Below are positions 1 through 64,000 of a stretch of 64,000 nucleotides of DNA, one piece after another. Every line of letters begins with the position of its first letter. The stretch's first letter is position 1. The position numbers were made by a program, and so were the translations under genes. The notes below the pieces were generated by a model. That model was not told the origin of the DNA. It worked only from the letters and a program-made list of their open reading frames with translations, and did no database searches. The stretch spans positions 1 to 64,000 of the forward strand of contig NW_024881564.1 of NCBI RefSeq assembly GCF_019059575.1, read 5' to 3'. Origin of the DNA: Amphibalanus amphitrite (taxonomy: Eukaryota; Arthropoda; Thecostraca; Balanomorpha; Balanidae).

Positions 1-48
1 TCTCTCTCTCCTCTCTCTCTCCGCTCTCTCTCCTCTCTCTCTCTCTCA

Positions 49-82
<34 letters not shown>
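1..82. repeat. (CT)n microsatellite at window edge
   Basis: Almost pure CT dinucleotides with a few CCGC and CATC interruptions. The tract is cut by the window edge, so its true length is unknown. Confidence 0.95.
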
Positions 83-1209
83 AGGCTCGGCACAACAGGT
101 TCCATTTAATCCGAACTCTGATTCAGCGCACACTTCGACAGTATGCTTCCAAAGCCGACGACGCGGCGAGCGGCGACGGAAATTGGACGACTTGTCAACT
201 GAGATGAACGCGAACCAAACGCTGCAAGCCTGAACGCGAATGTAGTTGGTGCACCGCGCGCGCGAGCCTTTGAATTAATGAGCACGGTTAGGCTCATCAT
301 ATCGGCCGAGTTCCTGCCGTGTATGGTGGCTCGATGCAGGGATGAGTGAGGCTTGAGGATTTGGAATATGCTGCAGGCATTTATTGCCAGTGCGTCAGGA
401 GACACTTTTTTCGGCTGTGGCAGCCAGAAAAGCTGATCAGAACATCCATTAGAACTCGAAGTAACTTTTGCAAATATCACACTGCTGAGAGTTCGGGGAG
501 TCTGCACTGGGTACCTTTATTCTCACGAGTTTTTTTTTTTTTAAAGAATTTAGCTTTGTTTCAGCTTGTTCTCAGCGTGTGTCATAGGTGAAAACCCGTT
601 AGCAGAATTAGTAAATTCCACCACAAATATCATTTTTTATTGCTTGTTATGGTTTTTGACGATATTGGTGGTTTTACGTTGGAATTGATCCAAAAAATTA
701 TGCATTTATCTGATCGTGTACAATTCTTGAAGCAAGCTTGTTGACTTTTAACATTCTTTCTCCATATATCTCCCATCACTGTTTATTGGTACTTAATAAC
801 CATATACTTCGTAATGTTTGATGGCTGGCAGTCATAAATCTTATTGGTATCTAAATACATTGAAAATCATCTGAAACTTATTGTTTGAAATGAGCTAGGT
901 TTTGTAGCGTAACTTGGTTCGTCCTAGAAAAGAATCACAGACAACTATTGAACTGACTCTTCACATTGCACTCCTGCACGTCTGTGGCCCCTGGGCGCGT
1001 ATTTACAAATTGCAACCGAGCTCCGCCGTGGGGTAAGGTGGGCAGGGGTTTTCGCACTACGGCTGCGGTTGAACTACCGTCTGTGGTAGAAACTTCAGGA
1101 CGATGGCGCGTTTCATACGAAATCTGGCGCAATGTTTGTTTGCTTCTGAACTTGTAGGTGTGAATTCTTGAAGTGGGAGTGTTTCAATAACAATTTGTGG
1201 ATTATTTGA
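83..1209. other. Gene-free flank of the LINE
   Basis: I see no convincing coding sequence. The short open frames here lack homology-like motifs and run over unrelated sequence on both strands. One recognisable segment, about 985-1030, recurs in inverted orientation at about 8237-8275 (shared core ATTTACAAATTGCAACCGAG), so it is probably a dispersed repeat fragment. Confidence 0.5.
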
Positions 1210-1227
1210 GTTTCTTTATATAAACAG

Positions 1228-2784
1228 TATGACGAGCCACTACAAGATATTCACATTACCTTCAAAGAAGTGAGGGAAGAGCTTGAACAACTGAAGGAAA
1301 ATAAAGCAATGGGTCCTGACAATATACCAAGCATCGTGCTGAAAAAGTGTGCTGCAACTTTAGCCTTTCCATTGTTAACATTGTTTAACAAGACACTGGA
1401 GGAAGGTAACTTACCTGAAGACTGGAAAAGAGCCAAGATAATCCCAATCCACAAGAAAGGTCCAAAGACAAAACCAAACAATTACAGACCAATCAGTTTG
1501 ACAAGTCAAGCTTGCAAGGTTATGGAAAAAATAGTGAAAAGACAAATAGCAGCCCATCTTCATAGAAATGACCTGCTCTCCAAACACCAGCATGGGTTCA
1601 GATCAAACAAGTCATGCCAAACAAATTTATTGGAAGCTCTTGAACAATGGACAAGGAGTGTAGATGAAGGAAACTGTATGGATATTGTATATCTTGACTT
1701 TCAAAAGGCTTTCGATAGCGTGCCTCACAGAAGACTTCTGATGAAACTCAAGAGATATGGAATACAAGGGAGTGTCAATGAATGGATTAGCTCATTTATA
1801 TGTGGCCGCAAACAGCAAGTAGTTGTCAGATCAGGACATTCTAGTTGGTGTGAAGTGGACAGTGGAGTACCCCAGGGTTCAGTTTTGGGGCCAATTCTGT
1901 TCATATTATATGTGAATGAACTACCAAATCTGGTGTCAAGCGAGATAAAAATGTTTGCAGATGACACTAAGATTTTCAAGAAGATAACAGGAAAAACTGA
2001 TTCAGTGACTCTTCAGAGTGATATAACAACCATTAATGAATGGTCCAGAGAGTGGCTTCTCTCCTTCAACCTCTCAAAATGCAAGGTAATGCACTGTGGA
2101 TCTAGGAACACAAAAACAAAATACTTTATGGAAGAAAAGAATGGAGAAAGGAAGGACATTGAAAAAACAAGCATAGAGAGGGATTTGGGAGTATACATAA
2201 GTGACAGTTTAAAGCCCTCATTGCATTGCCAAAAAGCAGCAAACAAGGGGATGATGGCTCTTAGGCTGCTGAAGATGACATTTGACAGAATTGATGTAAC
2301 CAATTTCAAGATACTGTACACAACGTATATCCGACCACATTTGGAATATTGCATTCAAGCTGCAGGACCATACACAGCCAAAGACATTGAAACACTTGAG
2401 AAAGTACAACGTCGGGCAACAAAACTTGTCAGAGGAGTTAATACCATGCCATACTCAGAACGTCTGAAGAAGCTTAAGATTCCAAGTTTTAAAGAAAGGA
2501 TGCTGAGGGGTGATCTTATAGAAACTTTCAAAATCCTGACGGGAAAAGCAGATGTAGATCCAGACCAGTTCTTTGAAGTTGCTACTCAAGATAGAACGAG
2601 GGGTCATTGCTTCAAATTGAAGAAGAGGAGGTCAGCACGCTTGTTCAGGACCAAATTTTTCAGCAACAGAGTAGTGAATGTTTGGAATGGCTTGCCAGAA
2701 GAAACAGTCAAAGCTGCATCAACAAACTTGTTTAAAAATCAGCTAGATCACCTTTTTGCCTCTGAGACTCCCCCATGCTACTAA
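1228..2784 (+). CDS. Reverse transcriptase of a 5'-truncated CR1-like LINE
   Basis: This is the C-terminal two thirds of a non-LTR retrotransposon ORF2, the enzyme that copies element RNA at a nicked target. Motifs in order: MGPDNIPS near the start, NNYRPISLTS, the catalytic YLDFQKAFDSVPH, GVPQGSVLGPILF, and the active-site box FADDTKIF. These are followed by the thumb/C-terminal region with IRPHLEYC, LEKVQRRATKLVRG and WNGLPEETVKA, which is typical of CR1-superclade LINEs. The frame is open from 1210 with no ATG near its start; LINE-like sequence begins around 1228. The apurinic endonuclease domain that normally precedes the RT is absent, so this is a 5'-truncated copy. The frame has no stop until 2785, implying fairly recent insertion. 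Clade assignment is from motif memory; CR1, Crack or a relative are all possible. Confidence 0.9.
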   Translation, partial: YDEPLQDIHITFKEVREELEQLKENKAMGPDNIPSIVLKKCAATLAFPLLTLFNKTLEEGNLPEDWKRAKIIPIHKKGPKTKPNNYRPISLTSQACKVMEKIVKRQIAAHLHRNDLLSKHQHGFRSNKSCQTNLLEALEQWTRSVDEGNCMDIVYLDFQKAFDSVPHRRLLMKLKRYGIQGSVNEWISSFICGRKQQVVVRSGHSSWCEVDSGVPQGSVLGPILFILYVNELPNLVSSEIKMFADDTKIFKKITGKTDSVTLQSDITTINEWSREWLLSFNLSKCKVMHCGSRNTKTKYFMEEKNGERKDIEKTSIERDLGVYISDSLKPSLHCQKAANKGMMALRLLKMTFDRIDVTNFKILYTTYIRPHLEYCIQAAGPYTAKDIETLEKVQRRATKLVRGVNTMPYSERLKKLKIPSFKERMLRGDLIETFKILTGKADVDPDQFFEVATQDRTRGHCFKLKKRRSARLFRTKFFSNRVVNVWNGLPEETVKAASTNLFKNQLDHLFASETPPCY

Positions 2785-3080
2785 TACTGGTCAATGGTCA
2801 TGATCTGGTCATCATCAAGATTGCTAATTATATGACGTTAAATGTGTAATGTGAAAAGTACATAGATGCTAGAAAACCGGCTCCCACACCCCTGCGCAAA
2901 CAAGCATTCTATACCCTGGCTTAGTGCTTAGTATCCCACGCTCCCTCTCGTCTGCATATGCTCGAGTCATTGAAGACCCAAGATGAAGACTTGATACAAG
3001 ACAATGAAATGGACGCAAGAATAGACCTAGTCTAATGACAGTCCATTAATCTAAACTTAAACTTAAACTTAAACATAGAA
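1228..3080 (+). mobile_element. 5'-truncated non-LTR retrotransposon (CR1-like)
   Basis: The element consists of the RT frame, about 270 bp of 3' untranslated sequence and a short terminal tandem of TTAAAC units (3052-3074). Short terminal tandem repeats instead of poly(A) are usual in CR1-type LINEs. The 5' edge near 1228 follows TATATAAACAG, which by chance looks like a splice acceptor. No clear target duplication was found. Confidence 0.8.
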
Positions 3081-4302
3081 TAGTATTATGAAACATTGTG
3101 TGGAAACTGCAAATACTGATATGATCAATTACTTAGTTTGGGAATTGATGCACATTTTGTAGAGATTTGTCTGGCAAATGGTGTAACAAACCTCAAGCCT
3201 ATCATGATCTGAAGCTGTTGTAACAAATCAAAATTGCTTTGATGTTACATAGTACCTTGTTGGAAAGACTGGAGCATGGTTCAAGATGATGTGTAAAAAT
3301 TCAAGATTTGTGCGAAGGCTGAAGAACGAAGACTGAAGAACGAAAGCAGTTTGATATGATGGCTCAATCAAACGTGGAAATGGACGACAAAAGTAGAGTT
3401 TCAACGTTCCAGCATGTGAGAATAACTTCAGAAATTCATAGTTCTTGTAGTATTGCATTCTTTTTATGTACAGTTATAGGTTTTGTTAGGGTATTTCAAA
3501 TTCATTGTGTCAGTTGAGATATAGATGGATTGCGGAAAATTTTAGAATCATTGCTAGGTAGAATCATTGCTAGGTAGCTAGGTACTTGTTCGGTAAAAGG
3601 TATGTGATGAATGCCATGAGAAGGTTTTTTATGATTCAATATATGGTCGTTGTTGTACCTACAAAAATGCAAGTTTACTAGCAACTAGTTTCTGAATCAA
3701 ATCGAAAGTATATTTTGCCATGAATGTAAATATGTACCTGCAAAGTATGTCAATAAATTTGTGTGATGTTGACCAGAGAGTTTTATCATCTGGGCATTTA
3801 TGTCGCTTCTTACATTAGGTGTTAAGCATAGTAATTATTGGATGAACTTTGTGCCAATATCTTCAATGCACAATGTTTGTAGCATGTCTACAACCCTCAC
3901 TGATCCTGCTATAGCTATAGGCATTGGGCACCAGCTTGACCAAGGGCATGAACTTCACAGTTGCACAACCTTTTGTCATGTACCACCAGTCTTTTTTACT
4001 TAAGGTGCACACAACAATGTGCAGAGGGCCTACACAAAAACAACATGATAAGTGTGCACTATGCACAGCATTGTACCCTGATTATTTGAATATTTTGATC
4101 ACTCAACAGTCAGCAGTCAGGAGATAATTATTGAATATCACATTTATTATACATCACTTGTCAAAGAAGAGCATGATGACACACATTTTGACAAGCAATC
4201 ATGGTAGTATTCCAATAAGTTGGACAGTCACCTCCCTGGGCGTCATTTTTCCAGGAAGGTACCTACCTCTGCAGGCATTGTGGTAGGCTAGGTTGAATTG
4301 GG
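3081..4302. other. Intergenic sequence without recognisable genes
   Basis: AT-rich unique-looking sequence. No open frame shows coding character, and no terminal inverted repeats were seen. A short local duplication (TAGGTAGAATCATTGC) occurs near 3545-3580. Confidence 0.5.
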
Positions 4303-4306
4303 TTAA

Positions 4307-4904
4307 CCCACGAGCCGCTGGGGGGGGGGGGGCATAAAGTTGCCCCCCCTTTACGTTTTGTGAAATATCTCCGAAACCTGATGAGCTACGAACGTGAAAC
4401 TTGGCATAGCTTCAAATGAATACCTAGGCAATGTTTGAGGAAAGTTTGGTGGTTGTAGCACCTAAGATGACGTCACAGTGACGTCATAAAGTTTTGTCGT
4501 TTTCCGATATGGACCGTTTCTGATGACGCTGAGCATGAAACTCGACTGTAAATGAACTAGACAGCACCTGCTGTCATCCTAAAACATCATAATACACTTC
4601 CATCTAGTTTCTGACCAATAATCGGCCCTTTATATTCGGTCCCATATATGTGATGTATCGTGAGGAATATGAGAGTCGCAAATCTATAATTTCACTTATG
4701 ACGTCACTGTGACGTCATTTCAAATGGGATCGACACCAAATTTGGACACAACCTCGGCTAGGTATTCAGGAAGATGTGTGCAAAGTTTCGCTTCTCTATC
4801 TCTTCGCGTTGCGACGATATCGTCGCAGAAGTAAAGGGGGGGCAACTTTATGCCCCCCCCCCCCAGCGGCCGGCGGGTGGCGCGGAGGCCCAGCGGCCGC
4901 CGGG
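4307..4904. mobile_element. Nonautonomous TTAA element with G-run hairpin ends
   Basis: Flanked by TTAA on both sides (4303-4306 and 4905-4908), with termini starting CCC and ending GGG as in piggyBac-type elements. Just inside each end a G-run and C-run (GCATAAAGTTGC between them) form a strong hairpin, and the two hairpins are inverted copies of each other. The interior holds TGACGTCACAGTGACGTCA-type palindromes near both ends (about 4470 and 4700). It has no coding capacity. The piggyBac assignment rests only on the TTAA target and CCC/GGG ends. Confidence 0.75.
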
Positions 4905-5220
4905 TTAAGTTAGGCGAAGTAAGGTGGTTAGGACCAGGTCAGACCGTAAGGCCTGGTCAGGTTGATTTTAATCTTTCATTCTAATTTGACATAGATACCT
5001 ATTACCTATGTTTTTGCTCAAGCCTGAATTTCATTAGGTAATGAGTTAATTTCGCTTTGTTTTTATCTGTCTTGTTTGGTGTTTTTGTCCCTTATATTTT
5101 GCCCCATAGGCCATAGGCGGCGGAACGGGGGGGGCACCGGGGCACCGTGCCCCCCCTTGAATTCTGCAAGGGGGGCACCAATAGCAAGGTGCCCCCCCCT
5201 TAAATTTGATGTATTAGTAC

Positions 5221-5962
5221 TAGGGGCAGATTCGGGGAAAACTCCAAGGGGAGGGCCATGAATCGAAGTGGTGCCCCTACCTATGCCCAAAATTAAAACC
5301 TCAACGGATTTCGGCCACTTAATTTTGGTGGTGCCCTATTTTCAGTTTTTTTTCTTTATTTTTGGTTAGTCATGTGATGACTAGTGCCCCTGCACCTGCT
5401 AGGCCGCTGATGCCCCTGGAAAGACTGTGGTACCTACCTACCCTGCCCCCTGATAAGCCTACGGTGGGCCCTGACATGACTTAGGTGCCCATGGGCCCTG
5501 ACAGGCCTGTGGTGTCCTTGCTAAGCCTGTGGTGTCCCTGGGCCTTGGCAGGTTTGTGGTGCCCCTGTTAGAACGCAGGTGCCCTTGACAGGTTTGTGGT
5601 GCCTCTGACAATCCTAAATTGCCAACGACAGGCTTGTGGTGCCCTTGACAGGCCCATGGTGCCCTTGCGAGGCCGGTGGTTCCCCTGCGAATCCGATAGT
5701 GCCCCTGGCAGGCCTCTGGTGCCCCTGGCAGGTCTGTGGTGCCCCTGGAAGACCTGTAGTGCTTTTGCTAGGCCGATGGTGCTCCTGACAGGCCTGTGGT
5801 GCCACTGACAGGCCCGTGGTGCCCCTGCTAGGCCTATGGTACCCCTGGCGGGCCTGTGATGCCCCTGTCGGCTGTCAGGCCTGTGGTGCTCCTGGCAGGC
5901 ATGTGGTGACCCCATGCCCTAAGTCATGACCCATGTGACCTCCACCCTGGGATTCGCCACTG
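5221..5962. mobile_element. hAT-type MITE carrying a 20-bp minisatellite
   Basis: Inserted in the outer MITE with an exact 8-bp duplication ATTAGTAC at 5213-5220 and 5963-5970. The ends are TAGGGGCAGATTCGGGG and (reverse complement) CAGTGGCGAATCCCAGGG. It is an inverted relative of the element at 47060-50831: both share these ends, the subterminal GGTCATGAC/GATTCATGAC blocks, and an internal minisatellite. Confidence 0.85.
5385..5915 (-). repeat. 20-bp minisatellite inside hAT MITE
   Basis: About 25 degenerate copies of a unit that reads AGGGGCACCACAGGCCTGTC on the minus strand. The same unit fills part of the related element at 47103-47935. The open frames across it are by-products of a period not divisible by three and are not genes. 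Confidence 0.85.
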
Positions 5963-6092
5963 ATTAGTACCATGCGATGGCTTCTTGGTAATTTGTTACA
6001 TGTAGGATTAATGGAATTTATCAAACGAGAATAAGGAAGAGACAAACACATAGGTACTTGGGGATCAGCTTAAAGTTAACCACACATACGGG

Positions 6093-6959
6093 CAGGGGTG
6101 TAATTTTCCTAAAATGATTGTGGGTGCCCAGCTGTAGGGGCGCCCGGCGCCAGGCCGTTTTGGGGCGCGATAGATATTCTTTATGTGGGAGCCTAAATTA
6201 ACACCGAATTTGATGACATTGCTAGCCGAATGGCGCTTCAAGTGACGTGTCTGACTAAGCAAATACACGCTTAAAAGTGGAAACTGACCGGAAGGACGTA
6301 AAAAGCTGTAGAGGGCGCCATCCAGTAGGAGGGGCACCAAATGTGGAGGCACCAGACGGTTACGACTTACGAGGGCGCCGTGAGACGATGAAAAGGGCGC
6401 CATTCTCTTGGGAGGGCGCCGAGTGATTGAAAACGCTATGTGGTCCAGGGGCGCTAAGAGGCCAGAAGGGCGCCGCACAGTCAGTAGTGCTACGTTGGTG
6501 GGGACGTGGGGACGCCAGATGGTTACGAGGGCGCATTGAGATCATGAAAAGGGCGCCATTCTCGTAAAAGGGTGCCGAGTGATTGAAAACGCTATATGTG
6601 GTTCAGGGGCGCTGAGAGGCCAGAAGGGCGCCGAACAGTCGAGGGATGCACGGTGAACAGAGACCTAAGGACGCGAGACGGTCAGGAGGGCGCCGTTAGA
6701 CCATGAGAATGGCGCGGTGCTGTCAAAAGTGCGCCATTCTCCCAGAAGGGCGCCGAGTGATTAAAAACGCTATATTATCCATGAACGCGAGACGGTCAGG
6801 AGGACGCCGTTAGAGCATGCGAAGGGCACCGAACTCTCGAAAGGACGCTTGCAGCCTTGTAAAAGACTTGTGGGTGCATTTTCATCATTGTGTGGGCATA
6901 CATAATTCAGGATTGTGGGTGCATATGCCCCCACAAAGAGATATAAAATTACACCCCTG
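6093..6959. mobile_element. Second hAT-type MITE nested in the outer MITE
   Basis: The ends are CAGGGGTGTAATTTT and its complement, with an exact 8-bp duplication CATACGGG at 6085-6092 and 6960-6967. The interior is built mainly from long tandem units rich in GGCGCC. Confidence 0.85.
6370..6840. repeat. About three tandem units of 155-180 bp rich in GGCGCC
   Basis: Repeated landmarks are GAGTGATTGAAAACGCTAT at 6421 and 6577 and a variant at 6755, each with GGCGCCATTCTC upstream. The copies are diverged and of unequal length. This is internal tandem amplification within the 6093-6959 element. Confidence 0.7.
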
Positions 6960-7154
6960 CATACGGGGGTGAACTGCCATTTTCGTTTAGTAAAAAATAA
7001 AATTAAAAAAAAAAATCATCGTGTCAGGGCTGTGACGAAAAATAAGTGGCCTAAATCCGATGAGAAAACAGGATTTGGGGGTACCCTAGGTTTGGCTCCT
7101 TGAGCCATGGTGCCCCCCCTTGTCTCAAATCGTTCCGCCGCCTATGCCATAGGC

Positions 7155-9566
7155 AAGGGTGGAGCTTTTCCAGGGAAGGTGGTGGAGCATGATTGGAGGC
7201 GCTCAACCAGACGGCATAGGAGGGCACGGTTTCTGAACGCGCACTGATGCCTGATTCAAGCCACGCTGTCTTCATGCGGGGCGGTGCGCTACTTAAAAGT
7301 CCCTAAAAGAACGGGAAGTGATGCCGATAGAACCTTCAACCATTCTGGGCTAACGCTTATGACTTGGAAAAAGTCGCGATCCCAATTCAATCGAAAACCT
7401 GTGGGCTCTTGTTCATCAGGAGGTATATGAAGAGCCACCCGCCATAAGCACTGCTCAACCGCAGGCACAGGTTTAGATGGCGTTGGTCCGCATCAAAGCC
7501 AGTGTGCTGGAGAATCCATTGGCTGAAATGCTCCAGAACATTCATCACTGTGTTTTTATGAAAGGTGGCTACAAGCTCAGTTAAAAGAAAAAGTACCAGA
7601 TTGTTTTGCTTTTTAATTACAGCGGGAATAAAGGTGTCCGGATAATTTCGTTACACCCCCTGTAATGTTCAAATGGTTGCTAAATTCGAAATAAGCTCCA
7701 AAAACTAGCCTAGAAACATGTAAAACTCGAAAAAGGAACCGAGGTCATCAAAGGTCATTGAGCTGACCTGACCTTCAGGTGACCTTGACACCCACCCTAA
7801 TGCATGGGACCAGCATCATATCACATGTTTCAACGCTTGAAACCACGTGAAAACTGCAACCGCGTGGCTAATGCGAGCCGACATACGCCGAATCGCGATT
7901 CGGGCCAAACATGGTCTCGAGAAATAGGTCACAGGTCACAGGTCATTTGGGTCAGGGTCATGACATTTTCAGGGTAGGTGTAAAATTGATAAAATCGGGG
8001 GCATTGAAAGTTTCGTCGCGATCGGACGGTTTTTACGCGAGTTACTCACGAAAAACCGATAAAGCGCACCCAAAAAGGCAGAAATATGCACATGCGATAT
8101 CCTATACTGCGAAAAAAGGTGCATCATTTTTTAACGTCACCGACAAATTGTAATTACCCTAAGCTCAGGCAGATGTATGGTAGAAAATCCCCCAAGTGAA
8201 ATACACTACGGCGGAAATAAAATACCCTACGGCGGAGCTCGGTTGCAATTTGTAAATACGCCCCCTGGGCAGCGCTGGATCAAACGGTGATGACCTTGGT
8301 GGTTCGGCCGCTCCGCTGCCGCCCCGGACCGCCCGAGGGTAAATATTTCGGTAGCCACCCCTGGCCCCATGCCAGAGTCCATCACACCAGAAACAAACAG
8401 TGAACCGTAGAAAGAGAATGGAGCAGCATGCACAATCCTATCTATAGTGTCAGTTTGTTTAAATGTCTATGTTTTAATGGCCCAGTTTCAACGTACCTAA
8501 GCATGTGCATCTTTTTCCGATGAGTGTTATGCACAATTAAACAATCGTGCAAGGTTGTGGAAGATATTGTTGATAAAGAGAAGGGCTGTGCTGGGTGATA
8601 AACGATGTTCCTTTTCTTGCCGTACCGTTCGCTCGCAGCAGTTTTCCCCGACTTCAGTAAAGCCGTCTCTGTTGTCGACAGATCCGCCCCATTTCATCAG
8701 CAGTTTGTGAGTCGACGCGAAACATATTGACGCGCTTCCTCTCGCCACATCGATCACGACAAACAGGACGGCGGCAGAGCGACAAAACGACTGGCGACTG
8801 CCATCCGTCGCTCGCTCGGTCCCCGACGTCTCTGTGGGCGCTGACGAGGTCGGCGAAAAAGCGTCGCTCGTCAGCGGCGGCAAGCGTCACCGGCCGGTCC
8901 CGATAGAAGGCGCCAATATAACAGTTAGAGTAGGCAGAGTTAAATGGTTGGGTATATCCCGTTGGGAGTTTTTCTGCTTCTGACGAGATGTTCGGCAAAA
9001 GGACCTACCTTTGGGCGATATTTCTGTTCCGTTTTGATCTTATGAATAATGACATGGTTTCTTTTGATGCAGCTCAGATGTTGTTACTGATATAATTACA
9101 TTGGTTTTATCCTGCGAATGGTATGCGCTATTCCTATTATGATTAAGGGGAGAGAACAAATAAATAATAAAAACGTAATAAACTGAGATAATGGGAGCGC
9201 GGACGCCGAAATATCTGGTTTCAGCCCAGCTTTTAGTAACAGAAGCACCAAAGGCTAATGGTGGAATGACTTGCTGCCGATTGCGCCTTCTACAATTCCG
9301 GACGAGCTACGTTAGGCATGTTGTCAAGTTATCAAGTCAAATTCACTACCTATTTCTAAAAAACAAATCACGATATTGCAGTCAAGCTCTTTTGGGAGCT
9401 CCGGGAAGCAACGTTTTTATACGACTATTTCTATGACTTTTAAGCTGCATAAAAAACGAGTCAGTTCGGTAATGTCACCACCATTTCATGACATCACTTA
9501 CAGTAATCGATTGCAGTACATATTCAGCTGGTCATTCTAGGCATAGTGAGTGTAACAGCAACGGCA

Positions 9567-9568
<2 letters not shown>
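7155..9568. other. Intergenic sequence with one truncated G-run-family repeat
   Basis: About 7640-8160 aligns with the interiors of the elements at 33781-34673 (opposite strand) and 59508-62474 (same strand). It shares the GACCTTGACACCCACC block, the CATGGTCTCGAGAAATAGG block and the AGGTCA-rich segment, but both terminal hairpins are missing. The remainder, including the fairly GC-rich 8600-8900, has open minus frames that I do not recognise and do not call as genes. Confidence 0.55.
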
Positions 9569-13302
<3,734 letters not shown>

Positions 13303-13306
13303 ATAA

Positions 13307-14483
13307 CCCGCGACCTGGTGGGGGGGCTATTTTTGCCCCCCCTCCAGACTTTTCAATATATCTCCAGAACCGCTGCGCCGATCGTCACCAAACTTTCAGT
13401 ACCCTCCCGGACATCAATTTTACACATTGTGACCAAAAATTTTTCCAAAGGCTATGATAGGTTGGCCGGAAATGACGTCAGAGTGACGTCATGTTCTGCC
13501 GTTTTCGACCCAAAAAAGGGTTTCGCGGGAAGAGCTGTCAGGCCTATAGCTTTGCAAATACAGAAAAATGATAAAACATAAAAGCTGTAGAATCAACAGG
13601 GCTACAAAACTGCTATCTCGGATTTTTGAAATTTTTGGATTTGGACCCCCAAAAATCAAAAAATAATTTTTTTGATATAATAATCGAAAAATCCAAAAAG
13701 TTTTTTGAATTTCGCAAAAACCGGGATATATGTGATAGTCCTTACCGCCTTCCATCCACATACCAAATTTGATATTGATACCTCTTTTTTGGCGAAGTTA
13801 TAGCGAAAAAACTGTTCAAAATTGATGACGTCAAATTTTCAAGCTCAATTTTTAGCAATTCTAGACCCCGTAGCGCAAAACAAAGACCACCATTAGACTC
13901 CCCGTGACGAGCTGCATCGAATCAATACCCATTTTATGCAAAACTATCAACTTTAAAATTTGACCTTTTTTGGCCTGACCTTGACCTGACCTTGACCTGA
14001 ACTTCACCAGAAAGTGACCTAAGCCGTACCTGATAGTCTTATAACCAACACCATTGAGTTGGAAATGAAAAATTGGCCATAAAACATGCATCACACAACC
14101 TTAGTAAAGTTGGGCTCATGTGACCTGACCTGTGACCCTTGGTGACCTGACCTGGTATTGTCAGTGACCTCTAATAGCAACATATCTACTAGGCAACTGA
14201 CGCCCTATCGCTGATTATCGACAAAATGCGTTTTCCTCGGTGTTATAGCGCATTCCCTAGCAGACCCGTGAACGGTGAAACATTTCATCTTTGACCTGAC
14301 CTGTGACGTCATCGGTGACCCTGAGGTCAATGAAATTTGGTTTCCTTCGACAAATTTGACAGGCCTTTCGAACGCCGCTTGAATTTTGCGGATCCGTCCA
14401 GTAGTTTCGGAGATACGAGGGGGGGGGCAAAAAATAGCCCCCCCACCAGGTCGCGTTATAAACAGACCCCACCAGGGCGCGGG
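13307..14483. mobile_element. Nonautonomous G-run hairpin element with ATAA duplication
   Basis: The 4-bp duplication ATAA lies at 13303-13306 and 14484-14487, and the ends read CCCGCG...CGCGGG. Subterminal hairpins GGGGGGGCTATTTTTGCC and its complement lie inside each end, preceded by the words ACCTGGTGGGG. Inside the left hairpin comes ATATCTCCAGAACCGCTG, and the right part is packed with TGACCTGACC words. It is non-coding. Its middle (13861-13970) matches 18770-18870 in opposite orientation. Confidence 0.75.
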
Positions 14484-14487
14484 ATAA

Positions 14488-16434
14488 CGCACAACACAAT
14501 GCTATATGTGGGTAGGATCGTATACCTACTTAGTGATCAGCATAAAAAGACTCCTAAAAGTAATTCCTGATATGAAAGCCTTTCATATGAAACCATTAGT
14601 TTGCGAAGAAGATGCTTTTGTGAATGTTTTATCAAAGACTATAAGCCAGCACCAAATATAGCTCCATTAATATGAAACAGCCGTGTTAATGCGAAAAAGT
14701 TCGCAGCGCATCTGCATTGGTCCAATCTAAGAAAACACGACCGAGACATTAATCCGCAGATGCAACAGCCTAAGCCAACCGGGTCTGCTTATATTTACAG
14801 ATCAGCAGAGTGACGACTTTCGCCCCCGCAGTGTTTGACATTTGGAGTGTTTGAGTTATGCATTCCACGCCACGGCTTTAGAAACAACTCGGTTGAGAAC
14901 TTGGCACCGTATAGGATGCCTTAGCCTTATTCTAATCTTCATGCATCTGCCGTCCCTGTGGCATTTTTGCCAATGCACAAAAACTGGGCATCGCTGAATT
15001 GGTTGTAACTGCCGTGGAATAAATCACATTTGTCTGTGCTTTTCCCGGCTGATCAGATGCACTGATTTTAAGGGCAACTCTAAGGTCCGTAGCTATTTCA
15101 TGGCTTTTTCAACTTGCAAAAAAACTACGGATATAGTTTTACTAATTATACTTGCTGAATGCTCAGATCAATGACTTCCTTTTTTGCATTTTTCAACACT
15201 AATTCCACAAAATACGTTGCTTGATAGAGCACCATCAGAACGAAATGAAGGCTTCAGAGTCACAGGGTCTGCGCCAACAGTTTACGTTAGGACAACGGAA
15301 GTTTGTCGGGTTTCTTAATTTCCTCCCGCCAGCCGTTCTGGGAGAGAAAAATAAAGCTTTTCAGACTCAGAGATGGTGGTATTATGAGGAACTAACCGAA
15401 GAAGTGGCCGGTGTCTAAGCAGGGTTAAAGGAATGCAAGCTAGGACATAATAAAATGATAATGGATCGAAGCATTAGTTATGTATATCGGTAGAAGCTAT
15501 GTAGATAACTATGCCTAATTTAATTTATGTGTATCTTTCTAGTAGAGGTTTAATTGCCATTGGGTATACAGTGCAGGGATATAGAGGATTCTTCATGGCT
15601 CCGAGTGGAAGATATCCTTTTCATACACACCGAATCGAAAGATCCATTGGCCAAAGACACGAGGATAAATCGTAATGAGCCATTCGTGGCAAGAACAGTT
15701 GATCTTTCCCCGCCCGAGAAAAGATCACTTGACCTTTTCTCGGCCGGGACAAGATCATCCGTTTTTGAGTTTATAGAATTAAAGAATTAAAAAATATATA
15801 TACTTAGCAACTAATAGTGCGTAAGAAATACAATTATGCATAGGTCTGCCGGGAAGATGAAAAATTATCAGCACTCGAGCCATCTTTTCACGAGGGACGG
15901 AAGGTCCCGAGTGAAAAGATTACCACGCTATAGGTACTCTGTTCTATAGACACTGTTCCATATCAAGCTTGCGGTCGGATTTCCATCAGCATTTTACACT
16001 GGCACACGGCATTGGTACACGGTTAGGGATCAGTTAGTTAGGGTGCCGTGCACGAGTCAGTTGGGACCCATTTTACACGTGCGCACGTGCAGGGTGCCGC
16101 TCCCAGATCTCGAGAACGGCTGGGCCGATTGTGCTCGAATTTGGCACATCGCTAAAGACCGGTTAGTAGGATGCCGTGCACAAGTCAGTTTGAGGTCCCC
16201 CCTCGAAATTTTGCACGTGCAAGGCCCACCCTCTCGCTCGCTCCGTTAGTCGCCCCAAAAGGCGTTTTACTGGTTATATAATATATATCTTCCACTCGGA
16301 GCATTGCAGAGTCCTCTATATCATTAGGTAGGTACTAGTGAGTGGTGGTCGGTGAAAATATGTTCAGCTTCCAAAATTGTAACTGTCGCCGGCATGGCTT
16401 ACATAAGCGCCCCAACCAAACCTGCAGCATGTCT
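14488..16434. other. Intergenic sequence
   Basis: No coding sequence is supported. The 15690-15910 stretch holds repeated and inverted AAAGATCA / TCGGCCGGGAC words. About 16040-16230 contains the conserved word ATCTCGAGAACGGCTGGGCC next to GCACGTGCGCACGTGC, so it is a fragment of the dispersed family also seen at 29.5 and 32.4 kb. Confidence 0.45.
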
Positions 16435-16442
16435 CCCCTCAG

Positions 16443-16715
16443 TAGCGATGTCAATCGGATACCAACTTTTTGGTATACCGATACCAAACCGATACCAACT
16501 TGGTATTTGGTATTTCAATCGTAATGTGTTTGGTATTTTGTTGGTATCATAAACCCTCACTAATGGCGTGCTAATGGTTAAGAGGCTAAGAAATCGGTAA
16601 AAAGTTGGTATTTCCCTCATTTTCCCAAGTTGGTTTGGTTTCGGTATTTTCCCGTGGTTTTGGTTGGTATTTGGTTTGGTATTGGTATTCCGATTTTCCG
16701 TAATTGACATCACTA
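16443..16715. mobile_element. 273-bp hAT-type MITE
   Basis: The ends are TAGCGATGTCAAT and (reverse complement) TAGTGATGTCAAT. An exact 8-bp duplication CCCCTCAG lies at 16435-16442 and 16716-16723. The interior is mainly GGTAT/ATACC words (GATACCAA, TTGGTATTTGG) that fold back on each other. No coding capacity. Confidence 0.85.
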
Positions 16716-16723
16716 CCCCTCAG

Positions 16724-17449
16724 TCATTGATTCTGGTCGCAACCGGAAGGGAGGCTTGTCTGAGAGGCGTCAGAGCTCTCCACGCAGCCATTTAGCGGCT
16801 GTGTTGGACCAGACATATGAGCTAGTACACGCCAGCATTATGCTAGCTTTCATCGGTTACATCAATAACGCGGGGAAACAATCAACACTGCTAGTGTTGG
16901 AGGGTTTCGCTGCCAACAGCGATATAAAGTAAAGTAATCTTGAACAGCGACAGGAATTATAAAGTAAAGTAATCTTGACAGGAATGATCTTCAGCACAAT
17001 GGGTGTGGGAAACCTATTGCAGCTTTTAGCTGTTTAAGTACTTAGGTGAGTAAACACTGAACAGTTTTCCAAGTGGGCGTCTTATTTTCTGCCGGTAGGC
17101 ATAACAAATATCAACAAAACTATTGCTTCCGGTTTTCTAATAATTTAATTTTCGCTACATAAACGGATAAGACGCATCTGCAAAAGACCGTGGGTTCATC
17201 GAGTTCAGCGTAATGATTTGATAACGACATCGACGACAATCCATCTCATCCAGTCGACAATCGACGCGACTGGTCTGGACTTCTGCAATGTACTGCTTTG
17301 TTGAGAAATGGACGAGATTTTCGGCTTTCGCAATGCCTATCAATTGGTTTAGCAATGAAGAATGAACAAAACGCTTCGTAAAAGCCAACAGCATGATCGT
17401 TGAGCTTTCTTTAGACGGCTCAGAGCATTCGCTGGGAGACAGGACCCAC
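16724..17449. other. Putative intron or intergenic sequence
   Basis: Lies downstream (minus strand) of the donor at 17449-17448. A minus frame at 17155-17394 is open but has no recognisable features. A 22-bp local duplication ending AAGTAAAGTAATCTTGA is at 16920-16978. Confidence 0.35.
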
Positions 17450-17704
17450 CTGTTCCGGTACAGTGGCCTGTCCCATGGTGCGAGGACTGGCCATTCCTCC
17501 CTGCGACCTGTTGGCGTCCGCCACCTGGGTTCTGCCTGCCGCCGTCTTCTCCTCCGCGCCCGACGTCACCACATACACCAACGAGCCGACCAGCACCACA
17601 CTGGACAACAGCAGCGCCAGTGTCAGTCCGATCAGAAAGCGCTCCATGCCGGTCCGGTGGCCGCGCGGTCGGCCGGTCGTCGCCGGCGTCTCCTGTAGGT
17701 CCAT
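17450..17704 (-). CDS. N-terminal coding exon of a single-pass membrane protein (partial)
   Basis: An 85-residue N-terminal exon. The ATG at 17704 sits in an excellent Kozak context (ACCGCCATGG), and the exon ends at CAG followed by GTGGGT at 17449, phase 0. The protein has a short basic cytoplasmic-type N-terminus (residues 1-22), one strong membrane segment (about 23-46, FLIGLTLALLLSSVV...), then a polar segment with one N-glycosylation sequon (NRS at 65-67). A short basic N-tail, a signal anchor and a Ser/Thr/Gln stalk are the layout of type II ectoenzymes such as M13 metallopeptidases (neprilysin/ECE). The catalytic exons are not seen, so that identity is a guess. Later exons would lie at lower coordinates or outside the window. 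Confidence 0.45.
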
Positions 17705-18265
17705 GGCGGTCAGCTCGGTCGCCACCTTCACGGACTAGGGTACCCTCACCTCAACAAACTATCAAAACCGTCGACACCTCCATGGGGAAACCACCGCCCT
17801 GCCACCGCTCCGTCGCCCGCCATGCACCGACGGCGACTGACGCATGTGCCCGCCCCGCTCCGCCAATAGCCGCCGCCTCCGCCGTCCAGAGTCGACGGAC
17901 CGACGCGGCCACCGTCGGTCTCGACGCAGGCGGCCGTCGGTCTCGACGCAGGCGGCAATGGTGCAGGATCCTTCTGCTGCAGCGAATGACGCCCGTGTCA
18001 GTGGCAGAATCGTCCAGTTTACAGCTCACCGCACAAAGTCCATTTGTCATTGGACAAAACATTCGTCCTCCGTAGGCTGTAGCTACCACACTGATTGGAT
18101 TCGGTGTACTGTCGTGGGATATGCTTTCATCTAAGAGCAGGCAAATTTTCGTGTTAGTGTCGCCTTTCTGCACTTGTCTTTTACGCCGCTGCCTATTGTG
18201 TTGTTTTCAGCCAGTATCTGCAGACATCCTGCTGCCAAGCGAGGGAAGTCCAGGCATAGGTACTA
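17705..18265. other. GC-rich segment upstream of the membrane-protein exon
   Basis: CpG-rich up to about 17990. It holds CCGTCGGTCTCGACGCAGGC repeated in direct tandem near 17910-17950. It may be 5' untranslated or promoter sequence for the minus-strand exon. I see no TATA box. The open frames on both strands here look like GC-rich artefacts. Confidence 0.35.
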
Positions 18266-18269
18266 CCGA

Positions 18270-19165
18270 AAAGTTCGCCCCCTGATGGGGTCTGCCGAGC
18301 AACGCGGTCTGATGGGCGGGGGGCATTTTGCCCCCTTAAGATCTCGAGAACCACGCAACTTAGCGACAAGCGGCAAACAGCGTTAGATAGCCCCAACGGA
18401 AAACTACCTTGTGACCCAATTTCATTGACCTCGGTCTAACCGATGACATCACAGGTCAGGTCAAATGTCGAATTTTCACCATTTACAGGCATTTTAAGAA
18501 ATGCATTGTAAAATCGAGTAAAATGCATGTCATTGAAAATCATCGACGGGGAATTGTCCATAAAACACATATTGTGCTACTTGAGGTCACTGATACCAGG
18601 TCAGGTCACAGAGGTCAGGTCACTGAGGGTCAAAATATGAAAATATCATGTGATGCATGTTTTATGGTCCATTTTACAAGACAAATGCGATTATGTGGGT
18701 CAGGCAGCCTTTAAGGCCAGTTTAGGTTATGGTCTAGTGAAGGTCAGGTCAAGGTCAGGTCAAAAAAGGTCAAATTTCCAAATTGATATCTTTGCATAAA
18801 ATGGATATCTGTTCGATGCAGCTCGTCACGGGGAGTCAAATCATGGTCTTTCTTTTGCGATACGTGGTCTAGAGTTGCTAAAAATTGAGTTTAAAAAAAA
18901 TTGTCGTCATCAATTTTGATTTTTTTTTTCACTATAACTTGGCCAAAAAAGGAGTTATTGATCTAAAATTTGGTATGTAGATAGAAGAGCGCAGGGACTA
19001 TCATATGTATCTTCCGTTGTTTTCGAGCTTCGAAAAAAAAATTGGGAATTTTTTGAGTTTTTCTACAATTTTTTTTAAATTTTTGGGAGTCAACATCCCC
19101 AAATTTTGAGATTTCGAGATTGCAGTTTTGTAGCGCCATTTTTTTCTACATGACCACCAGGGGCG
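18270..19165. mobile_element. Truncated or diverged G-run hairpin element
   Basis: The left hairpin GGGCGGGGGGCATTTTGCCC is followed by AGATCTCGAGAACC and a stretch of AGGTCAGGTCA words. The 18770-18870 interior (GATGCAGCTCGTCACGGGGA) is the reverse complement of the middle of the 13307-14483 element. Boundaries and target duplication are not clear. Confidence 0.55.
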
Positions 19166-19173
19166 CCGCCACC

Positions 19174-19203
19174 ACTACGTACAGTACGTACACTGTACGT
19201 AGT
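19174..19203. repeat. Short near-perfect inverted repeat ACTACGTACAGT
   Basis: Twelve-base arms (ACTACGTACAGT / ACTGTACGTAGT) separated by six bases. A third related word, CTACGTACAGTACGTAC, follows at about 19230. Confidence 0.6.
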
Positions 19204-19496
19204 GCAATTTTTGACTTGGAAATCCACTACGTACAGTACGTACTGCTCAAAATGTGGAAAATAGTTAATTTATTTAAAAAAAAGTTTTCAATTACGTTTT
19301 TTTCTAAGTTTTTTAATTGGAAAAAAATCCCCAAACTTTAGTTTGTTTTGACCAGTTTTGACATACCAAAATTACATTTCATTTTGTTCTGCTAAAAAAA
19401 TAAGGTATGCTCTTGTTGCCGTAACAACTAGGAAGCTTGGCGGCTTGGCTCAACCATGGGAATGCACCGCGCCGAGCAAGCGCCGAGCGTGGTGTA

Positions 19497-20030
19497 CCCG
19501 GGCCCCGGGAGAACGGGGCCCGGGTCCAATCCAACCGGGGGCCCGGGCCCCGTCCACCCGGGGGCCCGGGCCCCGTCCACCCGGGGGCCCGGGCCCCGGG
19601 GCTCCATCCACCCGGGGCCCGGGCTCGTTCTCCCGGGCCCGGGCCCATCCACCGGGGGTCCGGGCTCCGTCCACCCGGGGCCCGGGCCCCGTTCTCCCGG
19701 GGGCCCGGGCCCTGTTCTTCCGGGGGCCCGGGTCCAATCCACCCGGGGGCCCGGGCCCCGGGGCTTCATCCACCCGGGGCCCGGGCTCCGTCCACCCGGG
19801 GCCCGGGCTCAATCCATCCGGGGCCCGGGCTCCGTCCACCCGGGGCCCGGGCTCAATCCACCCGGGGCCCGGGCTCCGTCCACCCCGGATGGATTGAGCC
19901 CGGGCCCCGTTCTCCCGGGGGCCGGGCTCCATCTACCCGGGGCCCGGGCCCATCCACCGGGGCCCGGGCTCCATCCACCCGTGGGCCCAGGCCCCATCTA
20001 CCCGGGGCTCGGGCTCCATCTACCTGGGGC
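19497..20030. repeat. GC-rich minisatellite with CCCGGGGCCCGGG core
   Basis: About 22 units of variable length (about 20-31 bp). The conserved core GGGGCCCGGGCTC alternates with CCATCCACC, CGTCCACC or CGTTCTC spacers. The core is self-complementary, so the array is open in several frames on both strands and yields Gly/Pro/Arg-rich translations. I regard these as artefacts. The array is followed by a CT tract. Confidence 0.9.
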
Positions 20031-20099
20031 CCATGGACCCTCACCCGTGGTGTCCCAGTAGGCATTTCTCGAAGCGGGCTCGTCCGATTAGATTAGGAC

Positions 20100-20108
20100 C
20101 TCTCTCCT

Positions 20109-20141
<33 letters not shown>

Positions 20142-20163
20142 CCACTCTCACTCTCACTCTCTC

Positions 20164-20245
<82 letters not shown>
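20100..20245. repeat. (CT)n microsatellite
   Basis: About 145 bp of CT with early CCCTCC and CACTCT interruptions. Confidence 0.95.
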
Positions 20246-20247
<2 letters not shown>

Positions 20248-21906
20248 CTATCCCAGAGCGGGCCCCTGACAGAAATTTCGGGGGGGGGGGGTCAGCTGAC
20301 CCTCTGACCCCCCTGGCTGCGCCACTGGTGTAAGTGCAACTGTAACTACATACATCATTCTGCAGACTGCAATCGGTTCGAAGCCAAGGGAGGGACGGCA
20401 GGGACAGCCGTCTTTCCCTTGATCAGCTGGGTGTTTATTAGATCATTCGTTTTACTCATTGGCCGTTTTCACGACGGAATAGCAGGCATCTATTTGATAC
20501 CAATATAATCCTTTGGTTCCTCAGGAATTTTAGTAGTTCTTTTTAGTAGGTTTACCAGCTTTCGAATGAATGGCGCGTTAGTTTGCTATTTTTCTATTAA
20601 ATATCACATCGATTTACTTATCTAAGGATTTATCACTAACATCAACATAAAGCGTAAGCACAATTATAAAATTATGAAATTATTAAATACTAGTACAATA
20701 GTTAAAAAAAGATACTGAGTTGCCACACTACAAAAGATATATTCATTTATGGCGCACGACAGACATTTAGAAAGCAGCGCCCTGTTTTATTGCACGCTGC
20801 TAGCCGCTTCCATTGGGTTTTGCAGGCCGACGTCATTGGTTGTTACACGTATGATGTCACGCGACTTGTGGCCTATCACGGCTCTTTAATGATCTCCACT
20901 AAATGAATGCAACAATGGCCTTTTAAGTTGATATCTGTGGCCATCTGTCTATGGAGCGACCAATATGAAAGTTAGATGAATTTACCGGGGTTACATGACT
21001 ATGAGCAAGCAAATGTGTATCAGGAATGGATTCAGGTGGAGAATTGCGCTGGACCATGAGTGCTCGAGCGCTCCCAATTCCACGCCGGTTTGGCTTTGGA
21101 GCCGAGACAGACGATGCGGGTCAAGGTCACCGCTGGGGTAACGCTGGATTGGCTGCGCCCGAGCACCCGTAACGCGGCACAATTCTCCATCTATAGATTT
21201 TCCTATTCGCTCAGCATTGTGATACCTAGGTGTTCGTAATAGCAATTACTCTGCTTATGTACTTATCCCCGGTTATTTAAAAGAAGTTTTTGTGAGGGGA
21301 TATCACGGCTATAGGTAGGTTCTCAGTTGCCCTATTCACGACTTTCAAAGAATGCTCCGATATCTAAATACCGCACAGACCTACTGCATTGGTGAATCTG
21401 ACAAAAGGTCTGTGGAATTACATTCCCCCTCACCACACCCCTAAAAACTCATCCAGTGTCCAAAACCACTTTTATCGACTCGCCAAAAAAAAAAAAAAAA
21501 CACACACACACACTCACACAAAGCATGGGGCATGTCAGCTCTCAGTTCATTTATCATTGTCTTTACCATGGTTCAATTGCATTGCGCGATTCAAAGCACG
21601 TGAGTGCCTATATAGTATATATGTAGAAAATAATACCTACAGCAAAACATCAAAAATTACAAAGGCTACAATGCTTAAAAAGTAGGTTCATCAAGGAAGC
21701 CCATTTTAGCTTGCGTGGTGTTGCCAACCATGCGATTCCAACGCGGGCTATTCACAACGTCTGCAAAGGCACGTTAACAACTGACAAGCCGCCACCGCTG
21801 CCACTTATTCATACATAGATGGTTGATATCGCAGCTTGAGCGTCAGCAGCGCGGCCCACAACGCGTCGGCGCCAGCGCACGCAGCTGTTGGCACTCGGCA
21901 GCCGGT
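20246..21906. other. Intergenic sequence with an orphan hAT-like terminus
   Basis: At 20281-20327 the sequence ends CTGGCTGCGCCACTG, the reverse complement of a classic CAGTGGCGCAGCCAG hAT end, preceded by a poly-G run. I could not find a matching left end or duplication of GTGTAAGT, so it is probably truncated. The rest holds an A/CA microsatellite (about 21484-21520) and no supported gene apart from the short minus frame at 21805-21906 described separately. Confidence 0.5.
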
Positions 21907-23826
21907 GTTGCGACCAGTGTTCGCCACGGGCCGGGCCAGCCCAACGGGCCACGGGCCGGGCTGGGCTACGGGCTGGGCCGGGCCCCCAAATATCATTAGT
22001 TAACGGGCTATGGATGGGCCGGGCCAAGAACTTTGTGCACTATGGGTTTTGCGACTAATGTCAATTTAAGAAAATTTGGAAACTGATGCAAACAAAACCC
22101 ACTGGGAAAATACAAAAACTAAACCAAATTTAAGCAATGTGAAAGAAAACCTACTTGATATTGAATTTTGGGAATCTTGAGAATTATCCAATATCACATC
22201 ATGTCACACATAGGAGGGTTTTCATAAAAATTCCGCAACCAAAAAGATCAGAGAATCTCTAGCATCATTAGTTTGTTAATAAAAGTTAAAATGTAGTCAT
22301 CAGAACAACTTACTTAGCACTACAACTCCAAAAACTAAGAAGCCACTCAACAATGATGGGCTACAGGGCTACATTAAGTTAACACTTATATATGGCGATA
22401 GTGAGACAATTCCAACACAGTCTTTTTTCCTTCACCGACGGCTTTTTAACGAACAGAACCTTAAAAGGATACTCACAAAACACACTGTAAGTAACGAGGA
22501 ACTCTACAGAGTATTTCGCGATGAAAGCTTCTTTAAATGTCCATAAATTTGTCAAAATAAATCACAACAAACCAGCCCCTTCTCAACAAAATGTGCAATC
22601 ATGGCGGCGGCGCTATGTTTATGTGGCGGCATCTAGGTAGTATACACAACAGTATATCAAATAAATACGTTTTTTAAGTGAGTATCAAGGTGAAAACAAA
22701 ATTAAACCAATGAAAAATAAAACCAAAATCACGAAGTCTGAAAACTCGAACGAAAAACAAAACAAAAACTTGATCATATATGTTTTATTATACAATTCGT
22801 CAGAATCGCTACCTGCCGCAGCTGCGACAATCAAGAAGTGTTCGCTCATTTTCGATTGATGATGATGATGCGTACAAGTCGCAAAAGTACCCAATGACAT
22901 TTCAAGCTTACCATGTTTTCTGCTTACGCTGCTAGCGATATCCATATCTTGAAAAGAGCCTAACATAAAATAGCAAGGAAAGTAGCAGATAGTTGTCCAC
23001 AGAGATTCGGTTGACACGTGGGCATGAATTGAAAATAGATTAAATCAGTTTTGCTGATAAATGGATGGATTTTCTCTTTTTTTGGAAGACAGTGCTAAAG
23101 TTAGTGTCACCTATTTTGTATGCTTTCTCAGGCTTTTGATATTGCAGCATCTATGGAGTGAATTTAACAGCAAGGTCAATCCCAGACAGATTCATCAATT
23201 CCCATAAGTCAAGCTTTTTTTCTGCTGGTAAGTGCTGGGAAGTATAGAGTATGTTGCAAATACTTCCTTCAAGTATGCATTAGAGTCACCAATTATTAAT
23301 GATAATGTTCACACACATCAGCTTGCAAGATAACTTTACTCATAGAATGTAGTTAATATAATCATGTAAACTTTTTATAGGTGTGTAATCATGACCTAAT
23401 TGACTGAGGTGCTTGCTGTTACTGTTAAAATTTGTGCCATAGGTGCTTGAAATGATTATATTCATTGAAAAGAAGGGAGTCATGATTGCCATGTTAATAT
23501 TCATGCAATTTGAATTGTTCTCAAAATAGTGTAATCAATCATGCTTATTATAGCCATAGACTAAGACAATAACTAGATTGCTATTTTTGACGGGCCGGGC
23601 CGGGCTGGGCTTGGAATATTTGCCAAGAGCGGGCTACGGGCTGGGCCGGGCTCTGAACCCATGGGCCCGGGCCGGGCTGGGCTGGGGATTTTGGGGCCCG
23701 TGGCGAACACTGGTTGCGACTTAACGGCCGGCCGGCCCCATGAAGGAGAAGCTCTTGCTGAAGTTTTGTGATCGCCTCATAGCCGCCTTGGATGTCATCT
23801 TTCTTGGCAGATCCATCCGTTCAGAT
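21805..23826 (-). pseudogene. Minus-strand reading frame split by a hAT insertion
   Basis: Joining complement(23713..23826) to complement(21805..21906), which removes the hAT element and one duplication copy, gives an uninterrupted frame of about 70 codons ending in TAA at 21805. It includes ITKLQQELLLHGAG before the insertion and ADALWAALLTLKLRYQ after it. It is preceded by an in-frame TGA near 23827. I do not recognise the protein. It may be the tail of the decayed GC-rich reading frame at 23.7-24.7 kb, or chance. Confidence 0.3.
21915..23712. mobile_element. hAT-type element, nonautonomous or decayed
   Basis: The ends are CAGTGTTCGCCACGGGCCGG and its near-complement. An exact 8-bp duplication GTTGCGAC lies at 21907-21914 and 23713-23720. 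The subterminal regions are unusual runs of GGGCCGGGC/GGGCTGGGC on both sides. The AT-rich interior has only a 110-codon minus frame (22685-23017) with no transposase motif that I recognise. Confidence 0.85.
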
Positions 23827-24722
23827 GGTACGGTGCAGTCTGGATAAAGGACGAAGTCCAACGCCGCTAACCCCGCGACGGCCACCCCAGAACGTGGCCG
23901 CAGATCGAACGGGCGTGAGGGCCGTAAGGGCCACCCCGCCATCCGGTAGGTGGCTGAGCAGCCGGGCGCAGCGGCGCCTGGGCGGCGGCCGCGCTGAGAT
24001 GAAGTCCCAAACCGCCATGTCGCCATCACCGCCATCACCATTGCTGCAGCTGTTCCCAACCGCCTCCATTGCCGCCGTTGTCAGGTATTGCCAGCAGCCG
24101 CGCCGCGGGATGTCAGAAGCCGCGCCTCCAGCGCCCCTCTCCGCACGTGTGCAGGTGCTCTGCGGCCGCCGGGTCCGACGTCCAGGCAGAACATGATATT
24201 TCCATGCTGCTCCGACGGTGGGCTGGTCTTGTTTGGGTGTTCCTCCACTGTGACGTCGGTCACGCCTACCCCGGCCAGGGCGCAGAGGCCGACGTCTCAC
24301 CATCCGGTTGCGGTCCTCAGTCGGGTCGCAACGTGTGCCTCTACCGCAGCGTGGAGCGCGCTCCCGCTGGGCAGCGATACAGCCAAACGTAACATGCGGG
24401 CGGCCAGCGCTGCGCCGGACAGCGGACCCATGCAGGGGGTATGCCGGTCTCGGCCATTAGCGGGGTCGTCGGGGCCGAGGCTGTACATACAGCTGGTGAC
24501 CGCGTGAGCCGCCAATCGAAGCTCACGGCTTATAAGCTCGACGCGGGCATCACACGTTGTCCCGATGGGAGCTCCACGACGCCGCCGCGAACTCCAGCAG
24601 CGCGGCTCGCAGCGCGAAGACCGGTACGGACGGCCGGGGCGCAAACGGCGTGCGGGAGTCGCAGGCGACGGAAGACGTTCTGCGGACAGAAAGGGTTGGG
24701 CATAAGCTGGTCGGCAGGACAC
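23721..24722 (-). pseudogene. GC-rich degenerate minus-strand reading frames, unrecognised
   Basis: A GC-rich island between AT-rich neighbours. On the minus strand, the frame from 24722 runs to 24081 with only one internal stop (TGA at 24297-24299). The frame open at 24303-23821 likewise continues past a single TGA. Coding-like stretches include AALAARMLRLAVSLPSGS, EEHPNKTSPPSEQHGN and GDGDMAVWDFISA. A perfect-looking donor (ATG then GTGAGA) overlaps the first TGA, so this could instead be an exon boundary. It is either a decayed gene or exons of an unrecognised gene. No family is assigned. Confidence 0.3.
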
Positions 24723-25606
24723 TCTTGAGCCGAGCCTTTGATGTAATTACAGATGATCCAGAGGCATGCACAAAAATTCATGACACACTATTCCCATTTA
24801 TGTATTTGCTACATATGATATGATATACCAGCTCATGATCAGTGACGCATTCTGGGCAATATGTTCTAAAATGAAATAACTGAAGTTACAATTGACAGCT
24901 TAAAAAAACACACACACGCACACTAGGGTGGCACTTAAAAATTGATTTTTGATTTTTTTTTGCGTGCGGGCGGTTTTCTAGTTCCATACCCGGAAAAAAT
25001 AAAGTATGCAAATTTTTTTTTGAAAAATATGTATATTTAGAGGTCGCGAATCGATGGCAAAGTTGAGATTTTGGTGGCAATTTCCATAGTTCTGAAATTC
25101 CTTTCAAACGCTATTGCTACACTACTTTTGGATTATTTAAATGCATTTCATAGTCATTTTTATTGTTTATTGACACTTCAGTCAGCTTTGGTCACACCGC
25201 AACACTGATGCTCACGAGCCCCGTCTTCTCAGAGCATTAGCTCCTCACCAGGGGGTTGGAGGTATCATGGGCACACCCATCTCATACTTTATGTGGCCTG
25301 CCCAAGGCCCTATATACCAGGTAGGGTCGTCCGGCGATTCTACCTTTTCGTGACGTCAGCTCGTGACGTCATTTGGAGTCAAGTCTCGAAGCCCCGTTCA
25401 ATCCCCATGTAAATGAGCGATTTTCGAAGCACTGTAGAATGAAGTCTGCACAAGATATATCAAACCTAAGTATCTTATCTGAAAGAGCAGACAATTTTCT
25501 GCAAGTTATCTATTACGTGTTTTTCGCTAAATCTTTTGCTTTTTTCACAAAAGCGTAAAATGTCCCCCCATGTCTCCGCAGCCTCCCTGCCGCCGGCCGC
25601 CGCGCG

Positions 25607-25680
25607 GTCGCGGTAGTGTAGTGGTTAGCGTGCCCGCGCAGTATTCCAAAGGTCCCGAGTTCGAATCTATGCGGTGCGGA
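25607..25680 (+). other. tRNA-like relic (tRNA-Val-like) inside hAT element
   Basis: TAGTGTAGTGGTTAGCGTG matches a tRNA D-arm/A-box, and GAGTTCGAATC matches a B-box at the right spacing, with AAGGT in the variable-loop position as in tRNA-Val. The acceptor and T-stems do not pair well, so it is more likely a tRNA pseudogene or a short tRNA-derived SINE head than a working tRNA. Confidence 0.45.
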
Positions 25681-25815
25681 ACTTTAATTGCAATTCCAAG
25701 CTGAATATACGCACATCCATAATAAATTATTATTCGTATAGCTAAACTGTCACCAAGCTATCCATATAAATTGACTTCACCCAAAATATCGGCAAGATTC
25801 TATTAAAATATAAAT

Positions 25816-28194
25816 TCAAATATGGCGGCTTGGACTGCCGCGTGCGTTAGGCTCCGCCCATAGCTCCGCCCACATGCGTGACGTCATTCGTGTTAGTGGA
25901 CACGCAGAGAGATAGGGGACGACATGGGCCTGGGCCTGCCTGGCAGTCGCAGTCGACTTGCAGGCGTCGGGGTAGCGTTTTCTGTGGTCCTCAACGACCT
26001 GCAGGAGGAACTGACGCTGATCCTCGTCTTTCGTGAGGGCCAGGTTATAGGCCTGCATCAACGCCACTCCGCGCTCGGCGAAGTCATTCACGACTTGCAG
26101 CTCTCGGACCACACGAGCTGCGGCTTGGTAGCTGCTGTCCTCCTCCCAGTGGGCAGGATCCTGCTTGAAGAACCCTGTTTCCAGGTCGAGGATCTTGAAG
26201 AGCTGCTTGGATGACGGGGTGACGAAGCTCGCTACCGTCTTGGTCGCGAGAGTGGCGCTGTTGATGTCCACTGTGGATTTGCGGGGCGGGTCCTCGTCCT
26301 CCTCCTCCTCCTCCTGTAAGTCCATGGCCCGCACCATGTCTCGCTTGACCCCGAGAGGAAGGTCGGGGTCGAAGAGTGCCAGAGCTACCAGCCGTTCGCT
26401 CAAGTACCACAGGTGGCGGCCGAAGACAGGGACTGTTGCCTTCGACAGCTCCTTGTCGGGGTTGGCGTGGAGAGCGTTCATGAAGGCCAGGTCCAGCGCC
26501 GGCGCAGCAGCGGCGAATGGAGTCCGAAAACAAGCGGCGGCGTACGTGCGGACGACGAACAGCGCACAGCGCCTGATGCCCCGGGCCTCGGCAGCGGTCA
26601 ACCGAAACTGCTCCCTAAAGAGGAAGGTCTTCACAGCGTAGATGCCTTTTGCCATCCACCTGGCCCGGTGGAGCGCTCCGGGGCGAGAAAAACGGACGCC
26701 GCGCTTCGGAACTCCGCCGAGAGCAATTACGCAGAGCTCCAGAAGCTCCCGGTAGTCGTCCCGGGGCTGGGCGTGGTCTAGGAAGCGACGAAAGCTGACC
26801 AACAGCTCGTCCCGCTCCGGAACGTCATCGGCGGTGAATGGCTCCGGCGTAGTCCTGTCGATGAGCCTCCATCGGCCTTGGAACCTCTTGAACAGCTGGA
26901 TGTCAGGGCCGCTCGAGATGCTAAGGCAAGTGGAGAAGGCCTTCTCCAGGATCAGTTCGTACACGTGGTGCCGGCAGGCTAGGTGGAGGACGGGCCGATC
27001 CAGCTTTTGCTCGATGAGGGTACAAGCCCCGTTCACTAGCCCGCTGTTCACCGCCGTGGTGTCGAAGCAGAGGCCGCGGACCCGCTTCTCAAGTCCCCAG
27101 TCCTCCAGCGCAGTGAACACGGCCTGGGCGCAGTCCTGTGCTCGGCCGGATGGGAGTTTGGGGACGGCGAGGAGCTTGGCCACTCCACCCCCCGACACCA
27201 GGACCGGGAGCCGGTCGACGCTCCCTCCTCCTCCATCGCTCTCGGGGACGATCTTTCCGTCCCAGTGGACGATGAGAACGACGTCGGGGTTGAACGCGGC
27301 CTTGATCTCTTTTGAAGCCTCCTCGCGGAACCTCATCCGAGCGCGCCTGAAAGATTCGCGGTTCAGTACCAGCTCGGCGGGGTCATGTCCAAAGTTCCGT
27401 GCTGCAGCTGACAACAGGTGAACCGCATTGCGGTTGGACAGCTTGGTCCGGTCGAGCGCGGCGCCCAGTTCACTGCTGAGGACGGTATTTCGCCTGCTCG
27501 CCCGCATGCGCTTCGGAGTATGTGCCGACGTTGAGGGCCTCTCATTGTTGCCATCGTCGGAGACGTTTCCTTCGAGTGTGCGCCGCAACGGTCGGGTAGG
27601 ACTATTGCCAGCACTAGCAATGGAGTCGCCAGAACTGCCCGCGGAAGAACTGTCCGAAAGCACAACAGATCGGTCCAGCTCAAGGCGCACTTTCGCCTCC
27701 GCTTCCGTCCTTCGGCGATTCGTAGACTCTAACTTCTCATTGGCTTTCTTCTCTTTGACAGCAAGGGACATGTCTCTAGAACCGAGAGAACCGCGGGGCT
27801 CATCCTCTCTTTGGGCCAGCAGGAAGGACCGGTCTTCTTCCTCTGTGAGGAGTGTAAGCGCGTCTTGATGCGCGATGTCAAAGAGGCGACGCAGGGATAC
27901 GACGAATGCATCCTCCCTCGCCACCTGAGTCGGCCCGCGCTTTGACTTGCTCTTCTTCAAGGAGACCCACTCATCGTAGAGTCGGATGAGTTTGTCGCAC
28001 GCCCGGTGGGCTGCCTGGACCGGAATACGTGCTCGGGTCCAGAATGCGAGTACCTCATCGATCACCCTGGCTGCCGCGGGCTTCTTCTCGTGCTTTAGTT
28101 CCAAATGAAGGTGCAAGAAGAGACGGAGAACTTGTCCTCGCGTTGGGAGTCGGCTTCCCGTAAGTTCGTTCAGTGTACTACGAACAAGGTACAC
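25816..28194 (-). CDS. hAT-type transposase, open frame lacking its 5' exon
   Basis: A 792-codon uninterrupted frame. Residue landmarks: IVHWDGK (first acidic residue about D312), LCFDTTAVNSG (D378), LACRHHVYELIL (C407xxH410, the C-x2-H motif of hAT enzymes), HRARWMAKGIY (about 509-519) and VVNDFAERGVAL (E698 or E707 as the candidate catalytic glutamate). From memory these motifs mark a widespread family of arthropod and cnidarian hAT-like proteins. Residues 150-235 are a Ser- and charge-rich linker, and 627-636 is an acidic run. The first codon given is GTG and the open frame has no ATG before residue 141, while ACACAG lies just upstream at 28200. So a 5' coding exon between 28200 and 28500 is likely. 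No frame damage is seen; the element may be young. Confidence 0.85.
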   Translation of the reverse strand: MYLVRSTLNELTGSRLPTRGQVLRLFLHLHLELKHEKKPAAARVIDEVLAFWTRARIPVQAAHRACDKLIRLYDEWVSLKKSKSKRGPTQVAREDAFVVSLRRLFDIAHQDALTLLTEEEDRSFLLAQREDEPRGSLGSRDMSLAVKEKKANEKLESTNRRRTEAEAKVRLELDRSVVLSDSSSAGSSGDSIASAGNSPTRPLRRTLEGNVSDDGNNERPSTSAHTPKRMRASRRNTVLSSELGAALDRTKLSNRNAVHLLSAAARNFGHDPAELVLNRESFRRARMRFREEASKEIKAAFNPDVVLIVHWDGKIVPESDGGGGSVDRLPVLVSGGGVAKLLAVPKLPSGRAQDCAQAVFTALEDWGLEKRVRGLCFDTTAVNSGLVNGACTLIEQKLDRPVLHLACRHHVYELILEKAFSTCLSISSGPDIQLFKRFQGRWRLIDRTTPEPFTADDVPERDELLVSFRRFLDHAQPRDDYRELLELCVIALGGVPKRGVRFSRPGALHRARWMAKGIYAVKTFLFREQFRLTAAEARGIRRCALFVVRTYAAACFRTPFAAAAPALDLAFMNALHANPDKELSKATVPVFGRHLWYLSERLVALALFDPDLPLGVKRDMVRAMDLQEEEEEDEDPPRKSTVDINSATLATKTVASFVTPSSKQLFKILDLETGFFKQDPAHWEEDSSYQAAARVVRELQVVNDFAERGVALMQAYNLALTKDEDQRQFLLQVVEDHRKRYPDACKSTATARQAQAHVVPYLSACPLTRMTSRMWAELWAEPNARGSPSRHI

Positions 28195-28722
28195 AGCTGT
28201 GTTTGACCTTGTCGTCGCAATCGTATCTCAACCCACGGTTGACGGTGGTTAGACGAAAAAAGGTCGACACTCGACAGCCACCAAGTGTAGCGTGCACACT
28301 GCAGTCACGTAGTTCACTGGTCGGGCACTGTCGGGGCCGCGGCACAGCCGCCCGGTCCACCGAGCCGGGTCATGTTCTGGGGGCGAAGGGCAGCTGCCGG
28401 CGGCCAGTCTCTGGATGCGCGCAGGGGCGGTCACGCGCGTGCATTGAGGTGAGGCCCGGGTGTGACCGTCACAATACGCTGAAAATGCAATTTAAGGATG
28501 GAAAATGTTGCTCGGAATATGTTTCAAGTAAATTTGCAGAAGTTCATTTTAAAAAAAATGTCAACTTTGACCTCAATTCGCGACCTCTAAACCTTAATAT
28601 TTTTCAAAATCCTTCCGCACATATTATTTTCTACGGGAATGGAACCAGAAAACCACCCGCACGCCTAAAAATCTGATAATTTTTTTTTCCACCCTATTGT
28701 TAAGTGCCACCCTAACGCACAC

Positions 28723-29017
28723 ACATTCGATAGCTTATGAGAATAACATGCCTTGTCTGTTTAATGCAGGAAAATATTTTTCACTTTTTTAGAAACAGCA
28801 AAACCGTTGTCAACATGCCATGTCAACTATCTAAACAATTTTTATGGAAACTGCTCTAGCTAGCTTAAAGTTCCACAACGTTTCCGGAGCACTGCACCCA
28901 AACTCAGTTCATGTTGCAAGAAAAAACAGTAATAATGCCTCCTAATTTTGAATGAAATATAGGCATGGATGATATAACACTGGATTGGTGTCTCGTGGAA
29001 ATTAACATTGGGATCCG
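28723..29017. other. Short flank with no gene
   Basis: AT-rich sequence between two mobile elements. Nothing is recognised in it. Confidence 0.5.
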
Positions 29018-30594
29018 CGACATTGGGATCAGGCCTGCCATCTAGCGAGAGAATTATCGTAAGTTAGGAGCAAGCCGAGTGAACGCTATCTCTCAGCATT
29101 ATGACACACGTGGGTGTGGTGTGTTGGTTGGCTCGAAGTGCATATTCCCACGAGTTGGAGGTAATCTAACTGGACCTGAGACGACAAAAAATGTCTTAAA
29201 TGCTTGAAAGCCAAAAACGTCAAGCAGCCTTTAGGTAATAACGAAAATAAAATGCGTAAGACGGTGTGCATTGAAACGCCCAGTCCCATTGGCTTGTACG
29301 AGCTTTTATATGGCCATTTACTCACAATGGTACAGCAGTTTGACAATATGTCATACATATTTGGTAGGCTTATTCCTTCTTCTCCGAATTTCGCCCGATT
29401 TTCTTCATCTTAGTTAATGTTACGGCACGTGCCACGTGCCAACTTAGGGGTGTCGAAATTGTTCCACATGAAGTATAACTCCGCAATGGCTGGGCCGATT
29501 ACAGTAAAATTTCGTCAATAGTTAGACACCCAGGGCCAGTGGCCAATGCATTTCCATGTGTCACTATGGGGGTGCTACTGCACGTGCGCACGTGCGGGCT
29601 GCCGCTTCCATATCTCAAGAAGGGCTGGGCGGATAACACTCAAACTTGGTACACAAATGTCACATCGATGCTCGCACTGCATTGATCAGTGCTTACATTG
29701 GAGTCGTTAGGAAAACGATGAAATGAGATGCGTGGTGTTTATGCCTTTCTGTTCCAGCAGCTGATTGATCCGCAACAGGAGATCCTTGTTTGTGAAGGTT
29801 TCGTCTCCCTTTTCCACTCCTTGTTTAAAATAACATTAACAATGTACGAAGAAGATCACACATCAAAGTTGTTTTAGGCGGCTATCTTGGGCCAGGACTG
29901 CGGAGTTGTAGTCAGAGCCAGCGGTTCTGTTCCGACTCGGAATCGGTTGACTTTTAAAAGCTGTAGTCGGAGTATGAGTCGAACGTCACCGAAAAGTCAT
30001 CGACTCCACAGACTTACCAGGGCTGCAGAGTCGGAGTCTGTGCGAATCGACAGTTCTGCCCGAAGGAGTCGGAGTCGATATTTGGATACCGGAATCGGAG
30101 TTTGAGCCAAAGTCACTGAAATTTCATCGACTACGCAGCACTGGTTGGGTCCTTTTCATAGAGCGTCTTGAATGGCATATTGAGCGGCAATGACGTTAGC
30201 AATTCCGTTTAACTTTTTCATTAGACTTATAGATAGTACTTACGTTCGTTTTGTTCTTTGATCGGACAATTTGTTTGATTTAGGCCAAGTAAAGACTCAT
30301 GTGAAAAATAGCGAAAACGACACGTGCTGGCGAAGTCTCCAATAGCTCCCTGTTTCACGATTTAATGAGGAAATAACATGGAACTGCTTATCTTATTACT
30401 GACCCTGCACATAAATCTATTAATTTCTTCGCTTTTTCTGACAAATAAAGGCATAACCTTTTGAAAAATTGCACAACAAGCCTGCTACTACACCACACTC
30501 CCGTGTGTCACAATGCTAATCAGCGGCGTTCACTCGGCTTGCTCCTAACTTACGACAATTCTCCCGCTAGATGGCAGGCCTGAGCTCAATGTCG
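29018..30594. mobile_element. Element bounded by about 90-bp inverted repeats
   Basis: Inverted repeats begin CGACATTG and share AGGCCTGCCATCTAGCG and GTAAGTTAGGAGCAAGCCG, then GAGTGAACG and TGACACACG. They cover about 29018-29115 and 30490-30594. No target duplication was found, so the class is open. Inside, 29425-29660 carries a fragment of the GCACGTGC / ATCTC-type dispersed family, and about 29893-30143 is a fragment rich in GAGTCGGAGTC with CAGGGCTGCAGAGTC, which resembles hAT ends. Confidence 0.5.
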
Positions 30595-30599
30595 CCAAA

Positions 30600-33282
30600 A
30601 ACAGCGAAGACACCAATCCATTATTATCTCATCCATGATATAGGTATGAGTAATTTGATTTGGAAATTGGAAAGCAACAAATTTCCGCACATCATTTTAG
30701 CAAAATTACTATTTTCTTCAGCCACCAGGTTTTGCACAAAACTATAGTAAACTTTATGATCTAGTTTACACCAAACCAAAGCCCCTTTTAACAAATGTTG
30801 AATAAATTTTAATAATTTTAAAAAATGTATCGTGGAAAAAATGAAAAGTGTAGATTTGTAAAGCCGGGATATTTCACGGATTAGGCACTTAAAGAAATAT
30901 CTTCACCTTTCTTTGAGCCACCAGCCTTCACCAAGTTTTACACGAATGTAGTGAACCAGACAATGTGGCAACTCAAAATTGTGATGGTTTCAGATAATTA
31001 TAACGGTAAAAGAAAAAGCAACACAAGGTTCCTTACCCTCGCTTTTTTCACTAGTCCAGATGAGGCTTCAACTGTTGCCGACCTGAGGAGCTATAGGGAC
31101 TTGAGCTTTCCAAAACTCAATTTCTAAGGGCACTGAGCAGTGTTTGGGTTTCACACGTATGCGATCGTAAGTTATATTAAGTTGACAAAGCAAGCAAAGC
31201 AAAGCATGATGCCCCGCGCGTCCACCCGCGACCACGTCCCGCGTCCGACTCCCGACCGCCGCGTGACCCGAGGCTCCCGGCGGTCACGTGACCTACCGGC
31301 CGGGACTGCAAACGGCCTTCAACACCATTCTTGTATGACGTCATATCCTACTGAGGTGCTGATTGGTTATTTCCACCGTAGTTATTTTTGTTTCATTGTT
31401 TTGCGTGTTTTTCTTATGTGAAATGTAATTAAAAAATTTGCCATATTTTAATCACCATTAAAACATAACTCAATAGGCATAAAAGAAAGCTCGATATATA
31501 CTTTCCTTGTTTTTAAGAATTCCGGAATTAGATACCCGAGGGAGTAAAGTTGCCACGCTGATTTGATACCTCATAGTCGAAAGGTGGGCTACTAGAACCA
31601 AAAATTGCTGTGTTTGTAAATAAATAAGTGATTTGAGGGCAAAAAATGCCCGGATTTAAACTTCTAAAATTATTTTGAACATAAAATATTTCAGTTTGAG
31701 GGATGTTAAGGCCTCAAAGGGTAGGTACTTTTTAGGTATTAAATAAGTTCCTCTGCGAAAGTTCCGTCGTGAAAACGGCCATTTTGTATTATTTTTTATG
31801 AAAATGTTGACTTCTCGACAATCAGTGGGACGAATCCGGAGAGTTTTCAGGTTTCGGTGATGTTATAAATAGGCACCTTGGAACTTGGGAAAATTTTCAT
31901 CCCACCCTGAGCATGTCGTGCCTGAGCCTACCAGCATGCGGGTGTACGTAGTGCTCATAAAAGCGTGGCGGCGCCGCTGATGACCACATACCTAAAGAAC
32001 TTTGAAATTGCTTGTTAACTGTAGATTTTGTGAGCGTTTCAAGATGTCATGTTTTTTGCTAATTTTTGCTCAAACATGACCTCGGTTTTTAGCTCAATAA
32101 CTCCTGACCTAAGGTGGCCTGTGACTTGAAATTTTGTGTGAAGGTGTCAAATTGATGCCCGGGAAGGTACTGAAAATTTGGCGGCGCTGCGCGTTGCCAT
32201 TTTCTCGCTATTCAAGAAAAACCACAGGGAGGGGGCAAAAGGGCCCCACCAGGGCGCGGGTTATTATCAATAATATCGATATTATTACGAGCGAGCGAGC
32301 GCAGCGAGCGAAGCGAAGTCTTTTCAATATAACGGAAAAATCTCAGTATGAGCGGCCCGGCCCGGCCCAGCCCAGCCCGGCCTGTAACGCTTTTGAGAGG
32401 CTTATATCTCAGCAACCGCTGGACCGATTAGCCTGCGGTCTTTTTTGCTGGGTAGCCCCATCCCTTCTACCCCGTAATTGACTACTTTTGATACATCTCA
32501 GTGACCGACGTGGCACGTGCCACGTGAAAAGTCAAGGGTGTTCAAGCTGTTTTGCAAAACTAGTGATTTTGAGAGGCTCATATCTTAGCAGTCGCTTGGG
32601 CGATTGTCTTGCGGTAATTTTTGTAGGGTAGCTGCATCCCTTCTACCAAAGGTCGGATACTCTTGATCTGTGTGAGTGACCCCCACTGCACGTGCAAAAT
32701 AGATGCTCTCTGATAATATTACAAAGCAGACATATATATAAGCAATTAGCACAACCCTAGCTGATAGCTACTAAGAGACACACTGGACCTAATTTGACCA
32801 AATCTGCACCTAATCTGCACCAGATGTGAACCAAATGTGTACCAGATGGCCGTCGTGAAAGCGGCTATTTCCACCTAGTCTTCATTTCAACAAATATCTT
32901 TTATCATTGATTTATTACGTCCCGGCTGATATTGCTGTCATCTCGTAAAGTTTTCGAGAAACTCGACTTGCCTGGACTATCCCATGCCGTCCGAAACATG
33001 CCCACTTTACCCTTACGCATGCGACCCCTTACTACCCTTACATGCTTGAATCTGCAATTCATACTTATAATGTGTATCGCACCCAGCTCATGCCTGTCGT
33101 TAGTTAGCATGAATGCAAACAAAACGAGCACACCTTGACATTTCGAATGGGCGCTTGAAAGGCCATGCACATATCAACAATCGTCACTTTGAGCTGGACC
33201 ATATGGCCAGCAGAGGTGGCCTTAAACCTTGCAAAAGTCCATTCCCTGGCAGAGGCATTGACGCCACCATTGTGGTCTGACC
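30600..33282. other. Repeat-rich intergenic region upstream of the lectin
   Basis: 31975-32260 is an older copy of the sequence at about 61440-61745 (shared TTGATGCCCGG, TTTGGCGGCGCTGCGCG, CAGGGCGCGG) and ends GGG followed by TTAT like the G-run elements. 32370-32710 contains two tandem copies of the ATATCTCAGCAACCGCTG / CGATT word with CACGTGCCACGTG between them. GGTCACGTGACC is at 31282-31293. No gene is recognised, and no promoter element for the lectin can be fixed. Confidence 0.5.
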
Positions 33283-35505
33283 ATGCAGCTCACGCCGCTA
33301 CTATGCCTGTGCGCCGCGGGTGTGACCCTGCTGGAGAGGACGGCGTCCGCTGCTCCGGACTCAGCCGCCAGTCAGCCCGCAGCTGCCCACATCGTCAGGG
33401 ACGTCTCGGAGGCGTGTGCCGAGGCTGCGCGCGGTGAGATTGAGCGGCAGCTGATCGCAGCGCGAAACCAGAGCCTGGCAGACACGAGCTCAGCGCAGCA
33501 GCAGACCGTGCAGGAGACCCTCGCTGCTCTCCAGAGAATCCTGCAGGAGATCTGGAGCAGCCGGTGCTGCGCGCAGGAGTCGCCTGCCGCCGCCAGGACT
33601 AGAGGTGGAAATGAATATTAGTCATTAGTCAAAAATTAGTCGACTAACGTTAGTCAAGCGCTTTTTTAGTCAGTCAAAAGTCAGTCAACCAAAATGTTTG
33701 TTAGTCATTAGTCAGTCATTAGTCAATGATTTTGGTGCATATTAGTCGACTAATTTGTCGTGTTTCGTGAGGTGACCTAACCCTCGCATGTGTAGGGGGG
33801 GGTCGGATGGACCCCCCCCATGGTTTTTCGCGAATAACTCGAGCAAAAAGCGGCCGATCGGGACAAAACTTTCAGTACCCTCGAGTTGATCAATTTTACA
33901 CCTACTCTTAAACTTTCACGACCCCGACCCAAATGACCTTTGATCTGTGAACAGATTCTCGAGACCATGTTCGGCCGGAATCGCGATTTGGCGTATGTCA
34001 GCTCACATTATCCGCGCGTTTCCAGTCTTTTTGTGATTATAAACGTCCAAACATCTGAAATGATGTTCGTCCCACGCATTACGGTGGGTGTCAAGGTCAC
34101 CTGAAGGTCAGGTCAGGTCATTGACCTTGGATGACCTCGGTTCACTTTTTCGAATTTTACATGTTTCTAGGGTAGTTTTCGGGCTGATTTCGAATTTGGC
34201 ATCCATTTCAACATTTACGAAGTAGTTTTAGTGGCTTTGTAACATGTTACGACGCCGTCAGTGGTAGTTGACACCTACTATGGATAGCCGGCAGGACGCC
34301 TACTGGTCGACCTGACCTGACCTGACCCGACCTGGCCTAAATGCATGCAGACATCATCTGTGATCAAAACTAACATGAAGTTCGTGATCAGCACCCCGAA
34401 AAACCCCATAACAGCTTCACTTTACGACGAAACTCTAGCAGGTCCCGATTTTCCCGACGTTTGGGTCATTGACCTGACCTGGAAGGTCAACCAATGATCT
34501 AGGACCTTAAAATTGGGTATCATCGGCTTCCTCTCGTCACGGGCAGCACGCTCGTTTTTTTCCCGCGAAGCTCTAGCTTGATCAGGGGCCGAACAGCAGA
34601 GGGGGGGGGGGGGTTCAGTCGACCCCCCCCCCCTACACATTAGACGCTGGCAAACGCCGCACACATGCGAGTGTTAACCCGCGCCCCACTGGGGTCGCCG
34701 GCCGAACGCGCTCGGCTGGAGGGGGTAAATTTTACCCCCTCCCCCTGTTATCTCCCGAACCAGGCGTCGTAGTGGCCGACAAGATATCTTGCGCTCGCTT
34801 CGCATCGCGGTGGCCATGAAATAATAAGGGATAAAACTTGGGATCGATTGGTGTTCTTCCAGTGTCGATCAGACGTCTAGAAGTTTAGATATTCGCGAAA
34901 AAAAAATTTGCTTTGCTTGTAAATTCCGAAATTTAGTCAAATATTAGTCAAAATCGAGAAAAATGGCGTTAGTCATTCATTAGTCAGTCAAGCTTTTTGA
35001 GACGACAGATTAGTCAGTCAAAAGTCAGTCAACCAAAATCGTCATTAGTCATTAGTCAGTCATTAGTCAAGATTTTGGAAAACGTTAGTCATTTCCACCT
35101 TTAGCCAGGACGCCGGAAGACGGCGAGTGTCCGTTCGGCTGGAGTCGTCATCAGAACAGGTGCTACTTCGTCACCCTGCAGAAGACCACCTGGTACCTGG
35201 CGCACCGCTCTTGCGCCAGTCTGCAGCGGCGGGCCCGGCTGGCGTCGGTGCACCTCGAGTCCAGTGAGTTCATCGACGCTCTGCTTCAGGACGCGCCTGA
35301 CGTGTGGGTGGGCCTGGTTCGTCTGAACGATGACGGGGAGTTCGTGTGGAGCGACAACTCAGCCCTGGACTACACCAACTGGTTAGAGGATCAGCCCAAC
35401 AACTACGACGGAGAACAGGACTGTGTCCTTCTGGAAGGGAGCGGGCATAAGTGGAATGATAGGAAGTGTGATTTGCAGCAGTATGCCTTGTGCCAGCTTG
35501 ATTAA
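33283..35505 (+). CDS. Secreted long-form C-type lectin, split by a transposon-derived intron
   Basis: Exons 33283-33604 and 35105-35505 join in frame to give 240 residues plus stop. Residues 1-23 are a signal peptide. Residues 36-95 are a helical neck with heptad-like character, an NQS sequon and a CC pair (RCC), suited to oligomerisation. Residues 116-240 are a carbohydrate-recognition domain of the long form with cysteine pairs 116-127, 144-237 and 214-229. The calcium/sugar site shows QPN (204-206), intermediate between the EPN and QPD classes, and an intact WND (224-226). The domain motif DVWVGL is present. The only interruption is a 1504-bp TIR element; without splicing, translation stops after residue 112 and the lectin domain is lost. 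Likely roles are sugar binding in immunity or attachment, by family. Confidence 0.85.
33781..34673. mobile_element. G-run hairpin element nested in the lectin insertion
   Basis: The ends are CCCTCGCATGTGTAGGGG and (reverse complement) CACTCGCATGTGTG, flanked by CTAA on the left (33777-33780) and TTAA on the right (34674-34677), i.e. a diverged TTAA duplication. Terminal G-run/C-run hairpins enclose TCGGATGGA and TTCAGTCGA. The interior has many AGGTCA/TGACCT words and matches 7640-8160 and the 59.5-62.5 kb element. Confidence 0.7.
34678..34935. mobile_element. Partial second G-run element sharing the same TTAA
   Basis: Starts CCCGCGCCCCACTGGGG immediately after the TTAA at 34674-34677. It is followed by a GGAGGGGGTAAATTTTACCC hairpin and TTATCTCCCGAACC, the standard left-end order of this family. 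No right end is recognisable before the TTAGTCA repeats resume. Confidence 0.5.
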
Positions 35506-37117
35506 TTTTAAATTTTAAGTACTTATTTGCAGTAAATCTATGCATCGCAAAAAATTACGAAATGTGCACTGTGCACATTGATAGGTCAGTTGAACGGTTT
35601 TTGGCATTAGTCAGTACCTACTTCATTGCTGCGGTGACTTTGCAGCGCCTTTGCCCTTTGTCCTCGAAGCAAAGCGATGATCGCCTATCTTCGTCTTATA
35701 ACCTACGGACAGAGTAGGTCACTCATATACACACAAGACAGGCTCGTGAGCGTGCCCCCATTGTCGAGCTCGAGACTCCAGAAAACGAGTCCCACCGGTT
35801 CAGAGCTAACGTGCTCCGATTGAGGTACCGAGAGACTTGCTCAACCGACCCGGAAATTAGCGGGCAAACCCGCGACAAAGAATTAAAACCGGTAATGTCA
35901 CTGGACAAGAGATAGACGTGCGTGATAATGAGTACAAGACACGTGTGTTTACAGTTGGTTCCGGCAATGTGTTTTAGATCTGAAGTGGGCTGCCAAAATG
36001 GGCTGCCGAACTGGGCTCGGGCAACACGTGCGATCCGAAAGTCTATCGGGCCTCCTTGGTGGTCATGTAAGTACGGCAAGATATAGGTAGGATCGTGCAA
36101 GAGTTTAGTAATTACAAGAATTTACTACGGTAGTTAATTCTTGGTGGGCGCGGTAGGTACTCGGTCTGATGCAGTGTTTTGAGTCAACGACATTGGGCTC
36201 TCAAATTAAATACGCTTTTATCTCTAAATAAACTTGTTATGCTTATAGAATAAATAGGGTGTGCATTAGTTTGTTTTGCATTTCTTTTCCTTCTTCACGT
36301 CATTTTTAAGTGTGGAAGAATTATTGCATTATGCAAGGAACATAACTCAGCACATTTGTGGTTCAACACCACGATCATGTCAGTCGGTAACGCAATAACA
36401 AGCTTGGGTCGTAGCAGCATTGTATCAAAACTTGCTTACCTACATTGTATAGGTACCTAACACCACAGAACATATTCAATTATCCTTAGCCAAGTCAAAA
36501 ATATTTGGACCAAGTAATATATCATAGGTAGGTTATAGATAGGTATAAGTATTTAATACCAATTCAGGGGAAGCCACTGGAACTATCTAGTGATTCAAGA
36601 TGAATGTTTTTCCGGAGAGCGGGCGAAAGTCGACGGAAGTGCGCCACATCCGTCACCGCTCCGGTTAGGCCAGTCTGTTCAGCGTTAGGCTTGCGGCAGT
36701 GATCCGACCTATCCAAGTGAAAACAAGCCGCTGCGCTCGTATGCATGATGTGCAGCTAGCCGATAATTGAAAGCCTCTCGAACATTCAGCAGTTACATAA
36801 GCGGTGCCATAAAATCGCCGCAAATTGAGTTAAAGAAGTTAACTTCGGCAGTCTTTAGTATCATTTCTTTACTTATGATAGACTAATGCTTTGTGGGATA
36901 ATGTGTGTTAAAAACGCAGCCCTCTCGAGTCACTTTTCTACATTTCATCGAGTTAAATAACGGAGTGCTTATGCTTTTAGTTTTTTGAGACATTAGGTAG
37001 GTACCTAAGATATTGAAATCCTTCAGCCGCGGTTTAATAAAACTCCTTATGTGAAGCATACAAGCGTGCCGCATCTTTTAAAATTGTAACCCGCTAATAT
37101 TTTCATTTCACTGTTAA
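35506..37117. other. 3' flank of the lectin gene; no further gene
   Basis: The nearest AATAAA signals are about 700 bp downstream (near 36224 and 36249), so the lectin polyadenylation site is uncertain. The open frames (for example minus 35723-36100) show no domain features. TACCTA/TAGGTA words are frequent at 36430-36550. Confidence 0.4.
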
Positions 37118-37614
37118 AGGGACTATCCCACCTTTAACATGGGGTTTGAGTTGAGATAGCCAAGTTTGCGGCGAGGTTCAGAAACCACTATCTATCTAGG
37201 TTGCAACCCCCGCGGCCTCTTGGTGTTGAAGAAACCCGTTCCCTTCATTTGAAAATAGGCCTTGCGCAAGGCCCTATCTTCAACATGGAGCGACCGTTAG
37301 TGTGACGTCACCTCGTTTAGTCATTATTATTTAAATGGGTTTGTTTGTTGAAAAATCGCTTAAAACTTGGTCTGAACTTTGTTGTGGTGCCTACAGAGTA
37401 AAAAGAATCAGTTTTATGACAGTAATGTGGCCTGGGGAAGGAGGTAATTTTGGGCTGTGACGTCACATGTTTGAAAGTTTGTGTTTGGAATATGGGAAGC
37501 CTAAGATGTTTAATGAAAAATAAATGCCAGAACCGTGTTCCTGGTCATCCAATCTGTAAAGTCGGGCACAATTTATCTGGTTTTAACAACATTTTAGAAG
37601 GTGGGATAGTTCCT
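37118..37614. mobile_element. TTAA-flanked MITE, second family
   Basis: TTAA at 37114-37117 and 37615-37618. The ends are AGGGACTATCCCACCTT and (reverse complement) AGGAACTATCCCACCTT. Length 497 bp, non-coding. Its terminal sequence differs from the G-run family, so it is a separate TTAA-targeting family. Confidence 0.65.
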
Positions 37615-37618
37615 TTAA

Positions 37619-39260
37619 CAACTCAATTCTCAATATGCAATAAAACGGTAGGGCTCGCGATAATGCTGTGGTCATCGAAGTGCGCTATATGCAAGCTCTT
37701 GTGTCATCTCAAACAAGATATTCGCACAAGTGCCACGATTGACGTTTTTTCAGCCATTTATTCATTAAACATCATTCATCGATCCACCGACAGATCACCA
37801 TCATTAATGTTTTGTTTGGCTATGAGATACCATGCATGGTCACATTTGTACAGCCTTTCTATCCAATAAATTTTCATGGTTTTTATAAACCCAAATAGGA
37901 ATGTCATATTCAGCCCGTCAAACTCTTGCGATTGGCGTTGTGCGACATCCAAGGTCGCAACAGCAAAAATGCTTACTTGCTTGCTTAAACAGTAGGCAGG
38001 TACCCGTGCGCGGTCGCCTAGGGGAACTTATTCGGCAGCATCTGACTCACGTTCCTCTCGCCCAAAGTCGCTGTTAATCCACTGTTGATTCTCCAGTTCT
38101 TTCCGAAAATCTCCGCACACCTCAGCCGCAGCGCGATGACCAATCGGCCGCAGAACTGGAATGGTCACGTGACAGGCAGGTTCCGGTCACGTGACCGTCA
38201 GCGGGTGACCTGACCGGCCGGTGTCGTCGACCTCTGTCACCGATGAGCGCCGCGCCGGCTCTGGCCGGTGATTCAGCCGCCCGGCACCGCCACTCGTGTA
38301 TCGAGTCCGGCCGTCCAGCAACTGTCCGCTCAGAGTCGGGACCGAGCTGACTGGGAAGACCGGAACACGAGTGCCCCCGGCGCTCAGGACTTGCTCTGCT
38401 GGTTCGGTGGCAGTCGCGTAGCCCAGGATGTGTCAGGGATTGAGCGTTGACATGACACTCCCGTGAAGTGTGATCGCATTATGTCAGGATATCTATCGCA
38501 TCAGATATATTTAGAATGAAGCTAACTGCTAACACATGTTTTAGACCAGATGGCCGGGTCACTGGCCAAAAATATGACAGTCATGGTGACAGGGCCTGGA
38601 TCCGACTGGTCATTTTTAGTAAATTGACCAACTGTCTTATGATAATGGCTGTCAGCAAGACATCATGACACCATAAACACACCCCATACAACTCAGGACA
38701 AGCGTGTTTCATATGGACTTCATGGGTTACTCCCTGGAAGTTCGGAATTGCTCTACTTCATGGAGACGATCCAAACCAGAGCACTACGGTAAATCAACAA
38801 TCAATGGGACGGTGGGATCCAGAACGTACAAACGAGAGCTTTGATGTCTATCAATATAGGTAACGCTCTTTCATTCGTCAATCGTCACTCAAAAACTTCA
38901 GTTCTCATCCACACTGTACCGTTTCAGTACATCATTTCGACTTAACTTTCCACCCTCTTCACATTCCAGCCTAAATTCTTAGGGCCAATATCCATCATAA
39001 CATGATGCGCACTTCTAGCAGTTTCTTCAGCCCACGAACACATCCAGGAATCCGCGCCATTTTCACTCCTCCGAAAAACACCCGACCCCTCTCTCCCCGC
39101 GCCCTCCCCGCCCACCGTCTCGATGATTCGGTGACGCCCTCCCGTCCCATCCCGTCCCGTGCCGTGGCGGTCGGGTAGGTCTCACCTGTCCGTACCCGGT
39201 GGTGAGGAGGTCGCTCCGTGCGCCAGCCGCCGCCAGTCATCCACCAGACGCCGAGCCGAC
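37619..39260. other. Upstream region of the four-cysteine secreted protein gene
   Basis: No coding sequence is supported. The distal part has the palindromic E-box cluster at 38163-38196. The 300 bp before the start codon at 39261 are GC-rich with CCCGTCCCATCCCGTCC-type repeats; no TATA box is evident. Confidence 0.4.
38163..38196. promoter_or_regulatory. Paired GGTCACGTGAC palindromes
   Basis: GGTCACGTGAC at 38163-38173 and the full palindrome GGTCACGTGACC at 38185-38196, with GGGTGACCTGACCGG next to it. GTCACGTGAC matches the CLEAR/E-box consensus bound by MiT/TFE and related bHLH proteins. It lies about 1.1 kb upstream of the start at 39261. Function is inference. Confidence 0.3.
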
Positions 39261-42200
39261 ATGAGGTGCCTACTGCCGCTGATCGTTCTTCTGGGCGCCG
39301 TCCAGGCAGGTTAGTGCTCACTTGCGGTGATTTTAAATACAATTAGGATTTAGATGCACTGTATTTGTAATTTGATATTTACTATAGGTACTCACAAATT
39401 AATTATAAATGCCATGCTAAAGCAACTTTAACATACACCATCTTTTTGATAACGCTTTCGAGAGCTCTGATTTTTTTTTACAAATAAAGTTTTGTAGTGA
39501 AAAAGTTCTATTTTTTATTCTTTAGCCAATGATTACCTACCTATCCATTATCTTTACAAATTTGTGAAAATTAAAAGCTTGCGAAACTTTTAAAATACGC
39601 TGGCGACGGTACCTGCGTAACGCTTATCTTTTGCATTGAGCATCATAAAACGTAGCGCTCAATAGAACATGGAGCAAAGCAGTTTGTTCGACGACTTAGT
39701 TTCTTTCTTATCCTTTTTATATCGTCATTTGCATACGTAGTCGAACTTTGGTGAAGCAAGCCGTATTTTCCTACACATTTCAAACACGTAACATCCCGGA
39801 AATGTAGTATTATGATATATGCCTGGCATATACGTCATCAAGATATGGTTACCATCGGCACCTTTATGTTGGTATGTGTTGGTATGTTGGTATAGGATAG
39901 GCTGACGTCAGTTCACCTCACAGTACTAGTCATGGATGGTACAGTGGAAAAACTCGCCGGCTGCCGGCTTCTTCATTCGCCCGGTCCGTGAGTGAAAACA
40001 TTGGTGAAAGCGGCTCCTGGATGAAGCCCTGGTCACCGCGGCGGCCAGTCTGCCTGGCAGCCGCACATATTGGGGGCAGCTGGATCAAGTTCTTATGCAT
40101 AGAGCGCAGTCGAGTCGAACATGGCGGCTATCCAAAAGACGAAAGCAAAAAACCGCCGCTGGCCATCGTGATGTATGCTGATGAGGGTTCCCAGTAAAAC
40201 CTATCCACTTCAGGCTCGGACGAAAGCTCTAAAAGCCGTTTAAAAGAGTTCGAAGCTTATTTCTTTCTAAACTTTTTTTTCGTGCAATGAAAAAACTGTT
40301 TATAACAAGTATTGATTTTGTATTCATAGGTTTTCCCATACTTTAAAAAATAAATCGCATTCAAAGTAATGCGTAGGGAGGCTTATAGCCTTCAATCCTC
40401 ATCATGTCCTTCCAAGCTATGATGGATGCCTTCGGTGAGCTGCATACTTAGCGATCGAACGACAGATATCAGCAATAACCTTCGACGCTGCTTGATAGCG
40501 GATAGATAACGAGTATGGAACACTGGAGCCATGGAAAAAACGGGTGCCTATTTCATCGCTGAATTATTCATCGCTGGTCTTTGAAACCGCTCGTCAGCGT
40601 ACTGGTATATCCAGATGAATTTGGCCTGGCCTGCTTTCTAAACCAGTTCCACGCAGGCGAAACAGAAGAGGTGACTGACTTTTGTACCTAACATACTGTA
40701 GCAGTTCCGGTTGCATTTGCTAATCTGCTGCAGAAAAGATGGAACTGAAGTAAGAGTATGGACTGTTCATTTGGATTGTCTGAGTGTAGACACAATAGCA
40801 AGATGTCTAAAATTCAAAGTTAAAGTTTTGAACAGAAGTTAATTACGGCACAGTTCTGCTAGCGTAAAAGAGTCAATCATGCAAGGCAGACACTTCAGGA
40901 CGGTTAGATATCTGCAGATATAGCAGCTTCCGCATACAAAAACGCATTCAAACGGAAAAATCACAGCACTCACACAATATTCACATGTGCGCTCCCTGGG
41001 CTATCTAACCGCTGCAACCCTCTGCATTTCAGTGCCGTTCTTCAAGTTCCGTTTCGGTCCGGAACACCGCAGTGATGAGCTGGGTCCCAAGCTGCCGCCG
41101 GAGCCGTTCCCGCAGCGCGTGCCGGACGAGTCGGCGGCCGTGTTCGCCCTCCAGCTGCCAAAGCTCGACCTCTCCGACCTCTTCAGGCCGCTGCGGGTGT
41201 TCGCAGGTGAGTGACCGAGACGGTGCTGGATTAGTTGTCAGGAGTCGAGGTGGCCGATGCAGCGCAGAAAAGAGTTATCTGGTGACTATCATGCAGCTCT
41301 CATCGGGGTTGGACGGCAAATAGAGAACAGCATGGTGGTGGAAAGAGCCAGAGCGAGTGTAATCAAATACAGCGAGGGGCAGTCTAATTACGGATTCGTA
41401 TTAGCTGTTGAACAGCTTCGAGAGCGGGCATCACAATCACTCGCCTCACTAAACCTCCATTGGCGCGGTGGATACAAACGAAGTTGTCATCTCGTTAGTC
41501 GTACAACATCGTTCAGTCATCTAGAGAGTTTCTTCACCAGGAGTATACCTACGCCTGCTGGTACTCAGCAACTAACAAAAACATAGAAGTCGGCATTCAT
41601 TATCTCCATAAACTCTGAGAACAGGCCCGGTGTTTTCTCTCTGAAGCCGAATTTCTGTCAAGCAGACTACCATTTCTTGTAGACGATGACTGTGAATGTG
41701 TACCGTATCGCGGGTGCGTGACTAAGCTCCAATTACCTGCCGTCTGGCCGAGTTGAACGACCCAGCTCTGGGGCCGGTCTCTATTTGAGCTGGATGGGCC
41801 GCGGACCGTCGCGGGGAGCGCCAGTCAGCTGACCTGGAAGGAGGACGAGGTGCCGGTGTGTGCCGCGACCGGCAGTTCGCCGAACCGCCGCTGTGTGCCC
41901 AGCCGGTCACGATTGGAGCTATCGGTGTTTGAAGAAAGGACTGGGAATTAAGGTCAGCTACCGGGTGTAGCGTGGAAAAATTTAGTGGCTCGACTGATGC
42001 AAGAGCTGAGCATTTTTGTCAATTAATCGATGCAAGACTTCAGAAGGGATATACAGCTGATAACTATGTCGTCACCCGCTGTTGATGCAGTGCACTGGTA
42101 ACAGCAGCATCCAACTAACACAAGCCATCCTCTAGATGTTTATAAATGAAATACCAGCCCCTCAATTTGGCCAACCCAGTGGAGTGCCTATCCGTGCATC

Positions 42201-45200
42201 TCCCCATTTCAGCACCTCTCCGTGACCCAGTTCCTGAAATCAGTCCATTGCACGCCACACCACGCTCGCTCATGTCAGATCCACACCACTTTACCACGCC
42301 ATACCACGCTCCCTTCAGCTCGGTGCCTCAGCGGCTGCCCTTTACCTCTCATGACTATTACATAAGCCGCCCAAACCGGCACCCGTGTTTGGACGATCCA
42401 GAGACCTGGTGCTACAGATGCTCTGCCGATAAACACGCAGTAGCTTTTGGTAATCCTCTCCTTCCCTGAAAACAACCTTCAGAGGAGATTAAAAACATCG
42501 GCTAAGAGGATTGGGAGGCCATCACTGAGCTGTAATGATTGGTCAGAGGTGCGTTTTAGACGAAAAATTTGCAATCTGTGGGTAATGGAGGAGCGGCGTG
42601 TGAGGTACCCGAAGAGCAAGGAGCTTAGAAATCTGTTCAGTTTTGCGTTGCTTCGTGTCAGCGGTGGAAAAGAAATAATTTGACCATGACTATTCAAGAC
42701 AGAAGACGCAAAGGTACAAATATCCCCATATTGAGGGTTTCAGCTAAGAATAAATTCAAGTTTTTTTTTTCAACACAGGATTTGCTAGAGCTGTGTGCAA
42801 TGTCAGTAAAAGATTAATAATAAAAAAAATCGAAGTAGCAAGTCCGTTCACCATCGTTCTCTTCCCCCTCTTCTTTGGACAGGTGTGAACGTGGACCATC
42901 CGTCTGGTATCGCCGTGCGGGAGGAGGAGCCCAACTGCGACCTGGGCAAGTTCGACCTCGCCGACGACGAGTTCGACATCGTCATGGACTGTCAGAAGGC
43001 CTCCGGCGGCGACGACGTGGAGCTCAAAGAGGTGAGTGATCGCCAGAGGACTGAGAGGGTTCCTGGTCGAACACGTCTGTCGTTGGCCATTTGGAATGCC
43101 ACTTGGAAAGCTGACAGGCGCAGGGAGCTTCGCGGCTGGGCCTGTGTAGATTACGGAGACCACGGCATACAAGTTAATTGTAAATTATTTACAAAAAGAT
43201 CAAGGAACAGCGAGAGACAAGTGGCGTAAAAGACCTGCGAACCATTTCTATCGCGTGTCTCGCATGCAGGAAGTAAGGCACCATAGCGCTTCCCATAGCC
43301 CATGTTTGGTAACATATCCGATTCCGAGCAGTCACGTCCTAACGCGGAGCCCACTAAACACTAAACAGTAACAGGTGTGGCCGGTTATTTGGCCATTGTG
43401 ACAGATGCGGTAACAACTGTAGCAATTGTTGTTACTTGTTTACCTGTTATCAATGACTTTCAAAGAATGGTTCATTGTTTATACCGATGTTACCTGAATG
43501 CTGGTATCGGAGCAGGCGGCATCGGCCCTCTTGAACTCTCAAACCATGTCAAACATGTGAAAACTGCTGGTCTTTCCAGACTTGTATTTACCCAAAATAT
43601 GCCGACTACTTTATGACATGCCATGACATCCGAAATAAGAATAAGCTGTCATGCAGCGTACAGCAATGAGCAATGTAAGGTTTCCTCGCGATTAAGGAAT
43701 AGGCAAAGCCTCACAAGACAGTCATGGAATCCTGCGAAAAAATATGGGGTCCTGTTCAAATGCTGTTCAAATATTCAGTTCCGTCTCTAAGCCCTCCGTA
43801 TCAAAACGCACAGAGCCAATGAACATTTTGACTGTCGGTCCTTCGCAGTCGGACTAACCGAAAAAGCTACTCCGACATGTTATTTTGCCATTTATGGCGG
43901 ACGCCGAGTAGAGAATGAGATGCTCCAAAACACCTAGTCCTCTCCTTATTAGGACCATCAATCATCAGCCAACCAGGCAAAACTGCAGTATCATCCTGAT
44001 GACTCAATGACCTCTGATGACCTCTGCTGCGAGTCCTGTGACGCTCTCCCGCAGGTCCCGCGAGGTAGCAGAGGAGGGAGTTACCCAAGGTCTCCCTCGA
44101 TTCGGTAATCGGTGCTTACATAAGGAGTAGGCTCATCTTGGAGGCGGTGCAGCACGCCCGCTCATCTATAATGTATGAAATCTGACCTTGGAGAGCGTAA
44201 TAGGACACCGCAGGGGAGCTAGCACCCGGGTTTGCATGGACAGGTGGCTTACAAAGACGACGGATCCCGCTCAACCGCTGGATACTGCGGCGATTAATTT
44301 TTCCTCAGCCTGCTTGGCATAACATGCTTGTCAGCAAAGCATTTCTCAAGCCAGCATAAATATTATGAGCACTTCAGTTTACATCTGAGCTCAAAAACCG
44401 ATTCCCTAGTTTACCTTCTATGATTTCATCTGAGTCGTATGTAGGTATAAGCCTGTGGATTTCTGTTCAGTCAACACGGATGACAAGGCGTCTATGCCAT
44501 ATAACTCCACCGGTGTGTACAGAGGGAGAGCGGCACAGCCTGGTACCGGCTCTGGAAACAGTCTGCTGACCTTAGTCTGACATTGACTCTCCGGCGGCGG
44601 TCACCTGGGTGACGTCACTATAAGTGGTGGTGAGTCATCCGTGACGTCTCACACTCTCAGCTGATTTAGGACCGGTTGTGCTCATCACCAGGTGGTTAAG
44701 GTAGCTGTGACTGGAGCCTTGGAGTCCAGAGCCCGGGCCCAGGAGAGTCAGTGAAGGCCGGAGATTTGAGGAAACTTGGAAGTGTGATGAATATCAAGCA
44801 TGAAAAAGCAGCCGACCTTTGTTTAAAAGTGCATGCTTGTCAAACAGTCCATTTTAGTACAGCTGAAACAATGAAAGCTATTACAGAGACCAGTGTACTC
44901 AGGTAACATTGCAAGTGTATGATTTCGCTGCTTCGTCAAACAACAACCACAATGTGCTTTATAACAAAGACAAATCGTAGCCGACATGTAGGAAACGTTT
45001 ATCATTTCCAGCGAAATGAAGACAATGCTGAACATCCTGGACCGTTCAGCCAGGATCATACGTAGCGCCGTTAGTTATGGATCGTCCTGTCACCAAATGT
45101 CGACATGCACTCGTCTTCTGAAAAATATGATGCCGCATGTATCATATAATCATGACAGAACTTCTGTCATTGTTGAGTGCAATCACATTTGCCGATACTA

Positions 45201-48200
45201 GCCAGGGTTTCCTGCACAGAAGGAGTCTTTTACAGAAGCTACGAGCCCTTTAAATTCTGCCGTGTTCCACCATGATAAAACACCGCACCGCGTTGGCCCG
45301 TCCGGCAGTGCACCAGTCACGCGACCAAAAACCAGGCGCCGCCGTACTCTCACCAATCTATGGGAGCCGGCTGGCACGGCGAAAAAGCAGATGGTTCAGT
45401 TTTTCTATGCAAGTCATTCTTAGGAGCGCGCTGCTGTCTCCTGTCAGTGAAAGGAGACCGTCTCTTGTCTGCCGCCCGCTGTCCAGTGTCCACTGCCAAA
45501 CCCTTCGTCGCGGCAGCCGCCGTCTATCCGCGGCGAAGCCTCCAGGCTCCACCTACCCGGCCGGCGAAGGGTTGACGAGAATGCCAGTGTCCATGAGTTG
45601 GCCTGCCGCCGTCTCGGAGCCATGGAAGGGTTCGGCGTCCGATCGCACCGGGCCGACCGACCTAACAGATCCCGTTACCTTATGACGTCACAGTGACGTC
45701 ATCGATGGCCCGAGGCAGGCGTGTCCGATGAACCGGGTACTCTTACCGATATGGTGGGCACTGGGCACCCGTTCGTGTTTGGACTCCGTGCTGTAGAATG
45801 GAGGTCTCGAGTTCAGTTGCAGGGCACGATCTTTTACCGCATGACCCTCATCAGCTCGCTGATGAGGGTCAATGGGGCTTGTGTGATGGTTTTGGAACAT
45901 TCCGGCTCCTTTGCGAGATGGATGGCAGTTTTTTCATGGCTCAGCCGTTAAGTTCGTGACCGGGGTTTGGACAATGGGTATCATAAACAGGCATGCTATG
46001 TTACTTTGCATTAGTTTGCAGTGTTTGTTTGTCTCTGCCGTTTTAGCAACAACGCTTGCCGCTTACCAATCCACGCAAAACATGTTGAGTGACATGCATT
46101 GCATTACTATCAGCACATTAACAAGCATAATTTTCCCATAGTGACACGAAAGCTGTCAAATGAACTGCAAAGCAGGCCCATATAAGACGGACAAGCAGCC
46201 AGCGACCTTGTTCATGCCACTAACCGATCACGTTTCTTTGTTTCAGTGCATCCTGACCAAGCTGCCCAAGACCGCTGTTGAGCTGAGGGACTTCCTTGAC
46301 AGGGAAGAGGTAAGAACACTGCAGATGCTGCTGCTCGACTTACTTAGTTTCATCACACAGCTCAGGATTGGAGTCTATTTACAGAAATGCTTGCACTTTG
46401 CAGTAGAAAATCAAAAGAGTGCATTTGGATGGCGAGGCTAAAGATGTATCGCTGGTTCTCCCACACATTTAGTACGTTTTTTACTGAGCAGAACTAACGC
46501 CAGGTCAGTGACAGAGAGCGGACCCGGGAACCCGACTCGGTCACGGTCACGGAACTGACTCGGACCGCGCGGTCGATAGTCCCGTCACGGACCGTTCGGC
46601 ACCGTCACCTCACGGTCACACGTGTGTGTTTTACCACAGTTCACGGTCACATCGGTCAGTTACCATGGAAGACTGTGGTCAGTGACCAGCCAGTCTTCCC
46701 ACGAACGGAGGCGCCGATTTCAAAGATCCACCAGAGGTCTTTCTATGTTCCTGAAATATTTTTCTTCGAATCTTTCTTACCTTACTCGTAGTTGGTTCCA
46801 AGTGCCACGAGAAGGACATCGACGAAGTCCCAATAATAGGTATTTTATTTCTTACATCATCAACTGAGACAAGCACAATACTGAAACACAGAAAATGAAA
46901 GGCAGCGGTTTCAAAGTGACGGCTTCGATTCATATTTCCATTCGAAGCTCACAAGTTTCTGAACTTTGGCATCGCTGAGCGGCTTCGGTACCTATCCAAG
47001 ATTACGTGGCAACACTTCCGCACGGATATGACGTGTTGACATAAGGCCAACACGCGAGGCAGTGGCGGATCCAAGGGGGGGTCACATGGGTCATGACCCC
47101 CTCCTTGGGGCTCGGGGGCACCACAGGCCCGCCAGGGGCACCACAGGCCTAGCAGGGGCACCACGGACCTGTCAGGGGCACCACAGACCTGTCAGGAGCA
47201 CCATCGGCCTAGCAAAAGCACCACAGGTCTGCCAGGGCCACCACAGACCTGCCAGGGGCACCAGAGGCCTGCCAGGGGCACCGCCGGCCTCGCAGGGGCA
47301 CCTTGGGCCTGTGGGGGCACTTCAGGCTTGTCAGGGGCACCACAGTCCTGTCAGGGCCCAGGGGCAGCAGTGGCTTAGCAGGGGCACCACAGGCCCGCCA
47401 GGGGCACCACAGGCCTGTCAGGGGCACCAAAGGCCTAGCAAGGGCACCACGGGCCTGTCGGGGGCACCAAAGGCCTGGCAGGGACACGTCAGGCTTGTCA
47501 GGACCCAGGGGCACCACAGTCTTTCCAGGGGCACCACAGGCCTGTCAGGGACACCAGAGGCCTTGCAGGGGCACCACAGGCCTGGCAGGGGCACCACAGG
47601 CCTGCCAGGGGCACCACCGGCCTCGCAGGGGCACCTTGAGCCTGTCAGGGGCACCACAGGTCTGCCAGGGGCACCACAGGCCTAGCAAGGGCATCACGAG
47701 CCTGTCAGGGGCACCTCAGGCTTATCAGGGCCCAGGGGCACCACAGTCCTTCCAGAGGCACCACAAGCCTGTCAGGGGCACCAAAGACCTAACAGGGGCA
47801 CCACAGGCCTGTCAGGGGCACCACCGGCCTCGCAGGGGCACCTTTGGCCCGTCAGGGGCACCACGTGCCTGTCGGGGACATTTCAGGCTTATCAGTGGCA
47901 CCACAGTCCTGTCAGAGCCCAGGGGCACCGGCGGCCTATCACGGTAGGGTGACCGGTTTTGCAAGAAGTTTCGAAAAGTTTTGCTCCCCAGGTCTAATCT
48001 AACGTATTTGGGGGTGCTGATCACGAATCCGGCGGAAAAAATATAAAATTCGAATTTTTTTTTGACCGCCCCGGCTCTTTGAATATTTCCGGTTTTCTCA
48101 ATTTTTGCATGTTTTTGAATAATATGATGAATGTAATGAAAAAATATGAACAATGTATCGCTAAATGCATGTACCAGTCGATTCGGCATACAGCGACGTC

Positions 48201-51200
48201 GAAATCGGCACGCCGCCTGCTTCACCGGCCTCGCAGGAAAGCATAAGGCTCGGAAGGTTTGCGTTAGTTACCCGATTCTCTCCATAGATGGCGCTGGCGT
48301 AGCCGCCCGCCGGCCGGTCGTTGCCGTGCCGTTTACAGCCCCGGCGGTCACTTGCGACCGTCGTGGTCGTTATGCTACGTCTATCAAAGCACGACAGAAA
48401 TGTTCACTTCATTTTTATGTTACTTCAGACATATTTTAGACCTAATGTTGAATTGGATAAATGACTATCGTGAATTGGCGAAATAATGGAGTGCGCTCGG
48501 GAGCCATTTACAATAGCGAGGAACGTAGGTGGATTGATCTGAGTAACATATGACACTGCGTTCACTGTTGATATGAAGTTTATTCACACTATGTAGTCGG
48601 GTGACATGAGAACAAAGTGACATAACATACCTTGTGTACGACACATGGATGAAGCTAATGCTACTTTTTCATTTTGTTTCGGTAGGCCCGTTTGTTCAGA
48701 GCGTAGCCGTCCTGTCGGTCTGCGCCTGTTACAGCTGTGACTGATTCGGTGGTCAGCTTTACAGCCCTTTCGGTGGATTGGGTATGGCAGGGGACCCCCG
48801 TTTTAAGGAGAGTCTGTAGAAAGTCGCGCAACTCATCCTCGCTCATGTGTCGTACACAAGGGGGCTCAATGTCTCGGCCCTCGTCAACCGCTCGCTGCAC
48901 GTTAACCAGTTCCATAGGTATAGTTGTTCGCTTGAACGTTAATTTCCGGCAGCCGGAAGTGCCGAATGGGCTGCTGCTGTGGCGGTGGGGGTGGCAGCTT
49001 TGGCGGCGGTCGTGGCGGCGGTGCCGGCGGCGGCGGTGGTGGTGGTGGTGGTGGTGGTGATGGCCGCCGCCGTTTCAGACGCCGCTGCTTCTGCTGTGGC
49101 GGCGGCGGCGGCGGCGGTGGTGGTGGTGGCGATGGCCGCCGCCTCTGTCGCCCCTGCTTCTGCTGTGGCGCGGGCATGGCATTAGGGCAGATGCAGTCCG
49201 CATAATCCAGAGCATTCGTCAAAAAAGGCAGCGACAGGAGCAGCCGCCGTTCCCGCCCCCGCCACAGCAGAAGCAGCGGCGACAGAGGCGGCGGCCATCG
49301 CCACCACCACCACCGCCACCGCCGCCGCCGCCGACGCCACAACAGCAGCAGCGGCGTCTGAAACGGCGGCGGCCATCACCACCACCACCACCACCACCGC
49401 CGCCGGCACCGCCGCCACGACCGCCGCCAAAGCTGCCACCCCCACCGCCACAGCAGCAGCCCATTCGGCACTTCCGGCTGCCGGAAATTAACGTTCAAGC
49501 GAACAACTATACCTACGGAACTGGTTAACGTGCAGCGAGCGGTTGACGAAGGCCGAGACATTGAGCCCCCTTGTGTACGACACATGAGCGAGGATGAGTT
49601 GCGCGACTTTCTACAGACTCCCCTTAAAACGGGGGCCCCCTGCCATACCCAATCCACCGAAAGGGCTGTAAAGCTGACCACCGAATCAGTCACAGCTGTA
49701 ACAGGCGCAGACCGACAGGACGGCTACGCTCTGAACAAACGGGCCTACCGAAACAAAATGAAAAAGTAGCATTACTTAGCTTCATCCATGTGTCGTACAC
49801 AAGGTATGTTAGTCACTTTGTTCTCATGTCACCCGACTACATAGTGTGAATAAACTTCATATCAACAGTGAACGAAGTGTCATATGTTACTCAGATCAAT
49901 CCACCTACGTTCCTCGCTATTGTAAATGGCTCCCGAGCGCACTCCATTATTTCGCCAATTCACGATAGTCATTTATCCAATTCAACATTAGGTCTAAAAT
50001 ATGTCTGAAGTAACATAAAAATGAAGTGAACATTTCTGTCGTGCTTTGATAGACGTAGCATAACGACCACGACGGTCGCAAGTGACCGCCGGGGCTGTAA
50101 ACGGCACGGCAACGACCGGCCGGCGGGCGGCTACGCCAGCGCCATCTATGGAGAGAATCGGGTAACTAACGCAAACCTTCCGAGCCTTATGCTTTCCTGC
50201 GAGGCCGGTGAAGCAGGCGGCGTGCCGATTTCGACGTCGCTGTATGCCGAATCGACTGGTACATGCATTTAGCGATACATTGTTCATATTTTTTCATTAC
50301 ATTCATCATATTATGCAAAAACATGCAAAAATTGAGAAAACCGGAAATATTCAAAGAGCCGGGGCGGTCAAAAAAAATTCGAATTTTATATTTTTTTCCG
50401 CCGGATTCGTGATCAGCACCCCCAAATACGTTAGATTAGACCTGGGGAGCAAAACTTTTCGAAACTTCTTGCAAAACCGGTCACCCTACTATCACGGGTA
50501 CCGGCCTGCCAGGGGCACCACCGGCCTCGCAGGGGCACCATGGGCCTGTCAGATGCACCACTGGCCTGTCGTTGGCACTTGAGGCTTGTCAGTGGGCACC
50601 ACAGTCCTTCCAGGGGCGCCACAAACCTGTCAGGGGCACCTGCGGCCTAGCAGGGGCACCACAGGCCCGCCACGAGCAACACACACAAAATAAAATTTAT
50701 AAAAAAACGAAAATAGGGCACCACCAAAATGAAGTGGACGAAATCCGATGAGTTTTTTAATTTTGGGCATAGGTAGGGGCACCACTTCGATTCATGACCC
50801 TCCCCTTGGAGTTTTCCTGGATCCACCCCTGACGCGAGGGGACTTTGCGTTTGAAACAACGCTCTACGCTCGCATGCGATATCACGCCACGTTTGTGCAG
50901 GTCCTTACTCACAAGTGCTCGTTTATTTAGGTATATCCGGCAAACAGTGCTTGGCGTGTTAACGCAGACGTTAAAACGTATTCGTCATCTTTTTGATACC
51001 GTCACTTACACAGCACTAGGGGGCAGCGTATGATAATGGCTCGTGGACTGAGATCGATGAAAGAAGGGGTGTGTGTAAGTATACCTGTGATTGTCATTGA
51101 ACGTTTCCATCGAGCAAGCTAACACATTTTATTTGTTTCAGTTCGGTGTTGCTGGTCTCAGCTCTTCTTTCCATCTGTCTCTGCTGAACGGAGAGGTAAG

Positions 51201-52954
51201 AACTGAGAACATGAAACAAATCACCAGTGGACAGTGGTTCGTACTTCGTTATGAACACCTTTCCACCCGACACCTAACTGTATACCGTAAACCAGTTCCA
51301 CACTTGAAATGCTAGCATATACTCATTAGGAACAATGGAATAGTTAGCGGGAACTATTTCTTATATGCGTTATTTTGGTTTTCCCTTGCCACTGGCCTCC
51401 AGTCAAGGATTTAGTGGTCAGCTGTGTTGTACAGTCCACGCTTGCTAAATGACACTGTTTATTGGACCGCATCTTGGACTGCGTCTCAACTAACCACACC
51501 CTGAAATCTTATCATGGCCACTGCTATTTCAAATCGCGTAAGTCTGATTGAGAAACGAAGTGAGTTCTAATCTGTTACGCTTCATTACATCTATGACATG
51601 CACCAACTGATGTTTTATCCGCACTTTCCGCCGCTGTTTCAGTTCACCCAGAAGAGGAGCGTCCAGTTCCGACTGTGTCCGCGGGACGAGGTGAACAGTA
51701 TCGACGGACCCGTGGTGCCCGTCGTGGAACAGGTGGTGCCCGTTGTGGAAGAAGTGGTGCCCATGGTGGAGGAGATGGTGCCCATTGAGGCTCTCAGCCC
51801 GGACCGCATCGATGGTAAGGAACGACCGCTGCCATGTTTTGCTTCATGTTTGGATGGAATGGAGAGAGGGTTTCAAATGACCATTTGTGTCTATTGTCAC
51901 TTTGCGTCGAGGCATCATTAAAGCACAGCGTATTTATCGGACCACAAACCACGCATCACATAAGGCTTTAAATGACATCATTGGACTGATAATAAATAGA
52001 AGTTTGAGCCTATAACCGAAAAGCGGACATGAGCAGCAAACCGTCACCAACATTCCCATCCACCTACCCACTCCTCTATCAGCGCCTTTCCCACTGGTTT
52101 CCAATCTCTTTGACCGAGCGTCAGGCCACTTCCACTACACTAGCCCGGACAAGCTGTCGCCGTTCGTCCTTTCACCACGGATCCAGCTGACAAGAGGTGA
52201 ACGGACTGAGCCGGTTCGCTCGGCTGGCCACCCGTGACCGAAGCACGCCCGCCGCGCTTCTCACACGGCTAATGAACACTCACGAACCACCAGTGCGCGG
52301 TCACGAACTGCGTCGGATCGTGAGGCTTCACGGCCATGGGCTGGAGACATTCAGGATGTGTGTTAGACGGTGTGTGTTCCGAATTATCGGTTTCTTACAG
52401 AAATCGCCATGTCATGCAGGATAGTGAGCAAGCCCTTCTATTAGTTGGCTCAAGCACTGAGATGATCGATTTGAGTGGCAAAAATCGGCACGTAACCATG
52501 GTATAAGCTTAAGTAAGCTGTCTGTTATTTTTGTCCATCTGACCATTCCCAATGTGACCAGGTAGTAGGTAGCAGAGCGACCAACTAGCACAGATCAGGT
52601 GGCAGCACAGCACAGGCCCGGCACTAACTCCCCCGTCTCGTCCCACAGAATCAGCGCCGTCCGCGCCGGGAGCCGTTCTTCCTCCACAGCGGCCGCTCTT
52701 CCAGTTCCCTGAGCTGAAGCTGCCCAACTTCGGCCAGATCTTCACCGAGGCGTTCGCGCCGGTGTTCGGTCCGCGTCCCGGCACTGAGGAGGAGGACGCC
52801 GGCCTGGGTCTGTTCGGCTCGCACCTAAACCCATTCGCGGTGCGCCACCCGCCGGCCGTCACCGGTCCGCAGCACGGGTTCTTTGCCTCGCTGTTCCCGG
52901 CGCTGGCCGCCACGCCGCCGCCGCAGGGACCGCCCGACGGTGAGCAGGGGAAGG

Positions 52955-52989
<35 letters not shown>

Positions 52990-54815
52990 GGAGAGAGGGA
53001 GAGGGGGGGAGGGAGAGAGGGAGAGGGAGAGAGGGGGGAGGGAGAGAGGGGGGGAGGGAGAGAGGGAGAGGGAGAGAGGGAGAGGGAGAGGGAGAGGGAG
53101 AGGGAGAGGGAGAGGGAGAGGGAGAGGGAGAGAGAGGGAAACCTGCCACCGCGACCGTTTCCGTTGGCAAGACGGCACGATCGTATTGAGCACGACTGTT
53201 GAGAAGTTAACCAGATCGTCTTTCCTTTTATAAAGCTAAATCGTTGACAGAAGTGTGTCATATTAGACGATGCGATGAACTCGACATTACCATGACCCAA
53301 CTGCTGCTTCACAGGCATTGACATGGACAACTGCGACAGCCAGAAGTTTGACGTGTCCCGCTTTGTCTTCAACGTCGCCAACCGTTGTCAGTACGCTAAC
53401 GACTACAGGAAGGTGAGACTTCCAATTAGCTTTATTAGCAGCAATCTTTTAAGATGTGTTGCCCGCTGGTAATTGGCAAGGGATATGATCATTTGTGACA
53501 CATCACCATTAAACTAAGTCGTAACAAAGACACGTCACCTGCTGATACCTACATAGCTTAAGCTGGCACATTATAACCTGGCCAGGACGCGCCTATACAG
53601 GGTCTTGATCAGGACGTAACGATATGACCGTTTCACATATGCAAGGCGGCCCAAAGTGCTGGTTTTCAGTTCTCACATTTCTGGCTACGTTTGGGGTTCC
53701 CCATGCTTGACCGTCGACCTCTCTCAGAATGCATTCCCACGACGGCTGACGACCGGCCGATCCCTTGCAGTGCCTCCGCCTGGATTTGGCCGGCGACAAG
53801 AGCGCCCAGGAGCTGCTGGACTTCGCCACCGACACCGACTACAGCGTGGTCGCCTCCAGCTTCTCTTCGTTCCAGACCACCTTCGACCTGGAGTCGCTCC
53901 ACGACGGAAAGGGTCTGCTGGTGAGTGGCACTTCTGCTCTTCTCCAAGGGTCACTGGTGGGCAATGCAATGCCACGGAAACTACTTTGCTTTTTTGTACC
54001 AATTTCTGCAGGTATAACGATGTTACCTGGGTATCATGGTTTCATTCGGTCCTAGCACTAAACTTTTGGTCGAAATGCTACTTTTTTGATGCTTTGTACA
54101 TAAGCAAGAATATTGCAAACGTCATCCGTGATGGGTTACATATCAAACGTATATGGGACCTGTAAGTTTTCTAATGGCCCTTGTCTCGTTTCGTCAGGAC
54201 CTGAAGCGGAAGAACCAGATCGACCTGCGCCGCTGCGCTAACATCGTGAAGGAGGTGACCACCGAGGTTCCCATCGAGGAGGCCACCACTGAGGCTGAAC
54301 CCGTCGCCGAGGAGGTCACTCCTGAGGTTGTCACTGAGGTCATCGAAGAGCTCGTCCCTGACGTCGCGGAGGTCATCCCGGAGGGCACCCTTGACATTGT
54401 ATCCGAGGAGATCCCCGTTGTCATCGAGGAGTATCCTTCGGAGCTGGCTCCCGGTGTCGAGGTTACCCCTGAGGTAGCTCCGGAAGAGCCTCAGGCGACC
54501 ACCGAGGTCTTCGAGACGGTCCCGGAGGTTGTCGAGGCCGTGGACGCTGAGAAGGAGGCTGTAGAGGCCAAGAAGGCTGCCGAACCTGAAGAGCCGGTGG
54601 TTGTGGCTGAGAAGCCAGTAGAGTCTGAGAAGCCTGTGGAGACTGAGAAGCCTCAGGAAGCTGAGCCTGTGACTGAGGTGGCTGTGGAGACCGAGAAGGT
54701 GGCTGTGGAGACCGAGAAGGCCCCTGACAGCGTGGAGACGCCAGTCGAGGTGTCCCAGCCGGTGGAGTTCGAGGGAAACGTCGAGGCCGGCCCTAAATGT
54801 GAGTACAAGTCATAG
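39261..54815 (+). CDS. Ten-exon gene for a secreted acidic protein with two four-cysteine domains
   Basis: Exons: 39261-39309, 41033-41206, 42883-43031, 46247-46309, 51142-51195, 51643-51814, 52649-52939, 53315-53412, 53771-53920, 54198-54815. All junctions are GT-AG and all phases agree, giving 605 residues. Exon 1 encodes a signal peptide (MRCLLPLIVLLGAVQA). Two homologous domains follow: exons 3-6 and exons 8-10. Each has four cysteines in the order NCD..KFD...(C), (C)-L..L, (F)..LC or RRC. They are linked by Pro-rich exons 2 and 7 and followed by acidic tails (VVPVVEQ repeats in exon 6; long Glu/Val/Thr/Pro and EKPVE repeats in exon 10). Domain 2 fuses into one exon what domain 1 splits into exons 4 and 5. 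No family is recognised; a matrix, cuticle or adhesive role is only suggested by composition. AAATGTGAGT at 54798 could act as a donor and extend the gene. Confidence 0.8.
39310..41032 (+). other. Intron 1 of the four-cysteine gene
   Basis: 1723 bp, donor GTTAGT, acceptor TGCATTTCAG. It contains only unique-looking sequence and chance open frames; no mobile element boundary was seen. Confidence 0.6.
41207..42882 (+). other. Intron 2 of the four-cysteine gene
   Basis: 1676 bp, donor GTGAGT, acceptor CTTCTTTGGACAG. Open frames on both strands show no domain features. A short A-rich/T-rich inverted segment lies before the acceptor. Confidence 0.6.
43032..46246 (+). other. Intron 3 of the four-cysteine gene
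   Basis: 3215 bp, donor GTGAGT, acceptor TTTGTTTCAG. It includes TGACGTCACAGTGACGTCA at about 45683-45701, the same paired CRE-like palindrome found in the G-run elements, and a perfect-looking inverted repeat CATCAGCTCGCTGATG at about 45848. No gene is recognised; the GC-rich frame at 45272-45685 looks like chance. Confidence 0.5.
47103..47935 (+). repeat. 20-bp minisatellite, left block
   Basis: About 40 copies of a unit close to AGGGGCACCACAGGCCTGTC with scattered substitutions and longer GGGCCCAGGGGCACC variants. The array resumes beyond the foldback element at 50498-50680. Long frames across it on both strands are artefacts. Confidence 0.9.
48661..48915 (-). pseudogene. Transposase C-terminal-like fragment, left arm
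   Basis: An 84-codon frame with CHTQSTERAVKLTTESV and DGYALNKRAYRNKMKK. From memory this resembles the conserved C-terminus (PCHTQ..ER.VKL.TE) of a transposon-encoded protein family in invertebrates. Only this tail is present. The start ATG (48915) is ACG in the other arm. Not expected to be an independent gene. Confidence 0.45.
49530..49769 (+). pseudogene. Transposase C-terminal-like fragment, right arm
   Basis: The mirror copy of 48661-48915, 79 codons. It differs from the left arm by two residues over the shared part (Leu to Pro and Val to Ala) and lacks the upstream ATG. It shows that the arms have begun to diverge. Confidence 0.45.
50498..50690 (+). repeat. 20-bp minisatellite, right block
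   Basis: About nine copies of the same unit as at 47103-47935. Left and right blocks rejoin at a plausible unit when the foldback element and one duplication are removed. Confidence 0.85.
52951..53139 (+). repeat. GA/GGGAGA microsatellite next to a splice donor
   Basis: Pure GAGAGA passing into GGGAGA units. It starts only 12 bases after the intron 7 donor at 52940. Long Arg/Glu and Leu/Ser frames here are artefacts. Confidence 0.95.
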
Positions 54816-54883
54816 TACATGACTATTTACTTTGCATTGAGTGTGAGATAGTTGAGTAAAGCCGTCGTCACTAAAGCTCTAGC

Positions 54884-54889
54884 AATAAA
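54884..54889 (+). terminator. AATAAA polyadenylation signal
   Basis: AATAAA lies 69 bases after the stop codon at 54813-54815. Its closeness supports the choice of that stop as the end of the four-cysteine gene rather than splicing at 54798. Confidence 0.55.
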
Positions 54890-55309
54890 AAATTCTTTTC
54901 GCCAACAATGCCGCCTCCTACAATTCTTTGACGACGAACACTCGAGTGGTTTGACATTAGGACGTTTATAACTTTATGGTCCTGCACGGCACTTGCATTT
55001 TGTGTTGACTGCAATAACATTGATGCCATTTTCAGATGATCTTGCCGAGCCATAAACACTTCGACGTTCGTGCTTGGATGGTCTGAAGATTGACGTCAGG
55101 AAACCACTGAGTCGGCTTTATACAAGTTCCGTCCATTCTTGTCTGTATATTTTCGTGGCATCTAAACTCTAAAGGATAAAGTTTTGATGCATTCTTTTTA
55201 CCCACTTGAGGCTTTTACAGTTGGCTATATGTGATGCATTTTGATGTTTGGATCACATCATGTTCAAATGCATTTCAGATCGTAGATATGTAGTAAATGT
55301 ACTATTTAT

Positions 55310-56211
55310 CCCTCGCCCGCACATGGGGGGGGTGGTTGCCACCCCCCCCCCCCAGGTAGTCTTTCTGCTCTGCACTCAACATTTTTAGAGCTAGAAAGCT
55401 GATTTTTCGTATAGCTGCTCCTCTATCCTTTCTTGATGTCCACTGAAAATTTCAAGTTTCTGTGATTTTCGGTTTCGGAGATATGACCTTGTTTTTCAGG
55501 TCATGTCATGACCCAAATGGCCAATTCTCAACATCTTGCGCTGGCTATGGGCCTTGTGAGCTTTTGACACCTTGATTTCGGCCTTTTTTGCCAGTCTTAC
55601 CTCCCAACTATCATGGAACATGTTGTTCGACGATGTACAGATGTCAAGGTCAAGGTCAAGGTCAACCTAGGTCATCTAAGATAATTGCGTTTTAGGTAAG
55701 CGGAAATTACTTTTTGTCAAGTTTTTTGACTACATTTTTTGTAAAAGCTTCTCAGATCATGATTTCATGCAATATGGACACAAAAACAATCGGTGCACAC
55801 ATAAGTATACACACAGACACACACAGACATACAAACACGTATTATTGACCTTGACCTAACTTGACCTGACATGACCTCAGCAGCAAAAAATCTGGTCGGG
55901 TAGTGTGACAAGGAGGTTCTAGCTGGCTTGGCACCAGAAAACAGCATCGTCATCGGTATATGGTAAGCAGCGCACTTGATATCCAAAGTTGACCCAAAAT
56001 AGCAACATTTTTTAGTTTGACCTGACCTGGAAGGTCAATGACTGACCTGAGAAGGTAAAACTGGGTATCATTGGATTCGTCTCTTCCCAAAGAATCTTTT
56101 TGGTCTTTACCGCTAAGCTCTATCTCCAACAGGAACGAAATGGCGCGGGGGGGGTGGCAACCCCCCCCCATGTGCGTTCTAGGATGGGAAAATGGCATGT
56201 GCGGGCGAGGG
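55310..56211. mobile_element. G-run hairpin element with TTAT duplication
   Basis: TTAT lies at 55306-55309 and 56212-56215. The ends are CCCTCGCCCGCACATG and its complement. G-run/C-run hairpins lie near both ends (GGTTGCC and GGCAACC cores). The left hairpin is followed by GGTTTCGGAGATATGACC, the complement of the family word, and the interior has AAGGTCAAGGTCAAGGTCAA at about 55640. Non-coding. Confidence 0.8.
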
Positions 56212-56215
56212 TTAT

Positions 56216-57223
56216 CGGAGTGGAAGAGGCCTTGTTATTCGTTATTGGCTGGTTTTGAGCGCTGTTAGTAGGCTGCAAGGAAGGAACGCCTTAGCGTCAC
56301 ATAGGTACAGGTGACTTTAATCGAGCATTTGGCGCTAATTGCTTGCGATGAGCTGTCACTACGTATTGCAGATTGAACTTTCATTTCATTGGCGATCACG
56401 TTCCGACTGAAATCGCATCCTACAATGTGTAATGTTTTATGTTACGCTGGTGTTCATAGTACGCTATTTATCTTCATTGTATCTCAGTATGGTTAGATGT
56501 GAGACGTTTTTTTAGAAATGTGCATTGGAGTACACGTATTTTGCAGCTGTGAAATACTTTTGAATACAATCCGATGTTTAGTATTTGGTGTTTGGATCGA
56601 CTTTCAATTGTTAAATATAAATTGCACTAAACCAATATAAGTGAACAAGTCGCCCCCCCTAGAAAACACCAGTCCCGTTGCGTAGTGATTCGGGCAGAGG
56701 GGAAAATCTTGCGTAAAACAGGAGTTTGTAACATGAAGAATGCCTTCGAATGTCTATAGGCCTGCATTGTAAATACATTCAGCAACACAAACACATCACC
56801 GAATATTTCAGTGCACAGCATGCGGGATCGAACATGTCGACAAGAAAGACGATCGATTTGCCAAGCGACGGGAAATTTAATAACATACCCCTGCTATTTA
56901 TTTTCACTGTATAGTGTATAGTAAAAGAAAAGTTGGCTTCTGGTGTCTGTTCTGGCAAGCAAAGTGTCTCAGTTTAACTTCAACTCTCAAACTTAGTTAA
57001 CCTAATAGAAATGAGTAATGACTTTGTCTAATTATGCACCACTAAAGGTCAGGCTTTGCGAAATTACCGAGTTCAGCCTATTTTTACAGTCCTTTGACTC
57101 CTTTGCACTTCCGGCAGCCATGCGAGGTGCGGAGAGAGTGGGAGTTTGACACATTTCTACATTATTCTATACGGCGGATGAGAGGGGGAGGGGTGTCACA
57201 CAGGAAGGTCATTTCAGACAATG
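56216..57223. other. Intergenic sequence
   Basis: No coding sequence or element boundary was seen. The minus frame at 56627-56821 and plus frame at 57094-57399 have no features; the latter overlaps the likely 3' untranslated region of the minus-strand gene. Confidence 0.45.
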
Positions 57224-57229
57224 TTTATT
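57224..57229 (-). terminator. Candidate polyadenylation signal of the Gly/Tyr-rich gene
   Basis: TTTATT on the plus strand reads AATAAA on the minus strand, about 560 bases beyond the stop codon at 57788-57790. Confidence 0.35.
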
Positions 57230-57787
57230 GTACTTGGGATATTCTAAATAGCCCAAATCCACATGTACATACAATACCATTTACACAATCATTTGACTCC
57301 TCTCACACAGGGGAAGTGCTTCTCTTTTCACGCTACAAATTTCTCGTACATCACTTACACATCACACACAAGCGCACCTGCCTTCGAGAGAGAATCTGAG
57401 GCCTGAATTTGAGTACCGCCATCGTTTACCGTTCTTCTTACACCACTAGTGCTTACAGTCCATACATTCAACTTACATCGCCGTACGCCATCGTACACAG
57501 TTTGAAGTAAATATAGGTGAATCATATACCTACATTGATTCATAGTTGTATAAAAATGCACATATTACGACACTGAAGAGGCTTAGCTAAATCAACCTTA
57601 TTTCTATCGTTAATAACATGGAAAACATCTAAAGCCTTAACTACCCGGCGAATAAATAAGTATGCCAATTGCCAAGTGACTCTGTCAAGACGAAACATGG
57701 CTTGCTTTTGGAGAGCATTGCTAGCTTTCATTTGTTTCATCCTGAGCATACAATAAAATCCTCACCCCCTTCTTGCCCAAGCAATCA

Positions 57788-58498
57788 CTACTGCCTGGTA
57801 CCCTGGTCCTCTAACACCCTGTGGCTGCGCCGGTGACCTCCGCTGGCCTCTCTGACCTCCCTTCTGCCGCTCAGTTCCTCCCGTCGAACGGCCGAGCTGA
57901 CTGCGCGCCAGCGGTCGGCCTTGTGAGACACTCCAGCTTCCAGCCTCACACCACCCGATGTCGCTGCCGAGCGACGGTGAACACTGTGACCGTCACCGTG
58001 CCCGCCTAGGCCGAGGCCTTTGCCGAGGGGCACGACGAGAACGTAGTCGCCGCCGCTGCCATGTCCACCATATCCACCGCCTCCTCCGTGCCCTCCAGAG
58101 TGTCCACCGCCTCCGCCGTATCCCATACCGTATCCTCCGCCATACCCATACCCTCCTCCGCCATGGCCATACCCACCGCCTTTGCCATGGCCGCCGCCGT
58201 ACAAGAACGGACCGTAGCCCCCTGGCCAGACATAGTGGTAGTGGTGCTTCACCTTGCTCTTGCTGTTGTATCTCTTGCCAGAACTCTTCCCTTTGTCGTA
58301 ATAACTGTAGCCATGCCCGTAGCCGCCGTAGCCGCCGTAGCCGCCGTAGCCGCCGTAGCCACCGTAGCCATGACCGTAACCGCTGTAGGGGACGATATGG
58401 TGGTAGTGGTGGTAGTCCTTGCCCTTGCTTCGGCCCCAGCCGCTGGAGGTGGCCGCGGCAACGGAGATGATGGCCAGCAGGAGACAGCCCGTGATCGC
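57788..58498 (-). CDS. Gly/Tyr-rich secreted protein, main coding exon
   Basis: The frame opens at 58498 directly after TTGTTTCCCAG, a good acceptor. The first codons encode a signal-peptide core (AITGCLLLAIISVAAA) without a Met, so the initiator must be in a small upstream exon, the usual layout for cuticle-type genes. The mature part has a His/Tyr segment (DYHHYHHIVPYSG), a run of five GGY repeats (GYGGYGGYGGYG), a basic linker (GKSSGKRYNSKSK), a YVWPGGYGPFLYGGGH motif, then a longer GGGYGYGGG/GHGGGG region. The last 60 or so residues (Arg-rich, ending at 57788) look less natural and may be intron if a donor is used near 57970-58010. The type suggests a cuticle, silk/adhesive or antimicrobial Gly-rich protein. 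Confidence 0.65.
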   Translation of the reverse strand, partial: AITGCLLLAIISVAAATSSGWGRSKGKDYHHYHHIVPYSGYGHGYGGYGGYGGYGGYGGYGHGYSYYDKGKSSGKRYNSKSKVKHHYHYVWPGGYGPFLYGGGHGKGGGYGHGGGGYGYGGGYGMGYGGGGGHSGGHGGGGGYGGHGSGGDYVLVVPLGKGLGLGGHGDGHSVHRRSAATSGGVRLEAGVSHKADRWRAVSSAVRREELSGRREVREASGGHRRSHRVLEDQGTRQ

Positions 58499-59507
58499 CT
58501 GGGAAACAACGCCGCGCAGTAAGACAGGAACAGTGTGAGACCGGGGGTGTAAAAGGTAATGTAGGGGAATGCATCTTAGCTAGATGGTGCGAGGTACATA
58601 GTTGACAAACAACGATAAATGGGGCTGTGTGTAATTCGAGTATGGATCTACGCGAATGGAACAGGACTCTTCACTTTAACGGGAGTTTATATCAACGGGA
58701 CGCAGCGGGAAGCTTGTGAATATGAAAACAATGTTACCATGCGATATTGATTATTGAATATCCAAAGATGACTATCGCGAAAGGCGAAAACTTCCAAAAA
58801 CCCAATCCACTTAACTCATTGGTTCCTGATACCTACCACTAATGCATACATGCATTGGAATGCCAGTTACACATACGAAACAAACTAAATATAAGGTTCC
58901 TGACGATTGACGAAATACGATCGATAAAAAGGGCACCTACTATTGGTGACCCGCGACGCACTGTTGTCAGTGTTGCAACTGGTTTGTGCAACGGTACGTC
59001 ATACCTATACCCTGCGCCATACCAGCATGTAGACATGTTATGCAGTGATGATAGCGACATAGATAACTTGAACTACCAGTGTGTTCACTATCGGTAGTTC
59101 ATGTTATCGACAGCGAGATGACGGCGAGTATCAAATGAGGATAAGCAATTACATGCACATACATAGATTAGGTAATGGTACGCCTTGCTCAATCCGTGTT
59201 GTATCGAGCGTATGAAAAGAAACTAAAAGTTTCAAGGCACAGTTTCGAATTTATGATATGTAGGTAAGTAATTAAAGCTAATTGATTAGTTATCAAGTCA
59301 GTAAGCTTTCTGACTGGATAACAATTTATCAAAATAGGCGTGTATTTCCTCCCCCCCCAAAAAAAAACACAAACAAAACACATTTACCTGAGTAACTACA
59401 GTAACCAATAGCCATGTTCGGTTAAGCCTCAATTCGCTTTTGAAATAACCAAAATAACCCGATGCTGTTAATTTAAACCTCGCCGGACCTATTTATCTTC
59501 TACATAC
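58499..59507. other. 5' flank of the Gly/Tyr-rich gene
   Basis: The missing first exon should lie here on the minus strand. One candidate is ATG followed by GTAACA (58740-58733), which would join as Met-Ala-Ile-Thr. Another pointer is a TATA-like GATATAAAC near 58690. Neither is decisive. The rest is unique-looking sequence. Confidence 0.35.
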
Positions 59508-60540
59508 GAGTATGCCCTGGCCGAGGGCCGAGGGGGATGACCCCCTCGCTGTTTCGCCCCTAATTGAGTTAGGACCTCGCGAAAAAAGGAGCATGTGCGC
59601 CGTTACGAGACACAGCGATTGGTAGCCGATTTTAAAATCCCAGATCTCGAAGGTCAGGTCAAGTGCCCCATAGTACAGCTTCCGTTTCGGTAAATAACTT
59701 CGCCAAAAATAGTCACAGAGCCGCGATTTTGACACCACAGGCGCACAGGTGCGTCGAATGGTAAGTACCTATACGTTTTGCTCGGGTGAGGTCAACCTAA
59801 GGTATTGGTCTCGGGTCAAGGTGAGGTCAGAACGCCTCAGGTCACGAGGCTGGTTGAAGGAGGTCCTACCGCATATCATTCGATTTGGCTGGTTTTTCCG
59901 AGTCCATTAGTTGCTTTCGCGACCCACTAGCTCAATTTGATCGGGAGTTATTGACGAAAAACTCTTATTACCTTCAAGTGCCCCGACGTCTTTTGGATGT
60001 TTCACTTTTGCATTTTGACAAAAGGTCAAAAATGCAAAAGTGAAACATCCCACCTTTTAAGGTGAGGATTAAATCACAATTCCGTGCACTTGAGATAATT
60101 TTAGATCATTCCCCCCAGCGCCAAAATAACAGCTTCTTTCTTTCCCCATTGACTTATAGGTAATGGTGATGTCACGTGATCGACCTGACCTAAGGTGACC
60201 CTTAGGAAAAATAGGGTTGACTTTCCAGGTCAGGTCAATGACCCAAAAGTCGGAAAGATCGGAAACTGCCGGAATATCGTACAGCGAGCTTGTTGTGGGG
60301 TGTCTCTGGGTCCTGATAACGAATTCAATGTTAGTTTTGATAAAATATTAAATAAGTACCTAGCTAAAATTCGGCGGATTGCGTCAATCGTTATGGTGTC
60401 AACCACCACTGACAGATTCGTAACATGTTGCGTAGGCACCAAAACTACTTCCTAAATTTTCAAATGGTGTTAAAATCGAAATCAACTCCAAAAAACTACC
60501 CAAGAAACGTGTACCTAAAACTAGTAAAATTGATCCTAAG

Positions 60541-62114
60541 CAGGGTTACTTTTAAAGGGGGGGGAAGAGGGGAATTTCCCCCCTTCGAAAATTCCGCTCC
60601 CCCTTTCAAATTGTGTCTGAACGGCTAGGGAGGGAAGGGGGAATTTCCCCCTTTCAAATTTATTTTGGAGCCCATTTTCAATCAATTCGCTATTCAGATT
60701 CTATAGTCATCGTTAATCAGATTCTCGTCATCAATCAACGTTGCTGGCGTTAAGATAATTATTAATTTTCAATTTTCGGTTCCATCCAACCATTTTACGT
60801 TCAGTGCAGCAGGAACTCCAGATTTGACCCGATACCGATCGGATAGTCGGTGGGACCGTCTCTTGTCTTGTCTCTTCCGTCTTTTCGCAATCACTGATAT
60901 ATCGGTACAGGCGTCGGCGTAGAAACCGGCGGGGGACGGGATTACCTCTCCGAACCAAGGGTGGATACAGGGGGAGGGGGGCAATGGGCCATGGCCCCTC
61001 CTTTGACGCAAAAAGAAGGTGACCCCCTTTTGGACCCCCTTTTATATTCTGTGTTCTTTCTCAGAAACGACCCATTTATTCACGATTATTTTCACTTTTT
61101 CATCGACGCCAAGGCCAGACATCTAAAATTTTTGTCCCAATATGACAATGGCCGTGTTTAACCATCCTCCAAACCGGAATCATTGAAGGAAAAACAACGT
61201 TATTTTTGTCCCATAGGCATCAAAGCTTTGAGTAATAAATGACTTTTCTCTTTATGCAGCATTCACGTTCATCTGCTTTGCATGCAGAGCAGGGCGCAAA
61301 AAAAATGTACCTCATCACAGCCGGCTTTCCCAATGGAACTTTCACTGCTCACTAATACTAATAGTAATAATTCAAGTTTTGTGCTTCATTAGTTTTTGTT
61401 CGGATATCACTGCCCACCTTGTAGTTGTAGAGGTTGCAGTTTTGTAGCGCCGTCGTTTCTCTACATACACGACCACACAAAGAACTTTGGAATTGCTCGT
61501 TAACTGTAGCTTTTGAGTTTTGTGAGCGTTTAAGAATTTCATGTTTTTTGCTCATTTTTGCTCGAACAGTTTGACATCAATTACTCCTGACCTAAGGTGA
61601 CCTAAGACTTGAAATTTTGTGCGAAGGTTTCAAATTGATGCCCGGTAAGGTACTAAAAATTTGGCGGCGCTGCGCGCCGCCGTTTTTCGCTTTTCAAGAA
61701 AACCCACATGGGGGCCAAAATGACCTCCAATCAGGGCGCGGATTAACCTCTCTCTTTAGAAAGGCGTTACTTAATGTTTGGCCGGGGTATACCTACTAGT
61801 TATTGATACCACTGATAGGTTGATACTACTGATTGGCATTTGCAAGGGCGCAGTCAAGTTGGACCTCCCCCGCCCCTTACAGCCAAGGTAGGTGTGTATA
61901 TTTTTAAGCAAAATTATTTTTTGGCAACCTTCCAAAATAAAGTGGCTGAAACCCGAGGAAAGAATAGGATTTGGGGGTAGGTAAGGTTCTGCGGGCTCCA
62001 TCCTAACGAAAAACCTAATGGTATTGCCGCCCACCCCCCTTTCAGATGCCCCTGGATCCGCCTTTGCCCCGAACTTTATTCCCCCTCTCAACTTTTCCTG
62101 TAAAAGTAACCCTG
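60541..62114. mobile_element. hAT-type element inserted in the G-run element
   Basis: The ends are CAGGGTTACTTTTAAAGG and (reverse complement) CAGGGTTACTTTTACAGG, with an exact 8-bp duplication ATCCTAAG at 60533-60540 and 62115-62122. Removing it restores continuity with the other copies of the G-run family. It is itself split by another element. Confidence 0.9.
60956..62066. mobile_element. Inner hAT-type element
   Basis: The ends are CAAGGGTGGATACAGGGG and (reverse complement) CAAAGGCGGATCCAGGGG. The flanks CTCCGAAC (60948-60955) and CCCCGAAC (62067-62074) agree at 7 of 8 positions. Its interior contains a third-level segment (about 61430-61745) homologous to 31975-32260. Confidence 0.7.
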
Positions 62115-62478
62115 ATCCTAAGTCATCTAGGTCAATGACTTCGACGTGACCTTGACACCCAACATAATGCATGGGACAAACATTTCACACGTTGGAATGT
62201 TTACAACCACAAGAAGACTGGAAACGACGCGCGGAAAATGTGTGCTGACATAGGTACATACGCCGAATCGTGATTCCGGCCTGACATGGTCTCGGAAAAT
62301 AGGTCACAGGTCAAAGTTCATTTGGGTCATGGTCATGAAATTTTCAGGATAAGTGTACAATTAATCAGTTTAAAGGTACTGACTGTTTCGTCGCCATCAG
62401 CCGCTTTTTGCCTTAGTTATTCTCCCCAAAACGAGGGTGGTGTCCGTTCGCCCCCCCCCCTTTGAGTGCGAGGGTTAG

Positions 62479-63120
62479 CCCGGGTTTGATCAAACCTTCG
62501 GTCGAACACCACTGACTGGGGGAGGTCATTTAATGCCCCCCCCCGTATTATCTTCGAAACCGTTCAAAAACTCAGTGGATCGCTTCTAAAACCTGTCTGA
62601 AATTCGAGTTTTGAGGTCAAGCGGCAGGTCAAGGTCAGATCAAGGGTCAAAATTAAACGTATTCACGTTTGGGACAAATTGAGCAAGCGAGGCAGAAAAG
62701 CTGTCAATGGACTCCGAAAGACCTGTCGAATCGAATGATATGCAACATTATTTCATCCGATCAATTTTGTGACCTGAGTAGCTTTGAGCTGACTTTAACC
62801 TGAGCTCAACACCCTGAGTGGAATAAATCCAAACAAAAAGTGTCCTTCGAGGCGCTAGACTATGCAATGGCGAGCACGATGGTGCCAAAATCGCGGGTCT
62901 GCCACCAATTGTGGCGAAGCAATTCACCAAAAACAAAGCCCCTACCTTGGGACACTTTACCTAACCTCAAAGGTCACCGGTTGTCAAGTGACATTAAAAT
63001 CAGATACTATACCTACCAGCCGCTGTATTAGGTCGGGCGCACACACTCGTATTTTCCGCGAGGATCTAGCTCAATTTAGGAGCGAAACGGCTTGTGCGAG
63101 TCTAATCACTTTTATCCGCC
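62479..63120. mobile_element. Truncated G-run element adjoining the previous one
   Basis: Begins CCCGGG after TTAG (62475-62478). A GGGGGAGG...CCCCCCCC hairpin and TTATCTTCGAAACCG follow. The 62860-63100 part is the inverted relative of 59550-59720. No right-hand hairpin or GGG end is visible. Confidence 0.5.
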
Positions 63121-64000
63121 CTCCCCCGTTTGTGCCATGCTCGCGAACAGTTCATGCACGCTCGCGAACTTTTCGCTGTTTGTTCATTAAAATTCGGCAA
63201 ATGACGTAAATTGTTGATCATCGACATCGGTACATTTTGTCAGCTCATGAACGGCGCTTTGCATGGTTTTCTTCAATTATTGATCGAATAGCTAATGCCA
63301 AAACTGACATCATCTTAGTGTTCGTAACGTCCCCGTACCACCAGATCCAAGCGAAATCATGAACGGGGATTCAAACAAACCTTCGATCTTAACGCCCCTT
63401 ATCCATGAGACCACATCACAGGCACAGATAAGCACGCACCACACAACATGATAAAAGTCTCTCAAAACTCAATGACAACTCACCGGGCCGGCTCGATCCA
63501 TGATGGGTTCCTGGCTCGCCCCGACACCACTCGCGCTCACTGCCACTGGAAACCCGTTCGCCAGCACATAGTACTTATAACCTCGGCTGGGCTCGGCCCG
63601 GGCGGTCGAAAAACCCGCCCCCTCTGCGGCCACCGCCGTTGCACCGCAGCAGACCCCCCGCAGAAAAAGCGGTGGGCATTACCGTAAGAGACGACTTTTT
63701 GTCACCATCAGGAGAGGTGCCCGATAGAAAGTGACATTTCCGCCGGTGTTGAAAGGAAAAGCGAGACATATTGCAAAAATCAATGCAATATTTACTAGAC
63801 CGGCTCGGTCGGTTTGACACAAAACACTGATAATTTGATCAGATTATTAGGCATAATCGCGTGCCCCGCAAACCTAAACGGAATTCCAGAGCAACATGCG
63901 TAATCAATAATGTCAGCGGACCACATTTATGATCATTAATTGCGCCTGGTCCATTAGAACACAACCGATTCTAGTTCACATCCCTGATCACACCAACAAA
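63121..64000. other. Terminal flank with one SINE-like block
   Basis: No gene is recognised. A GC-rich stretch at 63480-63670 has open frames on both strands with no domain features. The tRNA-like block is listed separately. Confidence 0.4.
63340..63422 (-). repeat. Possible tRNA-derived SINE head
   Basis: On the minus strand TGTGGTCTCATGGATAAGG resembles the A-box/D-arm of a tRNA-Arg and GGTTTGTTTGAATCCCC resembles a B-box, with tRNA-like spacing. The anticodon region does not fold well. It could equally be a decayed tRNA copy. Confidence 0.35.

Follow-up and report, generated by a model that had tools for sequence, protein, structure and literature searches.

A probably haplotype-specific hAT insertion in the coding exon of a barnacle C-type lectin gene, with candidate splice sites in and around its ends

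The window analysed here is a stretch of 64,000 nucleotides of the barnacle Amphibalanus amphitrite (contig NW_024881564.1, positions 1 to 64,000; C67 below). It contains a C-type lectin gene with a hAT element lying within the neck-coding part, bordered by a perfect 8-bp duplication. The lectin coding region, from start codon (33283) to stop codon (35503-35505), has the following features.

33283..33604, + strand: lectin coding sequence 5ʹ of the intron proposed in the first-pass annotation, encoding signal peptide and neck (in the deposited model this exon ends at 33563)
33592..33599, + strand: left target-site duplication, GCCAGGAC, read from the sequence
33600..35103, + strand: non-autonomous hAT element of 1504 bp with ends TAGAGGTGGAAATGA and TCATTTCCACCTTTA, recognised from the sequence, family copies and domain-coding members
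33666..33726, + strand: left subterminal repeat block of the TTAGTCAGTCA type, from repeat comparison
35010..35070, + strand: right subterminal repeat block, a direct copy 93% identical to the left block, from repeat comparison
35104..35111, + strand: right target-site duplication, GCCAGGAC, read from the sequence
35105..35505, + strand: lectin coding sequence 3ʹ of the proposed intron, encoding the whole C-type lectin domain with its six cysteines (PF00059)

The left end of the element reads TAGAGGTGGAAATGA and the right end, as its reverse complement, TAAAGGTGGAAATGA. The extent of the element (33600-35103), its exact 8-bp duplication and its inverted ends, all described in the first-pass annotation, are confirmed to the base. 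At the right end the window copy has CCTTTA where 40 other copies have CCTCTA, but the rarity of this change is not readable from those copies because all were chosen for exact ends. Without splicing, the lectin frame enters the element and stops shortly inside it, after ...TRGGNEY. A search of the window against Rfam gave 0 matches.

The element belongs to a genome-wide hAT family. With at most one mismatch, TAGAGGTGGAAATGA is found at 113 + 114 sites in the 807.55-Mb assembly, whereas the reversed sequence, taken as a control, has 14 + 16. The 40 copies set beside the window element are the exact-end pairs from the 100 places listed of these 227, a sample that excludes damaged copies and unlisted places; the remaining listed places are the left end of the window copy and 19 that were left out (18 without an exact partner nearby and one extra end at C814). 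The 40 fetched end-pairs are 505 to 6394 bp long. All 40 carry an 8-bp duplication (37 perfect, three with one mismatch), a count favoured by the choice, at loci with several candidate ends, of the pair with the best-matching duplication. The consensus of the duplication is GTnnnnAC. Both ends of the 40 copies, which were selected for this, show TAGAGGTGGAAATGA, and the window copy differs by its one right-end change. Short terminal inverted repeats of the TAGRG/CAGRG type are usual for hAT elements. Moreover, members with the same ends as the window family contain a hAT dimerisation region (Dimer_Tnp_hAT, PF05699, E 6.6e-10, in L019) and a BED finger (zf-BED, PF02892, E 7.8e-6, in L029), each found in a different member. 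With these domains and the 40 of 40 duplicated end-pairs, the original assignment of the element to the hAT type stands.

One family copy, L025, aligns with the window copy across its full length of 1504 bp (92.5%), which shows that the composite interior has moved as a unit; four others (L014, L040, L009 and L042) share most of it. The further transposable elements described earlier as nested in the insertion, if read as entering after the jump into the lectin gene, are therefore not borne out, and that order of events is ruled out.

The intronless state of the lectin gene looks ancestral, because a single open frame covers residues 1-236 in the paralogue on C404, judged by its length to be the contig of the deposited protein P0002, and residue 105 is likewise passed in one frame in more distant paralogues (e.g., C39, C216, C443, C324, C297, C860 and C608). 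A more similar copy is located on contig C1368, where the hAT site is empty (GCCAGAAC/GCCGGAAG). The intron-free ancestor and empty site presupposed in the first-pass annotation thus have counterparts in a single-exon paralogue and on C1368, respectively. C1368 is collinear with the window at 84-92% identity with indels, as tested at about 32.9-33.6, 35.5-39.5 and 53.6-58.7 kb. Matches to CCT genes (PF00118), read by eye, likewise fall on seven contig pairs with like scores (C401/C887, C381/C154, C222/C481, C96/C1124, C665/C1085, C1029/C1931 and C233/C689), the contigs C297, C272, C11, C335 and C1157 having no partner; the two pairs that were compared are 83-95% identical. Because C67 and C1368 are collinear and the CCT contigs pair up in the same way, the two are most likely the haplotypes of one animal, although a segmental duplication could also account for them. 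The window element is a real and probably haplotype-specific hAT insertion in a lectin coding exon.

The C1368 copy has an insertion of its own, which starts 20 nt downstream of the empty hAT site and measures about 15.5 kb by match coordinates. It is flanked by the duplication CGAGTGTC and has the ends CAGTGTTGGAA and TTCCAACACTG, and it looks like another, different hAT element. About 0.5 kb was read at each end (L050, C1368:166900-168000; L049, C1368:151400-152500), from which a single element of about 15.5 kb would follow. It also offers an in-frame GT-AG at its own ends, CCA/GTGTTG with GCGAG/TGT (a slash marks the splice junction throughout), one of 13 in-frame pairs listed. No deposited protein for the C1368 gene is among the five matches of the P0001 search. 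These two insertions could represent intron gain that is still polymorphic and has occurred twice at one spot, by a different hAT on each haplotype, 20 nt apart and each with an in-frame GT-AG pair (the donor being provided by the terminal repeat, the acceptor lying in or being completed by the element's own duplication), but this reading is improbable.

Three splice options across the window element were compared.

33605..35104, + strand: intron proposed in the first-pass annotation, 1500 bp, with the donor GAG/GTGGAA in the terminal repeat
33564..35108, + strand: 1545-bp intron that follows from the deposited protein P0001, by an exact 225-aa match
33434..33439, + strand: possible competing donor GCG/GTGAGA, which outscores every other donor-like site of exon 1 and matches the phase of the 35104 acceptor

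For the first of these, the right duplication contributes its first G to the proposed acceptor TTTAG, completing the AG that starts with A35103. Excision of 33605-35104 (GT..AG) leaves an open frame of 240 aa, compared to 236 aa from the empty site, and the junction 33604/35105 adds 12 nt to the mature mRNA. The removal of 1500 bp, the joining of phase 1 to phase 1, the four additional codons and the 240 residues are all reproduced from the sequence. The product retains the segment CCAQESPAAAR, which is also present in P0002. In the P0001 intron, the donor CCG/GTGCTG is located in the host exon, 36 bp upstream of the element, and the acceptor GCCAG/G within the right duplication. Joining of the donor at 33434 to the acceptor at 35104 keeps the frame but removes most of the neck, for a protein 57 residues shorter than the 240. 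In the stretch enumerated, however, the frame stays open with 101 different GT-AG pairs, and finding one in frame is by itself uninformative. Similarly, all six cysteines of the lectin domain had been offered in support of the 33604/35105 junction. They are indeed present in the product, but all are encoded downstream of the insertion; their retention therefore says nothing about the junction, and they are ruled out as support for it.

Splice-signal strength was scored with a human matrix applied to barnacle DNA, and each site is ranked among the GTs or AGs of the window. On this scale the terminal-repeat donor (33605) is in the top 15.1% and the deposited donor (33564) in the top 28.4%, whereas the one in the exon at 33434 reaches the top 1.8%. 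Of the acceptors, 35103 is in the top 4.6% and 35107 in the top 1.9%. Other sites also score well: a GT at 33649 (top 9.8%), inside the element and beyond the stop, outscores the terminal-repeat donor, and within the lectin domain the AG at 35180 (top 1.1%) outscores both right-end acceptors and is the best in the stretch listed. Use of these two sites would spoil the protein or cut the lectin domain. Control introns were taken from two barnacle CCT genes, being inferred from frame and residue count; 8 of 12 exon gaps were solved, six of these 8 with more than one candidate, in which case the closest residue count was taken (with one tie). All 8 control donors so obtained have a G at +5. The 33434 donor shares this G and resembles the control donors, whereas 33605 and 33564 lack it. 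The acceptor made from the right end and the duplication is thus the sturdier part of the anatomy, and the donor is less settled.

The best protein match for the lectin is P0001, named 'C-type Lectin CRL-like [Amphibalanus amphitrite]', in a search restricted to candidates 0.55 to 1.75 times the query length (7996 scored, five matches). Its contig has the length of C67, 1,272,480, so P0001 was almost certainly annotated on the contig of the window. Its 225 residues are, letter for letter, the translation of the splice 33563/35109; in the published model the element is accordingly intronic, with borders other than those first proposed. Compared to the empty site, P0001 has 11 residues fewer and has lost the Cys-Cys pair of the neck. 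Reads from the empty allele are ruled out as the origin of the deposited intron, since they would leave a gap of 1512 bp, not 1545 bp, that by inspection is non-GT-AG at every possible placement. The model may nonetheless be a prediction made without RNA reads. Furthermore, P0002, from the intronless paralogue on C404, ceases to follow the open frame of its gene shortly before the end and is probably mis-spliced or cut there; deposited models in this lectin family are therefore no safe guide. The open frame of the P0002 gene continues to ...LCQFDQF in L051 (C404:408600-409700).

Taken together, the following course of events is on balance the likelier one, with the three donors (33605, 33564 and 33434) counted jointly. 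A non-autonomous hAT element would have jumped into the neck-coding region of an intronless lectin gene on one of two haplotypes. Its pyrimidine-rich right end, together with the right duplication, would make a good 3ʹ splice site, at either AG 35103-35104 or CAG 35106-35108. The pre-mRNA would then be spliced, at least in part, to this right-end acceptor, and the lectin domain would stay in frame. The donor would be provided either by the host exon, at the deposited 33564 or the stronger 33434, or by the terminal repeat at 33605. We infer both that splicing occurs and which donor it may use.

The most serious competitor, somewhat less probable than splicing but well worth weighing, is a disrupting insertion that is spliced poorly or not at all, so that a truncated lectin or none is made and the exons are open only through youth. 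The unspliced frame ends shortly inside the element, the two donors nearest to it are weak, the element is absent from C1368, and the exons of C1368 are also open around a much larger insertion. Some splicing is nevertheless likely, because the acceptors are good and the stronger donor at 33434 is available, and the deposited model itself treats the element as an intron.

Among the individual junctions, the deposited one (host-exon donor 33564 to CAG/G, 35108/35109), with its loss of 11 residues including the neck Cys-Cys, is a possible but not a probable source of the transcript. P0001, from the same contig, is identical to its translation in every letter, an origin in empty-allele reads fails to explain it, and its acceptor is the stronger of the two at the right end; against this, the donor is the weakest of the three and lacks the G at +5, and the model has the doubtful standing described above.

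That the main product uses the element's own ends as intron borders (33605-35104, adding 12 nt and four residues), as the first-pass annotation held, is unlikely. The pair is GT-AG, joins phase 1 to phase 1 and keeps the 240-aa frame open along with the CCAQESPAAAR segment shared with P0002, and the same outcome is reported for Aureococcus introners in PMC9860276. However, the terminal-repeat donor is weak and has no G at +5, P0001 from C67 fits another splice, 33564-35108 (possibly a prediction), and about 45% of coding insertions of this family would show the arrangement in any case.

This last figure follows from the ends themselves. Across 41 copies, the duplication begins with G in 56 of 82 copy-strand combinations, and in 18 of the 41 both strands have this G. 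An in-frame GT-AG of the kind first described would thus arise in about 45% of coding insertions (56/82 x 2/3, the factor 2/3 standing for avoidance of an in-frame TAG), and the estimate is the same without the window copy. The notion that inverted ends and a G-first duplication supply the same signals in either orientation is accordingly sound as anatomy, given the GTnnnnAC consensus and the 56 of 82 combinations that supply the G. Because the duplication is usually G-first and the added length is always 12 nt, the in-frame fit is a built-in property of the ends, and the in-frame GT-AG at the element ends is no sign of selection. A family that offers such a pair in nearly half of its coding insertions makes the pair weak evidence by itself.

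Nor is a gene-targeted introner family supported by the 41 copies. The longest open frames across the 41 empty sites, the window copy included, are no longer than random (median 96 versus 93 aa), and a host coding frame was recognised at the window copy only, in a test that covers part of the family and is blind to short exons of multi-exon genes. Pfam searches of 9 of the 40 other spanning frames gave one RVT_1 (L013) and eight without a match, and the spanning frame of L009 was judged by eye to be a reverse transcriptase; besides the lectin, the recognised spanning frames are thus only reverse transcriptases of other mobile elements (L009 and L013). The earlier suggestion of an introner-like family finds a single recognised case among the 41 copies checked, and gene targeting is not supported, their frames being like those at random flank positions.

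Cryptic-donor splicing from 33434 to 35104, in frame but with most of the neck gone, is the least probable reading: its donor GCG/GTGAGA is in phase with 35104 and like the control donors, but it is not the deposited model and it removes 57 neck residues.

In keeping with splicing to the right-end acceptor, both lectin exons of the window copy are free of stops and frameshifts, although this copy shows 29 private changes across 1388 compared columns (2.1%). Relative to C404, the C67 lineage has 7 silent and 6 replacement changes and C1368 has 7 and 5, with 12 not assignable, counts that suggest constraint on both copies. This constraint is not datable to after the insertions, and most of it may predate them. 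In the C1368 gene, too, both exons remain open around an insertion of about 15.5 kb, and openness may therefore reflect no more than a recent insertion. The private changes of the window element may be older than its jump into the lectin gene; together with its absence from C1368, they fit an insertion after the haplotypes split.

An intron made by Ds was reportedly described by Giroux et al. in 1994. Maize Ds and Ds1 (the Ac/Ds system) are, like the barnacle element, hAT transposons with 8-bp duplications and splice sites near their ends. According to PMC5432752, Ds1 begins with TAG and has, within 35 bp of its termini, three donors and two acceptors, and two Ds donors are reported as functional by RT-PCR. 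The barnacle element is of another family, and its splicing is predicted from DNA sequence. PMC3443670, which cites Giroux et al. 1994 for the Ds-made intron, reviews transposon insertion as a route of intron gain; the two main barnacle readings correspond to two options given there. Introners of Aureococcus (Gozashti et al. 2022, PMC9860276) likewise have splice sites at their ends and an 8-bp duplication and add 12 nt and four residues, as in the 33604/35105 reading. The 12 nt are made up differently, of 4 bp of element and 8 of duplication in Aureococcus and of 5 and 7 in the barnacle. In the same paper, the copy number of introner families ranges from 5 to over 2,000 per genome and their median length from 30 to 654 nt, whereas the barnacle offers a single exonic case of 1.5 kb.

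If it is spliced, the barnacle case would be one more of the hAT/Ds-like insertions already known to be spliced. The top-ranked literature matches include no report of hAT-end splicing in a barnacle. Splicing would also mean that an animal gene has gained an intron on one haplotype, from a hAT element with a target preference, GTnnnnAC, that completes the acceptor. A single assembly contains the empty site, the single-exon paralogue and the family copies, so the passage from transposon to intron could be tested directly with RNA from one heterozygous animal.

Other features of the assembly and window were also noted. The animal sequenced seems to be very heterozygous, with both of its haplotypes kept in the 807-Mb assembly. 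Two repeats of the window, of about 0.5 kb (37108-37619; dozens of copies listed at 97-98%) and about 0.9 kb (55303-56214; dozens listed at 95-98%), are absent from collinear C1368. An open frame of 803 aa on the minus strand (25816-28227) has no Pfam match, and a 524-aa reverse-transcriptase frame on the plus strand (1210-2784; PF00078) belongs to a retrotransposon.
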